This document shows positions 1 through 64,000 of a stretch of 64,000 nt of DNA, one piece after another. The notes under the pieces are model-generated. The model was not told where the DNA came from and did no database searches. It saw only the letters and a list, made by a program, of their open reading frames with translations. The stretch lies in the NCBI GenBank assembly GCA_017631885.1, contig JAGBSH010000031.1, positions 1 to 64,000 of the forward strand. Direction: 5' to 3'. This stretch comes from Fibrobacteraceae bacterium. Lineage in GTDB: Bacteria; Fibrobacterota; Fibrobacteria; Fibrobacterales; Fibrobacteraceae. How positions within the stretch are numbered: position 1 is the first letter of the stretch; the number at the start of each line of letters is the position of its first letter. Both the position numbers and the translations under genes were made by a program.

Positions 1-169
1 ATGCATTATACATAGTTTCACCAAAAGGATACACACTTCCTTGCACTTTATCAAAAATCGTTTTTCCCACTCGTGTTTCCTTTTTATCATTAGGTTTTTC
101 ATATACGCGATTATAAGAAAATTCTCCATCGTCTGTTTTAGTTTTAACTAAGTTCCCGTAGAACTCCAT
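1..169 (-). CDS. Unidentified protein, N-terminal fragment cut by the window edge
   Basis: The frame opens at an ATG (complement of 167-169), 64 bases after the cas2 stop, and is still open at base 1, so only 56 residues are visible. They begin MEFYGNLVKTKTDDGEF and contain short Gly/Tyr-rich stretches (VGKTIFDKVQG, GSVYPFGETMYNA) that suggest a beta-rich protein. No signal peptide, membrane segment or RuvC-I motif of a Cas9 start is visible. An AGTAGG-like stretch lies upstream as a possible ribosome site. Its position after cas2 on the same strand makes co-transcription with the CRISPR genes possible, but I do not recognise the family. It could be a new CRISPR-linked gene or an unrelated neighbour. 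Confidence 0.45.
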   Translation of the reverse strand, partial: MEFYGNLVKTKTDDGEFSYNRVYEKPNDKKETRVGKTIFDKVQGSVYPFGETMYNA

Positions 170-233
170 TACAACCTACTTTGTAATATACCTTATTCCA
201 TAAGGGGTGGCAAGCAATTTCAGCATAAAAAAA

Positions 234-545
234 TCAGAAAAATTGAATTGTATCTAAAGATTTTGGCCAGTTTTTTGGTGCTTTAGAATATCCAAAATGA
301 CTATAAATTTCTGAAAATTCTTTATCTGCAATGTTTAACAAACAAACTGTTGAGCGAGGGATTATTGAACTTATTATTTTATTCTTATGAACTCTGGCAT
401 TTGCGGCTGTAGAGCAATAACGCACATACATTCCTTTTTGAATTTTACTAAACCCTTCTTTTTCTAAATGCTTTGTAAACAAAAGCATATTTTGCCTACC
501 ACTTTTACAATATCTTGGAAAATCAAAAATAGCAACTACCCACAT
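234..545 (-). CDS. cas2: CRISPR-associated endonuclease Cas2 (type II-like)
   Basis: Cas2 dimerises between two Cas1 dimers to form the integrase that inserts new spacers into a CRISPR array. The 103-residue protein starts MWVVAIFDFPR: a ferredoxin-like first strand with the conserved Asp (D8), followed by the helix and GMYVRYCST strand typical of Cas2 of type II systems. The start is supported by GAGGA about six bases upstream, inside the end of cas1; the two genes overlap by 10 bases, so translation is probably coupled. The type II call rests on resemblance of both Cas1 and Cas2 to the Neisseria-like family. Confidence 0.9.
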   Translation of the reverse strand: MWVVAIFDFPRYCKSGRQNMLLFTKHLEKEGFSKIQKGMYVRYCSTAANARVHKNKIISSIIPRSTVCLLNIADKEFSEIYSHFGYSKAPKNWPKSLDTIQFF

Positions 546-1429
546 ACAATCCTCGGATAAACAATATTCTTTGTTTCACCCATTAAAAATTTTGTGACTG
601 ACGCTGTTGTATAACTCAAACAAGTATTTAATTGCACCATTTGTTCGCCTAAAGGAACACTTGTATAAAATAATTCTAAGAACATGCCTTTTATATTTTT
701 ATTCAAAGTCTTTTGTTTTGTACAAAATAATTTATATACAATTTGATCTACAAAAGGTCTATAAGGTTCCATAATATCATCTGCTAAAGGAAACGCATTG
801 TAATAATTCCGATGAAAAATTCCTAGGGAAGGTAGTAATCCACTTGACATTAGTGCTCGTGCTATTGCGGCTCGCAATAAAGCATACCCATAATTCAATT
901 GATTGTTTGGGTATTCCCCAAATCTATCACGGATAAAATTTTTCCCAAAGAGTTCTTTCCAATAAAATTGCGCCGCTAGTCCTTCTCTGTTACTTGAATC
1001 TCCACTTAAAACACTTGATGCGTATTTAAACATTTTTTCATTCTTTTTATTTAGAGATTTTAAAAACAACGCTTGGTTTTTAATTTTAGCCTCAACTATA
1101 TTTTTCCACATTTGCTTTTTCAAAGGTTGCGATGCATTTAGTTGTAACCTGAAATATTTTTCCTGCAATGAATTAGCATCTAAATTCATTAACATAGATA
1201 TAGGCATGTGTTTTTCATTACAATAAACAACGGCAACATTATATTCTGAAAGTTTTGCTATAAGCGGTGTCGTTAACGATGCTGAATGATTATCTATAAG
1301 TATTGTTCCAATATCTTCAATCGCTCTAAAACATACTTCGTCCGGATTTTCTTTGTATGCGATTTTTAATAAAGAATTGTGCAATGATAATTGAACAGGG
1401 TTTTCAAAAACAAGCGTTTGCTTAGGCAT
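536..1429 (-). CDS. cas1: CRISPR-associated endonuclease Cas1 (type II-like)
   Basis: Cas1 is the metal-dependent integrase that joins prespacers to the leader-proximal repeat. At 297 residues it has the usual type II length. Expected catalytic residues are visible: Glu149 in SNREGLAAQFYW, His206 in GIFHRNYYNAF, and Asp218 in ADDIMEPYRPFVD. The NREG and DxMEPxRPxVD signatures match type II Cas1 (NMENI type). The start has a strong AAGGAG eight bases upstream. It is the first gene of its run: a terminator of the preceding gene lies upstream and cas9, which normally precedes cas1, is absent there. It probably has its own promoter in 1430-1524. Confidence 0.93.
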   Translation of the reverse strand: MPKQTLVFENPVQLSLHNSLLKIAYKENPDEVCFRAIEDIGTILIDNHSASLTTPLIAKLSEYNVAVVYCNEKHMPISMLMNLDANSLQEKYFRLQLNASQPLKKQMWKNIVEAKIKNQALFLKSLNKKNEKMFKYASSVLSGDSSNREGLAAQFYWKELFGKNFIRDRFGEYPNNQLNYGYALLRAAIARALMSSGLLPSLGIFHRNYYNAFPLADDIMEPYRPFVDQIVYKLFCTKQKTLNKNIKGMFLELFYTSVPLGEQMVQLNTCLSYTTASVTKFLMGETKNIVYPRIVCG

Positions 1430-1462
1430 ATTAGCTCCTTAATTATATATGATTCCCTCTAG

Positions 1463-1482
1463 ACAAAATAAGTTTATTTTGT
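1463..1482. promoter_or_regulatory. Palindrome in the cas1 upstream region
   Basis: Two perfect 9-base arms, ACAAAATAA and TTATTTTGT, are separated by two bases, 34 bases before the cas1 start codon. The symmetry and position suit an operator for a dimeric regulator or a short hairpin in the leader. No T-run follows, so it is not a terminator. Function is inferred from position only. Confidence 0.35.
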
Positions 1483-1524
1483 TACTTGTTTTCAGATTAC
1501 TTTAGCCTTTTAGGAAGCAAGAGT

Positions 1525-1565
1525 AAAAAACTAATTATGGCAAACAACATTTGCGTCGTTTGCCA
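1525..1565 (-). terminator. Rho-independent terminator after the PorV-propeller gene
   Basis: On the minus strand, 8-base arms TGGCAAAC and GTTTGCCA (1558-1565 and 1538-1545) enclose a 12-base loop, and a run of six T follows at 1530-1525 after a short spacer. It lies 28 bases after the stop at 1593 and separates that gene from cas1. Confidence 0.6.
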
Positions 1566-1592
1566 CCTGTCTATTAGCCGATTTACAAGTTT

Positions 1593-3773
1593 TTAGAATC
1601 TAAAGAGCAAGCCAAAACGCATTTGGCCATCGCGAACGCCTTCGTTATCGCCTACGTCTTTAATAGAAGAAAAGTCAAATTGGAAAACATCAGAAAGCAT
1701 AAAGCCAAAGCCTAAATCAACTTCTTGACGTTTACCTGTTTTATCGTAAAGATAACCTACACGCAAAGCAACTGTGTTTGCATAAATGTATTCCATACCA
1801 ACATTGAATACACCTTGCAATAACGAGTTCTTTGCAGCAGTTAAACCGTCCCCACCAAGCTCAGGTTCTACAATAGATTTCCAAGCTGAAATGTAGAATG
1901 GCTCTGGGTTTCCTTTATCATCATCAATAATAACTTCACGATTATAATCCCCAGCAATAACTAATTTATGGTCTGCTAATGTTAACAAATCATACGCAAG
2001 TCCTAAACGCCATGTCAAAGGGATTGGGTCTTCATTTGTTTTATCGACATAATAAACACTTGGACCAATATTATTCAAAACAACCGCAAAACTTAAATCT
2101 TCAACGAATAAATCTTTTTTCAGAACGCCGACATCAAACGCATAACCAAGTGTCGTTGCCTTTTCGCCACCAACAGAAGCACCAGAACTCAAATCAGAAT
2201 AAAAAAGCTTAGCAGTCAAACCTAAACCCCAACCGCGACCAAGAGAAGTTCCATAACTAAAGCCACCAACAATTTCATAACTATTATGAGCAACTAAATC
2301 ATCAGAAGTATATTCATCAGAAACAACAGTTGAACCAAAAGAAACAAAGTTCAAGAAAAATCCCAACGTTCCCCATTCAGCAACAGGAACTGTCATCGCA
2401 GCATACAAATGATAAAGGTCCGGAATATTTAAAACAGGAAGCAGTTGTTCGTAAAAGAAAACCAATTGGTAGTCAGCATCTTTATAAAGTTCCATACCAG
2501 CATTTGTACTAAACCAGACATCGTTACCTTGCGGCAAAACAGCATAAACATGATTATCAGAAAGACCATTGCCAGAGTGATAATGATTCCATTCATCATC
2601 TTGCTTTTTTTCTTCTTCTCCAGGGCGGCGTTCTAGTTCAGCTTTCTTGCCACTTGCCGTTGCATAATCTGGCAAGTAACGCCAAACACCTTTATTGGTT
2701 GCAATCCATACAGCACCTTTGCGGTCAACTGAAATGTCATTTACAATATTATCTTCAAAACGAACTTGTTCCCATTTTCTCAAATTAAAATGAGAAAGTC
2801 CGCCTTCATGAGCAGCCCAAACATGGCCAGAGCTATCAACGACAATAGCATTTGGTTCTAAATTAAAAATTCCATCTTCTTCTGTGAAAAGGCTCCAACG
2901 GTCTTTATCATTGTTACTCTTTTTTGGAATCAATCGGGCAATACCTGCTCCATGAACAGAGACATAAAGTTCTTTTCTTAATTCAGACCAGGCAAGCCCG
3001 CGAATATCTTGTTTAGGTAACACCACACCTTTGCGTTCTACCGTTCCATTTCTGTAAGAAAAGAGGCCGTCATTTGTACCCACCCAAAGTGTAGCCCCTT
3101 GGTTTGCAAGTGCTGTAATGCGCACTTTACCCAGTTCTGATTCAAACGATTTCCAAGAACGACCATCAAAGCGGAACAAACCTTTTGGCGTACCCACCCA
3201 AAGCTTTTCAGTCCTGGTTTCATATAAAAGAGCTGTAATAGTATCTTTTACAACAAGGTTCCAAGGGATTTTTACATCTACCAAAAACGATTCATCGGCA
3301 GCACTTTCTATGCCATTATATTTTTTCACTTGACGTACATATTCATCAAGACCGCGTTCAGTGCCAGCAAAAACACGAACCGCATCTCTGATTTTTGCAT
3401 TGCCTTCAAGTTCTACTTTATGGTATTCCACCCAATCATCGCCATCATATTTTAAAATACCAGCAACAGTCCCTGCCCACAATTCACTTTTAGAGAAAAA
3501 GCCTGGGCGAGTTCTAGCTGAAAGTTTCGTAAACTGCGGCGCGTTTTTAGAACTGGCTGGGTAAGAAACCATCCATTCATCAGAAAGCGGTCCAAAAGCA
3601 AGGCCCGCTGGGTTATAATACATTGCAGTCGCATCGTCTGCAACAGCTGCACCGACTTCTCCCATACCAAGCTGACGCGTGCCCACTGGCATTTGAAGAG
3701 TAATAATCGCCGAACCGGCTGCCGAAGCTAAAACAGGAAAAAGAAATACAAGAAAGAAAAAGTACTTACGCAA
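1593..3773 (-). CDS. PorV/PorQ-like outer-membrane protein with inserted two-component-regulator-type beta-propeller
   Basis: The 726-residue protein has a signal peptide (LRKYFFFLVFLFPVLASA), then a PorV-like segment at about 30-65 (RQLGMGEVGAAVADDATAMYYNPAGLA). Near residue 75 it switches to repeated propeller blades (WVGTPKGLFRFDG, WVGTNDGLFSY, WIATNKGVWRY, WFSTNAGMELY) up to about 431, then returns to outer-membrane strands ending with the aromatic RFGLLFRF. PorV shuttles T9SS cargo in Bacteroidota; the blade motifs are those of hybrid-histidine-kinase sensor propellers. I chose a TTG start at 3773: GGAG lies five bases upstream and it gives a clean signal peptide with an 8-base overlap to the gene before. 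An ATG at 3806 would add 11 residues. Role in export or sensing is inferred. Confidence 0.72.
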   Translation of the reverse strand: MRKYFFFLVFLFPVLASAAGSAIITLQMPVGTRQLGMGEVGAAVADDATAMYYNPAGLAFGPLSDEWMVSYPASSKNAPQFTKLSARTRPGFFSKSELWAGTVAGILKYDGDDWVEYHKVELEGNAKIRDAVRVFAGTERGLDEYVRQVKKYNGIESAADESFLVDVKIPWNLVVKDTITALLYETRTEKLWVGTPKGLFRFDGRSWKSFESELGKVRITALANQGATLWVGTNDGLFSYRNGTVERKGVVLPKQDIRGLAWSELRKELYVSVHGAGIARLIPKKSNNDKDRWSLFTEEDGIFNLEPNAIVVDSSGHVWAAHEGGLSHFNLRKWEQVRFEDNIVNDISVDRKGAVWIATNKGVWRYLPDYATASGKKAELERRPGEEEKKQDDEWNHYHSGNGLSDNHVYAVLPQGNDVWFSTNAGMELYKDADYQLVFFYEQLLPVLNIPDLYHLYAAMTVPVAEWGTLGFFLNFVSFGSTVVSDEYTSDDLVAHNSYEIVGGFSYGTSLGRGWGLGLTAKLFYSDLSSGASVGGEKATTLGYAFDVGVLKKDLFVEDLSFAVVLNNIGPSVYYVDKTNEDPIPLTWRLGLAYDLLTLADHKLVIAGDYNREVIIDDDKGNPEPFYISAWKSIVEPELGGDGLTAAKNSLLQGVFNVGMEYIYANTVALRVGYLYDKTGKRQEVDLGFGFMLSDVFQFDFSSIKDVGDNEGVRDGQMRFGLLFRF

Positions 3774-4332
3774 ATTGTCTCCAATCGGGCACATGATAGA
3801 CACCATTATCTGGAACTACAGCCTTCCAACCTGATTTCCCTGGGTTTTCCCAAGGTAATTTCGGCATCAAGCGACAATCGCAGCCAAAAACATAAGGCGG
3901 AAGCAATTCAGCATGATTTCGAATCTGTTCCCGAGTAATAAAATTTTCTTCGTTCAAGAATTTACAATATTGCTTGCCTTTCGGACCAAGTTCAATACGA
4001 TAAGTTACAGTTCCATTTCTATCGCCTTCATCAATAATCCGAATGGTTTCTTCGTAAGTTTTTTGCCATTGTTCAAAATAGCGTGACTTTTCTTCTTCAG
4101 AAATATTTTGAGAAGAAAGCCATTTTTTCAAATCTGTTTCAGAAGGCTTTACAGATTCCATAGAAAGTCTTGCAGGGCGAACCACAACTGCATATTGACC
4201 AGATACATCTATAGGTGGTGGTGCTTCTTCTTTTTCTTCAGCACTATGAATAACTACATAAGCCCCGATCGCTGCCAAAATGATCGAAAGCACAATAATA
4301 GTCACAACAATTAAAATAACAGATAAATCCAT
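3766..4332 (-). CDS. Membrane-anchored hypothetical protein
   Basis: The 188-residue protein has one N-terminal membrane segment (about residues 4-28, rich in Ile, Val and Leu), then a charged linker with a PPP motif and a soluble domain of mixed helices and strands. The C-terminal half holds a CDC motif (FGCDCRLMP) and Pro/Trp-rich stretches. I do not recognise the family. It is the first gene of a two-gene unit with the PorV-propeller gene, which it overlaps by eight bases, so the two may work together at the envelope. The ATG at 4332 is preferred to an upstream TTG at 4344; neither has a good ribosome site. Confidence 0.6.
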   Translation of the reverse strand: MDLSVILIVVTIIVLSIILAAIGAYVVIHSAEEKEEAPPPIDVSGQYAVVVRPARLSMESVKPSETDLKKWLSSQNISEEEKSRYFEQWQKTYEETIRIIDEGDRNGTVTYRIELGPKGKQYCKFLNEENFITREQIRNHAELLPPYVFGCDCRLMPKLPWENPGKSGWKAVVPDNGVYHVPDWRQFA

Positions 4333-4397
4333 ATTAAAAAACAATCTATAGTTTTTTACAAAACTAGCATTTTCTATTTTTGGAGAAAGGTAATTTT

Positions 4398-5543
4398 ATG
4401 TTGAAAAACGTTTTTTTTGCATTTCTTTTAGCATCTACGGCTCTTTATGCCATTCCTTTTGAGTACCAAATTCTGAAACCGGGACAAGGCGACACTATTC
4501 GGTCGGGACAATTAATCAAAGTCCATTATAAAGGTTGGCTTTCAGACAGCACTTATTTTGATAATTCCTACGAAAGAGGTGAACCGCTTGAGTTTTCTCT
4601 CGGTACTGGCCAAGTAATTCCTGGGTGGGATAGAGGCCTTGTCGGTATGCGCGTTGGAGAAATCCGCAAATTAAACATCCCTTACGAATTAGGATATGGT
4701 GACCGTGCGATAGGGCCTATTCCAGCGAAATCAGACCTTTATTTTGAAGTAGAACTTGTTTTTGCTGAAAAACCTTTACCACCAGATACTTTACCAAAAA
4801 ATGTTTCCCAAATGCCTTGGAAAGAACTTGTTCCCGGCGTTAAAGTTATTGATGAAAAAACAGGTTCTGGTGAAGCAACAAAACCTGGTACTAAAATCAA
4901 ACTCCACTACACCGGCTGGACTTTTTCTGGCAGAAAATTCAGCAGTTCAAAAGATTTAGGACGCCCTCTTGAAACACTTCTCGGAGCCGGCAAGTTTATC
5001 CCTGGTGTAGAAGTTGGGTTAGAAAACTTAAAACCAGGAGCTATCCGTTGGTTACAAATTAGCCCTGCTATGGGTTATGGTGCAAAACCATTTTCTATGA
5101 TTCCTCCAAACTCAACTCTTCTTTTCCGCATGGAAATCCTTGATGCTGAAAAAGACGAAGCATTAGCAGAAACAATGGACTTTTTCCCAGACACTTCCGC
5201 TTTAGAATTTAAAGAAGGACCTGAAGGTTTGCGTTATGCTGTAATTAAAACAGGTGAAGGTGAACCTGCTGTAACCGGAAAAGTGGCACGCGTTCATTAT
5301 ACAGGTTGGCTACAAAACGGCACCAAATTTGACAGTTCAAGAGAACGCGGTCAAGAATTCGCATTCCCACTTGGTGGTGGTCGCGTTATAAGAGGCTGGG
5401 ATTTAGGTGTTGAAGGTATGTTGCCTGGTGAAAAAAGAATTTTAATTATTCCTCCTGGACTCGGTTACGGTAGCCGCGGTGGTGGTCCTATTCCAGGAGA
5501 CGCTACTCTCATATTCGCAGTTGAATATTTAGGCGGTGAATAA
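4398..5543 (+). CDS. Exported peptidyl-prolyl isomerase with three FKBP domains
   Basis: This 381-residue protein should catalyse cis-trans isomerisation of X-Pro bonds during folding outside the cytoplasm. A signal peptide (residues 1-18, ending LYA) precedes three FKBP domains at about 21-124, 145-255 and 275-381. Domains 1 and 3 keep the active-site Asp (YFDNS, KFDSS) and the floor Trp (VIPGWDRG, VIRGWDLG). Domain 2 has Ser182 for the Asp (KFSSS) and Val204 for the Trp (FIPGVEVG), so it is probably not catalytic and may bind substrate. The ATG at 4398 follows GGAGAAAGG. crcB begins one base after the stop, so the two are probably co-transcribed. Confidence 0.88.
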   Translation: MLKNVFFAFLLASTALYAIPFEYQILKPGQGDTIRSGQLIKVHYKGWLSDSTYFDNSYERGEPLEFSLGTGQVIPGWDRGLVGMRVGEIRKLNIPYELGYGDRAIGPIPAKSDLYFEVELVFAEKPLPPDTLPKNVSQMPWKELVPGVKVIDEKTGSGEATKPGTKIKLHYTGWTFSGRKFSSSKDLGRPLETLLGAGKFIPGVEVGLENLKPGAIRWLQISPAMGYGAKPFSMIPPNSTLLFRMEILDAEKDEALAETMDFFPDTSALEFKEGPEGLRYAVIKTGEGEPAVTGKVARVHYTGWLQNGTKFDSSRERGQEFAFPLGGGRVIRGWDLGVEGMLPGEKRILIIPPGLGYGSRGGGPIPGDATLIFAVEYLGGE

Positions 5544-5544
5544 T

Positions 5545-5919
5545 ATGATAACAAACATAGCCTGTATCGCTATCGGAAGCGCTTTTGGCGGAATTTCTCG
5601 ATACGGGCTTTCTAGATTACTGAACCCTATTTTTATAAACTTGCCTTTAGGAACTTTTTCTGTAAATGTCTTAGGTTGTTTTATTTTAGGTTTCATTAAC
5701 GCACTTGCCTTGAAAAATTCACCATTCTCACCAGCCATTCACTTAGCTTTAACAACAGGATTCTGCGGGAGCTTTACCACATTTTCCACATTCATTTGCG
5801 AATCAGCAAAAATTGCTGAACAAGGAAAATTTTCAAGTATTCTTTATGCTTGTTTAAGTTTAGTTTTTGGATTTTTGGCTTTTTTCTTAGCAAATCAAAT
5901 CGTAAAAAAGTTTATGTAA
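5545..5919 (+). CDS. crcB: Fluoride exporter CrcB/Fluc
   Basis: CrcB forms a dual-topology dimeric channel that releases toxic fluoride from the cytoplasm. The 124-residue protein has four membrane segments and the family motifs GGISRYGLSR, PLGTFSVNVLGCF and TTGFCGSFTTFSTF, the last carrying the central sodium site and the Phe box. The ATG at 5545 is one base after the FKBP stop. That leaves no room for a fluoride riboswitch directly upstream, so expression is probably tied to the FKBP gene. Confidence 0.92.
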   Translation: MITNIACIAIGSAFGGISRYGLSRLLNPIFINLPLGTFSVNVLGCFILGFINALALKNSPFSPAIHLALTTGFCGSFTTFSTFICESAKIAEQGKFSSILYACLSLVFGFLAFFLANQIVKKFM

Positions 5920-5928
5920 AAATACCCT

Positions 5929-5971
5929 TTTCTCCACTTTATACAAATAATATGTTCAGCTCGTGGAGAAA
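5929..5971 (+). promoter_or_regulatory. Hairpin that could mask the corA-like ribosome-binding site
   Basis: TTTCTCCAC at 5929-5937 is exactly complementary to GTGGAGAAA at 5963-5971, with a 25-base loop. The right arm is the Shine-Dalgarno sequence of the CorA-like gene starting at 5974. If this stem forms, the ribosome site is hidden. The pairing is read directly; a regulatory role is inference. Confidence 0.4.
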
Positions 5972-5973
5972 CT

Positions 5974-6996
5974 ATGAACGATTTAACCTACGAAGATTTC
6001 TTTTTTTTGCCAGAAAATAAAGAGGAGCCTCTTTTCCTTTTAACTTTATACAATAATACAACTCAACAAAACTTTAATTTATCAGACATTCAAAAGTTAA
6101 AAGAGCTGATTTCTTCTAGCGATTATAATCTTTGGCTAGAAATTCAAGGAGCAACTGACAAAAAAACTATTGAAGAAATTGGAAATCTTTTTAACCTAGA
6201 TTATTTAACGCAACAAGATATATTGAATTTAGAACACCCGACAAAAATAGAAACCAGAGAAAACTATGTCCTTCTTATTAGTAAAATTTTTGCATTCCAT
6301 AACCATAACACTCTTCACCAAGAACAACTCACTATTATCTGCGGAGAACATTTCGTCATTTGCTTTGAAGAGAAAAAGAACGATTTTTTTGAAGTTATTC
6401 GCCAAGCATTTTCAAACAACACCTTAAATATCAAAAGCCAAAGCTCTGAATATTTATTTTATTTCTTGTTAAAAATCATTACTAAAAATCACTCTAGCGT
6501 TCTAGAATATTTTAATGAAAAATTAGAACAACACGAAGAAAAACTACTTTCTTTTAAAAACATTAAAAGTTCTAATTCAACACTCCAAAATTTCAAACAC
6601 CAATACAGCACTTTCAAAAAAAATATCCCAATACTACTACAAGAAACGCAACAAATAAACAATAGAACTCTCAACAAATCTCTTCGCCCGTTTTTCAATG
6701 ATTTGCAAGATCACCTTAAATTAGCCAATCAAAATTTAGAATCCACTAAAGAGGCTTTAGATTCTTTGGTCGAACTTTACATTTCAAATATGAATATCCA
6801 CTTAAATGAAATAATAAAACGCCTCACCATAATTTCTACCATATTTATCCCGCTTACATTTATGGCAGGAATATGGGGAATGAATTTTAAATACATGCCA
6901 GAACTTGAATCACCTTATGGTTACCCAATAGCCCTTAGCGTTATGGCTATAACGGGTTTATTAATTTATCTGTATTTCAAAAAACGAGAATGGTGA
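5974..6996 (+). CDS. CorA-like divalent-cation transporter
   Basis: CorA-family proteins form pentameric channels for Mg2+ or Co2+/Ni2+ in the inner membrane. The 340-residue protein has the family layout: a long cytoplasmic N-terminal domain, a long helix, then two C-terminal membrane segments with the signature GMN at about 302-304 (AGIWGMNFKYMPEL) between them. The EL pair in the periplasmic loop and the basic tail KKREW fit the family. GTGGAGAAA lies three to eleven bases before the ATG and can pair with an upstream arm. The stop is one base from the stop of the converging gene. Mg2+ is the likeliest substrate, but Co2+ or Zn2+ cannot be excluded. Confidence 0.87.
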   Translation: MNDLTYEDFFFLPENKEEPLFLLTLYNNTTQQNFNLSDIQKLKELISSSDYNLWLEIQGATDKKTIEEIGNLFNLDYLTQQDILNLEHPTKIETRENYVLLISKIFAFHNHNTLHQEQLTIICGEHFVICFEEKKNDFFEVIRQAFSNNTLNIKSQSSEYLFYFLLKIITKNHSSVLEYFNEKLEQHEEKLLSFKNIKSSNSTLQNFKHQYSTFKKNIPILLQETQQINNRTLNKSLRPFFNDLQDHLKLANQNLESTKEALDSLVELYISNMNIHLNEIIKRLTIISTIFIPLTFMAGIWGMNFKYMPELESPYGYPIALSVMAITGLLIYLYFKKREW

Positions 6997-6997
6997 A

Positions 6998-7774
6998 TTA
7001 CTCTTCGCCCAAAGAACGCTTTTGTGGTTTTGGGAGTCCCATGAGTTCAAAAGCATGAGCACTGCGTTTTCTAAAATCTTTTGCTTTATTAGATTCCCCG
7101 TTTCGTTCGGCAATTAAAGCGCGATAATAAAGTATTGTAGCCGTTCTGTAAATGCGGTTTTCTTGTATAGAAATTTTTTCTGCTTCAGAGTATAAAGAAT
7201 CAGCATTACTTGCTTTAGAAACATCTGCTACGCGAGCTTTCGCTAAAACGTAACGACCATCTTTTTTAGAAAGTTCTTTACGCACTTTTTCAAGTGTTTC
7301 TTCGGCTTTAGAAATATCGCCTTTTGCCGCTAAAGCATAAGCTTCTTCTGAATAAAGAGCGGCAAGCAAAGCTTCTGGTGCATTTTTCAACATTTCTTCT
7401 GTTACTGAAGCGACTTTTGAAATCACTTCTGCATGCTTACCTTTGATATTATCTAAAGAAATTTTTGCTTGTAATAAAGCAAGCTTTGTATTTAAATCTA
7501 AAACGTCTTCTCTAACTTGCGAAAGTAATGAATCAGCAAGTTCTAAATCTAAACTGCTTGTTCTAATTTGCGCCATAGACAAAAGAATTCTTGATTCTGA
7601 AAGCAAATCAGATTCTTTACGGCTTGCTAGTAATGCTGCTTCATAAAGAGAATAAGCAGAAGCAAATTTCCCTTCTTCTAAATATTTTTGAGCACGAAAC
7701 GCATAACGACCAGATTCTTTTGCAAACAAAGAAACAGATAACAAAGCACAGATAAGCAAAAAACGCACTACCAT
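6998..7774 (-). CDS. Exported TPR-like helical repeat protein
   Basis: The 258-residue protein has a signal peptide (MVVRFLLICALLSVSLFA) followed by helical repeats of tetratricopeptide type (YLEEGKFASAYSLYEAALLA, KGDISKAEETLEKVRKEL). It is last in the run after mlaE-mlaF-mlaD, so a scaffold role for the lipid transporter in the periplasm is plausible but unproven. The ATG at 7774 overlaps the mlaD stop by seven bases (ATGGTAG) and follows GGAG at five bases, which argues against a longer frame starting at 7834. Confidence 0.7.
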   Translation of the reverse strand: MVVRFLLICALLSVSLFAKESGRYAFRAQKYLEEGKFASAYSLYEAALLASRKESDLLSESRILLSMAQIRTSSLDLELADSLLSQVREDVLDLNTKLALLQAKISLDNIKGKHAEVISKVASVTEEMLKNAPEALLAALYSEEAYALAAKGDISKAEETLEKVRKELSKKDGRYVLAKARVADVSKASNADSLYSEAEKISIQENRIYRTATILYYRALIAERNGESNKAKDFRKRSAHAFELMGLPKPQKRSLGEE

Positions 7775-8724
7775 AAAGTCTCCACCGTAAATGGTACTGA
7801 ATCTTTTTGCGGCATAGAACGGCGAATTATCCACATATTAGAAATACCTTCTACCATTTCATCTGCGCCATAAAGCGTTTTTTCACCGACTTCAATAAAT
7901 CCTGAAAGTGAATTAGCAACGCCGTCAAAATTTGTCATTAAAGTATCCATGCGGTTAAACATCCCGTCCATAGAATTAAAAACTCCATTCAACTGCGCCG
8001 GGATATCTTTTACACCTGTAACAACTGTTTGTAAATCACCCACTAAAGTATCTGTTTTAGATAAAAGTATCGGTAAATGGCCATCTAATGAATAAAGCAA
8101 ATGAGACCCCACACGAGTCATATTATCAAGCCGTGTAAGTTGCGTACTAATATTTGTATAAAATGATTTTGAGCCAAGTAGGGCGCCAAGCGTGGTACTT
8201 GTATCCATCACATAAGTCACAATGGTATCTACTACATCAACTAAATCTCCGACCCGAGTCAACAACTCATTTGCTGTTTCTAAAACTGTTTCTAAATCCT
8301 GAGCCTGACCCGCAGTAATAGTATCACCATCATTTAAAATATTACCAGCTCTTGCTACTTCTACGTTAACTACGCGTGAAGAAATCACGTTTTGGTCACG
8401 AATAGCAAATACTTTAGCACTATCTGTTATCCAGTTCTGGTATTTTTTTTGGAGAGTGAGTTCGAGCCAAACGCCTCTTGAGTCAAGAGTGACATTAGAG
8501 ATTTTACCCACTTCCACACCACTTATCTGGACTTTTGTGCCTACGTTTAAACCAAGTGCTTTTTCAAAACGGCTGTGGAGTTTGTATTCTTCAACCCCAA
8601 TCATGCCAGAATTAAAAAGTTTAACGTACAAGACAATTCCAACCACCATTAAAGCAAACATAAGGAAGGCTCCAACAAGTAAGCCTGAAAGTTCCATCCA
8701 ATTTATGTGTTTTAGTGGTCGCAT
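7768..8724 (-). CDS. mlaD: MlaD-like MCE-domain protein of a lipid ABC transporter
   Basis: MCE proteins form hexameric lipid-binding rings attached to an inner-membrane ABC transporter and move phospholipids between the membranes. This 318-residue protein has one N-terminal membrane segment (about 13-36), one MCE domain at about 45-130 (GLNVGTKVQISGVEVGKI, IRDQNVISSRVVNVEV), and a long helical C-terminal region with no predicted membrane span. That tail is longer than in the E. coli protein and resembles MCE proteins with needle-like helical extensions. It follows mlaE and mlaF on the same strand and overlaps the next gene. Confidence 0.85.
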   Translation of the reverse strand: MRPLKHINWMELSGLLVGAFLMFALMVVGIVLYVKLFNSGMIGVEEYKLHSRFEKALGLNVGTKVQISGVEVGKISNVTLDSRGVWLELTLQKKYQNWITDSAKVFAIRDQNVISSRVVNVEVARAGNILNDGDTITAGQAQDLETVLETANELLTRVGDLVDVVDTIVTYVMDTSTTLGALLGSKSFYTNISTQLTRLDNMTRVGSHLLYSLDGHLPILLSKTDTLVGDLQTVVTGVKDIPAQLNGVFNSMDGMFNRMDTLMTNFDGVANSLSGFIEVGEKTLYGADEMVEGISNMWIIRRSMPQKDSVPFTVETLW

Positions 8725-8752
8725 ATTACTTTAAAATATATAAAATCAATTC

Positions 8753-9586
8753 TTAATACAACCCGTCCCGCTTTTGTAAATCACGAAAGAGTTGAACTGC
8801 AAAAACTTCTTTTGAATGGAGCCAATAATCAAAAGAATGTGGCTCTGTTAAAGTTTTATTGTGTAAAAATATCAAATTAGCATCTAGTTCGTCGGCCATA
8901 CGCAAATCATGAGTCACAATAATAATCGATGTTTGGAACAAACTTCGCATATTATCAATCAAAGGCAATAAATTTCGTCTGTTATAATTATCAAGACCGG
9001 CGGTAGGTTCATCTAACAAAAGAAGTTTTGGATCCATCACCCAAGAACGTGCAATCGCTACGCGTTTTAACATACCAGCACTCAAAGTATGTGGAAAATT
9101 TGTTGCGACAGAACTTACGCGCATTAAATCCAAAGCCATATTTACTTTTTCCGATATTTCTTTTTCTGTGCCTCGCCTATGATAACGTAATGGAAGAGCG
9201 ACATTGTCTCGAACAGTCAAATTTGAAATCAACGCTCCATTTTGCAAAACCAAACCAACTTGACGTAAAGCAATTTCTAACGCTGAATGTTTTTCTTTAG
9301 GTAGATATTCTCCGAAGTAGAAAAAATTCCCTGAATCTGGTTTTTCAAGACCAGCAATTAATCGGAGCAATAAACTTTTCCCTTGCCCAGAAGGCCCTCC
9401 AATACAAAGTGTTTCTCCTGGGTTTAAAGACAAATTAATATTCTCTAAAATATGGCGACTAGAAAGTGTTGAAAAACGAAATAGATTACCGAAAATTTTT
9501 GATATGACGTTTTTACCAGCAGAAGCTTGCCGCAAAGTTTCATAAACGCTAAAATTCAAATTTTCTATTCGTAAAACTTCTGCCAT
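8753..9586 (-). CDS. mlaF: MlaF-like ATPase of the MCE lipid transporter
   Basis: This 277-residue ABC ATPase powers the MCE transporter. It has Walker A GGPSGQGKS (63-71), a signature written LSAGM instead of LSGGQ followed by LKRVAIARS, Walker B LLLLDEPTAGLD, and a switch His in IIVTHDLRMA. A stretch of about 25 residues near the start (residues 20-45) is longer than in E. coli MlaF. The gene begins one base after the mlaE stop and precedes mlaD, which fixes its role by context. Confidence 0.87.
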   Translation of the reverse strand: MAEVLRIENLNFSVYETLRQASAGKNVISKIFGNLFRFSTLSSRHILENINLSLNPGETLCIGGPSGQGKSLLLRLIAGLEKPDSGNFFYFGEYLPKEKHSALEIALRQVGLVLQNGALISNLTVRDNVALPLRYHRRGTEKEISEKVNMALDLMRVSSVATNFPHTLSAGMLKRVAIARSWVMDPKLLLLDEPTAGLDNYNRRNLLPLIDNMRSLFQTSIIIVTHDLRMADELDANLIFLHNKTLTEPHSFDYWLHSKEVFAVQLFRDLQKRDGLY

Positions 9587-9587
9587 A

Positions 9588-10454
9588 TTAAATAATCTTA
9601 GAAAGTTCTCCCATATACTGGAATATATAGAATACAGAAAGCAGAGCGTCAGCTATCACTATGTATAAAAACGAATAAATAACAGAACGAGAAGTAGCTT
9701 TTGGCAAATTACGGAAATCACGTTCAACACGCAAACCTTGATAACAAGCATTTATCACAATAATTATTGCAAAGACACAAGGTTTTATAACCATCATTAT
9801 AAAATCAGTATAAGTCAAAGCGTTTACTAAAGAATTAAACAGATAATGCCAAGTTAACTGAACGTTAGCCGCTTGCCCAAGAATCATAACAAAAAATTTT
9901 GAAATTAAAAAGCCCATGCCAAGAGAAGAAATGCAAAAACAAACACTCATTATAAATACCGCAACCACACCACCAAGTAGTGATGGCATAACAAGGTAAC
10001 GAATTGGACTAATTCCCATAGAAGAAAGCGCATCTATTTCAGAATTGATTTGCATATTACCAAGCATTGTTGCTAAAGCAGAGCCACTTCGACCAGCAAT
10101 TAAGAACGCTGTAAAAATAGGTCCAAGTTCACGTACAATAATTACAGCCAAAACATTACCAATCACATTGGCAAAGCCTACTTTACTCATAATGGACATC
10201 GTTTCAACAATAACAACCGTGCCAAAAAGAGAAGCAACAATAAAAAGAATGGGAAAAATTTCTACACCCGTAAAAAAAGTTTGCAATACAACATTACGGA
10301 AATCCGTTCTTAAATTTCTATTCTCTGAAAAAAAGGAAAGTATCGTTTGAACAAATAATGAAAATAATTTACCAGGCGTTGTTTTTAAAAACGATTCGCC
10401 TAACCAATTAAAAAACTTTCCTATAAAACTTAGTGTAGATTTGTTGTCTTGCAT
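9588..10454 (-). CDS. mlaE: MlaE-like permease of the MCE lipid transporter
   Basis: The 288-residue inner-membrane protein carries the MlaE/YrbE signature: GVEIFPILFIVASLFG, VIVRELGPIFTAFLIAGRSGSA and EIDALSSMGISPIRYLVMP, with about five membrane segments. It forms the dimeric core that accepts lipid from the MCE ring. The ATG at 10454 abuts the engB stop (TAAATG) and has GGAG six bases upstream. Together with mlaF and mlaD it makes a three-gene transporter without mlaB or mlaC in the window. Confidence 0.88.
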   Translation of the reverse strand: MQDNKSTLSFIGKFFNWLGESFLKTTPGKLFSLFVQTILSFFSENRNLRTDFRNVVLQTFFTGVEIFPILFIVASLFGTVVIVETMSIMSKVGFANVIGNVLAVIIVRELGPIFTAFLIAGRSGSALATMLGNMQINSEIDALSSMGISPIRYLVMPSLLGGVVAVFIMSVCFCISSLGMGFLISKFFVMILGQAANVQLTWHYLFNSLVNALTYTDFIMMVIKPCVFAIIIVINACYQGLRVERDFRNLPKATSRSVIYSFLYIVIADALLSVFYIFQYMGELSKII

Positions 10455-11066
10455 TTAAAACTCCACACTAACAGCTTTCAAAACTTCATTCCACAATTCC
10501 TTTAGTCCTGTTTTCTTTAAAGAACTTACAGCTAAAGGTAATGTTTCTAATCCAAAACGTTCTTGCATTAACTTTCTGTTTTTAGCAAATTCTGATTGAT
10601 TTACTTTATCTCGTTTGCTTGCAACAATTAAAACCGGACAGCCTGCATTACGAATGTGTTCAACCGTTTCAATATCTATCGGAGTCCCTGCGTGACGAAT
10701 ATCAACAAGGTAAATTACGCCTTTTAAATCTTCTGCACCTTCTATATACTGGCGAATCGAATTTTCCATTTGTTCTTGTTTGGAAAAACTCACTTTAGCA
10801 TACCCCACACCAGGTAAATCAACAATGTAAAAAGCATTGTTGATTTCAAAGAAATTGATTTCTCTTGTTTTACCAGGAGTTGCACTCACCTTCACTAAAT
10901 TTTTCTTACCAGTTAAAGCATTCAATAAAGAAGATTTACCAACATTAGACCTACCTAAAAAAGCAATTTGTGGCAAACGTTCTTTGGGCAAATCTTTTAA
11001 AGAAACTGCACTTTTTACAAACCTTGCCGAAGGATACTGATAAACTGTTTTTTGATTTTCTATCAT
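10455..11066 (-). CDS. engB: Ribosome-assembly GTPase EngB (YihA/YsxC)
   Basis: EngB is a small GTPase that assists assembly of the large ribosomal subunit. The 203-residue protein has G1 GRSNVGKSS (38-46), a G2 Thr in ATPGKTREINFF, G3 DLPGVGYA and G4 SKRDK. Length is typical. The ATG overlaps the recR stop as ATGA, so it is translationally coupled to recR. Confidence 0.93.
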   Translation of the reverse strand: MIENQKTVYQYPSARFVKSAVSLKDLPKERLPQIAFLGRSNVGKSSLLNALTGKKNLVKVSATPGKTREINFFEINNAFYIVDLPGVGYAKVSFSKQEQMENSIRQYIEGAEDLKGVIYLVDIRHAGTPIDIETVEHIRNAGCPVLIVASKRDKVNQSEFAKNRKLMQERFGLETLPLAVSSLKKTGLKELWNEVLKAVSVEF

Positions 11067-11656
11067 AACATGTTCCTTCCTTCAAATGCTTTAAGCATAG
11101 TAATTTCATCAACAAATTCCAAATCGCTTCCCATTGGAATTCCACGAGCAAGGCGAGTACATTTAACTGGTAAATCAGACATCAATCTGTCTATCAGAAG
11201 CATTGTACTTTCTGCTTCTGGACTTGAACCTAAAGCTAAAATAAGTTCTTCAATATTTTCCTCTTGAACTCTTTTAACTAATTTTGTTAAATGTAATTTT
11301 TCTGGGCCAACTCCATCTAATGGCGAAAGCACACCACCTAAAACAAAATATAAACCTTGATAAATGCCTGAGCGTTCAAAGGGTAAAACATCTGAAGGCT
11401 TTTCAACAACACAAATACTTTTCGCCCCAACTCTTTCACAACACACAGAGCATATTTCTGTGTCTGTATACAAATAACATTTAGAACATGGTCTTACTTT
11501 TATTGATACTTCTTTTAATCTATCGGCAAAGCGTTCAATATCTTGCTTTGGTTTTTGCAACAAATGATAAGCAAGACGCCGCGCTGTTTTTTTCCCGATG
11601 CCTGGAAGCGAAGCAAATTCTTGAACTAATTGTTCTAAACTAAAAGGTTCAAGCAT
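11063..11656 (-). CDS. recR: Recombination mediator protein RecR
   Basis: RecR works with RecO (and RecF) to load RecA on SSB-coated single-stranded DNA at gaps. The 197-residue protein has the N-terminal helix-hairpin-helix (LPGIGKKTARRLAYHL), a zinc finger with Cys57, Cys60, Cys69 and Cys72, and a Toprim domain (CVVEKPSDVLPFE) ending in LARGIPMGSDLEFVD. It overlaps the EAL-HDOD gene by eight bases and engB by four. Confidence 0.95.
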   Translation of the reverse strand: MLEPFSLEQLVQEFASLPGIGKKTARRLAYHLLQKPKQDIERFADRLKEVSIKVRPCSKCYLYTDTEICSVCCERVGAKSICVVEKPSDVLPFERSGIYQGLYFVLGGVLSPLDGVGPEKLHLTKLVKRVQEENIEELILALGSSPEAESTMLLIDRLMSDLPVKCTRLARGIPMGSDLEFVDEITMLKAFEGRNML

Positions 11657-12881
11657 AAGCAGCCCATGTATAAGCGTTTTCTACACAAATTTTCAAAACA
11701 AACGATTTCAAAGAAAGTTGCGTTAAACTATCAGAAATTTCTTCTTGACAATCTTTTTCCATAGCATCTGTTAAACGCAATATCAAACCAAGTTGGCCAC
11801 GATATTGCAAGCCGTCTTTTATTGCGTCAGAAAGATTCAACTTAGAAATGAGAGAATCTAATGAAACATTAGACAAAGCTTCTAAACGACTCAATACCCC
11901 AAGCAAAAAAGCATCGGCACAAAAATTTTCAGTTGCATTCGGAATAAAAGCCGCTATGTTTTCCATAAACTTTGCTCTATGAGAAACATTTCTAAACAAA
12001 GCTGAATCTCTAGAATCTGAATCGGCAGAAGAACGCGAATAAAGTAAAAGCATCAACCATTCATGTAAACGACGAATCCCTATCCACTCAATGATTTCTT
12101 GAATAGAACGGTTTTCCACTTGCCGTAATACATTACCGGTAACAGCATAACGCAAAAGGCTCTCTTTAATTTCTGGATAATTTTCTATTTCTTTACATAA
12201 AAGACCAAGCGTTGGTTCTTTGCGTAAAAGCCTGAGTAAAGAAAGTATCGCTTGAGTTTCTGCCGGAACAAAATTCCCGGTTAAAATTTCTGGCCTTGCA
12301 AAAAAGAATCCTTGAAAATAATCATAACCTTCATCTAAACATTCTTGAAATGTAGATTCAGTTTCAACTTTTTCTGCTAAAAGCGAAATTCCCAATTTTC
12401 TAAAATAAGAAACAGCCTCTTTTCTTTGCGTCAAAGTATTATTAACAAGGTCAATTTTTATGTAAGACAAATAAGGAAAAATCGGACTGAAAAGACGGCA
12501 ATTTTCTTCTGTATAAACAAAGTCATCTAAAGCTATTTCAAACCCTTTGTATTTTAAAGAAGCAACTGCCGCTACTATAGTTTCATCGGGTATAACATCT
12601 TCTAAAATTTCTAAGACAAAATGCTTTGCATCAAGTAAACTCGTTATGTTTCCTAAAAGCATTTCTCTATTGCAATTGATGAATCCCTTATGAGAACCAA
12701 GCAAAGCTTGCAATCCAATTCCATTTAATGCGTTTTCTAAAACATTCGCCGTTGCCGCTATAGCGCTTCGGATAATAGCAGAATCTTTTTTAGGCGAATC
12801 GCGAAACAACAATTCAAACGCAAACAGTTTACCTGTTTTGTCTAATATAGGTTGTCTTGCTAAATAAACGCTAGAATCCAT
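11649..12881 (-). CDS. EAL-HDOD signalling protein (YuxH-like)
   Basis: The 410-residue protein joins an EAL-like domain (about 1-200) to an HDOD domain (about 200-390). The opening VYLARQPILDKTGKLFAFELLFRD is typical of the YuxH/EAL-HDOD family, where ELLFR replaces the catalytic EAL/EVL motif. The usual DDFG loop reads ALDDFVYTEE. Such proteins often lack phosphodiesterase activity and act as protein-interaction modules in motility, adhesion or stress signalling. It lies between hisG and recR. Catalytic activity towards cyclic di-GMP is doubtful from the motifs. Confidence 0.82.
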   Translation of the reverse strand: MDSSVYLARQPILDKTGKLFAFELLFRDSPKKDSAIIRSAIAATANVLENALNGIGLQALLGSHKGFINCNREMLLGNITSLLDAKHFVLEILEDVIPDETIVAAVASLKYKGFEIALDDFVYTEENCRLFSPIFPYLSYIKIDLVNNTLTQRKEAVSYFRKLGISLLAEKVETESTFQECLDEGYDYFQGFFFARPEILTGNFVPAETQAILSLLRLLRKEPTLGLLCKEIENYPEIKESLLRYAVTGNVLRQVENRSIQEIIEWIGIRRLHEWLMLLLYSRSSADSDSRDSALFRNVSHRAKFMENIAAFIPNATENFCADAFLLGVLSRLEALSNVSLDSLISKLNLSDAIKDGLQYRGQLGLILRLTDAMEKDCQEEISDSLTQLSLKSFVLKICVENAYTWAAYA

Positions 12882-12891
12882 TTTTATCTTT

Positions 12892-13731
12892 TTAAATACG
12901 TGCTGATTTTATTGCAAACAATAAAATGCTACGGCAACCTATTTTCCATAATTGGTCCATAATGCCATTTGCTTCTTCTTGAGAAACCATCGCTTTCACA
13001 GCATACCAATCGCGACCATGTAATTTGGAAATAGTTGGTGCATCTAAACCTGGAGTAAGCTCACAAGCTTTGGATAAAAGTTCAGAAGGTACATCGTATT
13101 CAATCATCATATAAGACTGAGCAACTAATTTACCTTCTATACGGCGAACTAATGTGTGAACTTCTTCAAGATCTTGTTTTTGTGGATGACAGAAAAGGGC
13201 CGCGTTACTGCGGAAAAGCGGTTCACCTAAAATACGTAACCCAGCTTGTTTTAAAGTCGTTCCTGTTTCAACAACATCAACAACTGCATCTGCAACACCA
13301 AGACTGACAGAAATTTCAACAGCACCTTCTAAAACAACTGTATCCATTTCCTTTTGGTAAAAAGTATTTACGATATTTGGAAAACTTGTTGCAATTGTTG
13401 CCGTTTTTAAATCTTCTAATGTTTGTACCGGACTATTTTCTGGAACAGCTGCACACATTTTAGAAGCACCAAATGGCAAATCCAAAACTTTAACAGCCGG
13501 GCTTTTGGCTTCGGCATTAAAATCCATTCCTGTAATGCCTGCGTCTATAATCCCACGACCGACATACATCGGGATATCACTTGGGCGCAAAAAGAAAAAC
13601 TCTATTCCATTTTTTGAATCTATTTGTGTCAGAGTTTTGTATGGCTTAGATGCTTTATAACCACAAGCTTTCAATAATTCTTGAGTGGGTTCAAAAAGCA
13701 TGCCCTTATTTGGTAAAGCAACTTTAATCAT
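12892..13731 (-). CDS. hisG: ATP phosphoribosyltransferase, long form HisG
   Basis: HisG condenses ATP with PRPP in the first, feedback-inhibited step of histidine synthesis. At 279 residues it is the long form with a C-terminal ACT-like regulatory domain, so it should not need HisZ. Visible motifs include LPNKGMLFEP, RPSDIPMYVGRGIIDAGITG and the PRPP-binding loop VVDVVETGTTLKQAGL. It overlaps hisE as ATGA, and with it forms a split two-gene histidine unit away from the other his genes. Confidence 0.93.
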   Translation of the reverse strand: MIKVALPNKGMLFEPTQELLKACGYKASKPYKTLTQIDSKNGIEFFFLRPSDIPMYVGRGIIDAGITGMDFNAEAKSPAVKVLDLPFGASKMCAAVPENSPVQTLEDLKTATIATSFPNIVNTFYQKEMDTVVLEGAVEISVSLGVADAVVDVVETGTTLKQAGLRILGEPLFRSNAALFCHPQKQDLEEVHTLVRRIEGKLVAQSYMMIEYDVPSELLSKACELTPGLDAPTISKLHGRDWYAVKAMVSQEEANGIMDQLWKIGCRSILLFAIKSARI

Positions 13732-13988
13732 AATTTTTTATAAACCTCTTCAAGTGTAAGGCCTTTTTCTGCCATCATCACTGCTACATAATAAAGCACT
13801 TGTGAAAGTTCTAATGCTTGGTCATCACGAGATTCAAACCGAGCTGCCATCCATGATTCAGCAGCTTCTTCAACGAGTTTTTTCCCTATCGCATGAGCCC
13901 CTTTACGAAAAAGTTCCGTTGTTCCCTTTCCTTCGGGCATTTCTTGCTTGCGTTTACAAGCAAGTTCATACATTTCTTCAAAAGTCAT
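13728..13988 (-). CDS. hisE: Phosphoribosyl-ATP pyrophosphatase HisE
   Basis: HisE hydrolyses phosphoribosyl-ATP to phosphoribosyl-AMP, the second step of histidine synthesis. The 86-residue all-alpha protein shows the metal-binding pattern KLVEEAAESWMAA and a second acidic helix (DDQALELSQVLYYVAVMM). It is a stand-alone HisE, not fused to HisI. It is the first gene of the run hisE-hisG-EAL/HDOD-recR-engB. Confidence 0.9.
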   Translation of the reverse strand: MTFEEMYELACKRKQEMPEGKGTTELFRKGAHAIGKKLVEEAAESWMAARFESRDDQALELSQVLYYVAVMMAEKGLTLEEVYKKL

Positions 13989-14068
13989 ATAAACCTCTTT
14001 TCACCTTTAAAAGTTCTACACAACAAAGGCATTTCATGGATTTAAAAAGAAAAATAGAAATTTTGAAA

Positions 14069-14746
14069 CTACTTGTGTTCTACCATTACACAGAAAAGTT
14101 CCTGCCCGGCCTTTGCATACTTTTCTTCAAATGCCGTTTCTGGGATTTCAGACTGAAAAATGTGCTTTGATACCGAAAGAGGCATTTTTAACATATCGCC
14201 TGCTAAAACAGAAGCCATTGCAAATTCTTCTGCATAAATTCCCCAATTAGTCCGCAATTCGGTTTTAGGAGCAAGTTTCAAAAGAGTCGGAAAAATCGGA
14301 TGAAAATGGAACCGGCGTGTAGCTTCTGACGCTTTAGGCCAAGGGTTTGGGTAATAAAGAGCGTGAAATTTTATTTCCCATTTATTTTCAAGAACTAGAC
14401 GCCAAAAATCCAAAAGTTCTGCCCGGACCCACATTAGATTTTCACAAGGTTTTCCAGAACGAGAAAGGCGTACTTCTGATTTATCAATGCCAATAACCGT
14501 ACATTCAGGAAATTTTTGGGCTAAAACTTGTGTACTTCGCCCTGTTCCACAACCAGAATCCAAGACAATTGGACAAGCCCGTTTTTCAATAAATGTTTCC
14601 ACTTCAAAAAAAGCTTTTCTTGTATGTTCAGCAATTGGGCGTAAATATTGCGTATTTACATAACGCATTACCCATTCTTTTAAATTTTCATGAGGGCCTT
14701 CTTGATTAGAAAAAACTTTTTTGACTGCATTTTTATCCATTTCCAT
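14069..14746 (-). CDS. TrmB-like tRNA (guanine-N7) methyltransferase family protein
   Basis: The 225-residue protein has a Rossmann methyltransferase core: motif I VLDSGCGTGRST, IGIDKSEVRLSR, and the motif YYPNPWPKASEATRRFHFHPIF that resembles the F-P-D-P-W-P-K block of TrmB, with Asn replacing the usual Asp. ETAFEEKYAKAGQ near the end recalls the TrmB T-x-F/Y-E-x-K/R block. TrmB methylates G46 of tRNA. The Asp-to-Asn change means it may be a paralogue with another target. An 80-base gap separates it from hisE. Confidence 0.7.
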   Translation of the reverse strand: MEMDKNAVKKVFSNQEGPHENLKEWVMRYVNTQYLRPIAEHTRKAFFEVETFIEKRACPIVLDSGCGTGRSTQVLAQKFPECTVIGIDKSEVRLSRSGKPCENLMWVRAELLDFWRLVLENKWEIKFHALYYPNPWPKASEATRRFHFHPIFPTLLKLAPKTELRTNWGIYAEEFAMASVLAGDMLKMPLSVSKHIFQSEIPETAFEEKYAKAGQELFCVMVEHK

Positions 14747-14905
14747 AACTTAGAAACATAAAAAAAACTCGCCAATAAAATTTTCAAAAATCAATAAAGT
14801 AAAAAGAATTAAAAAAAGACCCAAATTTCAATCCTGTTTACCAAAGAATACAAAAAAATCTTAAAAATTTCCCTTTCTGCTAAATATGATTATACATTCT
14901 TACAC

Positions 14906-14919
14906 AAAGGAATTCCTTT
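14906..14919. promoter_or_regulatory. Perfect palindrome in the GH9 upstream region
   Basis: AAAGGAATTCCTTT is a perfect 14-base palindrome ending 19 bases before the GH9 start codon and ten bases before its ribosome site (AAGAGGA). It could be an operator or a small mRNA hairpin. A TATGAT/TATACA stretch just upstream is a possible -10 element, but no clear -35 was found. Confidence 0.3.
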
Positions 14920-14938
14920 ATCTTTTTTAAGAGGATTT

Positions 14939-16645
14939 ATGAAAAAAATTATTCTTTTACCTCTCGCGGCTTCTATCACCTCTTTTGCCGCTATGCCAGC
15001 AATAAACCAATTAGGATTTGCTCCCAAAGCCGAAAAACAGGTTGTGATTCCTGGAAATGACGCTAGTCCTTTAGAAGTTATTGATTTAAAAACTGGAAAA
15101 CCTGTTTTGACAGTTAAAGCGCCTTATGTTGGCGAATGGGATGCTAGTGGAGAAGAAACGCAGGTTTTTGATTTTTCAAGCATAAAAAAAACGGGGACTT
15201 ATCGTTTACGCCGTTCCAATGAATTTTTAGGGACACCTTTTGAAATTCAAGAATCACCTTATATTGATTTAACCAAAGGTGCTTTAAAATGGTTTTATTA
15301 CCAACGTGCCGGTTTGAATCTTGAAGCAAAATACGCTGGTAAATGGGCAAGAGCCAAAGGCCACCCAGATAATAAAGCTAAAGTTTATGGCGAAAAAAGA
15401 ACTATAGATAGCCCTAAAGGCTGGTATGACGCTGGTGATTATGGCAAGTACATTGTTAATTCTGGTATTACCGTATTTACATTACTTGAGCTCTACGAAC
15501 ATTTCCCAAAAACTTTTGATTCCCTTTCATGGAACATCCCAACAGAGCATTCTAAACACCCAGACCTTTTAGAAGAAATTCGTTGGAATTTAGATTGGAT
15601 GCTTTCTATGCAAGATAAAGATGGTGGCGTATTCCATAAACTCACATCGCTTAAATTCTGCGGTTCTATTATGCCAGAACAAGATCTCGCAGAACGTTTT
15701 GCTATCGGTAAAAATACTGTTGCGACTTTAGACTTTGCTGCTGTTATGGCACAAGCCGCTTATGTTTATAAAAATATTGACGCTCCTTATGCAAAAAAAA
15801 TGCTGAGTGCAGCAGAAAAAGCTTATGCTTGGGCAAAAGCCAATCCTAAAATCATTTATGAACAGCCAAGTGATGTAGAAACAGGTTCTTACGTTCACAA
15901 GTCTGAAGATGCTTTAGATGAATTCCGTTTTGCTGCAAGTGAACTCTATCGAACAACGGGTAAAAAAGAATATCTTGACGAACTAAAACAGAACCCATTT
16001 AATCCGAACGGACCTTGGTGGGGAGACGTTAACTTCCTTGGCATTTACCGCATCGCTTTAGACAAAAAAACATTTGGAGATTCTCTTTCTAATGCGGCAC
16101 AAAAAATCCTTTTAAATGAAGCGGATAACTTAACAAAAGAAGGCGATACTTCTGCATACAGATTACCAATGCACCCATGGAACTGGAACTGGGGTTCAAA
16201 TAGTGCTGTAGCTAATAATGGCATCATTTTGTTGCACGCTTACTATTTAACGGGTAAACGTGATTATTTAGATGGAGCTCAGCAGACATTAGATTATTTG
16301 CTAGGGAAAAATCCATTTCAACTTTCTTATGTAACTGGCTTTGGTGTTCGTAGCCCTAAAAATCCACACCACCGTCCAAGTGAAGCTGATTATGTTGACA
16401 ATCCTGTGCCAGGTATGCTTGTAGGAGGTCCTCATTTAGGCAAACAAGATATTGGTCCTGAAAACTGGAAATGTGATGATTATGCTCAGGCAAATAAACC
16501 GGCTTTAGCTTACGCTGACGAACGTTGTAGCTATGCAACAAACGAAGTGGCTATTAACTGGAATGCGCCTCTTGCTTATTTAGCCGGGGCTTTACATTCT
16601 ATTTATAATGGTTATGGCTATTTAAATGGAAAAGGTTTAAAATAA
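14939..16645 (+). CDS. Secreted glycoside hydrolase family 9 cellulase
   Basis: GH9 enzymes cleave beta-1,4-glucan with inversion. The 568-residue protein has a signal peptide (about 1-18, ending SFAAMPA), an N-terminal Ig-like CelD_N domain (about 20-105) and an (alpha/alpha)6 catalytic domain. The catalytic-base motif is GWYDAGDYGKY (two Asp). The C-terminal block YATNEVAINWNAPL carries the acid Glu, and NPHHRPS is the conserved His/Arg loop. No carbohydrate-binding module or T9SS-type tail follows, so it may remain periplasmic or be exported otherwise. The start follows AAGAGGA. It is transcribed alone and converges on a CBM-like lipoprotein gene, with a shared terminator. Confidence 0.94.
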   Translation: MKKIILLPLAASITSFAAMPAINQLGFAPKAEKQVVIPGNDASPLEVIDLKTGKPVLTVKAPYVGEWDASGEETQVFDFSSIKKTGTYRLRRSNEFLGTPFEIQESPYIDLTKGALKWFYYQRAGLNLEAKYAGKWARAKGHPDNKAKVYGEKRTIDSPKGWYDAGDYGKYIVNSGITVFTLLELYEHFPKTFDSLSWNIPTEHSKHPDLLEEIRWNLDWMLSMQDKDGGVFHKLTSLKFCGSIMPEQDLAERFAIGKNTVATLDFAAVMAQAAYVYKNIDAPYAKKMLSAAEKAYAWAKANPKIIYEQPSDVETGSYVHKSEDALDEFRFAASELYRTTGKKEYLDELKQNPFNPNGPWWGDVNFLGIYRIALDKKTFGDSLSNAAQKILLNEADNLTKEGDTSAYRLPMHPWNWNWGSNSAVANNGIILLHAYYLTGKRDYLDGAQQTLDYLLGKNPFQLSYVTGFGVRSPKNPHHRPSEADYVDNPVPGMLVGGPHLGKQDIGPENWKCDDYAQANKPALAYADERCSYATNEVAINWNAPLAYLAGALHSIYNGYGYLNGKGLK

Positions 16646-16659
16646 CATCTATTCAAAAC

Positions 16660-16692
16660 AAAAAGAATCCATAATTTATGGATTCTTTTTTT
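16660..16692. terminator. Bidirectional terminator between GH9 and the converging lipoprotein gene
   Basis: Fourteen-base perfect arms (16660-16673 and 16677-16690, core GAATCCATA / TATGGATTC) enclose a three-base loop and are flanked by A-runs and T-runs. It works for GH9 on the plus strand and sits directly next to the stop codon of the minus-strand gene at 16691. Confidence 0.85.
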
Positions 16693-18238
16693 ATTTCAAG
16701 TCATCGCGCGAAACACCATACAGGACAATGTCATCTACCCAAAGGTCTGCGCCATCATAGCCGAAAATGGCAATATTAGAAACAGAGTCGCGGACATCTT
16801 CCCAACCAGTATTTTGTCCAACCGTATCTGATGCTGGTAAAAAATCTTCTTTCGTGAAAACATAACGTTTCCATTCCATTGTTAAATCTGCTTTAGTCCA
16901 AGCCTTTCCTTCTTTTTCAACATCTAATTTTTCTAAAGCAAAAGAAAGAATTCCATTACCTTTTGCCCAAATAGCAACAGAATCAAATGCTGCAAAATTA
17001 CAATGTTCCTTTAAAGGAGCTCCAATCAAAACCCATGAATCATCAACAGAAGAATAACTGAATCGGAACGCAGAACCACCTCTTGGAAGGTCTGCTGAAT
17101 CAATTGATGTGTACATATTGGCATTTTCTGAAGAAACCACGTACCATTCTCTAGATTCTAAAGGTTCAGGGAAACCAACATCCATATTGCCAGATTCAAA
17201 ACCACCAAAAGAAACTGAACTTAATTTTAAGCGAACTGAATCAGGAATACCTTCCCAGATATCAGAAACAACATTTCCTTTTCCTTGCACAATCTCTAAA
17301 GTATCATTTTCAACAGCGGATGCTGGGACTCTCACTTGAAAAATCCCTATTGAAGAAGAGTTGTCAAAACGAACAACATGATATGGTAAAAGAGTTTCAG
17401 CATTTGACAAACGTAATTCAACATCTGCTGCATCAGTTGCTATTTTAGAAAAATCAAATATCGATTCATCTAATCGTAAAGTAACGACTGTAGAATCATA
17501 CAGAGGTTTCATCCAAGCAGAAACAAGATTTGCAACAGGCACAGAATACAAAACAGAATCTTCTTTAACTTCTGGGATTGTATCTGTTGGGATTGTATCT
17601 GTCGGAATAGAATCATTTTCTGGAATAGAATCTTTTGTAGGTTCTTTATATTTACCTAAAAGACCAACCTTATTAACCTTTTTAGAACGAACCGCAACAG
17701 AAAGAGTGGCTAATGTATCACCTGGAATAATAGCTAATATCTGAATATCACCAACAGGTAATGAATCTAACTGGAAGTAACCGTCTTCATCGGTTTTTGC
17801 TAAATAGTCAAGACCTTTTAATTGCACCCAACCATGTTTTACATTTTCTGGCAAAGCTAACTGCCCTGAAATTCCACCAACAGGAACAAGCGTCAAAGAA
17901 TCTAATATATCTTCGGCATTCATTTTTACAAAACCACGAAGATTTTTATAAATGCCTTCTACTATATAAGAGCCTTCTGGCAATTCTTCAAGTTCTGTTT
18001 TTCCCAAAGAATCAGATTGCAAGTCTAGACAATTTTCGCATTCTTCTGCAAGAGTATCCACTACAAACGATTCAGGACGTATTCTAAACAAAGCATTGGA
18101 CAAAGCATTGCCGTCAGCATCAACGGCTACTAAAGCAACCGTATTTTCTGTTTCTACACTATTGCCACTAACGCTATTCTTGTCGCAAGCACAGAATAGA
18201 AAGAGTAAACCAAACAATACCAACACCCAACGCTTCAT
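16691..18238 (-). CDS. Lipoprotein with carboxypeptidase-like repeats and CBM11-like C-terminal domain
   Basis: The 515-residue protein starts at the ATG at 18238, which gives a lipoprotein signal (VLVLFGLLFLFCAC) and has AGGAAAT upstream. Two carboxypeptidase-regulatory-like (transthyretin-type) stretches follow (TENTVALVAVDADGN; VPVGGISGQLALPENV to DGYFQLDSLPVGD). A TDTIP-repeat linker leads into a domain of unknown type, then a galactose-binding-like domain in the last 160 residues (FRFSYSSVDDSWVLIG, DSVAIWAKGNG, LWVDDIVLYG) resembling CBM11 and related modules. It is therefore likely a surface or periplasmic sugar-binding lipoprotein. It lies one base after a TIGR02147 regulator gene and converges on a cellulase, which supports a polysaccharide-related role. 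Confidence 0.75.
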   Translation of the reverse strand: MKRWVLVLFGLLFLFCACDKNSVSGNSVETENTVALVAVDADGNALSNALFRIRPESFVVDTLAEECENCLDLQSDSLGKTELEELPEGSYIVEGIYKNLRGFVKMNAEDILDSLTLVPVGGISGQLALPENVKHGWVQLKGLDYLAKTDEDGYFQLDSLPVGDIQILAIIPGDTLATLSVAVRSKKVNKVGLLGKYKEPTKDSIPENDSIPTDTIPTDTIPEVKEDSVLYSVPVANLVSAWMKPLYDSTVVTLRLDESIFDFSKIATDAADVELRLSNAETLLPYHVVRFDNSSSIGIFQVRVPASAVENDTLEIVQGKGNVVSDIWEGIPDSVRLKLSSVSFGGFESGNMDVGFPEPLESREWYVVSSENANMYTSIDSADLPRGGSAFRFSYSSVDDSWVLIGAPLKEHCNFAAFDSVAIWAKGNGILSFALEKLDVEKEGKAWTKADLTMEWKRYVFTKEDFLPASDTVGQNTGWEDVRDSVSNIAIFGYDGADLWVDDIVLYGVSRDDLK

Positions 18239-18239
18239 T

Positions 18240-19061
18240 TTATTTCCTAATCTCTGTAACTGGGAAAAACGCCATAGAAAGTTCCATAATTCTATCTGGA
18301 GCAACCGATTCATCAACTCTTTTTTGAATAAGTCTACGCATTTCTCTTAGCATATCACGGATATCATCAAAAGCTGCTGCATCAACTGCCATAGTTAATG
18401 TAGAAATATCTCGTTTGTCAACAGGGCATTCATCTATCGCTTTGGCTGCTAATTGCAGTATTTCTTGCTGGTACCTACGTACAGCTTGTATTTTTTCTGG
18501 TCCACCAACCGTCAAATGAGCATCGGCTATTTTCAATTTTCCCGAAGCAAGGCGTTTGACTAACCCTAAATCCTTTAACAATTGTAAGGCTTCTGTCGCT
18601 TGCGCTTCTGTAATTTTCGGGCGAATATATTCTGCAATACGTTTTGGATTGGCATCTCCACCAGAAATTTCTAAATAAGCTCGAACTGCAGGAATCCACC
18701 ATTCTCCAAAAAAACGTAATTCTGATTGCGTTATTTCTTTTCTCGCTACATCTCTCAAAGCAAGGGCTTTTTCCATCAATTCATGACTTTCTTTTGAATT
18801 CTTTGATTTAGCAGCAGCAACGAGCAAATCAAAATATTCAGCAGCACGACCAGTCAAGCCCAAAAGTTCACGAGCAGCAGGTATAGAACGAGATGGTAAT
18901 TGTTGGCGTTTTTGCAAAACACGATATAAATAACTGCTATCAACGCCTAACTTTTCTCCCATCATACGATAGGAATAAATAGAGAGTTCTTCTTTACGAC
19001 GTTCGTAATAACTCTTAAGCAAATCTCGATAATCTGAAACATTCCAAAAATTAAGCATCAT
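18240..19061 (-). CDS. TIGR02147 family protein, putative regulator
   Basis: The 273-residue protein matches the TIGR02147 family, a large paralogous group best known from Fibrobacter succinogenes. The opening FWNVSDYRDLLKSYYERRK and the helix-turn-helix-like stretch YSYRMMGEKLGVDSSYLYRVLQ are typical, as is the C-terminal ISTLTMAVDAAAFDDIRDML region ending in FFPVTEIRK. These proteins are thought to be DNA-binding or sigma-like regulators, but the mechanism is not established. It is the first gene of a two-gene unit with the CBM-like lipoprotein, which suggests control of that gene or of itself. Confidence 0.88.
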   Translation of the reverse strand: MMLNFWNVSDYRDLLKSYYERRKEELSIYSYRMMGEKLGVDSSYLYRVLQKRQQLPSRSIPAARELLGLTGRAAEYFDLLVAAAKSKNSKESHELMEKALALRDVARKEITQSELRFFGEWWIPAVRAYLEISGGDANPKRIAEYIRPKITEAQATEALQLLKDLGLVKRLASGKLKIADAHLTVGGPEKIQAVRRYQQEILQLAAKAIDECPVDKRDISTLTMAVDAAAFDDIRDMLREMRRLIQKRVDESVAPDRIMELSMAFFPVTEIRK

Positions 19062-19113
19062 GACAAAGATAGCCTTTTGTCTTTCTAACGGCTACTTTTT
19101 TCTTCATGGGGGG

Positions 19114-19132
19114 TATGGATTTTTTATCCATA
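19114..19132. promoter_or_regulatory. Inverted repeat upstream of the TIGR02147 gene
   Basis: TATGGAT and ATCCATA (19114-19120 and 19126-19132) are separated by five T, 52 bases before the start codon at 19061. A-runs flank it and no T-run follows on the minus strand, so an operator is more likely than a terminator. Autoregulation by the adjacent gene is a guess. Confidence 0.35.
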
Positions 19133-19220
19133 AAAAAATCATAATACCCTCTACCTTTTCTTCTAGGAGTATCTACATTTAGAGTACTACAATACAAAAC
19201 CCAATATCCAAACAAACACC

Positions 19221-19253
19221 AAAAAACGCCTTCCTTCGGGAAGGCGTTTTTTT
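19221..19253. terminator. Terminator after pyrF
   Basis: Fourteen-base arms (AAAAAACGCCTTCC at 19221-19234, complement at 19239-19252) enclose a four-base TTCG loop. On the minus strand this follows the pyrF stop at 19266 by 13 bases and ends in a T-run. The structure is symmetric, so it could also stop plus-strand transcripts. Confidence 0.88.
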
Positions 19254-19265
19254 ATTGTATAAAAT

Positions 19266-20132
19266 TTATCGGATAGAATCTGCTAAACGTTCAAGAGCAT
19301 CTACACAAAGAGACGCATAACGTTCCGGTTCATTAGTTGCTTGCCAAGCGAAATTAAGCCCGCTAGAACTATTTAATACATGGAAGTTTCTTTTACCACC
19401 ACCATTACGAATAGCACGCAAAACAGAAACGGCGTCTCCGCCTTGTCCACCAGGGACTCCAGGAATAGAAACACCAGGAATTAAAAATGGAATTTCATGA
19501 CCGCGTTCTACAAAGAACCTTGTAATGTTTTCCATTTCTTCTAAATTTGTAGCACCAACAACAGCGCCTAAATTTCCATTATCCCATTCTACTAACTTTT
19601 CTCCTACTGCATAAAAAGCTTTATTCTTTTCTGCAACAGGTAAGTCTTGAAAATCCATAGCACCTTTATTGCTTGTGCGCAATAAAACATAAACTCCACC
19701 CAAAGCTTCATGATTCAAGAAAGGGCCAACAGAATCAGTTCCCATCCAAGGACTAACCGTAATAGCATCAGCACCAAAAACTTTAAACCCAGCATTTGCA
19801 TAAGCAGCACTTGATTTTCCTATATCGCCACGTTTTGCATCTAAAATAACTGGAATATTTTCTTTTTGGTAAATAGCTATTAAATCTTGCAAAACTTGTA
19901 ATGCTTGAATACTAATACATTCATAATAAGCACTATTAGGTTTTACAACTGCTGGAAACACATTACGACGAACACATTCTTCTAGAATATCTAAATAAAA
20001 TCGCTTAATTGATTCTTCTGGAGTATCACCAGGCGCTGGAATCAATTTTAAAACAGGGTCCATTCCAAGGCAAACCGGATTCCCTACACTTGCGATTCTA
20101 TTTTCTAACAAGGTTGAAAAATTTTCAGCCAT
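19266..20132 (-). CDS. pyrF: Orotidine 5'-phosphate decarboxylase (type 2)
   Basis: PyrF converts OMP to UMP, the last step of de novo pyrimidine synthesis. The 288-residue length and the sequence style (CLGMDPVLKLIP, KPNSAYYE, VILDAKRGDIGKSSAAYA, ITVSPWMGTDSV, LIPGVSIPGVPGGQGGD) are of the longer type 2 form. DAKRGDIGKS holds the catalytic Lys/Asp network. AAGGA precedes the ATG. It begins one base after the SpoU gene and ends at a strong terminator, closing the unit ispA-dxs-spoU-pyrF. Confidence 0.93.
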   Translation of the reverse strand: MAENFSTLLENRIASVGNPVCLGMDPVLKLIPAPGDTPEESIKRFYLDILEECVRRNVFPAVVKPNSAYYECISIQALQVLQDLIAIYQKENIPVILDAKRGDIGKSSAAYANAGFKVFGADAITVSPWMGTDSVGPFLNHEALGGVYVLLRTSNKGAMDFQDLPVAEKNKAFYAVGEKLVEWDNGNLGAVVGATNLEEMENITRFFVERGHEIPFLIPGVSIPGVPGGQGGDAVSVLRAIRNGGGKRNFHVLNSSSGLNFAWQATNEPERYASLCVDALERLADSIR

Positions 20133-20133
20133 T

Positions 20134-21366
20134 TTAGATTTCCTTTTGAAGTTGAGCTAATTCATAAGATAAAATACCATGAGCAACAGCCACATTCAAA
20201 GATTCTAAATCACTGCTCATAGGAATCTTTACTGTTTCATCAGCTAATTCAATCAAATAAGCATTTGTACCGGCACCTTCATTACCAACTAAGAAAGCTA
20301 CTTTACGCAATTTTCTTGGTGGCAAATCCCGTAAAGATTGTCTTGCATGCAAATCGGTCGCTACAATCAAATAACCCTTTTGACGCAAGAAATTTATTTT
20401 ATCAATCAAATCCACATCAGATTCAAATGGGACACGTAAAAATGTTCCCGAAGAACCTCGAACTACTTTAGGATTAAACGGGCTAACTGTCCCTTTACCA
20501 AGAATCATACCGCCAGAAGAGAAACCTAAACTTGTACGGAAAAGAGTTCCCAAATTTCCTGGATCTTGAACGGCATCTACAATAGTCAAAACATTTCTTG
20601 TAGTTTCATAATTCGGACGACAACTTGCTTGACGGCAAACTGCAAAAATCCCTTGTGATGTTACCGTTGTAGAAGCTTTTTCCATCAATTCATCTGAAAT
20701 ATCATGCAAGCGTACACCCGCAGCACGAACTAAGTCTAATAATTCAGCATTCTGGAATGATTCTGCGTAATAAACACCTATAACCTGATCAGCATGGTGG
20801 GTAACCAATTCTTGAACAACGTGAATTCCTTCTCCAATAAAATTACCTTCACGTTCACGACCTTTTTCAGTCGTTAAAGCCAGCACTTTTTTAAACCAAG
20901 GTGGGATAACATCATCTGGAGCAGAAGTCGCTTCAAGTACGGAAGCTTCAAGCAAAGATTCTTCTTTTTGCGTTTCAAAATCTTGCTTAGGTTTCGCTTC
21001 AGGGCGTTGTCTATAAATCGGAGTCTGTTCGTCTTCTTTCCAGACACGACGGCCTACAGAACGGCGTTTATCACCGCCAAAGGATTTTCTTTCTCTGTAT
21101 TCACCATCCCGAGAAAAGGAACGACGTTCACCGAATGGCTTGCGTTCAGAATCTCTAGAAAAAGAACGACGTTCACCAAATGGCTTACGATCTGAATTTC
21201 TAGAAAAAGATTTTTTCCCTTCAAAAGAACCTTGCGACTTTGAAGCTGAAAATTCACTTCTTTCGTTTCTGTTGTATTTACGTTCATGGATATTTTCGCT
21301 TACTCCAAACTTTTTGTTTAGAGTCGTGCGAACTGTTCTTTTGGAATCCAATTTTTTATCAGGCAT
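20134..21366 (-). CDS. SpoU/TrmH family RNA 2'-O-methyltransferase with RS-repeat N-terminal tail
   Basis: The 410-residue protein ends in a SpoU knot methyltransferase domain (about 245-410): motif 1 DPGNLGTLFRTSLGF, motif 2 VAFLVGNEGAG, motif 3 IPMSSDLESLNVAVAHGILSYE. A substrate-binding L30e-like domain precedes it (about 160-240). The first 125 residues are a basic low-complexity tail with a 15-residue repeat, SFSRxSxRKPFGERR, two to three times. Family members methylate ribose in 23S rRNA or tRNA; the tail probably binds RNA. It overlaps dxs by eight bases (ATGCCTGA). The exact target cannot be assigned. Confidence 0.85.
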   Translation of the reverse strand: MPDKKLDSKRTVRTTLNKKFGVSENIHERKYNRNERSEFSASKSQGSFEGKKSFSRNSDRKPFGERRSFSRDSERKPFGERRSFSRDGEYRERKSFGGDKRRSVGRRVWKEDEQTPIYRQRPEAKPKQDFETQKEESLLEASVLEATSAPDDVIPPWFKKVLALTTEKGREREGNFIGEGIHVVQELVTHHADQVIGVYYAESFQNAELLDLVRAAGVRLHDISDELMEKASTTVTSQGIFAVCRQASCRPNYETTRNVLTIVDAVQDPGNLGTLFRTSLGFSSGGMILGKGTVSPFNPKVVRGSSGTFLRVPFESDVDLIDKINFLRQKGYLIVATDLHARQSLRDLPPRKLRKVAFLVGNEGAGTNAYLIELADETVKIPMSSDLESLNVAVAHGILSYELAQLQKEI

Positions 21367-23236
21367 TATAGACTTCCATTATTTTCGCGGCAACTGATTC
21401 GCCGTCTATTTTCAATTGTTTGTATAAATTAGCAACTTCTCCGTGTTCTACAAAGGCATCTGGTAAGCCCATTCGAAGAAGTGTTTTATTTTTAAAACCA
21501 AAATCAGCAAGCATTTCTGCAATAACCGAGCCATAGCCACCCACAAGCGTATTATCTTCTAAAGAAACAATCACTGAATGTTTTTCAAATAATTCACGAT
21601 AAGCTTCTGTATCAAGTGGCTTAATGAATCTTGCATTCACAAGAGTTGGTTTTTTCCCATGTTCTTTAAGAATTGCAGAAGTCTTTTTCAACTCTTGCAA
21701 CATAAATCCAGCCCCAAGCAATAAGATTTCTTCACCTTCTTCTTCGACAAAGAACTTACCAAATGGTATTGAAGGGAGAGTTTCTTTCCATTCATTAGAA
21801 AGAGCATTACCTCTTGGATAACGAATAGCCACAGGGCAATTCAATTCTTTAGTTGCTTGCGTAAGCATTGCGCGCATTTCATGCTCATCAGCCGGAGCCA
21901 TAATCACAAGACCTGGTACGGAACGCAAGAAGGTCAAATCAAAAGCCCCATGATGCGTCGGGCCATCGGCACCGACAAGGCCTGCTCTATCAAGAACTAA
22001 AACAACATGAAGATTTTGCAAAGCGACATCATGAATAATCTGGTCATAAGCCCTTTGCATAAATGAAGAATAAATTGCCACAACAGGAACCACTCCTGCA
22101 CAAGCAAGACCTGCTGCAAAAGTGACAGCATGTTCTTCTGCAATCCCAACATCTATTACTCTATCTGGCAATTCCTGAGCGACAATATCTAAACCACACC
22201 CAGAAGGCATAGCTGCAGTAATCCCTAAAATACGAGAATCTTCTTTGGCTAGTTCAAGAACTGTTTTCCCAAAAACAGATGTTAAAGAAGGATTAGTATT
22301 TCCAGGCGAAAGAGGCAACCCACTTTCTGGGTCAAACGGATTACAACCATGCCATTTAGAAGGATTCTTTACGGCTAGTTCAAGGCCGCGCCCTTTTTCT
22401 GTAACAACATGAACAAGACAAGGACCTGGAAATTCTTTTACTTTTTTCAATAAAGGAACAAGCTCTGTTAAATTGTGCCCATCTATCGGACCAAAATAAC
22501 GAATCCCTAAATCTTCAAACAAACGACCTGGTTTAAGAGCAAACTTAGTTGCCGTTTCTGTTGCCGCAAAAAGATCTCTAAAACGGCTCCCTAATACGCC
22601 TGGAATTCGTTGCATTGCTTTATCCACATCATTACGCAACTTATTGTATTTAGGGTCAGAAATAATCTGATTCAAATATTTTGAAAATGCACCAACATTT
22701 GGAGCAATGCTCATTTTGTTGTCATTCAAAATAATGGTCATGTTTTGCTTTAATTCGCCTGCATTATTCAATGCTTCAAAAGCCATTCCACCAGTCAAAG
22801 AACCATCACCAATAATAGCGACAACACTATTCTTTTTACCGAAATGGTCACGGGCTACAGCAAAACCCAAAGCTGCAGAAATAGAAGTTGAAGCATGGCC
22901 TGCCCCAAACTGATCAAATTCACTTTCAGAACGTTTTAAAAATCCAGACAAGCCACCTTGCTGACGAAGCGTATTGAAACGATTAAACCTTCCTGTTAAC
23001 AGCTTATGGACATAAGCTTGGTGGCCAACATCCCAAACCATAACATCTTCAGGAAGATTATATACCTGGTGTAAAGCAAGCGTTAACTCAACCACACCTA
23101 AAGAAGAGGCTAAATGCCCACCATGTTTTGATACCTGACCAATAATGGTAGAACGGATTTCTTCAGCAAGAATTTCCAATTCCGTGACAGAAAGATTCTT
23201 TATGTCTTGTGGAGTTTGAATATCTTGAATATGCAT
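21359..23236 (-). CDS. dxs: 1-deoxy-D-xylulose-5-phosphate synthase
   Basis: Dxs condenses pyruvate and glyceraldehyde 3-phosphate with thiamine diphosphate, starting the MEP isoprenoid pathway. At 625 residues it has the expected length and motifs: VWDVGHQAYVHKLLTGR, the ThDP/Mg motif GDGSLTGGMAFEALNNAG, and the transketolase pyrimidine-domain block DVGIAEEHAVTFAAGLA. It starts one base after the ispA stop, so the two enzymes of isoprenoid supply are co-expressed. Confidence 0.96.
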   Translation of the reverse strand: MHIQDIQTPQDIKNLSVTELEILAEEIRSTIIGQVSKHGGHLASSLGVVELTLALHQVYNLPEDVMVWDVGHQAYVHKLLTGRFNRFNTLRQQGGLSGFLKRSESEFDQFGAGHASTSISAALGFAVARDHFGKKNSVVAIIGDGSLTGGMAFEALNNAGELKQNMTIILNDNKMSIAPNVGAFSKYLNQIISDPKYNKLRNDVDKAMQRIPGVLGSRFRDLFAATETATKFALKPGRLFEDLGIRYFGPIDGHNLTELVPLLKKVKEFPGPCLVHVVTEKGRGLELAVKNPSKWHGCNPFDPESGLPLSPGNTNPSLTSVFGKTVLELAKEDSRILGITAAMPSGCGLDIVAQELPDRVIDVGIAEEHAVTFAAGLACAGVVPVVAIYSSFMQRAYDQIIHDVALQNLHVVLVLDRAGLVGADGPTHHGAFDLTFLRSVPGLVIMAPADEHEMRAMLTQATKELNCPVAIRYPRGNALSNEWKETLPSIPFGKFFVEEEGEEILLLGAGFMLQELKKTSAILKEHGKKPTLVNARFIKPLDTEAYRELFEKHSVIVSLEDNTLVGGYGSVIAEMLADFGFKNKTLLRMGLPDAFVEHGEVANLYKQLKIDGESVAAKIMEVYNA

Positions 23237-23237
23237 A

Positions 23238-24125
23238 TTAATTTACTCTTGTCACAATAAAGGCCGCAATAGAACGCAATACACTTGTATCACCAGGTAA
23301 GCTATCTAATTCAGCAATAGCTTCTTTATACAAAGCATTCGCTCGTTCTCTTGATGCTTCAAGACCAATTACAGAAGGGTAAGTTGCTTTCCCACGTTCT
23401 TCATCAGAACCTGCGTCTTTACCTAATTGCTCTGTTGTGGAAATAACATCTAAAATATCATCAACAACTTGGAAGGCAAGGCCAATAGATTTACCAAATT
23501 TTTGAATAGAAGCTACTTGTTCTTCTGTCGCAGAAGCAAGTTCAGCACCAATGCAAAGCGAAGCTTCTATAAGAGCTGCCGTTTTATGGTAGTGGATATA
23601 ATCTACTTCAGCTAAAGAAACTGTTTTACCTTCGCATTCTACATCGCGCATTTCTCCGCCGAGCATACCAAAAGTGCCTAATTTTCTAGCAAGAATTTCA
23701 ATCGCACGAGCATTCCCTGTTTTTGCCATAAGTTCAAAAGCAAGAATACACAAGGCATCACCAGAAAGAACGGCAGTTGCTTCTCCATACTTTTTATGAG
23801 CGGTTGGCTTTCCACGACGCATGTCGTCATTATCTACACAAGGCAAATCATCATGAATCAATGAAAAAGTATGCAACATTTCAAGAGCACTCATTGCATA
23901 CCAAACAGAATCACCCGTTCCACCAAACAATTCAAAAGCAGCCTTAACTAAAGCCGGACGCAAACGTTTACCACCAGCAAACATTGAATACCGCATGGCT
24001 TCATGTAAACGTTTAGGTTCTTCCTGTTCTGATGGCAGGAGTTCATCAAATTTCAATTCAACTGCTTTAGCAGTCTGAGAAAGATATTGTACGGCAAGAG
24101 CCGCATCGGCATCATATTTTTGCAT
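23238..24125 (-). CDS. ispA: Polyprenyl diphosphate synthase (farnesyl/geranylgeranyl)
   Basis: This short-chain trans-isoprenyl diphosphate synthase joins IPP to allylic diphosphates. The 295-residue protein has the first Asp-rich motif LIHDDLPCVDNDDMRRGKPT and the second GLAFQVVDDILDV. The two residues inserted in the first motif (DDLPCVD) are the bacterial FPP-synthase type. Product length (C15 or C20) cannot be fixed by eye. It heads the unit with dxs. Confidence 0.9.
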   Translation of the reverse strand: MQKYDADAALAVQYLSQTAKAVELKFDELLPSEQEEPKRLHEAMRYSMFAGGKRLRPALVKAAFELFGGTGDSVWYAMSALEMLHTFSLIHDDLPCVDNDDMRRGKPTAHKKYGEATAVLSGDALCILAFELMAKTGNARAIEILARKLGTFGMLGGEMRDVECEGKTVSLAEVDYIHYHKTAALIEASLCIGAELASATEEQVASIQKFGKSIGLAFQVVDDILDVISTTEQLGKDAGSDEERGKATYPSVIGLEASRERANALYKEAIAELDSLPGDTSVLRSIAAFIVTRVN

Positions 24126-24232
24126 AGTACAAAGATATTTAATTCTAGAGAAAACAAAAGATTTATTTTAAAAAATTAGCCCTAAAAACAGCTTTTTATA
24201 AACCGAAAGCAAAGGATTTCTATTTTGAGAAC

Positions 24233-24625
24233 TTAGGGTGAAAGAAATTCCAAATCTACTTTAGAATCTTTAGCACAAGACGCTTTCCATTTACAAAGTG
24301 TCGGGGCGCTCACTACAGCATCTGCAGAACAAACGCCGTCAAAAACAAACGATTCTGTTTCTGCCTTTTTAACACTTGAAATAGTTGCAATAAATGAAAA
24401 ATTGGATTTGTCTGCATTTTTTTGTATTTCAGAATGTTCCATCAAAGCATTAGTAACAAGAACCATACACTTTGAAACATCAGGACTATCTGTATCTAAA
24501 TCATTCAAAGGTTCCCACGAAATCTGAAGTGGCACAAACTGTACATTTGATTTAGAAGTACCTGCACAACCAAAAAAGTTAAATACTAAAAAAAGCAATA
24601 AAGAAAAGAAGATTACTCGTTTCAC
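24233..24625 (-). CDS. Small lipoprotein of unknown function
   Basis: The 130-residue protein has a lipoprotein signal (VIFFSLLLFLVFNFFGC) followed by a small domain with four later cysteines (Cys53, Cys98, Cys111, Cys116), which may form disulfides in the periplasm. The start is a GTG sharing one base with the stop of the diguanylate cyclase gene (TAGTG), with GGAGG six bases upstream, so it is coupled to that gene. I do not recognise the family. A link to the cyclase's sensor is possible from context only. Confidence 0.65.
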   Translation of the reverse strand: MKRVIFFSLLLFLVFNFFGCAGTSKSNVQFVPLQISWEPLNDLDTDSPDVSKCMVLVTNALMEHSEIQKNADKSNFSFIATISSVKKAETESFVFDGVCSADAVVSAPTLCKWKASCAKDSKVDLEFLSP

Positions 24626-25953
24626 TAGGAGCCTCCACGGAAAGCAGCACTTGTAACTCTATTACGGCCACCTTCTTTAGAAGCATACAATGCCTTATCA
24701 GCACGTTCAAACAAGTTTTTCGGGTCTTCGCCTGGAACCATTTCAGCGACACCAAACGAACATGTCACCTGACGCTGTTTAATAAGAACGGAAGATTCAA
24801 TAGCTGTGCGTAATTTTTCTGCCAAGAACTGAGCATTTTGTAGAGGAGTATCGCCACAAAGTACAACAAATTCTTCGCCACCCCAACGAACTAAAGCATC
24901 TGTATTTCTGATTTTTCCTTGAATCAAACGAGATAAATTCAAAAGAACTTCATCGCCAGTATTATGACCAAATGTATCGTTTACATCTTTAAAGTGGTCT
25001 ATATCCATGATAACAAAAGAAACTGGAATACCATGCTTATTTAAGCGTTCTTGTTCACGGGTAAGCACATCAACAAAACCAGCTCTATTTAAACAACCTG
25101 TTAAAGGATCTGTTTTACTTTCTCTTTCATAATTGTTCTTAACAACTTCTAATGCAGCCAAGTTGCGTTCAAGTTCTTTTTGACGTTCTTTATTAACTTT
25201 CTGGGCTCTGTGGTAATCCATAAAGCGGAACACAAGAATTATAAGGAACGTAATAAACCAAGCAAAAATCAATGCAGAAACAAGGCGCAATTCTGAAATC
25301 ATTTTCCCTTTGAAACAAATGCCCATAATTTCAAAAGTACCAAAGCCAAGTGGAGCGCCTGTGCCTGTTTGGATTTCAATTAAAGGCACATTAGAAATAT
25401 CAACTCTCGCTTTATGCACATTCACAGAATTCTGTGCAACCCACCAGCCAGCTACACGAAATTCTTGTGGGACAAATGCTGCAGGATAAGATTCTTCTAA
25501 TGGGAAAAATTCAAGTTCATTAAACTTTAATGATGTTAAATCGCCTTCACGGTAAATATCTTTATCATAACCGCGCAAATAAAGGCGAACAGAACCTTCA
25601 CCACGAGGTTTTATCCATAAAAAGACACTATCATAAACTGACAAATCTTTCCCTTGGGTTTTACCATCGCCAAGATATATCTGTAAACCAGCATAAGGGT
25701 AAGGCATACCTTCGCGCAATTCATAATCCATAATGATAGAAGAATCTGTTTTTTGCAAACTAACTACAGAATTACCACCATCAAGAGAATCAGAAGTCGG
25801 CACAATATAAGGATAAGAGGCCATATTTATGTGGTAAAGTGAATTCAAGCCATATTTATGTGTCAACAGAGCTGCTACTGTAAATACAAGCAATACCAGA
25901 ATGAGCACATTCATTCTGAACAGAGCTAGCGTTTTGTGAACTATTTTATGCAT
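24625..25953 (-). CDS. Membrane diguanylate cyclase with periplasmic CBM-like sensor domain
   Basis: GGDEF enzymes make cyclic di-GMP from two GTP. The 442-residue protein has a membrane segment (about 13-31), a periplasmic domain (about 35-220), a second membrane segment (about 224-244), a coiled coil (about 248-280) and a GGDEF domain. The active site is GGEEF (358-362) and the product-inhibition I-site RNTD (349-352) is intact. The periplasmic part (YAGLQIYLGDGKTQG, YDSVFLWIKPRGEGSVRLYLRG) has the galactose-binding-like style of CBM11-type modules, suggesting a sugar or polymer ligand. It is first of a two-gene unit with a small lipoprotein. Confidence 0.87.
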   Translation of the reverse strand: MHKIVHKTLALFRMNVLILVLLVFTVAALLTHKYGLNSLYHINMASYPYIVPTSDSLDGGNSVVSLQKTDSSIIMDYELREGMPYPYAGLQIYLGDGKTQGKDLSVYDSVFLWIKPRGEGSVRLYLRGYDKDIYREGDLTSLKFNELEFFPLEESYPAAFVPQEFRVAGWWVAQNSVNVHKARVDISNVPLIEIQTGTGAPLGFGTFEIMGICFKGKMISELRLVSALIFAWFITFLIILVFRFMDYHRAQKVNKERQKELERNLAALEVVKNNYERESKTDPLTGCLNRAGFVDVLTREQERLNKHGIPVSFVIMDIDHFKDVNDTFGHNTGDEVLLNLSRLIQGKIRNTDALVRWGGEEFVVLCGDTPLQNAQFLAEKLRTAIESSVLIKQRQVTCSFGVAEMVPGEDPKNLFERADKALYASKEGGRNRVTSAAFRGGS

Positions 25954-26017
25954 TTAAATCCTATTTACCAAGTAAGAGTAATATATATAAAAAAAGAATA
26001 TGTGTTATACGAATTTT

Positions 26018-26041
26018 AAAAAAATGCTGTTTTGAGCATTT
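26018..26041 (-). terminator. Terminator after the CE2-like esterase gene
   Basis: On the minus strand AAATGCT and AGCATTT (26041-26035 and 26028-26022) enclose a six-base loop and run into seven T. The stem begins inside the stop codon at 26042-26040. Confidence 0.65.
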
Positions 26042-27089
26042 ACCGGCTTAAAAAACCGCCAAGTCGAGCTATTTTAGGCAACAATTTTTGGGCCATATCT
26101 TGTTGAGAACGTTCATTAGGATGCCCATGAAGAGCCGTATTTTCAGAATAAACTATTTCCATTTCAAGATCTTTAAAGCCAGCGTTTTTTTCTGCAAGAA
26201 AAACTTTTTCAACAGCAGGAATTAACAGGTCTTCTGGATAAATTTTCGTAGCCACTAAAAGGAACTTAACTCCAGGAGAGGCTTTTCTATACTTAGCAAG
26301 TAAATCTCTGTATGCTTTGATAAAAGCATCTTCTGAAGCTTTCGGGCCTTCACCTTGAAAATCATTTATTCCAACAAAAACAACTACAACAGAAGGTTGC
26401 CAGGCAGAAAAATCTCGTTTTTTACCGCCTTTTGAAACTGCAGCCATTCCCGGAACAGTATATTCTAACAAATCCGGAATATGCCAGTTAGGTTCAATCC
26501 CTGCATAATTATGTACAAGCCCACGCCCACTAAATGCAGAAATTCTATAATCTGCTTTCAGTTTACTTGCAACAATATAAGCATAACTTTTAGTTGTATT
26601 CGTTGTTTCTTCGACAGTTCCTGTTTCTGGATTAGGAGCCTCTACACCATAACCAACTGTATAAGAATCACCTATAAACTCTATTTTGCGAGAAGAAGGT
26701 TTTAATTGTTCAAAAGAAAAGTCTTTTGAAAGTTTCAAACCATAAATTTTTGATTCCCCTGGCAAAGATTCACTACAATGCACTAGTTCTACCAAATAAT
26801 TTCCCACTGGTAAATTTTCAACAATGTTATAAGATTTTCGGTCAGAAATAAGAAGCTTCTGTGTAGCTTTTCCATCTACAATCACTTGCCAATAAGAAGA
26901 ACCTTCCATATCAACAGATAAAGTTCCACCAGAAATTTTAAAAGCTATTTTGGCGCCAGGAGCACTTGTTCGGTAAAAATCGGTATTTGATTCCCACAAA
27001 CCAACAAAAAGAGTATTCGAAAAATTATTTGCAGCAGAAGAAACTACAGCAAGTAACATTGTTAAAACTCCCGGAAAAAGAAATTTCAT
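26040..27089 (-). CDS. Secreted SGNH esterase, carbohydrate esterase family 2-like
   Basis: The 349-residue protein has a signal peptide (ending VVSSAAN), an N-terminal beta-sandwich (about 25-130) and an SGNH hydrolase domain. The nucleophile motif is FIGDSYTVGYG, the oxyanion Asn lies in VVVFVGINDFQG, and the general-base His is in HGHPNERSQQDMA. This two-domain layout is that of CE2 acetylxylan and glucomannan esterases, which remove acetyl groups from hemicellulose. The ATG shares a base with the previous stop (TAATG). It probably assists plant cell-wall breakdown. Confidence 0.85.
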   Translation of the reverse strand: MKFLFPGVLTMLLAVVSSAANNFSNTLFVGLWESNTDFYRTSAPGAKIAFKISGGTLSVDMEGSSYWQVIVDGKATQKLLISDRKSYNIVENLPVGNYLVELVHCSESLPGESKIYGLKLSKDFSFEQLKPSSRKIEFIGDSYTVGYGVEAPNPETGTVEETTNTTKSYAYIVASKLKADYRISAFSGRGLVHNYAGIEPNWHIPDLLEYTVPGMAAVSKGGKKRDFSAWQPSVVVVFVGINDFQGEGPKASEDAFIKAYRDLLAKYRKASPGVKFLLVATKIYPEDLLIPAVEKVFLAEKNAGFKDLEMEIVYSENTALHGHPNERSQQDMAQKLLPKIARLGGFLSR

Positions 27090-27673
27090 TAAAATGCTGC
27101 TTTTTTCAAAGAACTAGGGCTGTTGGCATTTTGACGTTCTTGTTTTTCGCCAGAAAGAACTCGATGCGTTACAGAGCCTATAGAATAATAACGGCCATCT
27201 TTTGATACAATCGCAGTAAATACGTTCAATAATCTAACCGAAAACCATTCTTCGTAGAGGTTTAAACCTTCTCGTAAGTTAGATTCTGTTATGTCACCCT
27301 TTTTACCTGCGGTTCCATATTTTAAACTGAACTGTTCACCCATATAATTTACAGCTTCAAGAACTTTAGGCATACGAGCGGCTTCAATACGCCCCGTACG
27401 AATTTCAAATGAATAAAATTTTTCATTGCGATTAAAAAGAAAATCTACTTGTACCGGGAGTTCTCCCATCATAAAAACAGGAATAACTATACGACTGCTA
27501 GATTCAGCCATGCCATAAGGTTCATAGCCCAATTTGAGAATTTCTTCAATGACCGTTTCTCTATCCATGCCAAACGGAATACCGGCAAATTCATTTTTAT
27601 CACCAGTCAAGGTAGTTGCCATAGCCACTACATGCAAACAGAGTACGCAAAAAAGAAAAAGCACTTTATTCAT
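27089..27673 (-). CDS. Secreted protein of unknown function
   Basis: The 194-residue protein has a signal peptide (residues 1-19, ending VVAMA) and a compact domain beginning NEFAGIPFGMDRETVIEEILKLGYEP, a pattern seen in small periplasmic proteins that start with a G-x-P-F-G-M/A motif. I cannot name a function. It is directly upstream of the CE2-like esterase and shares a base with its start (TAATG), so the two are almost certainly co-translated. Confidence 0.68.
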   Translation of the reverse strand: MNKVLFLFCVLCLHVVAMATTLTGDKNEFAGIPFGMDRETVIEEILKLGYEPYGMAESSSRIVIPVFMMGELPVQVDFLFNRNEKFYSFEIRTGRIEAARMPKVLEAVNYMGEQFSLKYGTAGKKGDITESNLREGLNLYEEWFSVRLLNVFTAIVSKDGRYYSIGSVTHRVLSGEKQERQNANSPSSLKKAAF

Positions 27674-27842
27674 AAATCACCACTAATTTCTTGTGTCAAT
27701 TTAGTAAAAAGACAAAAATATCGTCAATAAATCACAAAAAACATCTGTGGATAAAATAACAACAAGGAATTTTTCTACGGAATGAGGGCTTTTTAACGCA
27801 GAAATGGCCTCATTTTTCTTTGTGAATTCTATATTTTCTGCC

Positions 27843-28934
27843 ATGTCTAGCAATTTTGGCAAAATTTTCACTATTTCAACATGGGGGGAATCCCATGGAG
27901 CAGGTATTGGAGTAACTATTGATGGGTGTCCTGCAGGAGTTCCTTTAACCGTAGAAGACATCCAGTTCTACCTGGATAGAAGAAAACCAGGTCAAAATAC
28001 ACTTACAACCGCTCGTTCTGAAAAAGATAAAGTGCAAATTCTTTCTGGGGTTTTTGAAGGAAAAACAACAGGAACACCTATTTCGCTAGCTATTTTTAAT
28101 GAAGACCAACGCAGTGGCGATTATTCAGAAATACAATCCTGGTATCGCCCGGGGCATGCCGATTTAACTTATGATTTAAAATATGGTTTTCGCGATTATC
28201 GCGGTGGTGGCCGCAGTTCTGCAAGAGAAACGGCTGCTCGAGTTGCTGCAGGTAGCGTTGCTCGAAAAATTTTAAAATCTCTTTTTGCTACAGAATTCCT
28301 TTCCTGGGTTTCTTCTGTTGGGCAATTTGAAGCAAATATTGATTTTGATTCCCTTACTTACGATTTGATAGATGCTTCTCCGATTCGTTGCCCAGATAAA
28401 GAAGCTTCTTCAAAAATGGAAGCAACCATCGCATCTGTCAAAGCAGAAAAAGATAGTATTGGCGGAACAGTTTCTCTTTTAATTCGAAATGTTCCTCCTT
28501 GTCTTGGCGAACCTGCTTTCGATAGGACAGAAGCATTGCTTGCCCAAGCCATGTTAAGCATTCCTGCAAGTAAAGGATTTGAAATAGGATCTGGTTTTCA
28601 AAGTGCAAAAATGCGCGGGAGTGAGCATAACGACATTCCTTACTTTGAAAATGGAACTTTCCATACCAAAACAAATTATGCAGGTGGCACTTTGGGCGGG
28701 ATAACTAATGGCGAAAACATTTATTGTAAAATAGCCTTTAAACCTACTGCGACCATTGCAAAAGAACAAGAAACAGTAAACAAAGAAGGAGTTTCTGGAA
28801 CTCTTGCAGCAAAAGGCCGGCATGACCCTTGTGTTGCAGTTCGTGCACCAGTTATTGTTGAAAGTATGGCAGCCCTTGTCTTGGTAGATCTTTTTTTAAG
28901 AAACCGAGCAAGGCAAAATCTTTTTGAAATTTAA
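27843..28934 (+). CDS. aroC: Chorismate synthase
   Basis: AroC converts EPSP to chorismate using reduced FMN, the last shikimate-pathway step. The 363-residue protein starts MSSNFGKIFTISTWGESHG, the family's usual opening, so I use the ATG at 27843 rather than an in-frame one at 27804. Other signatures are GCPAGVPL, GRSSARETAARVAAG and GHDP-like RHDPCVAVRAPVIVESMAA. It ends at a terminator shared with mazG. Confidence 0.96.
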   Translation: MSSNFGKIFTISTWGESHGAGIGVTIDGCPAGVPLTVEDIQFYLDRRKPGQNTLTTARSEKDKVQILSGVFEGKTTGTPISLAIFNEDQRSGDYSEIQSWYRPGHADLTYDLKYGFRDYRGGGRSSARETAARVAAGSVARKILKSLFATEFLSWVSSVGQFEANIDFDSLTYDLIDASPIRCPDKEASSKMEATIASVKAEKDSIGGTVSLLIRNVPPCLGEPAFDRTEALLAQAMLSIPASKGFEIGSGFQSAKMRGSEHNDIPYFENGTFHTKTNYAGGTLGGITNGENIYCKIAFKPTATIAKEQETVNKEGVSGTLAAKGRHDPCVAVRAPVIVESMAALVLVDLFLRNRARQNLFEI

Positions 28935-28944
28935 AAGAATATTT

Positions 28945-28973
28945 AAAAAGGCTCCACTAGGAGCCTTTAGCTT
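28945..28973. terminator. Bidirectional terminator between aroC and mazG
   Basis: AAAGGCTCC (28947-28955) and GGAGCCTTT (28960-28968) enclose a four-base loop, with T-runs on both sides. The mazG stop codon (complement of 28957-28959) lies in the loop, so the mazG coding end forms half of its own terminator. Confidence 0.8.
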
Positions 28974-29730
28974 TTTCCCATAAAGATAAAACTTCTGTTT
29001 TGTCTTTAAAATTAGAAGTTTCAGCTAACACTTCCATTTTTCGGAAACGTTTTTCAAATTTATTATTTGCTTTAGACAAAGCTAATGCTGCATTTAAACC
29101 ACAATGCCTTCCGTAGTTGATTAAAGAAAAAAGAATATCTCCAAATTCTTCTTCCAAACGATTTTTATCAGGGAAATCGGTTGCTTGCCTTTCTTTTTCA
29201 AATTCTTTAAATTCTTCTACAACTTTTTCAAAGGAATCTTCTGCATGTTTCCAGTCAAACCCAACTTTTGTAGCACGCCTTTGCAATTCTTGCGCTTTAG
29301 AAAGTGGCGGGAACCCTTTAGGAACTTTTGCCATTGCAGAAGGGTCTTTCAGCTGCCCTTTATTTTCTTCTGCTTTTATTTCATCCCATTGCTTTCTAAC
29401 TGCAGAAGAATCTTCCGCATTTGCATTTCCAAATACATGTGGGTGACGGCGAATCATTTTTTCAGAAATACCCTGAATAACATCATTGATATCAAAAGCA
29501 CCTTCTTCTTTACAAACTTGTGCATGAAATACCACTTGCAACAAGACATCGCCAAGTTCTTCTTGCATGTGTTTTATGTCGCTATTTTGAGCAGCTTCAA
29601 TGTATTCGTAAGTTTCTTCTATAAGATAAGGCAAAAGTGTAGAAACATTTTGTGCTTTATCCCAAGGACAACCATGCTCTGAACGGAGCGTTTTCAATAT
29701 ATTCACCAAATCATCAAATGAGTATTTCAT
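28957..29730 (-). CDS. mazG: Nucleoside triphosphate pyrophosphohydrolase MazG
   Basis: MazG hydrolyses (d)NTPs to monophosphates and may lower aberrant nucleotides or (p)ppGpp. The 257-residue protein has the tandem layout: CPWDKAQNVSTLLPYLIEETYEY and EELGDVLLQVVFHA in the first repeat, FPPLSKAQELQRRATKVGFDW, then EEEFGDILFSLINYGRH in the second. I chose the ATG at 29730 (MKYSFDDLVNILKTLR) because family members start there. It would then lie one base from the dprA start on the other strand. Confidence 0.93.
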   Translation of the reverse strand: MKYSFDDLVNILKTLRSEHGCPWDKAQNVSTLLPYLIEETYEYIEAAQNSDIKHMQEELGDVLLQVVFHAQVCKEEGAFDINDVIQGISEKMIRRHPHVFGNANAEDSSAVRKQWDEIKAEENKGQLKDPSAMAKVPKGFPPLSKAQELQRRATKVGFDWKHAEDSFEKVVEEFKEFEKERQATDFPDKNRLEEEFGDILFSLINYGRHCGLNAALALSKANNKFEKRFRKMEVLAETSNFKDKTEVLSLWEKAKGS

Positions 29731-29731
29731 A

Positions 29732-30625
29732 ATGGATAAAAATAACATTCCTACAAAACTTTTACCGCCAAATTTTCCAGAATTATTAACATTAATCAAA
29801 AACCCGCCACAAGAACTTTATTGCTTAGGAAATATTCCAAAAGGATTTTATATTGCGCTTGTCGGAACAAGAAGACCTAGTAATTACAGCAAAGAACTTT
29901 GCAAACGCCTTGTTAAAAGTCTACAAAATACACAAGCAATTGTTGTTTCTGGCTTAGCACAAGGTATTGATTGTTACTGCCATGAAGCAGCTATTGATTT
30001 TGGTGTACCAACAATTGCTGTTCTCGCTCAAGGATTAATGACTAAAATTCATGGTGAAAGAAGAATTCTTGCTGAACAAATTCTTCAAAAAGGTGGTGCT
30101 ATCATTAGCGAGCTTCCTTTAGAAACCCCTAGTTATAAAAGTATGTTCCCTGCAAGAAATAGAATTATTGCAGGTATTTCTAATGCTGTTGTTATAGTAG
30201 AAAGTAAAGAAAAAGGCGGTTCTATGCTCACAGCCAATTTTGCACTCCAATACAACCGCCCACTTTTTGCTTTAAGTGGAAATTGCTTTCAAGAAACCTA
30301 TCAAGGGCCACTTGCTTTATTACGTTCAGACAAAGCAAAGCCTATTTATTTCCCAGAAGATTTACCTTTTATTTGTAACATCCCAGTTAAAGATTCCGAC
30401 GAAACGCCAATAAATTTTTCTATTTCGAATCTTTCTCTTGAGGCTCAAGAGTTATTTAAAAAGAATTCTGGATTTTTTAAAAATCTTTCTGAGTTAAGTT
30501 CTGATTCTAAAATGGTCATGAGTTCTTTATTTTCTATATTAACAGAATTGGAACTAGCTGGTCTAGTTTCAAGTCAAGATGGCTATCGCTATTTCTTTGA
30601 AAAGGAGTGCTCTTGCAAAAACTAA
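29732..30625 (+). CDS. dprA: DNA-processing protein DprA
   Basis: DprA binds incoming single-stranded DNA and loads RecA in natural transformation. The 297-residue protein has the Rossmann-like core: ALVGTRRPSNYSKELCKRL, VVSGLAQGIDCYCHEAA and FPARNRIIAGISNAVVIVESKEKGGSMLTANFA. A short winged-helix-like C-terminal region follows. The N-terminal SAM-like part is small, so this is a compact form. The ATG lies one base from the mazG ATG on the opposite strand and no ribosome site is visible. The end overlaps the ftsB-like gene. Confidence 0.92.
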   Translation: MDKNNIPTKLLPPNFPELLTLIKNPPQELYCLGNIPKGFYIALVGTRRPSNYSKELCKRLVKSLQNTQAIVVSGLAQGIDCYCHEAAIDFGVPTIAVLAQGLMTKIHGERRILAEQILQKGGAIISELPLETPSYKSMFPARNRIIAGISNAVVIVESKEKGGSMLTANFALQYNRPLFALSGNCFQETYQGPLALLRSDKAKPIYFPEDLPFICNIPVKDSDETPINFSISNLSLEAQELFKKNSGFFKNLSELSSDSKMVMSSLFSILTELELAGLVSSQDGYRYFFEKECSCKN

Positions 30626-30918
30626 AAAATCCAACACTCATTATACTTGCCTTTTTCTTGGCAATTATTTTGTGTATGGCAGCTTTTTTAGTTTTTCAAA
30701 AAACAGGGCTACGCCAACAATACCATTTGAAACAAGAAATAATGCTTCTTGAAAATCGTAATGATTCTTTACAAAAACAACTAGAAAAACAAGAAGCTAT
30801 TATCAAACGTTTAACTTATGATTCTCTTTATATAGAATCTATCGCTAGAACAAAATTCGGAATGATGAAAAAAGACGAAGTTGGGTTTCAATTCGTTGAC
30901 ATAGAAAAAAACAAATAA
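30613..30918 (+). CDS. FtsB/DivIC-like septum formation protein
   Basis: The 101-residue protein has one N-terminal membrane segment (about 8-30) followed by a coiled coil (LKQEIMLLENRNDSLQKQLEKQEAIIKRL) and a short conserved tail (YIESIARTKFGMMKKDEVGFQFV) typical of FtsB/DivIC, which links FtsQ and FtsL in the divisome. I use a TTG start at 30613 because AAAGGAG (30601-30607) sits five bases upstream; a GTG at 30607 would overlap that site. It overlaps dprA by 13 bases. Confidence 0.82.
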   Translation: MQKLKNPTLIILAFFLAIILCMAAFLVFQKTGLRQQYHLKQEIMLLENRNDSLQKQLEKQEAIIKRLTYDSLYIESIARTKFGMMKKDEVGFQFVDIEKNK

Positions 30919-30921
30919 ACT

Positions 30922-32802
30922 TTACGCTTTTTTGTGCAAGAGTTTTATTTCTCGGATAAAAGCCAAATCTAATTTTTCTTCTGCATTATTGCCTTGCTGT
31001 ATCTGCACCATAAACGGCGTTTGAGAAAGGCGTAATCCACGGACTAATACCGTTTTTTCTTGGACTTTTGCCGTTTTTCTTTCTGGATTAGCTAGTCGAA
31101 GAACACAGAGTGTTTCAGATGTTTTGGCATAACGCAAAGCTTTTACCAAAGTAGAAACATCTAATTTCTGAAAATCTGTTCCAAAATTCTTTTTCCCTGT
31201 TTCAATTACAGAAGATTCTTTAACAGAAGGACTTTCCTTACCCATTTCTGGCATATTTTCTTGCGGCCAAGGCTCTGTAAAATTACTAGAGAAAGCAAGT
31301 TCGTTTATCACTTGTAATGAACTTTCATCTCTGTCACAAGCTGGTGTCAAACCATAATGAATTAAAAGATTTCTGACATCTTGTTCACATTCTGGCTTAA
31401 TTAAAAAACCATAATTCGGGATAGAAGCCTGCACCAATTCCATAAATTGCGGGAACCCTAATAAATCTTCAAAAATGCTCTTATCATCTATTTTCAATAT
31501 TCTTGCTGTAAAAATAGAGGCTCCAAAAAAGCTAGCACTCCATTCATATAAAGCCATTGAAACGTTCTCAGGTAAGTTCAACCAACTGAAGAATAATTTT
31601 ACTTCTTGTTCTGAAAAACCACTTCGTAAAGCTTCGGAAAAAACTTCTTTGTCCAATCGGTATTTTAAAATGCTTTCATCATTTTCAGCTATTGCAAAAC
31701 ACGATGCATAAAACAAAACTCTTGGCGAAATTTGTGAAGGGATTACCACTTCAAAATTTGGAAGCGTTGAAACATTTAAATTTTTAACTATTGACTGGTT
31801 TGAATTTTCAGAAATTTCATTAGAAGAAACGGCTTCTATTTCAAAAGAGCGATTCACATAAAAATTCACAAGCCCCATAATCCACATTTCACGCAGGGGA
31901 CGCGGCATTTGTTCAAAAGAAATGTTTGCCTTTTTTGATTGCAATCTAGCTACAGGATCTAGCGGCCAAAAAATTTCCACAGCCTTTTGCGCCGAAACTG
32001 GTTTTTGCAGTAAATTCATTAATTCAGAAAAATATTTCTTATCTCCATTAAATCTGGTTTCTAACCACCATCTGAAAAATTCTTGATGCAAACGAAAGCC
32101 ATTCTTGTTTAAAAACGTCAGCGCTTCCGATGCCAAGATTAATTGAGAGTCAGCAGAAACAACAAGCCAAGACTTTGATACTAAAAATTGTAATATCAAT
32201 AAGATTTCATCATTTGAGGCTTTAGGCGAAAGCTTTTTAGAAAAAGATGTCGTTTCTTCGCACAATTGTAAAGAACGTCTATGCAAATCTTTAGAAGCGT
32301 TTAATCGCAGTTTACCTAATTTCAAAAGTGAAAGCACACGACAAATGTGAACATCGCATAAAGAGCCATGAGAAAACTCTTGTACTTTAGATGGGATTTC
32401 AATAAAATCTTTTTTTGATAAAGCAAAGGCATAAGATTCTGCAAACGAACGATAAACTGTATTTTCTGTTTCTCCAGCCGTTTTCCAAACAATAAAATTT
32501 TCACACAAATATTTCAAAAAAGTTCTTAATGCATTCACTTGTCCCACAGGAACAGCAAGTCTTAATTCGCGAAAGCGCAAGCCTCGTTTTCCACTACGAG
32601 CAATAAGCAAAAAAACATCTTTTTGTTGTTCTGTCCAAAGTGAATAGACTGATGCTAACCTTTCAGAATTCGTATAAAAACTTTGCAATTCTTTTAATAG
32701 CAAAATATTGTTGACTAAACCTTTCATTGCAAAAGTTTTTGCATATACTTCTCGCAATGTTGTTTTTTCTAAACTTTCAAAATAAGACCGCAATGAAATC
32801 AC
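30922..32802 (-). CDS. XPB/Tfb2-like helicase-associated domain protein (Helicase_C_3-type), no ATPase
   Basis: The protein is about 626 residues. It has an N-terminal helical/winged-helix part and, near residues 345-460, a block reading LPNFEVVIPSQISPRVLFYAS then DKEVFSEALRSGFSEQEV and LNLPENVSMALYEWSA. This resembles the helicase-associated domain found N-terminal to XPB-type helicases and in the TFIIH subunit p52/Tfb2. No Walker motifs are visible, so it is not a helicase itself. It follows the exonuclease-DinG gene by 11 bases on the same strand, which suggests a partner of that XPD-like helicase. The GTG at 32802 follows AAAGGTGG at five bases and is preferred to the GTG at 32811. The family call is from memory of the motif. 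Confidence 0.6.
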   Translation of the reverse strand: MISLRSYFESLEKTTLREVYAKTFAMKGLVNNILLLKELQSFYTNSERLASVYSLWTEQQKDVFLLIARSGKRGLRFRELRLAVPVGQVNALRTFLKYLCENFIVWKTAGETENTVYRSFAESYAFALSKKDFIEIPSKVQEFSHGSLCDVHICRVLSLLKLGKLRLNASKDLHRRSLQLCEETTSFSKKLSPKASNDEILLILQFLVSKSWLVVSADSQLILASEALTFLNKNGFRLHQEFFRWWLETRFNGDKKYFSELMNLLQKPVSAQKAVEIFWPLDPVARLQSKKANISFEQMPRPLREMWIMGLVNFYVNRSFEIEAVSSNEISENSNQSIVKNLNVSTLPNFEVVIPSQISPRVLFYASCFAIAENDESILKYRLDKEVFSEALRSGFSEQEVKLFFSWLNLPENVSMALYEWSASFFGASIFTARILKIDDKSIFEDLLGFPQFMELVQASIPNYGFLIKPECEQDVRNLLIHYGLTPACDRDESSLQVINELAFSSNFTEPWPQENMPEMGKESPSVKESSVIETGKKNFGTDFQKLDVSTLVKALRYAKTSETLCVLRLANPERKTAKVQEKTVLVRGLRLSQTPFMVQIQQGNNAEEKLDLAFIREIKLLHKKA

Positions 32803-32813
32803 AACAACCACCT

Positions 32814-35498
32814 TTAAAAAATCTTTTGCAAATCTGTAAACGAAGAAACTATTGTATGTTTTTCATTCCAAATTTTTTGGAATGTTTTGCCATAACTTTC
32901 TGTCAGAATTCTATTATCTAAAAGCAAAATAACGCCGGAATCTTTTTCAGAACGAATCAATCTTCCCATACCTTGCCTTAACCCCAAAAAAGCTTCAGGT
33001 ACAAATAACTCTTTAAAAACATTCCGCCCTTGTTCTTTCATCGCTTCTACTTTTGCATTTACAAAAGGATCTACAGGGTTCGGAAATGGTAATTTAGGGA
33101 TAATCAAATTTTTCAAAGCATCGCCTGGTAAATCAATTCCTTCCCACAAAATTTGGCACCCTAACAAACAAGCACCGCGTTCTTTGCGGAAATTTTCCAT
33201 TAAATTTTCTAACGAGCCATCAATATTTTGACATAACAACAATTTTTTCTTTTCTGAAAAAACAGGTAACAACTTTTGATAAACTTGAGTCATCGCATGT
33301 AAACTGGTAAAAAGAACCATTGTATTTTCCGATAATCCCGGGAGTAATTCTACCAGTAAATTTTCTAATGCCGCTTGGTATTCAGGACTATTAGGCTTTG
33401 GCAAATAATCAACTACAACTACTTTTTCACCATCTACTCTTTCCATTTGCGGGTAAGTTTTTAAAAATGGCGTTTTATAAGCAGGGAGTTTTTGCATTTC
33501 CATTTTATTTACAAAATAATCTAGAGAATTTCTAATCGAAAGCGTTGCTGAAACAAAAGTGGCTGATTTAATCCATGTATAAAATTTTTCTTTCCAAAAA
33601 GTCCCTGTATAAAGAGGCTTTGCATTCAAACGAATTGTGTGTGGATTATAAGGTTCTTCTAAAAAGAAAGCCCAATCTTTTCGGTTTGCTAGAACTAAAA
33701 ATTCAAAATCAGTTAAAAGCTTTTCAAGTGATGAATGAACACCATCGAAATCTTTTGCCAAATTTTTATTTTCAGAATTTTCCCGTAAACGTTCTGCAAT
33801 AGAAGCAATACCTATTTTTAAATCTTGTAATTGTTTTAAGAACGACTCTGGATCAACATCGTAATCTGCTAAAATCCCGTTCGAATAACAAAAGGATTCT
33901 TTCTTTTGTTTGCCTAATCGTTTTCCAATTTTCATAAAGAAACGATGTAATGCTTTTTCTGTTTCTGCTATTTTTTCTGGCAAACTGATTAAAGGTTCTA
34001 TTTCTCCAAGAACTTGTTTTGCTAAAACTAAAAGGCCTGTTGTTTGCCCACTTTGCAAATTCCTACAAGCATTTCGCAAATCAAACAATCTAAAAGATCT
34101 TCCAAACGCTTGTGCGGACAAAGAAGGCAAACGATGAGCTTCATCAAAAACCACATGTTCATAAGAAGGTAAAAGCGCAAAATCCAGTAAAAGATCTGAT
34201 AAAAATAACGAATGGTTTACTAAGAGCAAATTAGAAGACATCGCTTTTCGTTTTGCAGAAAGTGCTGGGCAACGAGAATAGAAAGGACAATTTTCGCCGG
34301 CACAAGAAGCTGCTTCGCTAGCAAGCTTATTCCAAAGGAATCGATTCCTTTGGTGATTGAATCCTGAATTTTCACTGATGTCACCTGTCTTTGTCTGAAC
34401 TATCCAAGGGAACAACGTCATAAAAGTTTCCCTTTCTTCTAAACTCAATAAAGAATCAGCTTGTTGGGTTAGTTCTTCAAACTTTCTCAAACAAAGGTAA
34501 TTACTACGCCCTTTTAAAATAAATGGCCGTAAATCCGCACCTAAAATAGACTGCAAAACCGGAATTTCATTTGCAAAAAGTTGTTCTTGCAATGTCTTTG
34601 TCGCAGTGCTGATTAAAACTCGTTCTCCTGAAACAGCTTTTAATGCTGCAGAAACAAGATAAGCTAGAGATTTTCCAACACCTGTCCCTGCTTCTAATAC
34701 AGCAATTCCACCTTTATGCATATTTCGTTCTACAATAGAGGCAAAATCTACTTGTGCAGGGCGTTCTACAAAATTTAAAACCTTGTCAGAAAGTAAACCC
34801 TTTTCGCCAAAAAATGCAGATGCTCTAAATGGAATCTTCTTTGGTAAAACAGGCAAGGCAGAACATTCCTCTAAAAATGGGTATTCTATTCTTACCTCAA
34901 ACGATTCACTTTTTCCAAAAATGGTTTCCCAAATGGTTCCTTGAGAAAGCCTTTGGCACAAATGCAAAACATCGGGAGAAAATGTTTGTATTGTTTCAAT
35001 AGCTTTTACAAAAAGTTTTCCACAAGCTTCTGCATCAGGTAAAGCACGATGCGCTACAGAGCGTTCAATTTTTAAATACTTTAACAATGTTTCAAGCTTA
35101 TGATTCGCTACATTCTGAAAAGCAATTCGAGACAAGGCTAGTGAATCAAATACCGGATGAGAATCAAAAGGAACTCCTACACGAGCAAAAGCATTTTTTA
35201 AAAAGCGAAAATCAAACTGCGCATTATGAGCAACTAAAGGAGCATCTCCAATAAAAGAAAATACTTTTTCTGCTATTGCAGGAAAATCTTCTGCATTGGC
35301 TAAATCTTCTGAAGTAATACCTGTTAAATGTTCTATGAAAGGTCGCAATGTTTGAGAGGGCTTTACCAAAAAATCACACGATTCAAATGGTTTTCCATTC
35401 ACAAAACGCACTAATGCAATTTCAATAATTTCATCTTTTTCAAATTCTAAACCAGTGGTTTCTAAATCTATTGCAACAAATGTTTCTGGTATTTTCAT
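32814..35498 (-). CDS. dinG: DnaQ-type exonuclease fused to DinG/XPD-like helicase
   Basis: This 894-residue protein joins a 3'-5' DEDDh exonuclease (about 5-170: Asp11, Glu13, Asp96, His150, Asp155) to a superfamily 2 helicase. The helicase has Walker A EAGTGVGKS (269-277), four cysteines at 336, 399, 404 and 410 that fit an iron-sulfur cluster as in XPD and DinG, the DEAH box (452-455), and C-terminal motifs GCQILWEGIDLPGD and LGLRQGMGRLIRS. The exonuclease fusion is like the Gram-positive DinG; keeping the cysteines is notable because that form commonly lacks them. It likely resolves damaged or structured DNA. GAGGGA precedes the ATG. Confidence 0.88.
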   Translation of the reverse strand: MKIPETFVAIDLETTGLEFEKDEIIEIALVRFVNGKPFESCDFLVKPSQTLRPFIEHLTGITSEDLANAEDFPAIAEKVFSFIGDAPLVAHNAQFDFRFLKNAFARVGVPFDSHPVFDSLALSRIAFQNVANHKLETLLKYLKIERSVAHRALPDAEACGKLFVKAIETIQTFSPDVLHLCQRLSQGTIWETIFGKSESFEVRIEYPFLEECSALPVLPKKIPFRASAFFGEKGLLSDKVLNFVERPAQVDFASIVERNMHKGGIAVLEAGTGVGKSLAYLVSAALKAVSGERVLISTATKTLQEQLFANEIPVLQSILGADLRPFILKGRSNYLCLRKFEELTQQADSLLSLEERETFMTLFPWIVQTKTGDISENSGFNHQRNRFLWNKLASEAASCAGENCPFYSRCPALSAKRKAMSSNLLLVNHSLFLSDLLLDFALLPSYEHVVFDEAHRLPSLSAQAFGRSFRLFDLRNACRNLQSGQTTGLLVLAKQVLGEIEPLISLPEKIAETEKALHRFFMKIGKRLGKQKKESFCYSNGILADYDVDPESFLKQLQDLKIGIASIAERLRENSENKNLAKDFDGVHSSLEKLLTDFEFLVLANRKDWAFFLEEPYNPHTIRLNAKPLYTGTFWKEKFYTWIKSATFVSATLSIRNSLDYFVNKMEMQKLPAYKTPFLKTYPQMERVDGEKVVVVDYLPKPNSPEYQAALENLLVELLPGLSENTMVLFTSLHAMTQVYQKLLPVFSEKKKLLLCQNIDGSLENLMENFRKERGACLLGCQILWEGIDLPGDALKNLIIPKLPFPNPVDPFVNAKVEAMKEQGRNVFKELFVPEAFLGLRQGMGRLIRSEKDSGVILLLDNRILTESYGKTFQKIWNEKHTIVSSFTDLQKIF

Positions 35499-35507
35499 TT
35501 TTCCCTC

Positions 35508-37259
35508 TTATGGCAATTTCGGTAAAGTAATTAATTTTTCTAAAACATTTTCACCTGGTTGCAAAACCAAAGTATCTAAAGGTGTGCGCCAAGGTTTTGC
35601 AAAGCGCAATGGTTCTAAACTTCCGACATCTAAACAACCATTGGAATCTGGATAAAAATAATCTAGTAGATACTTTCCATCTAACAAAGATTCCATTTTA
35701 AAAGAACCATCTTCAAGAGAAAGAGTATCTTTTATTTCACCTGTTTCTACGCTGCGCAAGCGAATTTTTATTTTGCCTTGTGTTGTGGAAATTTTCCCTT
35801 GTAAAGTAGCCACACGCAATTTAGGAGCCGTTTCAAATGAAGCAAGAACTTTGTATTTTGTTTCAACAATCGTATCGCGTTTTCCTGTGCTATCTGGGAG
35901 AGCTAAGGTAGAATCTAAATAGCGTTGTTGCAATGAAATTTTGGCGTCATAAGGCAAAAGCGTCAAGGATTGCACTTCAAAATTTGCGGCATCTTTTCTT
36001 ATAACTTTTACTGGCAAAGTATCTTTTCTCACAACAAAAAACAAATCTTTTTCCAAGGTATCGCCATAAACGACTTTATCGTAAGTCAATAAAACTGGTT
36101 TCTCTGGGAACACTAACTTTTGACCAGAACGCGGAATAACTGTTGCTAAATTTGCAGGGAATGTGTCATTTGGAAATTCTCTCCAAATAAATTCAAACTC
36201 ATTTTGTAATGTATCTAAATACCTTCCTAAAGAATCTTTTGCAAACGCACACTTAAACACATAAGAAGAATCTTTTACAGGGACAACTGAAATAGCAAAT
36301 GCTGGTTTACCATTAGGGGCAAGAATTTTTTGCAAAGAATCTAAGACTTTTTTATTGGAACCATAAAGCATACAGCCTTTTAACGAATCTGGATTTACAG
36401 CGGCATTAAATATCGGCTGGATAACGGTTGCTCCTAACTGTTTTACTGAATCTAAAACGACTTCCGATGTATCTAAATTGCCTAAAGGCAACCATAGAGA
36501 ATCTTTAAAAAGAGAATCTAGTGAAATATCTCCATAAATTCCGCCAGGTTCTGTCGTCTGATCAAGTCGTCTATTTCCATTAGCATCAACAAATGCAACA
36601 ATTCTGTATTTACCTAGAGAAAGCCCAATCACTTTAAAGAACCCATTTGAATCGGCTTGAGTAAAAAAGAGTGGAATTTCTTTTGTTAAAAATGGAACAG
36701 TATCTGGAGCATTCAAAAGAGAATCGCGATATTTTTTCAAATAGTTTCTTTTACTTCTTTCTGTTCCTAATGGATACAACCCAATACTAGGCAATTCTTT
36801 TGCAGCAACCATTTCTTGAGTCAAAAGTACTTTCCCTGACAAAGATAATGAATCTATATGATTACCTGTGGAAAAAGCAAGTTGAAACGGAGGCGCAATA
36901 GCATTACCTCGTAAATCTTTTAAAGCGTTTCCTAAAGTTAATGTATAAGTTGTATTTGAATCAAGAACAGCATTTGAAGAAATTTCTAAAACATCTCCTG
37001 AAACTTTTAACTTTATTTTTTTTTCTAAAGGCGGAGAAATTACAACTGCATTTCTTGGAAGAGACGATTGAATCCATTCATCAAATTCTAAACGCACAAA
37101 AAGTTCTGTTGGCATATTCGTTGCGTTTGGCATAGGATAAACTGCCGCGACACGAGGCGCTAATTTATCTTCAGGACCGCCACTTGGAGCCACAACGGTT
37201 GCACATGCTAAAAGCAAAAGCAACAAACTCAAAAGAAGTAATCTCCAAGAGAATTTCAT
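35508..37259 (-). CDS. Lipoprotein with Ig-like (Big_5) domain
   Basis: The 583-residue protein has a lipoprotein signal (LLLLSLLLLLLAC) and then the sequence APSGGPEDKLAPRVAAVYPMPNAT, the usual entry to a bacterial Ig-like domain (about 30-135; NTTYTLTLGNALKDLRGN). A carboxypeptidase-like segment around 200-240 (GFFKVIGLSLGKYRIVAFVDANGN) and beta-rich regions follow. Similar lipoproteins are common in Bacteroidota and Fibrobacterota but have no assigned role. The ATG at 37259 has AAAGG six bases upstream and overlaps lepB's end by none. It is probably co-transcribed with lepB and dinG. Confidence 0.78.
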   Translation of the reverse strand: MKFSWRLLLLSLLLLLLACATVVAPSGGPEDKLAPRVAAVYPMPNATNMPTELFVRLEFDEWIQSSLPRNAVVISPPLEKKIKLKVSGDVLEISSNAVLDSNTTYTLTLGNALKDLRGNAIAPPFQLAFSTGNHIDSLSLSGKVLLTQEMVAAKELPSIGLYPLGTERSKRNYLKKYRDSLLNAPDTVPFLTKEIPLFFTQADSNGFFKVIGLSLGKYRIVAFVDANGNRRLDQTTEPGGIYGDISLDSLFKDSLWLPLGNLDTSEVVLDSVKQLGATVIQPIFNAAVNPDSLKGCMLYGSNKKVLDSLQKILAPNGKPAFAISVVPVKDSSYVFKCAFAKDSLGRYLDTLQNEFEFIWREFPNDTFPANLATVIPRSGQKLVFPEKPVLLTYDKVVYGDTLEKDLFFVVRKDTLPVKVIRKDAANFEVQSLTLLPYDAKISLQQRYLDSTLALPDSTGKRDTIVETKYKVLASFETAPKLRVATLQGKISTTQGKIKIRLRSVETGEIKDTLSLEDGSFKMESLLDGKYLLDYFYPDSNGCLDVGSLEPLRFAKPWRTPLDTLVLQPGENVLEKLITLPKLP

Positions 37260-37269
37260 TAAAAACCTT

Positions 37270-38631
37270 TTACTTTCCAATCAAGTGAATGACTTTTCCC
37301 AGACGCGTCCAACGGATTTTAAATGGAATTCGCCACCACGTAAATGGTTTATTCAAGGCAAATGTGCCGTCGCTATTTTCAAACGAGAAATAAATCACGA
37401 ATGCTTTGGCTTTGATATTTCTTGTTGCCACCATTCCCCAATAACGGCTATCAGCAGAATTATCTCTATTATCTCCCATCATAAAATAAACTGGTGCTTG
37501 AACAACATATTTTGTGATAGGTTTTCCATCAAATAAAATCTGGTACTTCAAATCATAAACATCAGCAGAAACTAAAGTATCTGCATTGAGCGAATCTTTA
37601 GAAAGAGAATCAATTACAGGTTTTACTGCATTTAAAGCTTTTATATGGTTTTCTAAATCTTGTAATTGAGTCCCTTCAAAATTCATGTAGGAAACTTGGC
37701 GAGTAAAGCCTTCAAATTTCTTTCTCGGGTCAATCATTGGTAAAAAGCCTGTGCGAGCAAAAGAAGTAAAGAAAGCAAAAGATACAGGACCTTCTAATGT
37801 ATCGCCTTGCTGTAAAGAAATTCCCACTGCTTGACGATTAGCCAAAACCGTATTCAAAAGTAGCCCTCTATCACTTTCTACAGGGACTTTAAAATCATCA
37901 AAAACAAAATTATCTGCTGGCAAACCATTGATAGACAAATGCAAATCTAATTCTACTTTTACATCTGGGTTTTCTTGCACTATTAAAGAACGAATGCGCC
38001 ATAATTCATAAAGAGAAAGAGAATCTAAATATAATGTATCTTGTGGCATAGGTAAACGGAATTTAGCCACATAATCTCTTGGAGAATAACTCCTATAAGT
38101 TGCCGTAAACTTTCCATAACCTGGGAGATTTTTTTGTTCTACACCATTTAAATAAAAACGGCCTTCTTTAATTTCTATTGTATCACCACTTAAAGCAACA
38201 CAACGTTTGATAAAATCTTTGGGCCCATCAGCATAATGCACCAAGTGTGGATTTCCATTTTCAGGTTTTGAATCCCAATATAAATTTCCAAACATCAAAG
38301 CATTTACCAAATGCGTGTAGCGTTTAGAATCATAGTCAGGATATTCAGGTTCTCCAGGGTAACGGAATATAACAACATCACCCCGCTCTGGTGTTGTTAA
38401 TGCCGGGAACTTTTCATCTGAAAAAGGTATCGGTGAACCATAAACAAATTTCAATCCCAATAAAAAATCACCTACTAATAAGGTATCTTCCATAGAACCA
38501 CTTGGTATTTGAAAAGCCTGTATAACATATTGAATAACAATAAGAGCTAAAGCAACAGGAACTAAAATTTCCCGAGCAACACCTTTTAAAAAACGGCCTA
38601 CAAAAGAATCTGTTTTTGCTGTCTTTTCCAT
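37270..38631 (-). CDS. lepB: Signal peptidase I with large insertion
   Basis: LepB cleaves Sec and Tat signal peptides with a Ser/Lys dyad. The 453-residue protein has one N-terminal membrane segment (about 20-40), Ser46 in IPSGSMEDTL, Lys142 in FIKRCVALSGDTIEI, and box E GDNRDNSADSRYWG near residue 405. Between them lies an extra domain of roughly 220 residues (about 165-390), making it longer than E. coli LepB (324). Similar insertions are known from Bacteroidota. I use the ATG at 38631 (GGAAG upstream), since an upstream frame would include a hairpin at 38648-38679. Confidence 0.9.
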   Translation of the reverse strand: MEKTAKTDSFVGRFLKGVAREILVPVALALIVIQYVIQAFQIPSGSMEDTLLVGDFLLGLKFVYGSPIPFSDEKFPALTTPERGDVVIFRYPGEPEYPDYDSKRYTHLVNALMFGNLYWDSKPENGNPHLVHYADGPKDFIKRCVALSGDTIEIKEGRFYLNGVEQKNLPGYGKFTATYRSYSPRDYVAKFRLPMPQDTLYLDSLSLYELWRIRSLIVQENPDVKVELDLHLSINGLPADNFVFDDFKVPVESDRGLLLNTVLANRQAVGISLQQGDTLEGPVSFAFFTSFARTGFLPMIDPRKKFEGFTRQVSYMNFEGTQLQDLENHIKALNAVKPVIDSLSKDSLNADTLVSADVYDLKYQILFDGKPITKYVVQAPVYFMMGDNRDNSADSRYWGMVATRNIKAKAFVIYFSFENSDGTFALNKPFTWWRIPFKIRWTRLGKVIHLIGK

Positions 38632-38647
38632 AGCTTCCAAAAATAGA

Positions 38648-38679
38648 AAATCGTATAGACTTCTACGTCTATACGATTT
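38648..38679 (-). terminator. Strong hairpin between the LytTR regulator gene and lepB
   Basis: Thirteen-base perfect arms (AAATCGTATAGAC at 38648-38660, complement at 38667-38679) enclose a six-base loop. On the minus strand it lies 16 bases after the regulator's stop and is followed by TTTTCTATTTTT, a broken T-run, just before the lepB ribosome site. It may act as a terminator or attenuator, or protect the mRNA end. Confidence 0.6.
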
Positions 38680-38695
38680 CAAAAACACTCTCAAT

Positions 38696-39457
38696 TTAAA
38701 GACTTCGAACTCTTTTTACAAAATTCCGACTTACAGGAATTGCAGTCCTTGCTTTATCTTTCAGAACAACACACAAACGCCCAACATCTCCTCTTTGAAT
38801 TTCTGCAATATAATCTATGGCTAAAAGATGTGCTCGATGAACTCGAACAAATTCTTGAGGATCTAGCTTTTTTTCTAATTCAATCAAAGGGACATCAATA
38901 ACATATTGACTCGTAGGCGTATAAATTACAGTATACTTGTCTTCACTTTTAAAACGCACAATTTCATCAACAGGAACCAGTACAATTTTTTCACCAATTC
39001 GAACTTGAATGCGTTGCATATATTGGTTACTAAAACGAGCAAGAACTTGATTTAATTTTTCCCAAAAAGGCCCTATAGGTTCTTGTGTAACAGAAGGACG
39101 AAGTGCACGAATTTTTTCTATCGTTTTTTGCAGACGTTCTTCAGCAATAGGTTTTAGCAAATAATCAACAACATCTTCTTCAAAAGAATTCAAAGCATAA
39201 TTATCATACGCTGTAGTGAATACAATAAAGAAGTCTTCATCTTGAATTTCTTGAAGCATTTCAAAAGCATTTTTATCTGGCAATTGAATATCAAGAAAAA
39301 CTAAATCTGGCTTTAATTCTTTAATTTTTTCTACAGCTTGCATTGCCGAAGAAGCTTCTCCTATAATTTCAATATCTTCTGGATACGCCTCTAAAAGAGA
39401 ACGCATACGAATTCTTGCAAGAGGTTCATCATCTATTATCAATGTTTTACACGCCAT
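38696..39457 (-). CDS. LytTR-family response regulator
   Basis: The 253-residue protein has a receiver domain (about 3-120; acidic pair DDE at 9-11, phospho-acceptor in LVFLDIQLPD, Thr in FTTAYD, Lys in LLKPI) and a LytTR DNA-binding domain (about 150-253; RIQVRIGEKIVLVPVDEIVRFKSED, FVRVHRAHLLA). No sensor kinase is adjacent, so its partner is elsewhere. GGAGAAAT lies upstream of the ATG. It follows a small lipoprotein gene by one base. Confidence 0.92.
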   Translation of the reverse strand: MACKTLIIDDEPLARIRMRSLLEAYPEDIEIIGEASSAMQAVEKIKELKPDLVFLDIQLPDKNAFEMLQEIQDEDFFIVFTTAYDNYALNSFEEDVVDYLLKPIAEERLQKTIEKIRALRPSVTQEPIGPFWEKLNQVLARFSNQYMQRIQVRIGEKIVLVPVDEIVRFKSEDKYTVIYTPTSQYVIDVPLIELEKKLDPQEFVRVHRAHLLAIDYIAEIQRGDVGRLCVVLKDKARTAIPVSRNFVKRVRSL

Positions 39458-39458
39458 A

Positions 39459-39887
39459 TTATTTCTCCACGGTTTTCAACATTCTAAAGAGTGTATAAAA
39501 ATTGCTGTCGGCATCTAAAAAAGGTTCTCCAGTAGGATTCAAAAAAACATATTGTAAATCACTGGTTTGTTTAAATTTCCATACTTTTGCAGAAGATTTA
39601 AATTTAAAAATCAAAACACTTGATGAATCTTGATAAGTTAAAGTGTCTAAACGCGTTTCTAAAGAATCATATAAAATTCTCTCTGTTAAAAAAGCATTCC
39701 CTATGGAATCTAATTGCAACTGAATCTGATGTGCTTTAGCATTCTCTAATGGCAATCGCCCCGCATAAAGACCGACAACACCTTTAGGTTTTTCTATTTT
39801 AGGCAAATCAGGAAGTGGTTGTTTTTCTTCTGAAGAACAAGCAAAAAACAACAAAGAAACTATTGAATAAAAGAAAATCTTTTTCAT
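39459..39887 (-). CDS. Small lipoprotein, possibly NlpE-like
   Basis: The 142-residue protein has a lipoprotein signal (IFFYSIVSLLFFACSS), a Pro-rich linker and a beta-barrel-like domain starting GVVGLYAGRLPLENAKAHQIQLQLD. That block recalls NlpE-type domains (YxGxLP...), but the usual CxxC is absent. I use the ATG at 39887 rather than an upstream TTG. It is one base from the LytTR regulator and may report envelope state to it, which is inference from position. Confidence 0.55.
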   Translation of the reverse strand: MKKIFFYSIVSLLFFACSSEEKQPLPDLPKIEKPKGVVGLYAGRLPLENAKAHQIQLQLDSIGNAFLTERILYDSLETRLDTLTYQDSSSVLIFKFKSSAKVWKFKQTSDLQYVFLNPTGEPFLDADSNFYTLFRMLKTVEK

Positions 39888-39950
39888 TGAATACAATGTA
39901 GTAAAAAAGATTTTCTCTTTTTTGTAGTTGTAAAAAAATCGGACAGCCGT

Positions 39951-40838
39951 TTATTTTTTCAAGACAATACGAAAACCGCGATTATAAAGCGCTTCTTCAG
40001 GCAAGGCTTTTTCTCTATTATCACTAGCAAGTTCAGCTAAAGACGAAGACCAAGAACCGCCACGGAAAACGCGTTCAGACCCCTTCTCAGGACCTCTAGG
40101 ATTTTCTTCAAAAGACACCCCTGAATAAGCTGAATACCAATCTTCTGTCCATTCAGAAACATTTCCTGCCATATCATAAAGTCCATAAGCATTAGGCAAA
40201 AAACTACCAACAGGCGTTACTCCTGACTCAGAATAATAATTTGCATACAAATGAGTTTTATCAGAAGCACCCCAATAATACTTTGTAGATGTCCCTGCTC
40301 GAATGGCTATTTCCCATTCAGCTTCTCTTGGTAAGCGAATAGTTGAATCTAGCGAAAGAATTTTTAAATCCAGTAAAACACCAGCAGTTCCCACAGAAGA
40401 ATAAACATAATTTGTATCTAACCCATACGCTTTAGAAAGCGCATTACAAAAACGAACTGCATCATACCAAGAAACATTCGTTACTGGCAAAGAATCACCT
40501 TCTTTTTTTTGAGTTGGCAAATCTAAATAGGTTGCATATTGTTTTTGCGTAATTTCTGTTTCTAAAATTTGAAAAGGCGAAACTGTTACTTCTGTTACTC
40601 CACGAATAAATTGTGATTTCGGAATAGAAACCCATTTCATTCCTAAAGAATCTTCAATATTCTCTTGTGAAGAAGATGATGACAAAGAAGGTTCTACAGA
40701 AGAACTATTTGCAGAGCCATTCCCTTCTGGCGTAAAATTTTCTAATTCTTCTGAAGAAGAAACTGTATTTGAACAAGCATTCACAAGAAGCAAAATGCAA
40801 GCAAAAGAAAGAAAAAACAAAATGCTATTCTTTCTCAT
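39951..40838 (-). CDS. SUMF1/FGE-type domain lipoprotein
   Basis: The 295-residue protein has a lipoprotein signal (LLLVNAC), a serine-rich linker of the kind seen in Fibrobacter surface lipoproteins, and a formylglycine-generating-enzyme-like domain (about 65-295): EITQKQYATYL, PVTNVSWYDAVRFCNALS, RLPREAEWEIAIRAG, YGLYDMAGNVSEWTEDWY and the closing VFRGGSWSSS to NRGFRIVLKK. The active-site cysteine pair of true sulfatase-modifying enzymes is not visible, so a C-type-lectin-like binding role is likelier. AGAGG precedes the ATG. It follows the M6-like gene by nine bases. Confidence 0.83.
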   Translation of the reverse strand: MRKNSILFFLSFACILLLVNACSNTVSSSEELENFTPEGNGSANSSSVEPSLSSSSSQENIEDSLGMKWVSIPKSQFIRGVTEVTVSPFQILETEITQKQYATYLDLPTQKKEGDSLPVTNVSWYDAVRFCNALSKAYGLDTNYVYSSVGTAGVLLDLKILSLDSTIRLPREAEWEIAIRAGTSTKYYWGASDKTHLYANYYSESGVTPVGSFLPNAYGLYDMAGNVSEWTEDWYSAYSGVSFEENPRGPEKGSERVFRGGSWSSSLAELASDNREKALPEEALYNRGFRIVLKK

Positions 40839-40847
40839 AAAAACCTC

Positions 40848-43800
40848 TTAACGAATAACTCCTAAACGATATATTTTTTTCTTTGTCTTTCCACTTTCAA
40901 AATGAACTTTCAGGCGAACAGTATAGACATCACTTCCTAAGGAAGAAAGATCGATAGCATCCCATTGATTCATTCCTTTTTTCGGATATAACATTTTTTC
41001 TTTGCGAACGCAAAGGCCTGTTATGTCAAAAATTTCAATTGTTGCATACTCTGCATCAGAACCTATTTCAAAACGAGATTTTGCATTGCCACCCCTGACA
41101 GGGTTTGGATACATATAAAAATCTTTGATTTCATCTTTGTCTTTTTCTGAAACAGGTTCTTTTAAAATAGAAACATCAAACCACGCATTGCGTTCATTTC
41201 CATTCCCAGGCATAGCCCAATTAGTATTTCTTTCTTTAGCACTTGGCAAGCGGAAAGCGGCTACATTATTTCTATGAAACGCATATAATTCAAGACCTTT
41301 AAGCGAATCAACCGCATTACCAACTAAAATAGTCATTGGCTTAATAGTATCTCCATATTCAAAGGTGCCAGCTTGTAAAGGAAATTGTTTGTCTAGCATT
41401 TTACCTTTACCTGTAAATGCATACAACAAGCCACCTGGTGCCGGAGCTAAAATTTCAGGCAATGAATCACCTACAACATCAACCAATAACGGGTCTGTAG
41501 AAAATTCATATTCAGAAAGGCCTCTCGTAAAACGAGCAGGGAACCCCGGAAGAGCTATACCTCGAGAATCTACAGCATACACTTTATTTTCTCCAAGAAA
41601 AACAGCATCGGGCAAACCATCACCTTGTAAATCAGCAATAGCTATTGGTGACGTTTCATGATAACTCAAACCTTCTTGTGAAGAACCTCTGTCATATTGT
41701 CTTGGAGTTGAAAGTAATGAAAGGGAATCCCCTACTTTTACAAAAGTTCCATAGCCTTTACTTCCAAGAACAAAAACTTCTGAAATGCCATTTCTATCAA
41801 AATCAGAACAAGCCACTCGGAATTTTTGGTTCTTCGGTGAAAGAACACCCTTCACATTTTGCGGTAATTGAAAACTCTTTTTATTGCCCTCTAAATCACT
41901 CACAAATAATTTTCCTGTTTTACCTGCAACTACAAATTGTAATTTTTCATCTTTACAAATTGCCAAATCTTCTGCCAAAAAATCTTCTGGAAAATCAATT
42001 GTTTCTTTTAAAGTCCATTTTCCAAAAACTGGATAAAATTGTAATTGCTTTTTAGTCGCTAATAAAGCAAGAGAATCAATAATCACAGGACCTATTAAAG
42101 GGTCTTGAACTTTTAGAACTTCGGAACTTGGGCGAACTAAATCCAAATCAGAAAATAACTCGGTCCGGACCATTTTATTTTTATGTAACGAAACAACAAT
42201 ATTATTAGTAGAAGCAAGCCCAATTAATTCTCCAAAACGTCCTAATCTATACAGAGGTTGTTCTTTAATGGAATCTTTTTCAGAAACTAGAGAAAGAGAA
42301 ACTGATGTATCCGATTCTACCAAAGGTTCGCCAAAAGCAGAAATAGCCTGAAGTGTGCCATTTTCACTTCCAAATACTAACAACCGTTCTCCATCTCTAC
42401 CAAGCATTGATGATGGATAATCAGCTAAAACTGCTGCTCTTGGGAAAGAATTCAGACCAACAGATTTTGGAAATTCTCCTGATGGTAAAGAAAGATCTTC
42501 AAATGCTATAGTAACTGAAATTACAGGAGAGGCAAAATTCAAAACACTATCTCCCATAAAGGAATTTGCATTTTTTTCTTTTCTAAATTCTTTTGGCAAA
42601 GACGCTGTTATCTGAATTCCAGTATACCCCCCTTGAACCGTTGCTGTGTTACCAAAACCATTTGGTTTAATGGTAAATACAGTATCAAATACGGAATCTT
42701 TTTTCACACGCAAATGCGGAATAATGTCTGTTCCAGAACCATAATCAAATGCATCTTGCCCTAAAGCATTTTTAAATGTTTTTCCAACTGTCAATAATCC
42801 ATCGGCTTCTACCAATGAAATGCCAAATTGATGATCGCGCAAAGTATCGCCGCCCCAAAAATTAGTAACTCCATAAGGCAAAGATTCTTTTAAATACCAT
42901 TCATTCACTTTCCATACAACAATCCCTGAAGCAGGCAAAACAGCATCATAAGAGGACGAACCAACAATTATCCCCTTCGCTTTGCGCGTATTCTTTTTAC
43001 ACTTACCTTTTGTACAAATACTGTCTTCAAAAACCAAAGAAAGACTATCTACAGGGAGCATTTTTGAAACAATGGTAGAATCATCAGAATCGCCACTCAA
43101 AAATATTTCAACTTCACCTTTTAATGAGGTGGAACGTTGTCTATTTTCTATCAATAAATATTCATTGGCACTCAATGGAACTTTTACAATTTCTGTTCCT
43201 GTATGAGAACCTGCTGCAGAAATATCAATCGTTAATGATTGGCCATATTTAGGTGTTACTTCTTTTACAGAAGACCACCCCATATAAGCTCTTAACCAAG
43301 CCGAAGGCAAAACTGGGAAAAAACCATTCCCGGCATTATACCCAGCAAAATCCATCATATCAAAATAGCCTAATCTTGAAATGCCTTTTACCACATCGTA
43401 TGTATTAGGCATTCCAAGAGCGCGTCCAACCTGATTTACAAGAATACCATTAACGCCCCAATTTAAGCCATCTTGCGAAGCCGTTTCACTCACAACCATC
43501 ACTTCTTTCAATGTATCAATTACAGAGCCTTCAAAAACAATTCCTCGGACTGAATCTCCTTCAGAAAGCCCGACAGAATCAGGAGGCAAATAACTCCAGT
43601 AATCAGCATTTACAAAAACATCCATAAAATCACCTGGAGTATCAGCGCCATTTGTTCCTAAAGAACCGCCATCAACTAAACGACTAGCTCCTGCATGCAA
43701 AATCATGTAAGCTCTTTGAGTATTTTCATTTTTTGACAAAGGAATTTTAAATGGTGAATTTTCAGATTGATGAGCTTTTTTCAAGGCATCAAAAACAAAT

Positions 43801-44213
43801 GTCATATAATCACGACTACGAGCTTCATCAAAATCAGCAACTTTTTCATCATCGCGCTTTGCCGTTCTATTATAATCAATAATGAATTTATCTAACTGAT
43901 AAGCGCTTTTCCCCGTTTCAGGAAACATTCGAAATTTTATCGCTTGTTTTCCATTACTTGCCACTTTAAAATAATCATTCACAAAATCAAAATGTTTGCG
44001 CCAATACGCAACAGTTCCCCGTCTACCTGAAGGGTCCAAACTATAATTTTCTGATGTCTCTCCAGAATCAAAAAGTCCTGTTCCGGTCGTTAAAGAATTA
44101 TCTGTTTTTTCTTCTTTAAATTCTACACGGAGAACAAATACTTCTAAAGTATCTGTCGCAAAAGCAAATCCAGTAAGCCATAAAAACAAAGCAAAAAACA
44201 ACATCTTTTTCAT
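40848..44213 (-). CDS. Secreted M6-metalloprotease-like protein without zinc site, with propeller-like region and T9SS-type C-terminal domain
   Basis: The 1121-residue protein has a signal peptide (ending GFAFA) and an N-terminal region laid out like M6 (InhA-like) peptidases: WRKHFDFVNDYFKVAS, then NWGVNGILVNQVGRALGMPNTYD and DMMDFAGYNAG. In active enzymes the last block reads HEFGH; here residues 260-264 are NQVGR, so both zinc His and the catalytic Glu are lost. The middle (about 570-1000) has FG-GAP/propeller-like stretches (ADLQGDGLPDAVFLG, VVGDSLPEILAPAPGGL). The last 85 residues (FYMYPNPVRGG, IEIFDITGLCVRKE, DLSSLGSDVYTVRLK) resemble a T9SS sorting domain. It is probably a surface binding or structural protein rather than a protease. 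Confidence 0.75.
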   Translation of the reverse strand: MKKMLFFALFLWLTGFAFATDTLEVFVLRVEFKEEKTDNSLTTGTGLFDSGETSENYSLDPSGRRGTVAYWRKHFDFVNDYFKVASNGKQAIKFRMFPETGKSAYQLDKFIIDYNRTAKRDDEKVADFDEARSRDYMTFVFDALKKAHQSENSPFKIPLSKNENTQRAYMILHAGASRLVDGGSLGTNGADTPGDFMDVFVNADYWSYLPPDSVGLSEGDSVRGIVFEGSVIDTLKEVMVVSETASQDGLNWGVNGILVNQVGRALGMPNTYDVVKGISRLGYFDMMDFAGYNAGNGFFPVLPSAWLRAYMGWSSVKEVTPKYGQSLTIDISAAGSHTGTEIVKVPLSANEYLLIENRQRSTSLKGEVEIFLSGDSDDSTIVSKMLPVDSLSLVFEDSICTKGKCKKNTRKAKGIIVGSSSYDAVLPASGIVVWKVNEWYLKESLPYGVTNFWGGDTLRDHQFGISLVEADGLLTVGKTFKNALGQDAFDYGSGTDIIPHLRVKKDSVFDTVFTIKPNGFGNTATVQGGYTGIQITASLPKEFRKEKNANSFMGDSVLNFASPVISVTIAFEDLSLPSGEFPKSVGLNSFPRAAVLADYPSSMLGRDGERLLVFGSENGTLQAISAFGEPLVESDTSVSLSLVSEKDSIKEQPLYRLGRFGELIGLASTNNIVVSLHKNKMVRTELFSDLDLVRPSSEVLKVQDPLIGPVIIDSLALLATKKQLQFYPVFGKWTLKETIDFPEDFLAEDLAICKDEKLQFVVAGKTGKLFVSDLEGNKKSFQLPQNVKGVLSPKNQKFRVACSDFDRNGISEVFVLGSKGYGTFVKVGDSLSLLSTPRQYDRGSSQEGLSYHETSPIAIADLQGDGLPDAVFLGENKVYAVDSRGIALPGFPARFTRGLSEYEFSTDPLLVDVVGDSLPEILAPAPGGLLYAFTGKGKMLDKQFPLQAGTFEYGDTIKPMTILVGNAVDSLKGLELYAFHRNNVAAFRLPSAKERNTNWAMPGNGNERNAWFDVSILKEPVSEKDKDEIKDFYMYPNPVRGGNAKSRFEIGSDAEYATIEIFDITGLCVRKEKMLYPKKGMNQWDAIDLSSLGSDVYTVRLKVHFESGKTKKKIYRLGVIR

Positions 44214-44225
44214 AAAAACCTCAAA

Positions 44226-44906
44226 TCAAATTTTTTGATAACCTAATGGAATAGGAAGCTTCCAAATACTAGAATTCCAAGTCACATCAGTTTTTATCTT
44301 TTTCACTTTTATTCTTAAATACTCTTTACCCTTTTGCAATACTAAAATTTCAGGCCACTTGAAATAAACTCGTTCTAAACCTTTTTCGAGCCAAACCACT
44401 TTTCCGTTTTCTTCGTAAAAAGAAAAAGGGATTCCTGTTTCTTCTGTTGCTTGAACAATTCGGCCATTCAAAGAATCGACACTCTTAATTTCTGTATAGG
44501 TTCTAGGCAAAATCCGTTGCTCAAAAAACGAAGCCACCTGATGAATATTCACCAAAGGAAATTCACTATTTCCAATCATTCCAACTAAATAGCCGTTTCC
44601 TTGTAAATAAGTTCTCTCTGTCGGAAACACAATATTCCATAAAGAATCAGTCCATAAAAGCGAAGCCACTCCTATTCCCATTGGCCCACTTAATTCCAAA
44701 CGATAACGTTTTTCAGGTACCGAAAATAAAACGGCTGAAAATTTTTGCCAGCCACCATCTGGTTTTTGAAATTCTAAAGAAAATGAAGCACGCAGACTAT
44801 CAACCGATTGATTAGAAACAAGAGAAGGCGAAGATGTCTTGGCACTAGAAGCACAACCTTCCAAAAAAATCAAAAATAAACAAGAAATTACTAAAAGCCG
44901 AAACAT
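44226..44906 (-). CDS. LolB/DUF4292-like lipoprotein
   Basis: The 226-residue protein has a lipoprotein signal (LLVISCLFLIFLEGC) and a domain reading FSAVLFSVPEKRYRLELSGPMGIGVASLLWTD, similar to the half-barrel lipid-binding fold of LolB and DUF4292 proteins, which handle lipoproteins at the outer membrane. I prefer the ATG at 44906 (AAGAGAG upstream); an ATG at 44939 next to the previous stop is the alternative. It follows the TPR lipoprotein gene, and that pairing resembles a TPR-lipoprotein plus LolB-like order seen in other diderms. Confidence 0.65.
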   Translation of the reverse strand: MFRLLVISCLFLIFLEGCASSAKTSSPSLVSNQSVDSLRASFSLEFQKPDGGWQKFSAVLFSVPEKRYRLELSGPMGIGVASLLWTDSLWNIVFPTERTYLQGNGYLVGMIGNSEFPLVNIHQVASFFEQRILPRTYTEIKSVDSLNGRIVQATEETGIPFSFYEENGKVVWLEKGLERVYFKWPEILVLQKGKEYLRIKVKKIKTDVTWNSSIWKLPIPLGYQKI

Positions 44907-44939
44907 TTTATTCTCTCTTAAAAACGCCCGGTTTTTCAT

Positions 44940-46802
44940 TTATGGTTTCTTTTTTGGTGGGAATTTGGCATTAGGATGCTTGGGTTCAAGTTCTCCTAAT
45001 TTTATAAAACATTCGTTTGCCATATCTTTATCGCCAAGAGCTTCTAGAACCTGGCCCAAATGATTCCAATAATCATGCTCTTGTAAAAATGAAGCATCTA
45101 AAGCAACAGCTTCTTGTAAAATTTTCAACGCCTCTTGGTATTTTCCAATTCTATACAAGCCCCAAGCTTTAGAATCTAAATAAGAAACATTTTGGGGTTC
45201 ATATTGCAAAGCCGAATCAACTAAAGCTATACCTTCTAAAACTTCTTGTTCTGAACGATTTCCATCAATTAAAGAATAGCCTAAAAAATTCATTACCAAA
45301 TGATCTTGAGGATTTTTCTTTAAAATTTCACGAAATGCTGCAAAAGCTTCATCATACCTTTTTAAACGCTCTAATAAAGAAGCTTTCAAAAAATTCATCC
45401 TTTCAGAAGTAGAATCTATTACAAGATAAGTTTCTACACTTTTTAAAGCATTCCCATAAAGAATTGCTGAAGAATCTGGTTTAGAGAAAATCAGTTTATA
45501 AGCAGAACCTGAATATATATCAGCAGCAAAAGTCAACAAAGCTAAATAAGGATGGTCTTTTAACAATGAATCATTCTTTTCAGGCTCTGCTTTTTGTTTT
45601 TCAAAATTTGTCTTTTGCTTTTCAAGTAAAACACCTAAATAAGAAATCAATTTCTGATTTTCTTTGTAAGTCATATAAAGCACTAAACGATCTCGCCAAA
45701 AAGATTCTGATTCTAAAGAATCAGCTTGTTCCATATAACGCATAGCTTTAAGAGAATCATTTTTAGTTCTTGCAATTACAGATAAATTAGCATAAGCTCT
45801 TGCTGCGACAGTGGAATCTTTTGTTATTGCAGAAAAATAAACCTCGGCAGAGTCAAGTTCACCTAATAATCTAGAAGTAACACCTTTATAAAAAAGAATC
45901 GTTGGCGTTTTAGAAGAATCACCTTGCTCTGCAATATATGAATTTAAAACCGTTTTACTTTCTTGCACTTTTTGCACATCTAATAAATGAGAAATATAAA
46001 GCAAAACAACACTTGAATCTGTTGGTAAAGCCTTGTACAATCGATTCGCAACAGAACCAACGCTATCTAACATTTGTTTTGATTCATAATAATTGATTTT
46101 TTCTAAAAGAAATTCTTTTTCTTTTGTTGCATTAAAAGCATTTTCTAAAAGAACTAAAAATGACGAATCTTGGTTATTATCTAAATACAATTGTGCTAAA
46201 CGCCCAAACATCGGTTTCATATAATTCAATCGAGGAATGAGCATAGCGTAAATCCGCATGAGTTCTTTTGTATCAACTGGTTGCATCCATTCTAGAAAAA
46301 GACTATACTCATACATTTTCATATAATCTTCTTCGTTTTCTTGAATTGCTTTTTGGAAATATATTTTAGCGGAATCTGCTTTTCCTGTTCTCAAGTAAAG
46401 AGTGGCAAGTAACCCATATTCAGCACTATTTGCCATTCCCGGATATTTTTTTGCAGGTTCAGCAACCATTAAAGCTTCGTGAAATAATTTTTTGTCAGCA
46501 AGTGCTGAGGCAAAAGTAAAAGCTAAAAAACGATTCGAAGGTTCTGCTTCTTGGGCTTTGCGCAAAAATTCAAATGCCAAATCATCTTCACCCACATGAA
46601 TCAGATAAAGATAACGCAAAAAGGCTTCTTGAGCAAGATCTGGGTTTCCCTTAGGCAAGACAACAACAGTATCTTTTTTTTCCTTTGAAAGAGTCTCTTG
46701 TGGTAATTGTTCTTTTGGAGCTGTTTTAGAAGCAGCACAAGCCGTCAAACTTAAAAGCACGGCCGATAAAATACAATACCAAATCAGAGATTTACTTTTC
46801 AT
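44940..46802 (-). CDS. Tetratricopeptide-repeat lipoprotein
   Basis: The 620-residue protein has a lipoprotein signal (ILSAVLLSLTAC) and many TPR units from about residue 60 to the end (AFEFLRKAQEAEPSNRFLAF, GKADSAKIYFQKAIQENEEDY, YDEAFAAFREILKKNPQDHL, YQEALKILQEAVALDASF). Such proteins are scaffolds at the outer membrane. It ends in a Lys/Pro tail (HPNAKFPPKKKP). It sits between a PASTA protein and a LolB-like lipoprotein in one direction with short gaps, which hints at an envelope-assembly role. Confidence 0.85.
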   Translation of the reverse strand: MKSKSLIWYCILSAVLLSLTACAASKTAPKEQLPQETLSKEKKDTVVVLPKGNPDLAQEAFLRYLYLIHVGEDDLAFEFLRKAQEAEPSNRFLAFTFASALADKKLFHEALMVAEPAKKYPGMANSAEYGLLATLYLRTGKADSAKIYFQKAIQENEEDYMKMYEYSLFLEWMQPVDTKELMRIYAMLIPRLNYMKPMFGRLAQLYLDNNQDSSFLVLLENAFNATKEKEFLLEKINYYESKQMLDSVGSVANRLYKALPTDSSVVLLYISHLLDVQKVQESKTVLNSYIAEQGDSSKTPTILFYKGVTSRLLGELDSAEVYFSAITKDSTVAARAYANLSVIARTKNDSLKAMRYMEQADSLESESFWRDRLVLYMTYKENQKLISYLGVLLEKQKTNFEKQKAEPEKNDSLLKDHPYLALLTFAADIYSGSAYKLIFSKPDSSAILYGNALKSVETYLVIDSTSERMNFLKASLLERLKRYDEAFAAFREILKKNPQDHLVMNFLGYSLIDGNRSEQEVLEGIALVDSALQYEPQNVSYLDSKAWGLYRIGKYQEALKILQEAVALDASFLQEHDYWNHLGQVLEALGDKDMANECFIKLGELEPKHPNAKFPPKKKP

Positions 46803-46809
46803 AGCCTAC

Positions 46810-47565
46810 TTAATGTACTATAATCCAATCAATAATAGTACCTGGATTTAAATATTCACCTGCTCTAGGAATTTGTGAAATAACAACTCCCGGAACTAAA
46901 TTTGAGGCTGTATCCTTTTGCACTTTTCCCGAGACAAAACCCAACTTTTCTATTTCTTGTTTTGCGCTGTCAAGTGTAAATCCAGAACAATTAGGTAATA
47001 AAACTTTTCCTGCTTTTTCACCTGCAGAATAAACAACAGAAACCGTATCTCCTATGCGCAAAACAGACTTTGCTCTAGGCTCTGTGCGAATAACTACGCC
47101 ACGCGGAATAGACACATGCGCCCCAGGAATAGGAGGGCCTTCTATTAAACCAGCTCTAGTAATAGACATCGAAGCTTGCTTTCTGCTTTTCCCACGCAAA
47201 TCAGGTAAAGTCACTTCTCTTAAGCCTTTACTTTTTGTTAAAAAAACGGTTCTTCCCAATTTGGCTTCTCTATGAGCAACAGGATGTTGCACAAGAACAA
47301 AACCTTCTGGAATTTCGGAACTATAACGACTTTCAGGAACCCATTCAGAAACAAACCCTGCTTGTTCTAAAACTTTTACTGCAGAATCTGCTGGAAGACC
47401 CGTTACTTCCGGGATATTTCCACGAGAAGCATACCGCCCTGCAAAAATAGGCAAAACAATCAAATCAATAATAACGGCAACAATAAAGCAAAGAACAACA
47501 ACCAAAGCCAATGCTTTTAGTACAGGTGATGCTACCAGTTTTTTTAAAAATCCTGGAAAAGCCAT
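46810..47565 (-). CDS. Membrane-anchored PASTA-domain protein
   Basis: The 251-residue protein has a membrane segment (about 15-40) and three PASTA domains outside the cytoplasm (IPEVTGLPADSAVKVLEQAGF; LPDLRGKSRKQASMSITRAGL; LPNCSGFTLDSAKQEIEKLGF). PASTA domains bind muropeptides or glycan strands and usually occur on Ser/Thr kinases or penicillin-binding proteins; here no kinase or transpeptidase domain is attached. The start shares a base with the stop of the Crp-like gene (TAATG). Confidence 0.88.
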   Translation of the reverse strand: MAFPGFLKKLVASPVLKALALVVVLCFIVAVIIDLIVLPIFAGRYASRGNIPEVTGLPADSAVKVLEQAGFVSEWVPESRYSSEIPEGFVLVQHPVAHREAKLGRTVFLTKSKGLREVTLPDLRGKSRKQASMSITRAGLIEGPPIPGAHVSIPRGVVIRTEPRAKSVLRIGDTVSVVYSAGEKAGKVLLPNCSGFTLDSAKQEIEKLGFVSGKVQKDTASNLVPGVVISQIPRAGEYLNPGTIIDWIIVH

Positions 47566-48275
47566 TACCCTTCTGTCTCCTGTAACAAAGCATTTTCAAA
47601 GACAACTATTTCTTTTGAAGTCATTGAAATAGCTCCTTTTTTAATCAACGAAGAACAAACACGGCTAACCGTTTCACGAGTAGTTCCAGACATATCAGCT
47701 AATTGTTGTTGCGTCGGACGATTTCGGATAACAGTCATCATTTGGCCTTTTTCTGAACGAACACGAACGCCTCGTTCTTCGACCAATGAAAGAATAGTCC
47801 TTGCGACTCGGCCATACACAGACATCGTAGAAAGAGAACCTATTTGATGATTCGCTCTGCGAAGGCGTAAAGCCATTTCTATTAACAAGCCCCGAGCAAT
47901 GCCAGGTTGTTTTTCTAATAAAGAAAGGAAATCATCGCGCAAAATAATGAGCAATTCTGATTCTGTAACTGTACGGACAGAAGCTGAACGAGGTTCTCCA
48001 TCAATCAAAGAAATTTCACCAAAAAAATCTCCTCGACCTAACAAAGAAAGAATCGTTTCTCTACCATCAACGCCAGAAAGATAAACCTGAACTTCACCAG
48101 AAGCTATGATATACAAAGCTTGGAACGAAACATCCTTTTCTAAAATAATCGTTTCATCTCTGCAAAATTTTTGCAAAACGGTTACAGAGGCAATCTGTTC
48201 CAATTCTTCTTCGCCAAGAGCAGAAAATAAATCAACTCCTTTCAACAATTGAAGAATATCTGGTGAACCTATCAT
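47565..48275 (-). CDS. Crp/Fnr-family transcriptional regulator
   Basis: The 236-residue protein has a cyclic-nucleotide-binding-type domain (about 10-125; GDFFGEISLIDGEPRSASVRT contains the phosphate-binding-cassette motif) and a C-terminal Crp-type winged helix (about 160-220; PTQQQLADMSGTTRETVSRVCSSL). The GE and R-SA residues suggest it can bind cAMP or a similar nucleotide. GGAG lies six bases before the ATG. It is three bases from purA and overlaps the PASTA gene by one base. Its targets are unknown. Confidence 0.92.
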   Translation of the reverse strand: MIGSPDILQLLKGVDLFSALGEEELEQIASVTVLQKFCRDETIILEKDVSFQALYIIASGEVQVYLSGVDGRETILSLLGRGDFFGEISLIDGEPRSASVRTVTESELLIILRDDFLSLLEKQPGIARGLLIEMALRLRRANHQIGSLSTMSVYGRVARTILSLVEERGVRVRSEKGQMMTVIRNRPTQQQLADMSGTTRETVSRVCSSLIKKGAISMTSKEIVVFENALLQETEG

Positions 48276-48278
48276 AAG

Positions 48279-49562
48279 CTACTCCATGTCTATGATGATA
48301 CTTTGGTCACGACGAGCCCCAACCGAAACCATACCTATTTTCACATCGACCAATTCAGCCAATCGTTTCAAATAGTTTTTCGCATTTTCAGGCAATTCGC
48401 CCCAGGACTTACAAGCCGTTGTATCTTGTTTCCAACCAGGCATTTCTTCATAGACCGGCTCACAGCGTCCGACCTTTGAAAGCTGGTTCGGAATAAGATC
48501 TAAAATTTCGCCATCGCACTTGTAAGCTGTACAAATCTTAATAGAGTCAAAAGTATCCAATACATCTAACTTGGTAATTGCCAAATGAGTAAGCCCATTT
48601 ACCATAGCGGCTTTACGCACAACAGGAGCATCAAACCAACCACAACGACGATTACGGCCAGTTGTAGCACCGTATTCATTACCAATTTGGCGAAGGTTAT
48701 CACCACAAGCATCCAACAATTCTGTTGGGAACGGACCATTACCTACTCGTGTAGTGTAAGCTTTAACCACGCCAACAATCTGATCTAAAGCTGTAGGGCC
48801 AACACCAGCACCACAACTTGCATAACCAGCAACCGTGTTACTGGAAGTCACATAAGGGTAAGTTCCTTGGTCTACATCAAGAATAGTCCCTTGAGCTCCT
48901 TCAAAAATCAAACGCTTCCCAGCTTTTAATGCTTTATGGAGCAAATCACTAACATCACAAACAAAAGCACGGATTTTATTACCTAGTTCTAGATAATCGC
49001 GAATGACAACTTCTGAATCAATAGGAGCTTCATTATACATAGCCACAAATTCATCGTTATGAACTTTTGCCATAGCTTCCACACGTGGACGCAATTCCTT
49101 TTCATCAAGTAAATCACCAACACGAACACCAATGCGGTTTACTTTATCGCTATAACAAGGACCAATACCACGACCAGTTGTTCCAATTGCAGCTTTACCA
49201 GCTTTCTTTTCTTTTGCTTTATCAAGTGCCGAATGATATGGCAAAACTACATGCGCATTATCAGCAATAAAAAGACGTCCTTCAGGAGTGATTCCCTTTT
49301 GGTGCAAATCTTCAATTTCAGCTAAAGTTTGAATTGGGTCTAAAACAACGCCATTTCCAATAACACAAACCTTATTATCATGCATAATTCCAGATGGAAT
49401 TAAATGAAAAACAAATTTCTGGTCACCAACTTCTACTGTATGCCCAGCATTAGCACCACCTTGAAAGCGCACGATAACATCGGCATCAAGAGTCAAAAAA
49501 TCAACAATTTTTGCTTTACCTTCATCTCCCCACTGGGAGCCGATAACAACACGATTAGCCAT
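48279..49562 (-). CDS. purA: Adenylosuccinate synthetase
   Basis: PurA joins IMP and aspartate with GTP to form adenylosuccinate for AMP synthesis. The 427-residue protein starts MANRVVIGSQWGDEGKAKIVD; the ATG at 49562 follows AAGGAATT. Typical motifs are GGANAGHTV, GTTGRGIGPCYSDK and the IMP/GTP loop TTGRNRRCGWFD. The first loop has Ala where most PurA have Gly (GDEGKGK), a variant I recall from spirochaetes and which should not abolish activity. Confidence 0.95.
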   Translation of the reverse strand: MANRVVIGSQWGDEGKAKIVDFLTLDADVIVRFQGGANAGHTVEVGDQKFVFHLIPSGIMHDNKVCVIGNGVVLDPIQTLAEIEDLHQKGITPEGRLFIADNAHVVLPYHSALDKAKEKKAGKAAIGTTGRGIGPCYSDKVNRIGVRVGDLLDEKELRPRVEAMAKVHNDEFVAMYNEAPIDSEVVIRDYLELGNKIRAFVCDVSDLLHKALKAGKRLIFEGAQGTILDVDQGTYPYVTSSNTVAGYASCGAGVGPTALDQIVGVVKAYTTRVGNGPFPTELLDACGDNLRQIGNEYGATTGRNRRCGWFDAPVVRKAAMVNGLTHLAITKLDVLDTFDSIKICTAYKCDGEILDLIPNQLSKVGRCEPVYEEMPGWKQDTTACKSWGELPENAKNYLKRLAELVDVKIGMVSVGARRDQSIIIDME

Positions 49563-49792
49563 AATTCCTTCTAAGTTTATCCGGAAAACCGTTTTTCTCG
49601 GAAAATTACCCATAAAAGATAATAAAAGTATGGTTTTTCAAAAGAGCGAAGTTGAGAAATTGCCAAAAGGAGCGGAAATCACGCTTTTTAAAAGTTCTTT
49701 CTGTTATTTTGTCTCAAAGATTTTTGAGTTTATCCAAAACTATTCCCTTAAAATTCGAAGAATTGTAAAATAATTCTATCTTTTTTAAGAAT

Positions 49793-51214
49793 ATGAGCAA
49801 TTTAGAAGCAGACAGTAATTTTTTAAAACGCAGTGTTATTCTGAATATTTTTGGAACGGTCCTGAAAGTTTGTGGTCCACTTCTAACTATCCTTTTGGCC
49901 CGTATTTTTGGTGCTGCAGAATTTGGAATTTTCGTTTCAATGCAGACACTTCTTTTAACAATTGCTCGTTCTTCTACACTAGGTTTAGACAAAGGGCTAT
50001 ACTGGTATTTACCTCAAAATAAACTTTTAAATCGCCCCTCTCATTCTGGGATTATGGAGTCATTTTGGATTACAGGTATCATTGCTCTTTTGTGCACTGC
50101 AATCATTTTTATTGGCTCCTTTACTCCTCTTATCTCAAAAGAATTTCCTTGGTACGCCCTATCTCTTGTCTTTTATTCTCTTTCTTATATTCTAAGCAAT
50201 TCATCGGAAGGCAATCGCAAGCCTCAAAACGCTATTTTTATCAATTCATTCCTTGTCGCTGTTTTAGCCCCACTTTCTTCAATTATCCTCCATTTTTTTA
50301 AAATCCCACACGCTCTTCCACTTGGACTTTTAATAGGGCAAGTCGGTGGTTTTATTGTTCACGCTGTTTTAGTTCGCAAGCAATTTCCAGAAATGCCTCT
50401 TGTACCTAAAAATAGACTTTCAAAAGAACTTTTGATTTACTCTATTCCGTTAGGCGTTAATGAATTTGTCGTTTCTTTTTTAATCCGTTCTGGCCTCTGG
50501 ATGGTTCTTGTATTTTTAGGTCCAGAAAAAGCTGGTGCTTATGGAATAATGGTTACTGTTTCAAATGCGCTACAAACCATTCGCGTTGGCTTTAACCCGA
50601 TTCTTACTCCTGTTGTGGCCGGAATGAACAAAGAAAGACTCCACACCGATTTAAAACCAGTCTTTACTTATTGCGTTTCTATGATAACGCTTATTCAATT
50701 GGTTGTCGGTTTTTTCATTGTTTTATTCCCAGAAGAAATCTTAAGCATTGCTGGAAGCGACTTTATTGTTCAACCAGAAACGCTTGGCATTTTACTTTTA
50801 GTTCATCTGCTTTCTGGGTTCTTTGGTTTAACATCTACCATTATGAATGGAATTGGAAAAAGCCTTTACACACTTAAAATGAATATTGTTTCTTTGGTTA
50901 TTGCTTTAGTCTCTGGATATTTTTTAGTTCCAAAATTCGGTCTTGTAGGAGCCGCTCTTTCAATGCTTGCTTATAACCTTGTCTTTATGATATGGAACAA
51001 CGCTTACTTAGCTATTTTAAAACTATGGCCTTATTCTATCAAGCTTATTCCACAATTACTTTGGATGTTTGGCTTAATTCTATTTTACATTCTGTTAAAC
51101 TTAGGCACTTTCTCTCCTTCTCTCTTAGAAAAGATAGGGATTTATGTCATTATTCTTTTAGCTTTAGGTGGACAATTTTTATTACAAAAGAAAAATAAAC
51201 AAACAAAGGTGTAA
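49793..51214 (+). CDS. Wzx-type polysaccharide flippase
   Basis: The 473-residue protein has about 12-14 membrane segments and the polysaccharide-biosynthesis MATE/MOP-superfamily style (LNIFGTVLKVCGPLLTILLARIFGAAEFGIFV near the start; PKFGLVGAALSMLAYNLVF near the end). It would move lipid-linked sugar units across the inner membrane. It is the first gene of a plus-strand glycan locus that includes a cytidylyltransferase, LicD and two glycosyltransferases. A 230-base divergent region separates it from purA and should hold its promoter, but I could not define one. Confidence 0.85.
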   Translation: MSNLEADSNFLKRSVILNIFGTVLKVCGPLLTILLARIFGAAEFGIFVSMQTLLLTIARSSTLGLDKGLYWYLPQNKLLNRPSHSGIMESFWITGIIALLCTAIIFIGSFTPLISKEFPWYALSLVFYSLSYILSNSSEGNRKPQNAIFINSFLVAVLAPLSSIILHFFKIPHALPLGLLIGQVGGFIVHAVLVRKQFPEMPLVPKNRLSKELLIYSIPLGVNEFVVSFLIRSGLWMVLVFLGPEKAGAYGIMVTVSNALQTIRVGFNPILTPVVAGMNKERLHTDLKPVFTYCVSMITLIQLVVGFFIVLFPEEILSIAGSDFIVQPETLGILLLVHLLSGFFGLTSTIMNGIGKSLYTLKMNIVSLVIALVSGYFLVPKFGLVGAALSMLAYNLVFMIWNNAYLAILKLWPYSIKLIPQLLWMFGLILFYILLNLGTFSPSLLEKIGIYVIILLALGGQFLLQKKNKQTKV

Positions 51215-51272
51215 CTTCTTCTATCAAAAAAATAAACTCATAAAAAATGGCTATTTTTAAAATGAGGTTTTT

Positions 51273-51713
51273 ATGAAAAAATATAAAGTTGGTCTTACTG
51301 TTGGCGTGTTTGATTTATTTCATGTTGGCCATTTAAATTTGTTAGAAAAATGTAAAGCCCAATGCGAACACTTGATTGTTGCAGTTTGTGGAGATGATTA
51401 CGTTACACAAATCAAACATAAAACCCCTGTTGTTCCTGAAAAAGATCGTATGCGAATTATTGGGGCTTTAAAATGCGTTGATGAAGTTTCTCCTATCACA
51501 TTAGAAGAAATTGACGACAAAATGCTTGCTTTGAAAAGATTTAATTTTGATGTTCTTTTTTCTGGAGATGACTGGAAAGGTTCAGAACGTTACAATCGCA
51601 CAGAAAAACAATTTGCCGAACTTGGTGTAAGTATTGAATACTTGCCTTACACACAAGGTGTATCCACTTCTGATCTTAAAGAAAAAATGAACAACGGAGA
51701 ATCTACAAAATGA
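51273..51713 (+). CDS. Cytidylyltransferase (TagD/LicC-like)
   Basis: The 146-residue protein has the nucleotidyltransferase HxGH motif at 17-20 (GVFDLFHVGHLNLLEKCK), a Lys/Arg loop (PEKDRMRII) and a TQGVSTS block matching the RTxGISTT motif of glycerol-3-phosphate and related cytidylyltransferases. It should make a CDP-activated alcohol such as CDP-glycerol, CDP-ethanolamine or CDP-choline. The ATG follows TGAGG. It overlaps licD as ATGA, which ties the activated product to the LicD transferase. Confidence 0.85.
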   Translation: MKKYKVGLTVGVFDLFHVGHLNLLEKCKAQCEHLIVAVCGDDYVTQIKHKTPVVPEKDRMRIIGALKCVDEVSPITLEEIDDKMLALKRFNFDVLFSGDDWKGSERYNRTEKQFAELGVSIEYLPYTQGVSTSDLKEKMNNGESTK

Positions 51714-52516
51714 GACTCATGAGTCAAGAAGAATGCAGAAATGTTCAAATGGACATTTTAGATGATGTTGCCGCAATTTGTAAAGAACATAATTTGCAAT
51801 ACTACTTGGCTTTTGGCTCTCTTTTAGGCGCTGTCCGCCATAAAGGTTATATTCCTTGGGATGACGATATTGATATTTGCATGATTCGTGAAGATTATGA
51901 AAAATTTATTTCTATTGCAAAACAAGGCTTGGGGGACAAATACAAACACCTTTCGTTAATTGATAATACAACTGATGGTTACTACAATCCTTTCGCAAAA
52001 GTGGTTGACAATAGAACAGAAGTTGAAATGGAACGTCATACAGCAAAACATGGTTTATGGTTAGATATTTTTCCCCTTGATGGAGTTCCTTCTTCTCCTA
52101 CTAAAGCAAAAATCCACATGACCTTATGTGCTTTTTTACGCGTTGTAGCCTTAGCAACAGATGCTAATTTTTCTGCGTCAAAAATCAATTTTACTTGGTT
52201 ATATAAAAGAATTTTTAATTTTTTAGCACGTGCTATGGGTTTAAAACGTTTTGCTAAACTTCATGAAACAGCATTCAAACATTTTAAAGCAAAAGATTCT
52301 GACTACATAGCAAACCTTTTTACTAATAATGGCACTCGTTCTGTAATGGATAAAGAACGCTTATTAAAAGTAGCTCTTTATACATTTGAAAATCGTCAAT
52401 ACGAAGGCTATGCTGATTATGATTATTATCTCAAAAGAATGTATGGCGATTATATGAAACTTCCTCCAAAAGAACAACAAATTACTCATGCTTTCAAGGC
52501 TTGGTGGAAAGAATAG
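51710..52516 (+). CDS. LicD-family phosphotransferase
   Basis: LicD proteins transfer a phospho-alcohol, typically phosphocholine, from a CDP donor to a cell-surface sugar. The 268-residue protein has the family signature YLAFGSLLGAVRHKG followed by IPWDDDIDICM with the metal-binding Asp cluster, and LWLDIFPLDGVPSS. It overlaps the cytidylyltransferase by four bases, with GGAG upstream. No choline uptake or kinase gene is adjacent, so the transferred group may not be choline. Confidence 0.9.
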   Translation: MRLMSQEECRNVQMDILDDVAAICKEHNLQYYLAFGSLLGAVRHKGYIPWDDDIDICMIREDYEKFISIAKQGLGDKYKHLSLIDNTTDGYYNPFAKVVDNRTEVEMERHTAKHGLWLDIFPLDGVPSSPTKAKIHMTLCAFLRVVALATDANFSASKINFTWLYKRIFNFLARAMGLKRFAKLHETAFKHFKAKDSDYIANLFTNNGTRSVMDKERLLKVALYTFENRQYEGYADYDYYLKRMYGDYMKLPPKEQQITHAFKAWWKE

Positions 52517-52525
52517 GAACTACTT

Positions 52526-53536
52526 ATGACTAAATACCTTTTTGTTTTAACCAGTTCTGAAAAAGATTTTTTCTGCGAACAAACTCTTGTCGCTATTGCT
52601 TCTTTACGTGTCCATAATCCAAATGCTTTTGTAACACTTTTAACAGACGACAAAACTTTTAACACACTTACAGGCAACCGAGCTGCTTTAAAAGAAGCTG
52701 TTGACGAATTGAAAGTTTTAACGCTAGATGAAAAATTCACTCCAATGCTACGTTCTCGTTATTTAAAAACAGTAATGAGAAATGTGATTGACGGCGATTT
52801 CCTTTATATGGATTCAGACATTGCTATCACAGGAGATCTTTCTATCCCTGAAGAATGGAAAGGCGGAATTTATGCAGTCCTTGACTTTCACACCAATTTA
52901 CACAAAGCTATCAATCGAAAAAAAGTTTTAAACAACGCTAAAATGCTTGGATTTTCCCCTATTTTAAATGATGAAATTTTTAATGGGGGCGTTATGTTTG
53001 CAAGCGACACCAAAGAAGCTAGAGATTTTTTTGAAAAATGGCATGAGCTTTGGCTTTATTGTGTTTCCAAAAATTTCCCTTACGACATGGCATCTTTAGC
53101 CGAAGCTAATTTCAAATTCAACTATATAACGCAAAAAATGCCTGGCGAATGGAATTGTCAATTAGCTTATGGTAAAGAATTCTTACCTAAAGGCAAGGTT
53201 TTACATTTCTTTGGTTCTCGCATCATTGACACTTGCGGCCATAAAGTGCCTGAAAGTATGAATCTTTTCTTACCTAAAATTTTACGGAAAAGTTTTTACA
53301 CCGATTTAAAAAATATTCCTGTAAAAATCAATCCCGATAAAAGTATTCACATCAATGAATATTACGACAATGTAATCGCAAACGCAAAAGAAGCTTTCCT
53401 TTACCAAACACGCCACGCTGGAACTTTCGGCGCCGATATTATCCGTTCGTATGCCTTTGCTCGTTCACTTGCATTTTTATACAAGAAAACACCTGTTTTA
53501 GTAAAACCTCTTGAATGGCTTGGAAAAATTTTATGA
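52526..53536 (+). CDS. Glycosyltransferase family 8-like protein
   Basis: The 336-residue protein has a GT-A fold start (YLFVLTSSEKDFFCEQTLVAIASLRVHNP), the metal-binding DSD motif at 96-98 (FLYMDSDIAI), and FNGGVMFA, all typical of GT8 or related retaining glycosyltransferases. Donor and acceptor cannot be told. AGGA precedes the ATG. It follows licD by nine bases and the next gene overlaps its stop. Confidence 0.78.
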   Translation: MTKYLFVLTSSEKDFFCEQTLVAIASLRVHNPNAFVTLLTDDKTFNTLTGNRAALKEAVDELKVLTLDEKFTPMLRSRYLKTVMRNVIDGDFLYMDSDIAITGDLSIPEEWKGGIYAVLDFHTNLHKAINRKKVLNNAKMLGFSPILNDEIFNGGVMFASDTKEARDFFEKWHELWLYCVSKNFPYDMASLAEANFKFNYITQKMPGEWNCQLAYGKEFLPKGKVLHFFGSRIIDTCGHKVPESMNLFLPKILRKSFYTDLKNIPVKINPDKSIHINEYYDNVIANAKEAFLYQTRHAGTFGADIIRSYAFARSLAFLYKKTPVLVKPLEWLGKIL

Positions 53537-54726
53537 ATTTACTTTTTAATTTAACTGCAGTCCAACCTATTCATAGTGCCAAATTTCATGGTGGTGGTTC
53601 TTATGGCGAAGTTCTCTTTTGGGCTTTAATAAATCGCGGTGCAAAATTTTCTTGCATTTACGATTCCAAAAAATACCTTGATGAAAAAATTCTTAATGCT
53701 TGTAAAGACAATCAAATTCCTTTATTTGACATCAATCAAAAAACACCTCAAGAATTTATAAACGAAAACAACATCACTGCTTTTTATACTCCGCTTTATT
53801 CTCTTGAAAAAAAATGGGATATTCAAGTTCAAGATTTTATTTTTACTTGGCATGGTGTGCGTGCGCTTGAAATGCAATACCACCCAGCAGGGATTCGTTT
53901 TTCAAAAAAACTTTCTCAAAAATTAGAAGCCGTTATCCGTTACAGAGAATCTTGGAAAAAATATTTCTATAAACCAAAATACCAAGAACTTGCAAAGCGA
54001 ATGGCAAACGGACAAGCAAGAGCCATTACTGTAAGCGAACACAGCAAGGCTTCTATAAAATCATTTTTCCCTGAACTTTTAGATTTAGAAATCCCTGTAT
54101 TTTATAGCCCAATGATTGAATACAATGCAGAAGGTTTTTTACCACCAGAAATTTCTTCTAAAAAATATTTTCTACTCACAAGTGGGGCTCGTTGGGAAAA
54201 AAATAATTGGCGTGTAGCTGAAGCTTTTGATGAATTGGTTGAAACTTATAAAAAGCAAAACCGCACTTTAGATTTTAAAGTGGTTATTACTGGCGTTACA
54301 AAACCAAAAGCTTATTTAAAACGCTTACGCCATAAAGATTTTTTCGTTTTTCTTGGTTATGTTGAAAATCGCGAATTAGAATTTTTACACCAAAATGCTT
54401 ATGCTTTTATATTCCCTTCATTAAACGAAGGCTTTGGTTATCCTCCTATGCAATCCATGCGTTATGGTGTTCCTGTTGCGGCAAGTGGGACAACATCTAT
54501 TCCTGAAATCTGTGGAGATGCCGCTTTATTTTTTGACCCTTATTCTGTAAGTGAAATAAAAAATAGACTCATTCAACTTTTAAATGAAAATATCTATAGC
54601 GATTACGCTAAACGTGCTAAATCGCATTACTTGCTTATTCACAACCGTCAAGAAACAGATTTGCAAAAAACTGTTGATTTTATTTTAAACCCAAATAAAA
54701 AAAATGTTGCAGAATCAGCAAGTTAA
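53533..54726 (+). CDS. Glycosyltransferase family 4-like protein
   Basis: The 397-residue protein has a GT-B layout with the C-terminal nucleotide-sugar block FIFPSLNEGFGYPPMQSMRYGVPVAAS, followed by IPEICGDAALFFDP, characteristic of GT4. The N-terminal Gly-rich loop KFHGGGSYGEV fits the acceptor domain. I use the ATG at 53533, which overlaps the previous stop as ATGA, rather than an ATG at 53515. It probably extends or branches the glycan handled by the flippase. Confidence 0.85.
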   Translation: MNLLFNLTAVQPIHSAKFHGGGSYGEVLFWALINRGAKFSCIYDSKKYLDEKILNACKDNQIPLFDINQKTPQEFINENNITAFYTPLYSLEKKWDIQVQDFIFTWHGVRALEMQYHPAGIRFSKKLSQKLEAVIRYRESWKKYFYKPKYQELAKRMANGQARAITVSEHSKASIKSFFPELLDLEIPVFYSPMIEYNAEGFLPPEISSKKYFLLTSGARWEKNNWRVAEAFDELVETYKKQNRTLDFKVVITGVTKPKAYLKRLRHKDFFVFLGYVENRELEFLHQNAYAFIFPSLNEGFGYPPMQSMRYGVPVAASGTTSIPEICGDAALFFDPYSVSEIKNRLIQLLNENIYSDYAKRAKSHYLLIHNRQETDLQKTVDFILNPNKKNVAESAS

Positions 54727-54756
54727 CAACATAATGTTTTTTCTAGGTTTAAAATT

Positions 54757-56718
54757 ATGATTGAAAAATTGAAGAATCCATTTGTAGGCATAGCACTTGT
54801 AGCCCTTTTAATACAAACGATTATGTTTGTATTATTTTATAGCTTACCAGACCCACTTGGCCTTTCTTTAGCAGAAATGTTTTCAGGTAAAACAATCTGG
54901 CAAGTGTTTATGGCTTTTGGAGCGATTCTTGTATTAACTGCAATCTTTGCTTTTTTCAAAGCCCCTCGTGCATTAGCTTTATTTTTTGCTTTCTATTTTA
55001 TTTTAGCTATTGCAGATTACGAAGTTTTTAGATTCTCTCACCAACGTTTATCTTATTCTTTTTTACGGACTTATTTTCACATTTCAAATATTACTGACGA
55101 GACAACTATTTCTACTTTAGGAGGCGATTTAAAAGGGACCATTCTTTGGCTTTCGCTTTTATTTTCCACATTAGTAGCGAGCATTTCTTTTATCATCATT
55201 TATACTCTAAAAAAACGCAAATTAAAATCGCTTGGAACTTCTTTTGCTTTTGAAAAATCAAGTAAACGTTTACCTGTTTCTTTTTTCACTTTAGGAATGG
55301 TTTTATCTATTATTCCTCTTGTACTATTTCTTCTAGGGACGCGAGGCATTGTAACCGTTCCAGTAATTAACATGAAAATAGATATGCGTTTCACTTTAGG
55401 AAAACACACATTAACAGCCCCTATTTTACACATTGCTGCCGTTGAAACATTTGAATTCATTAGAGACAATTCGAAAATAACAGACGAACTCATAACTGAT
55501 TTAGATTCTTTTTTACCTGAAGATTTTTCCAAAAATAGACAAAATGCAAAAGAATTTCCTACATACCGCTCTGCCCCTACACACGAATATAAAGCACAAA
55601 AGCCTTACAACATTGTCCTTATTATGGGCGAATCTTATAAAGGCAGAATTTTCAACCAAATGTTACAAGGCGATACAACATTTGCCCCAAACCTTTGGAA
55701 TCTAGCAACTGGAAAATTTTTCACAGAAGGCGGTGGCGGTCTTTGGTTTAAAAATGCTTTTAGTGGAGGCTACCCTACTGTACGCGGGACAATGGCTACT
55801 TATTTAGGATTCCCATCTCACCCCAATAGAGATGTACCTAGTTTTTACGCTTCAAACCATTTTACCGGTTTCCCAGAATTTTTAACAAACTATAAAAAAG
55901 CCTATATGACAGTTTCAAACCCTGTTTTTGACCACACACTTCCTTTTGTAGAAAAATTCTATGGTGAAAACTGGGCTTTCCCTGGTAAAGCAGAAGTAGA
56001 AGGAACTATGGATAGTCTTGGCGTTGATTTAGCATTAAAAACTCTTGAATCATTACCGACAGATTCTCTCTGGTTTTTCTCTTATAATACTATTGCATCT
56101 CACATCCCTTTTTATGGTTATCCAGATTCATTTGCTTCAAAACCAGATGATGCCATGGAACGTTATAAAAATGCTCTTCGTTATACGGATTCTCATTTTG
56201 GCCGATTCCTTTCTGCCCTTTCAAAACGACCCGATTTTAAAAATACCGTTATAATTATTTTAGGAGACCACGATACTCCTGTTGATTCTATTGATTATGC
56301 GGTTCCACAACCTCTTGGAGTTGCAACCACTCAGATTTTTATGGGAATTTTTTCTGCTGATTCGGCTCTCTTTGATTCTCTTGAAATCAGAAACGATGTA
56401 GCTTCACAATTAGACATCGGACCCACCATTTTTGATTTAGCTCAAGTTCGCCCACAAAATCATTTTTGGGGTTACGATTTATTAGCCGAAAAACGCCCTG
56501 AACACCAACCAGCAATTTTCTTTTCTCAAAACGCTTATTACTTAGGCTTTCAAGATTATGTTCTCACAGGTGGCTTAGACAACGAAGATGTCTATAAAGG
56601 CATAAATGGAACATTTACTTTAGCAAAAGATTCTCTTTCGCTTATATGGAAAAAGAAAGCCGTTGGCGCAAGTAAAGTTGTTCGTTCTTTGCTTAGAAAT
56701 GATAAAATGCAACCTTAA
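54757..56718 (+). CDS. LtaS/EptA-type membrane sulfatase-family transferase
   Basis: The 653-residue protein has about five N-terminal membrane segments (to about 215) and a C-terminal alkaline-phosphatase-like domain. Visible are NIVLIMGESYKG (metal Glu), GGYPTVRGTMATYLGF with Thr candidates for the nucleophile, SHIPFYGYP and the metal-binding LGDHDTP. Relatives are lipoteichoic-acid synthase, phosphoethanolamine transferases and phosphoglycerol transferases of glucans. In an outer-membrane organism, transfer of phosphoglycerol or phosphoethanolamine to a surface glycan is the likeliest role and agrees with the neighbouring cytidylyltransferase and LicD. Confidence 0.8.
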   Translation: MIEKLKNPFVGIALVALLIQTIMFVLFYSLPDPLGLSLAEMFSGKTIWQVFMAFGAILVLTAIFAFFKAPRALALFFAFYFILAIADYEVFRFSHQRLSYSFLRTYFHISNITDETTISTLGGDLKGTILWLSLLFSTLVASISFIIIYTLKKRKLKSLGTSFAFEKSSKRLPVSFFTLGMVLSIIPLVLFLLGTRGIVTVPVINMKIDMRFTLGKHTLTAPILHIAAVETFEFIRDNSKITDELITDLDSFLPEDFSKNRQNAKEFPTYRSAPTHEYKAQKPYNIVLIMGESYKGRIFNQMLQGDTTFAPNLWNLATGKFFTEGGGGLWFKNAFSGGYPTVRGTMATYLGFPSHPNRDVPSFYASNHFTGFPEFLTNYKKAYMTVSNPVFDHTLPFVEKFYGENWAFPGKAEVEGTMDSLGVDLALKTLESLPTDSLWFFSYNTIASHIPFYGYPDSFASKPDDAMERYKNALRYTDSHFGRFLSALSKRPDFKNTVIIILGDHDTPVDSIDYAVPQPLGVATTQIFMGIFSADSALFDSLEIRNDVASQLDIGPTIFDLAQVRPQNHFWGYDLLAEKRPEHQPAIFFSQNAYYLGFQDYVLTGGLDNEDVYKGINGTFTLAKDSLSLIWKKKAVGASKVVRSLLRNDKMQP

Positions 56719-56826
56719 TAAAAACTAGTCTTTTTCTTCCTGCAAAAAAGACAGATAAGAAGTAAGTTTTAGGATATAAAACGCACACCAAAAATAAGAC
56801 CCTGAAATAGTTATTTTCTGTTTTTA

Positions 56827-56865
56827 AAGCCATATAAAAAATTTTTATATTTCTTTGTATGGCTT
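56827..56865 (+). promoter_or_regulatory. Inverted repeats covering the start codon of the MMPL gene
   Basis: AAGCCATA (56827-56834) is exactly complementary to TATGGCTT (56858-56865), which contains the ATG at 56859. Inside lies a competing palindrome TATAAAAA/TTTTTATA (56833-56840, 56842-56849). No ribosome-binding site is visible before this ATG. A switch that hides the start codon is possible but unproven. Confidence 0.35.
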
Positions 56866-59447
56866 CTAAAAAATCTTTTTCTGAAAAATTTTCTAATTGG
56901 TACATTCCATTAATTTGCAAACATAAATACAAAGCTCTTCTTTTTTATGTTTTGCTCGCGTTAATCATGGCTTTTCCGATTCTTGTAAAGCCAGGCCTTA
57001 AACTTGACGCAGACCTTTCAAACTTACTTCCAAAAGACACGCCTAGCGTAATAGCTCTCCAAGAATCTTTTGAACGCTTTGGTTCAACAGATCGTTTTAT
57101 GCTTGCGATACAAAGTGAAGACCCAGAACTTGTCGCTGCATTACAAGATTCTATAAGTGCTTATATCCATAAAAACTGGCAAGGCGATTTTGTTTCTACT
57201 CAAGTCGATAATGACAATCAATTTTTCAAAGACAATGCCCTTCTCTATTTACCAGTAGAACACCTTGAAAATCTTCGTGACAACCTTGAAGACGTTCAGA
57301 TGGAAATAGGTAGAAAGAACGGGCCACTTGTTGTTGATTTACTCGCAGATGTAGCTCCTGTTGAAAAGAAAGAACGCGTTTGGTTTGACCCTAACTTGCC
57401 TCACGAATTAGGTCTCCCAGAAGAAGCTATTGGGGCATTTGAATCTTTCTTCAAAAAAAATAATGCTTCTCAAGATACATCTGTAAAAGCTAAAAAAGAA
57501 TGGAACCCTAAAGCCTATTTACCTCCTCATTTAAAAACGCGTTTAATGGGTAGCCCGCCACCAGACAGCACTGGAAAAATTTTATTCAATGGCGTTGTTA
57601 ATGCAAAACTTATTAAGCCATCTACTGACTACGAATTTGTAACGCACATTTTAGCAAGAACCGATTCTTTATTAAGTTATTTCAGTCATAAAACTTATCC
57701 TGTCCCCACTCGCTTTACAGTTGAAGGAACTTATGAAGGTTTAAAAGAAGTTGATGAAGTCGCAAACGATAGTATAATGTCTTTTGGCATAAGCCTTATA
57801 CTTATCATTTTCTTAACCAGTTTCTTCTTCAGAAGCGTTAAAGGCCCTATTCTTGTAACAGCAACCGTTCTTTATGCTTGCTTACCGACACTTGCTTTTA
57901 CAGCTCTTTTCTATGGCAAACTTAATCCATTTACTGTTTTTGTTGCCTCTATTATTTTAGGACTTGGCATTGACTATTCTATCCATATTTTAGGAACAGC
58001 TCAAAAATTGCTCCCTAAATTTGCCACATTAGAAGAAGTTTTAGAAGAAGCTCAAAAGAAAATGTTCAAACCATTTTTCTTAGCAAGTTTCACAACTATT
58101 GCCGCATTCTTAACACTTCTTGTCGCACAATTCAGAGGTTTTTATGAATTTGGCATAGTCGCTTCTTGTGGTGTACTTTTCAGTATGCTCACTTCGCTTC
58201 TTGTTTTACCTGTTTTTATAAAATGTCTAGGTGGTATTCCGCAACCTTCTACTTATAGTTTTTTCCCAAAATCTTGGAACGAAGCTAAAATATTCAAGCT
58301 CTTAAAATACGCAGCAATTATAGGATTTATCCTTGGCGGTGTTTCTATATGGTTTGCCCAACATGTTGACTTTGAACACAACTTAAAAAACTTACGCCGT
58401 GTTTCAACAGCAAACAAAGTTTCTAAAAATAAAATCTCTACAAAAGTCACACGCCCAACAAACCGCGCAGTCACATCAACACCTGCGGCTGTTATGGGAT
58501 CTAAAACAGAGCAACTCGATAAACTTTACGACACTTTAATGTATCGTTTGCGAGTAGACAAAGATTCTGCTTTAGGGAGTTTCTTAACATTAAAATCCTT
58601 TGTCCCTTCACTTTCTGAACAAGAAGAACGTTTAGAGATTATCGAAGAAATTCGTGAACTCGCTAATTACAAAGTCTTTGACCGAGCCGAAGGCGAAGAC
58701 TCTGTAAACATAGCCACATTAAGAATGCTTTCCAAAGTAGATAAACCGTTTACTGCTGAAGACATTCCTAGTTGGACACTAGATTTACTACGAGAAAAAG
58801 ATGGCTCTTATGGTAAAATCGGATTTATCTACGGAGACTTCCCTAGCTGGGATGCAAAAGCATTACAAGACTTCCAAAATCGTTACGGACACTGGAATTT
58901 TGATGGCGAAAAGTTGCGCACTTTCTCATCACAATTTATTCTCTCTGACGTCATAGATTCTGTAAAACAAGATAGTTTCAAATTAGCGTTAATGATAATC
59001 ATTGTCATTATCGGTACACTCATTCTTTCATTCAGAAAACCGAGACGATTTATTGCCGGAAGTATTTCTTTTGGAATGGGAGCCATTCTCACATTAGGCG
59101 TTCTAGGATTTCTCACTTACTTCTTTGATAGCGGGAAAATAAGCATTTACAACGTAATCGTTATCCCGATGACACTTGGAGTCGGCATTGACGCCACCAT
59201 TCATTTAATTTCTGCTTGGCTAAGCGAAAAAAATATGACTTTAAGACAATTAATCGACACCACTGGCCGCAATGTTATGGCAAGTTCAACAACAACTATC
59301 GCTGGATTTGTCGGGTTCTTGTTCACGACACACCTTGGTTTAAAAGGCATAGGAGTTTTAGCTTGCATAGGCATATTCGTATTCCTAATAACAAGCATTA
59401 TTTTCTCTGCTTTCTTATGTGGAACAATCCTCAAAAAGCACGAATAA
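56859..59447 (+). CDS. RND-superfamily (MMPL/HAE3-type) transporter
   Basis: The 862-residue protein has the doubled RND layout: membrane segment 1 (about 26-46), a large external domain (about 50-305), five segments (about 308-460), segment 7 (about 483-505), a second external domain and five more segments to the end. Both halves carry the proton-relay Asp motif: LGLGIDYSIHIL and LGVGIDATIHLI. The opening LDADLSNLLPKDTPSV is typical of MMPL/hopanoid-type exporters. A lipid or hydrophobic cargo is likely. It follows the glycan locus after a 140-base gap and ends in a terminator, so it may be a separate unit. Confidence 0.87.
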   Translation: MASKKSFSEKFSNWYIPLICKHKYKALLFYVLLALIMAFPILVKPGLKLDADLSNLLPKDTPSVIALQESFERFGSTDRFMLAIQSEDPELVAALQDSISAYIHKNWQGDFVSTQVDNDNQFFKDNALLYLPVEHLENLRDNLEDVQMEIGRKNGPLVVDLLADVAPVEKKERVWFDPNLPHELGLPEEAIGAFESFFKKNNASQDTSVKAKKEWNPKAYLPPHLKTRLMGSPPPDSTGKILFNGVVNAKLIKPSTDYEFVTHILARTDSLLSYFSHKTYPVPTRFTVEGTYEGLKEVDEVANDSIMSFGISLILIIFLTSFFFRSVKGPILVTATVLYACLPTLAFTALFYGKLNPFTVFVASIILGLGIDYSIHILGTAQKLLPKFATLEEVLEEAQKKMFKPFFLASFTTIAAFLTLLVAQFRGFYEFGIVASCGVLFSMLTSLLVLPVFIKCLGGIPQPSTYSFFPKSWNEAKIFKLLKYAAIIGFILGGVSIWFAQHVDFEHNLKNLRRVSTANKVSKNKISTKVTRPTNRAVTSTPAAVMGSKTEQLDKLYDTLMYRLRVDKDSALGSFLTLKSFVPSLSEQEERLEIIEEIRELANYKVFDRAEGEDSVNIATLRMLSKVDKPFTAEDIPSWTLDLLREKDGSYGKIGFIYGDFPSWDAKALQDFQNRYGHWNFDGEKLRTFSSQFILSDVIDSVKQDSFKLALMIIIVIIGTLILSFRKPRRFIAGSISFGMGAILTLGVLGFLTYFFDSGKISIYNVIVIPMTLGVGIDATIHLISAWLSEKNMTLRQLIDTTGRNVMASSTTTIAGFVGFLFTTHLGLKGIGVLACIGIFVFLITSIIFSAFLCGTILKKHE

Positions 59448-59453
59448 ACTTTC

Positions 59454-59480
59454 AAACGCTTCTTTCGAGAAGCGTTTTTT
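59454..59480 (+). terminator. Terminator after the MMPL gene
   Basis: AAACGCTTCT and AGAAGCGTTT (59454-59463, 59468-59477) enclose a TTCG loop and continue into a T-run, seven bases after the stop codon. Confidence 0.85.
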
Positions 59481-59718
59481 ATTGTAAGACTCCATTAACA
59501 TTCTAAAAAATATGCGTGTTCCCCGCGCCTAAAATCTTTGGGCAAAAAAATCCCGCGCGGGTCGGGCTGTTGCGTTATCTCGTGCAGCCACATTTTTAGC
59601 AATCAAATCCTTGCGCGGCACTCGTCCGTTCAGCCTCGCTCCCCAAAAAAGTTCCAAAAAAAATCCCGCGAGTCCGAACCCTGACGGGCTTTCCATCCCT
59701 AACACACTTGTTTACACA

Positions 59719-59750
59719 CTTGCCGCAAGCCCCTTGTCACTCGCGATGGA
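59719..59750. repeat. 32-base direct repeat, copy 1
   Basis: Identical to 59851-59882, starting CTTGCCGCAAGCCCC and ending CTCGCGATGGA. The copies lie 132 bases apart. Confidence 0.85.
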
Positions 59751-59788
59751 ACTTGCTCGCGGTTCTTGTCATTGCAAAACGTGCCGCT

Positions 59789-59836
59789 CGGTTCTTGTCA
59801 CTCGCGAGACGTGTAGAATACACGGCGCGGCAATCT
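59789..59836. repeat. 48-base direct repeat, copy 1
   Basis: Matches 60329-60376 with one mismatch; begins CGGTTCTTGTCACTCGCG and ends GCGCGGCAATCT. The copies flank most of the island, 540 bases apart. Confidence 0.85.
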
Positions 59837-59850
59837 ACTCCCACGCATTT

Positions 59851-59882
59851 CTTGCCGCAAGCCCCTTGTCACTCGCGATGGA
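59851..59882. repeat. 32-base direct repeat, copy 2
   Basis: Identical to 59719-59750. The bases after each copy differ (ACTTGC against GTGAAA). Confidence 0.85.
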
Positions 59883-60000
59883 GTGAAAAGATTTTTTTGC
59901 GAAGCCTAAATGTGAGCCTGCCACGAGCCACACTTGTGGCGTGGTGGAGGTAATCTGCTTGCTAGTTCTACACTTGTCCGCAACTTGCCATGCGACTCTT

Positions 60001-60036
60001 GTCATTGCGATGGAACGTAGTGACAGAAGCAATCTC
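60001..60036 (+). repeat. GTCATTGCGA...GCAATCT element, plus orientation, copy 1
   Basis: A 36-base unit sharing its first 14 and last 15 bases with 60134-60169; only the middle seven differ. Ends conserved with a variable centre suggest a mobile or structured element. Confidence 0.75.
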
Positions 60037-60059
60037 CTCACAAGCAACACTTGATTTTT

Positions 60060-60090
60060 GGATTACTTCGCTACGCTCGTAATGACAAAA
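60060..60090 (-). repeat. GTCATTACGA-type element, minus orientation
   Basis: On the minus strand it reads TTTTGTCATTACGAGCG then TAGCGAAGTAATCC, a divergent relative of the neighbouring elements in opposite orientation. Confidence 0.65.
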
Positions 60091-60094
60091 GCCT

Positions 60095-60123
60095 AGATCG
60101 CCGCACTGCGTTCGCGATGACAA
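60095..60123 (-). repeat. GTCATCGCGA-type element, minus orientation
   Basis: On the minus strand it reads TTGTCATCGCGAACGC then AGTGCGGCGATCT. It is nearly identical to 60179-60207, and its right edge can pair with the left edge of the plus-orientation element at 60134. Confidence 0.7.
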
Positions 60124-60133
60124 CCCTGAAATT

Positions 60134-60169
60134 GTCATTGCGATGGAGTGAAACGACAGAAGCAATCTC
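60134..60169 (+). repeat. GTCATTGCGA...GCAATCT element, plus orientation, copy 2
   Basis: Second copy of the 36-base unit at 60001-60036, with a different seven-base centre. Confidence 0.75.
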
Positions 60170-60178
60170 ATTGCCAAC

Positions 60179-60207
60179 AGATCGCCACACTGCGTTCGCG
60201 ATGACAA
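60179..60207 (-). repeat. GTCATCGCGA-type element, minus orientation, copy 2
   Basis: One mismatch from 60095-60123. A further partial copy sharing ACTGCGTTCGCGATGACAA follows directly at 60213-60231. Confidence 0.7.
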
Positions 60208-60328
60208 TTCGTACTGCGTTCGCGATGACAACTTGTTATTAGATGGCCACGAGGCGCAAGGCCTCTCGCCCTGACAAGTCACACTCCTTTCACCATGACA
60301 CCCTAGAATTTGCCGCGATTCTTGCCCA

Positions 60329-60376
60329 CGGTTCTTGTCACTCGCGAGACGTGTAGAATACACAGCGCGGCAATCT
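60329..60376. repeat. 48-base direct repeat, copy 2
   Basis: Matches 59789-59836 with a single G-to-A difference. Confidence 0.85.
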
Positions 60377-60474
60377 CATCGCTTAAAAAGTATTACAATG
60401 ATTTCAGTTGCCGTACAAAAAAGAAATGCGGTTAATAAACAGCAAATCAGCTCTCATCATTGTAGACAAAACAC

Positions 60475-60506
60475 AAAAAACAGCTACTGACGTAGCCGTT
60501 TTTTTT
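60475..60506 (-). terminator. Terminator after the DASS transporter gene
   Basis: On the minus strand ACGGCTAC and GTAGCTGT form a stem with one mismatch and a four-base loop, followed by six T, starting about 20 bases after the stop at 60525. A-runs and T-runs on both sides could let it act in both directions. Confidence 0.7.
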
Positions 60507-60524
60507 ACAAATTCCAAAATTTGC

Positions 60525-62123
60525 TTAGTTTGCTGCAGGAATTACAGAAGAATCCATAACCTTTGCTGTATCAGCAAGAACTGCTTCTGAAACAGGCACT
60601 ACTGTATCTTTTGCAGGTTCTGCAGGAACTTCCTTAACTGTTTCAACAACTGCTGCTTTTTCAACAACTGTTTCTGGTTTCTTCACTTGTTCGCCAAAGA
60701 AATTGATTTTTGCAAGGAAGAACATCATTACATAAGCAATAGCCAAACCAAGGATACCCATTACGATACCTGTTTTAGCCATACCATTAGTATCAGTATA
60801 ACCAGTTGCATGAGCAAGAGCGTTAGGAGGAGTTGAAATAGGAAGGCTCATACCAAGAGAGCTAGCAAAAGCAACGGCTACGAGAAGAGCAGTTACACCA
60901 CCAATTGGAGCAAGTGTATCGGCGCAAGCCACACCAACAGCTGCAAGAATTGGAACAAGCAAGCTAGCAGTAGATGTGTGACTCATAAAGTTAGCCATAA
61001 GTAAGCAGATAACACCACAACCAACCATAAGAACCATTGGTGACCACTGATCAAATGGAATAGCACCAATCAAATGAGCAGCAAGACCTGTCTTTTGAAG
61101 CCCTACGCCAAGAGCAAAACCACCAGCAACAAGCCACAAAACGTCCCAGCTCATTTCATTTAAATCTTTCTTTGTAATAATTCCTGTCAAAGCAAAAACT
61201 GCCATAGGAATCATAGCAATCGCATTATCATTAATTCCATGAACATTTTTGCCTGTTACCCATAAAACAACACAAAGAGCAAATGTTACATACACAGTAA
61301 TAGCACGTGGACTTGTATCAAATTTTCCAGCACCTTCAATATTTAAAATCATTTCCTTCATCTTGATAGGATAAATTTTAAGCAAAAGCACCCAGGCAAT
61401 AGCCATAAGAATGATAACATAAGGAATACCAAACATCATCCATTGACCAAATGAAACTTGGAAGCCAGCTTCATTCAAAGCACCAAGAGCAATAGCGTTT
61501 GGAGGAGTTCCAATTGGAGTTCCCATACCGCCAATATTAGCACCAAGTGGAATAGCCAAAGCAAAAGCAGCTTTACCACGGTCATCAGCGTCAAAAAGTT
61601 TTAACACTGGAGCTAGAATAGCAAGCATCATTGCTGCTGTTGCGGTGTTACTCATAAACATGGAGAACACAGCCGTAATCATCATAAGCCCAAGAAGTAC
61701 CATTTTCGGATTTTTACCGAATGGTTTCAAAAGCACTCGAGCTAAATTCAAATCCAAACGATACTTTGTAGCGGCTGCGGCTAAGAAGAACCCACCAAGG
61801 AAAAGCATAATGATTGGATTTGCAAAAGTTCCCATAATGTCTTTATGGCTAACAGCTTTCACGCCTTCAACCTTAAACATTGCGAGAGAAGAATCCGAAA
61901 CGGTTAAAATCATCAAAACGATAACCAAAACGGAGGTTGACCAGATTGGGAATGGTTGAAGAATCCAGAAAAGAGCCGCCATAATAAAGATGGCAATAAC
62001 TCGGATTTCTATTGGATTCAATGCATTTGCCCCGTTGATTCCCAATGATTCATACGGGATATAAAGAGCTACAATCGCAAGAATTGAAGCAATAAGTAAT
62101 TTTATGAATTTTGCTTTTGTCAT
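60525..62123 (-). CDS. DASS/SLC13-family dicarboxylate transporter with unusual C-terminal tail
   Basis: The 532-residue protein has about 11-12 membrane segments and both sodium/substrate signatures: MSNTATAAMML with GTPIGTPPNAIALG in the first half and SHTSTASLLVP with STPPNALAHATG in the second. DASS proteins carry succinate, fumarate, malate or citrate, by sodium symport or by exchange. In a succinate-producing fermenter, export or exchange of C4-dicarboxylates is plausible. The last 60 residues are hydrophilic and rich in Val, Glu, Ala and Pro (VEKAAVVETVKEVPAEPA), which the family normally lacks. AGGAATTATT precedes the ATG. Confidence 0.9.
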   Translation of the reverse strand: MTKAKFIKLLIASILAIVALYIPYESLGINGANALNPIEIRVIAIFIMAALFWILQPFPIWSTSVLVIVLMILTVSDSSLAMFKVEGVKAVSHKDIMGTFANPIIMLFLGGFFLAAAATKYRLDLNLARVLLKPFGKNPKMVLLGLMMITAVFSMFMSNTATAAMMLAILAPVLKLFDADDRGKAAFALAIPLGANIGGMGTPIGTPPNAIALGALNEAGFQVSFGQWMMFGIPYVIILMAIAWVLLLKIYPIKMKEMILNIEGAGKFDTSPRAITVYVTFALCVVLWVTGKNVHGINDNAIAMIPMAVFALTGIITKKDLNEMSWDVLWLVAGGFALGVGLQKTGLAAHLIGAIPFDQWSPMVLMVGCGVICLLMANFMSHTSTASLLVPILAAVGVACADTLAPIGGVTALLVAVAFASSLGMSLPISTPPNALAHATGYTDTNGMAKTGIVMGILGLAIAYVMMFFLAKINFFGEQVKKPETVVEKAAVVETVKEVPAEPAKDTVVPVSEAVLADTAKVMDSSVIPAAN

Positions 62124-62317
62124 AATAATTCCTAGTTTTTATACATAAGCGTCCCAAGTTTAAAAAAAAAAGCCTTTCTTGTAAATAATTTTTATTCATT
62201 ATTTTTTCTTATTCTGGACGACTTATCTTTGTAAGTACAGAATTCTAAACAAATAACTCCATTATCCCTTTGCTTTTTTTTGTAAAAAACGTTAGAAAAT
62301 GATATATTTGGTAAATA

Positions 62318-63130
62318 ATGCGTTTTATCCACCCTTTAATCATATTTTTAGCCATTTGTTTGATTGCTTTGGCTTTTAAGTTTTTACAACCTCTCCCAAA
62401 CACTGGGACAGATACTTCTTTTTTGCCAAAACCTCAATATGTCAAAATTCTTTCGGCAGGACACCACGCAACCGCATCGGGTTTATTTTGGATAAAAGGC
62501 TTAATCGGGCTTGGAGACAGCTATTTAACAGGTAAAGAATATGCTTACTTAGGCCATGTCGGAGAACTAGCTACAAGTTTAGATAGTCTTTTTTACACTC
62601 CTTATTATTTTGTAGGCGGAGTGGTTCCTATTCAATCTAAAGACACGTCTGATTATTCTGTAATGCGTAGGGCAACAAGAGTATTCCCTGAAGATTGGCG
62701 CCTTGCTCTCTATTTTGCAATTAGGCTTGCTAATGGCCCTTACCAACAAAACGCCGAAGCTGCAGATGTCATGCGCCGCTATGCTAATTCAACTGACACC
62801 ACAATGCCTAAACATGTTAAAACTATTTACAGGACTTTTGAATTGGGAGCAATGAAAACAGAAATTGCTTTGACTACCGTTTTAGAAGATTGTACCAATC
62901 CTGCTTTTGCTTCTTTTAAAAGTAGTATGCAAACAAGAACTCAGCGAATTCTCGGTTACAATCCAAGAATAAAGAATGACACTCTTGAAATAATTGGCAA
63001 TTGGATTGAAAATGTTATGGACAGAAAAGTCCACCCTAGGGAAGCTTATGAAGCGTTATTGAAATTAAAACGCTCTACAGACTCTACAACAGCAAAAACA
63101 AATCCAGATTCAAGCAATACGCTTAATTAA
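62318..63130 (+). CDS. Membrane-anchored hypothetical protein
   Basis: The 270-residue protein has an N-terminal membrane segment (about 5-24) and a mostly helical soluble part. The block YVKILSAGHHATASGLFWIKGLIGLGD, then LATSLDSLFYTPYYFVGG resembles a group of uncharacterised TPR-like proteins that begin with a membrane anchor and a SxGxxxxxxxxxWI motif. A Ser/Thr-rich tail follows. No function can be assigned. The ATG has GGTAAAT just upstream. It converges with the last gene, five bases between the stops. Confidence 0.65.
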   Translation: MRFIHPLIIFLAICLIALAFKFLQPLPNTGTDTSFLPKPQYVKILSAGHHATASGLFWIKGLIGLGDSYLTGKEYAYLGHVGELATSLDSLFYTPYYFVGGVVPIQSKDTSDYSVMRRATRVFPEDWRLALYFAIRLANGPYQQNAEAADVMRRYANSTDTTMPKHVKTIYRTFELGAMKTEIALTTVLEDCTNPAFASFKSSMQTRTQRILGYNPRIKNDTLEIIGNWIENVMDRKVHPREAYEALLKLKRSTDSTTAKTNPDSSNTLN

Positions 63131-63135
63131 AAAAT

Positions 63136-63990
63136 TTATTTTGATTTTTTCTCTTTTGCTTTATCTGCAGAAGATGATGGAATTTTTATAGAACGCTTGT
63201 CTGCTCGTAAACGTGCAAGCGGTGTAAATGAATATAATGGGAATCCTAATAAAAAGGTGACTAAGAAAACACCTAACGAAAGCGCTCCATATTTTAAAAA
63301 ATTCATCCCAGAATAATCGTTTGAAATAAAAACAAAAAAGAGACACAATAAAACAGAAGAAATAAAGGCTGGTTTCACTTGTTTTTGAAAGGCTAAAAGA
63401 AGAGCCCCTGTTTTTGAAACGCCTAAAGAAAGTTCCTTACCTGTAAGTAAAGCAATGGCAAAAAGTTCAGAAGCACATACTATTGCAAATGTTGATATTT
63501 CTAATGAATTAAAAGTCACAAACGAGAACCCAAGAATCGTCCCTACTATTGCTGAAATGGTTAGAAGCATTGGAAACAACACAGAAGCCCAAGCTTTTTT
63601 TATAAACACCAAGAAAATCAAGGACAATGTGGCACAAGAAATAAATACGGGCAAAATAACTGAATCAGAACTTTGCAAACCAAACAATGCTAAAGGCAAA
63701 AGCAAGAAAATCCCAAGGGCTGAAAATCCGGAACGTTTACCTGCCAAAAGAAATCTTGGCAAAAGCAACAATACAAATAATACAAGCCAAGGCCAAAGAG
63801 GTAAAAAGTTTTTCTCTGCAAATCGCATGCCAAGCATTTCTGAGATAGATAAAATATGCGTTAATAATTCTTGCCAACCCGCAAAAAACCACCCACTCAA
63901 AAGAGCTAAAAGGAACACAAAAATCAAACGAAAGCGCAATAATGCCTCGCCAATACTTTGTAAAAAACCTGGTTTTTCTCGTAAATCCAT
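63136..63990 (-). CDS. Polytopic membrane protein of unknown function
   Basis: The 284-residue protein has about eight hydrophobic segments and a basic C-terminal tail (ADKAKEKKSK). There are no recognisable catalytic or transport motifs. The ATG at 63990 has GAGG six bases upstream, so the gene is complete, with ten bases left before the window edge. The last half (LKYGALSLGVFLVTFLLGFPLYSFTPLARL) recalls the final segments of RND-type proteins, but the rest does not support that. Confidence 0.65.
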   Translation of the reverse strand: MDLREKPGFLQSIGEALLRFRLIFVFLLALLSGWFFAGWQELLTHILSISEMLGMRFAEKNFLPLWPWLVLFVLLLLPRFLLAGKRSGFSALGIFLLLPLALFGLQSSDSVILPVFISCATLSLIFLVFIKKAWASVLFPMLLTISAIVGTILGFSFVTFNSLEISTFAIVCASELFAIALLTGKELSLGVSKTGALLLAFQKQVKPAFISSVLLCLFFVFISNDYSGMNFLKYGALSLGVFLVTFLLGFPLYSFTPLARLRADKRSIKIPSSSADKAKEKKSK

Positions 63991-64000
63991 AATTACCTCG

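Follow-up and report, generated by a model that had tools for sequence, protein, structure and literature searches.

In the type IX secretion system (T9SS) of P. gingivalis, PorU and PorZ are surface proteins that bear a C-terminal sorting domain (CTD), and each is paired with a barrel of the PorV family, PorU being held by PorV and PorZ by PorQ (PMC5562754). In eukaryotes, pseudopeptidases with binding and regulatory roles are well documented, an example being iRhom (PMC6451368). A literature search found no paper on an inactive M6 protein in the T9SS, and a search on PorV2 returned one paper, which held no relevant text. Such proteins are however known by annotation, as NCBIfam describes a T9SS-dependent M6-like inactivated metalloprotease (NF052323) in which an inactivated M6 domain is combined with a T9SS tail.

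The window analysed here, a stretch of 64,000 nucleotides from a Fibrobacteraceae genome, carries a gene for an M6-like pseudopeptidase, referred to below as M6i, which has no internal stop (Table 1). The preliminary description had given this protein a signal peptide, a propeller-like region and a sorting-type C-terminal domain, and these are borne out by reading of the sequence by eye, the AlphaFold2 model, Foldseek and Pfam.

Table 1. Features of M6i and of its neighbours in the window, with the short-form M6i loci of other genomes in the last line.
Feature	Residues of M6i	Position	Strand	Basis
PorV/PorQ-family barrel with inserted beta-propeller		1593..3806	-	NF033709 162 bits (cut-off 90); Reg_prop and PorV in Pfam
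FGE-fold lipoprotein, directly downstream of M6i (gap 10 bp)		39951..40838	-	PF03781 150 bits
M6i, M6-like pseudopeptidase gene	1-1121	40848..44213	-	1,121 aa open reading frame, ATG start
T9SS-type C-terminal sorting domain (CTD)	1029-1121	40851..41129	-	PF18962; profile match to PorZ C-terminus; seven beta-strands in secondary structure of AlphaFold2 model
Beta-propeller region	about 601-1000	41214..42413	-	AlphaFold2 strands; Foldseek propellers; FG-GAP_3
FG-GAP-like repeat inside the propeller	860-921			FG-GAP_3 8e-6, borderline
M6/InhA-like fold	21-600	42414..44153	-	Foldseek 4yu5/4yu6; NF052323 and TIGR03296
Core block	241-320	43254..43493	-	Highest conservation within M6i
Lost zinc site NQVGR, at HExxH position	260-264	43422..43436	-	Orthologue alignment
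Signal peptide (MKKMLFFALFLWLTGFAFAT)	1-20	44154..44213	-	Reading by eye; hydrophobic N-terminal helix in AlphaFold2 model
LolB/DUF4292-like lipoprotein, upstream of M6i		44226..44939	-	Name by eye; synteny
TPR lipoprotein, same gene run		44940..46802	-	TPR families in Pfam; synteny
Short-form M6i of genus g5		L030, L037, L038, L045, L046, L056, L057, L061

The AlphaFold2 model of residues 19-600 had three PDB matches at E <= 0.001 in Foldseek, all of them to the M6 immune inhibitor A2 zymogen (4yu5_B, 4yu6_A and 4yu6_B; E 4e-14 to 5e-13, probability 1.00), and the next-best match had an E value of 5.6e-3 and a probability of 0.06. The model is moderate, with a pLDDT of 72-74 that is lowest around residues 271-298 (for residues 19-600, pLDDT 72 and pTM 0.81). 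Two NCBIfam profiles matched below their cut-offs: the M6 domain TIGR03296 at residues 264-360 (8.9e-12, 45.5 bits, cut-off 110.8 bits), and NF052323 (8.5e-81, 272 bits, equivalog cut-off 600 bits). The Pfam scan of the protein recovered no M6 domain, and the genome search with PF05547 is uninformative, as the controls gave no signal with it either. The preliminary description had called the protein M6-like and named structure prediction against InhA/M6 as a check, and the match to 4yu5/4yu6 agrees with it. Compared with immune inhibitor A2, M6i lacks HExxH and carries two additional parts, a beta-propeller and a T9SS CTD; there is no obvious propeptide, and the mature chain apparently begins at the first strand of the M6 domain. 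Set against the curated M6 peptidases, M6i has the fold but neither the HExxH motif nor a TIGR03296 score above the cut-off.

Strands of the propeller were modelled with a pLDDT of mostly 85-93 and propellers are among the Foldseek matches, while the FG-GAP_3 match in the Pfam scan is borderline (26.8 bits, cut-off 26.9). For the CTD, Por_Secre_tail (PF18962) scored 25.3 bits (1.9e-5) when the protein was scanned, short of its cut-off of 27, and 30.4 bits, above the cut-off, in the genome search. TIGR04183 was matched by four of 20 M6i orthologues, and the orthologue profile matched the C-terminus of PorZ (5m11) with an E value of 0.0014 for the whole sequence. The similarity of M6i to PorZ and PorU is confined to the C-terminus, where the PorZ model scored 15.4 bits against a cut-off of 260, and full-length similarity to PorZ was not found; PorZ consists of a propeller and a CTD, and M6i differs from both PorZ and PorU in the main domain. 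The data support a description of M6i as a predicted secreted, M6-derived scaffold with a T9SS-type tail and without zinc or catalytic residues.

Residues 260-264 (NQVGR) align with HExxH, a replacement that the preliminary description had noted, and the orthologue alignment that it had set as a check found the motif intact at this site in none of 77 M6i sequences. The catalytic Glu is replaced by Gln in 75/77 and the second His by Arg in 75/77; in a set of 58 orthologues, Glu is replaced by Gln in 56 and by Leu in two, the second His by Arg in 56 and by Gln in two, and the first His is kept in two. Nineteen of 19 further orthologues from outside the window's class have NQxAR, whereas HExxH is retained by each of 30 further M6 proteins that were retrieved from these Fibrobacterota genomes. 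Sequencing error or recent decay of M6i is ruled out, as the replaced site is common to the orthologues. With no intact motif among the orthologues and a structural match to M6, neither finding that would have refuted the preliminary description was made. In a tree of 24 inactive and 10 active M6 proteins the inactive ones form a single clade (support 100/99) on a long branch (about 2 changes per column), in a tree whose root is not fixed and in which one active row is itself a long branch. Because the inactive proteins form one long-branched clade, the tree fits a single loss of the site before Fibrobacterota radiated. Mean column conservation in the orthologue alignment is 0.70 for the core block with the dead site, 0.51 for the CTD and 0.36 for the propeller. 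High conservation around the dead site is as expected if the block still binds something, and part of it may simply be scaffold.

The preliminary description had further suggested that a dead protease scaffold reused for adhesion or fibre binding would be new, and the claim of novelty holds only in part. The dead site itself is not new, because NCBIfam already names a related inactivated family. M6i is collinear with NF052323 at both ends (profile positions 40-485 and 753-1043), and all 20 orthologues of alignment A2 (M6i and 19 others) match it, the best with an E value of 1.3e-106, yet all far below the cut-off; M6i is a divergent relative on a separate branch. What is added here is the gene context, in the form of a PorV-propeller/M6i/Peptidase_MA gene triplet, together with retention across the phylum and the single inactive clade.

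An M6i orthologue was present in 100 of 100 Fibrobacterota genomes of at least 90% completeness. Among 61 relatives it was found in 59, and the two genomes without it are 77% and 79% complete. Its named loci belong to Fibrobacter and related Fibrobacterota, and by the terms tried it is not mentioned in a paper on the membrane proteome of F. succinogenes. In genus g5 the protein is shorter, at about 760-840 aa: residues about 570-858 are missing and the rest is kept, so that this genus, to judge from these sequences, can dispense with much of the propeller.

Gene order was compared in 28 genomes from outside the window's class. Directly upstream of M6i and on the same strand, 26 of them, spanning eight families, carry a gene of the PorV/PorQ family whose product has a Reg_prop propeller inserted. 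Downstream of M6i is a gene for a protein that combines Peptidase_MA with a TolB-like propeller (24/28; one of the 24 sits about 2 kb further away), and the four genomes without it comprise two contig ends and two members of genus g18. This partner is predicted to be a live protease, as HExxH is intact in 25/25 examined, the copy of the window genome included. Homologues of both neighbours occur throughout Fibrobacterota, that of the Peptidase_MA partner in 60/61 genomes, a count in which some matches may be paralogues. In the window genome the Peptidase_MA and TolB-propeller homologue lies at G000:C24, about 209.8-213.2 kb (L186), with an intact HEFSH motif and a C-terminal half that appears barrel-like by eye. 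The adjacency of the PorV-propeller, M6i and Peptidase_MA genes supports a probable shared function.

The window also encodes a PorV-propeller protein, which clearly belongs to the PorV/PorQ family (NF033709, NF052325 PorVQ2) but differs from it in the Reg_prop propeller inserted near the N-terminus and stays well short of the equivalog cut-offs for PorVQ2, PorV and PorQ. Proteins of this unusual architecture are the best PorV-family match in nearly every Fibrobacterota genome searched. The gene lies about 37 kb from M6i, a closeness that was set aside as coincidence, as in related genomes the two are separated by 200-450 kb or placed on separate contigs. At the contig end it is adjoined by a type II-like Cas1 gene (536-1429, reverse strand), and no repeat array was found in positions 1-700.

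T9SS core genes are present throughout the phylum. SprA scored above the cut-off in 60/61 genomes, PorU-family matches were found in 60/61, and PorV-family barrels in 61/61 with several per genome. Co-occurrence of the T9SS and M6i inside the phylum is uninformative, because every genome has both. The PorU of the window genome, a C25 peptidase with a CTD, is encoded just past the window end (G000:C7:64017-66284), and a PorZ-like protein with propeller and CTD is encoded elsewhere in the genome. M6i as a stand-in for a missing PorU or PorZ was therefore rejected.

On balance, and with confidence somewhat above even, we favour the explanation that M6i is an ancient pseudopeptidase of the Fibrobacterota T9SS, kept at the surface by a PorV-type propeller barrel of its own and using its cleft as a docking site. 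M6i is made with a signal peptide, and its CTD would route it via the SprA channel across the outer membrane, a crossing that is expected because it has both signals. With neither zinc ligands nor a catalytic glutamate left, the M6 fold should bind rather than cut. By analogy with PorU/PorV and PorZ/PorQ of P. gingivalis, a dedicated PorV-type barrel with a beta-propeller may hold the protein at the surface, and the conserved dead cleft may be where a T9SS client docks, or else the Peptidase_MA protease, with which M6i possibly works. Export, which we infer from the targeting signals, the complex with the barrel and the docking role are predictions. Several points stand against a role as a T9SS component. 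The operon link is only ancestral or confined to the outgroup, because the genes are dispersed in the window's own class. No role is obviously vacant, because the PorZ-like protein and PorU are also present. Finally, the CTD alone does not separate a component from cargo, because more than 30 proteins of the window genome have CTD-like tails; with 35 places in the genome matching the domain at E <= 1, the CTD by itself was rejected as evidence of a core role.

One rival reading is that M6i is ordinary, highly conserved T9SS cargo, either an adhesin or a structural protein of the surface, perhaps with a fibre-binding propeller, in which the M6 scaffold is inert filler. We regard this as unlikely, although the signal peptide, the CTD and a propeller whose FG-GAP similarity is lectin-like (PVL lectin, E 4e-5) would suit it, and the cellulases of Fibrobacter succinogenes have been proposed as T9SS cargo (PMC6851124). 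Presence in every one of the 100 near-complete genomes is unusual for an adhesin, and the dead core is the most conserved region and the propeller the least, the reverse of what a binding propeller predicts, with genus g5 doing without much of the propeller altogether. Reuse for adhesion or fibre binding, which the preliminary description had put forward, is not favoured by these results: the Pfam scan of M6i found no carbohydrate-binding module, and the phylum-wide presence and the PorV-family gene neighbour point instead to the secretion apparatus.

Within the window's class, genes for the TPR and LolB-like lipoproteins precede M6i in several families, and the order purA-CRP-PASTA-TPR-LolB-like-M6i is common to the window's family and family f3, with a gap of 13 bp between M6i and the LolB-like gene, whose product had no Pfam or NCBIfam match. 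M6i could then be an envelope-biogenesis factor that acts with these lipoproteins, the T9SS merely providing the export route. This is quite unlikely in our view, since neither genus g5 nor the outside classes showed this order, and in those classes it is the PorV-propeller and Peptidase_MA genes that adjoin M6i. The FGE-fold lipoprotein gene on the other side adjoins M6i only in the window's family. Its product has sub-threshold similarity to TIGR02171, and its identity as PorK is not supported, as the match to GldK/PorK, a ring protein of the T9SS, reached 87 bits against a cut-off of 350 and the adjacency is so limited. Further downstream, a signal peptidase I (37270-38694, reverse strand) has about 200 residues inserted between its two conserved blocks.

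A third reading, that M6i regulates the live Peptidase_MA/TolB-propeller protease and so acts on surface proteolysis and not on secretion itself, draws on the same partner gene, which is universal or nearly so, is adjacent to M6i in most of the genomes outside the class and keeps its catalytic motif. The two proteins belong however to different clans and do not form a classical active/inactive pair of one family, and their genes are unlinked in the window's class; with paralogues perhaps among the 60 matches, we give this reading little credence. That M6i is a pseudogene or the product of a sequencing error, or that it works as an enzyme through some other catalytic site, is barely credible; the first two are contradicted by orthologues across the phylum that are intact over their full length and carry the same substitutions.

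Fibrobacterota are plant-fibre degraders that are proposed to display cellulases through the type IX system, and almost all of the papers found on the parts of this system concern Bacteroidota. Strict conservation and the gene-order link to a PorV-family barrel make M6i a concrete candidate for a component of this system across the whole phylum, and one that can be tested; a bacterial pseudopeptidase located at a secretion surface would be of value in biochemistry.
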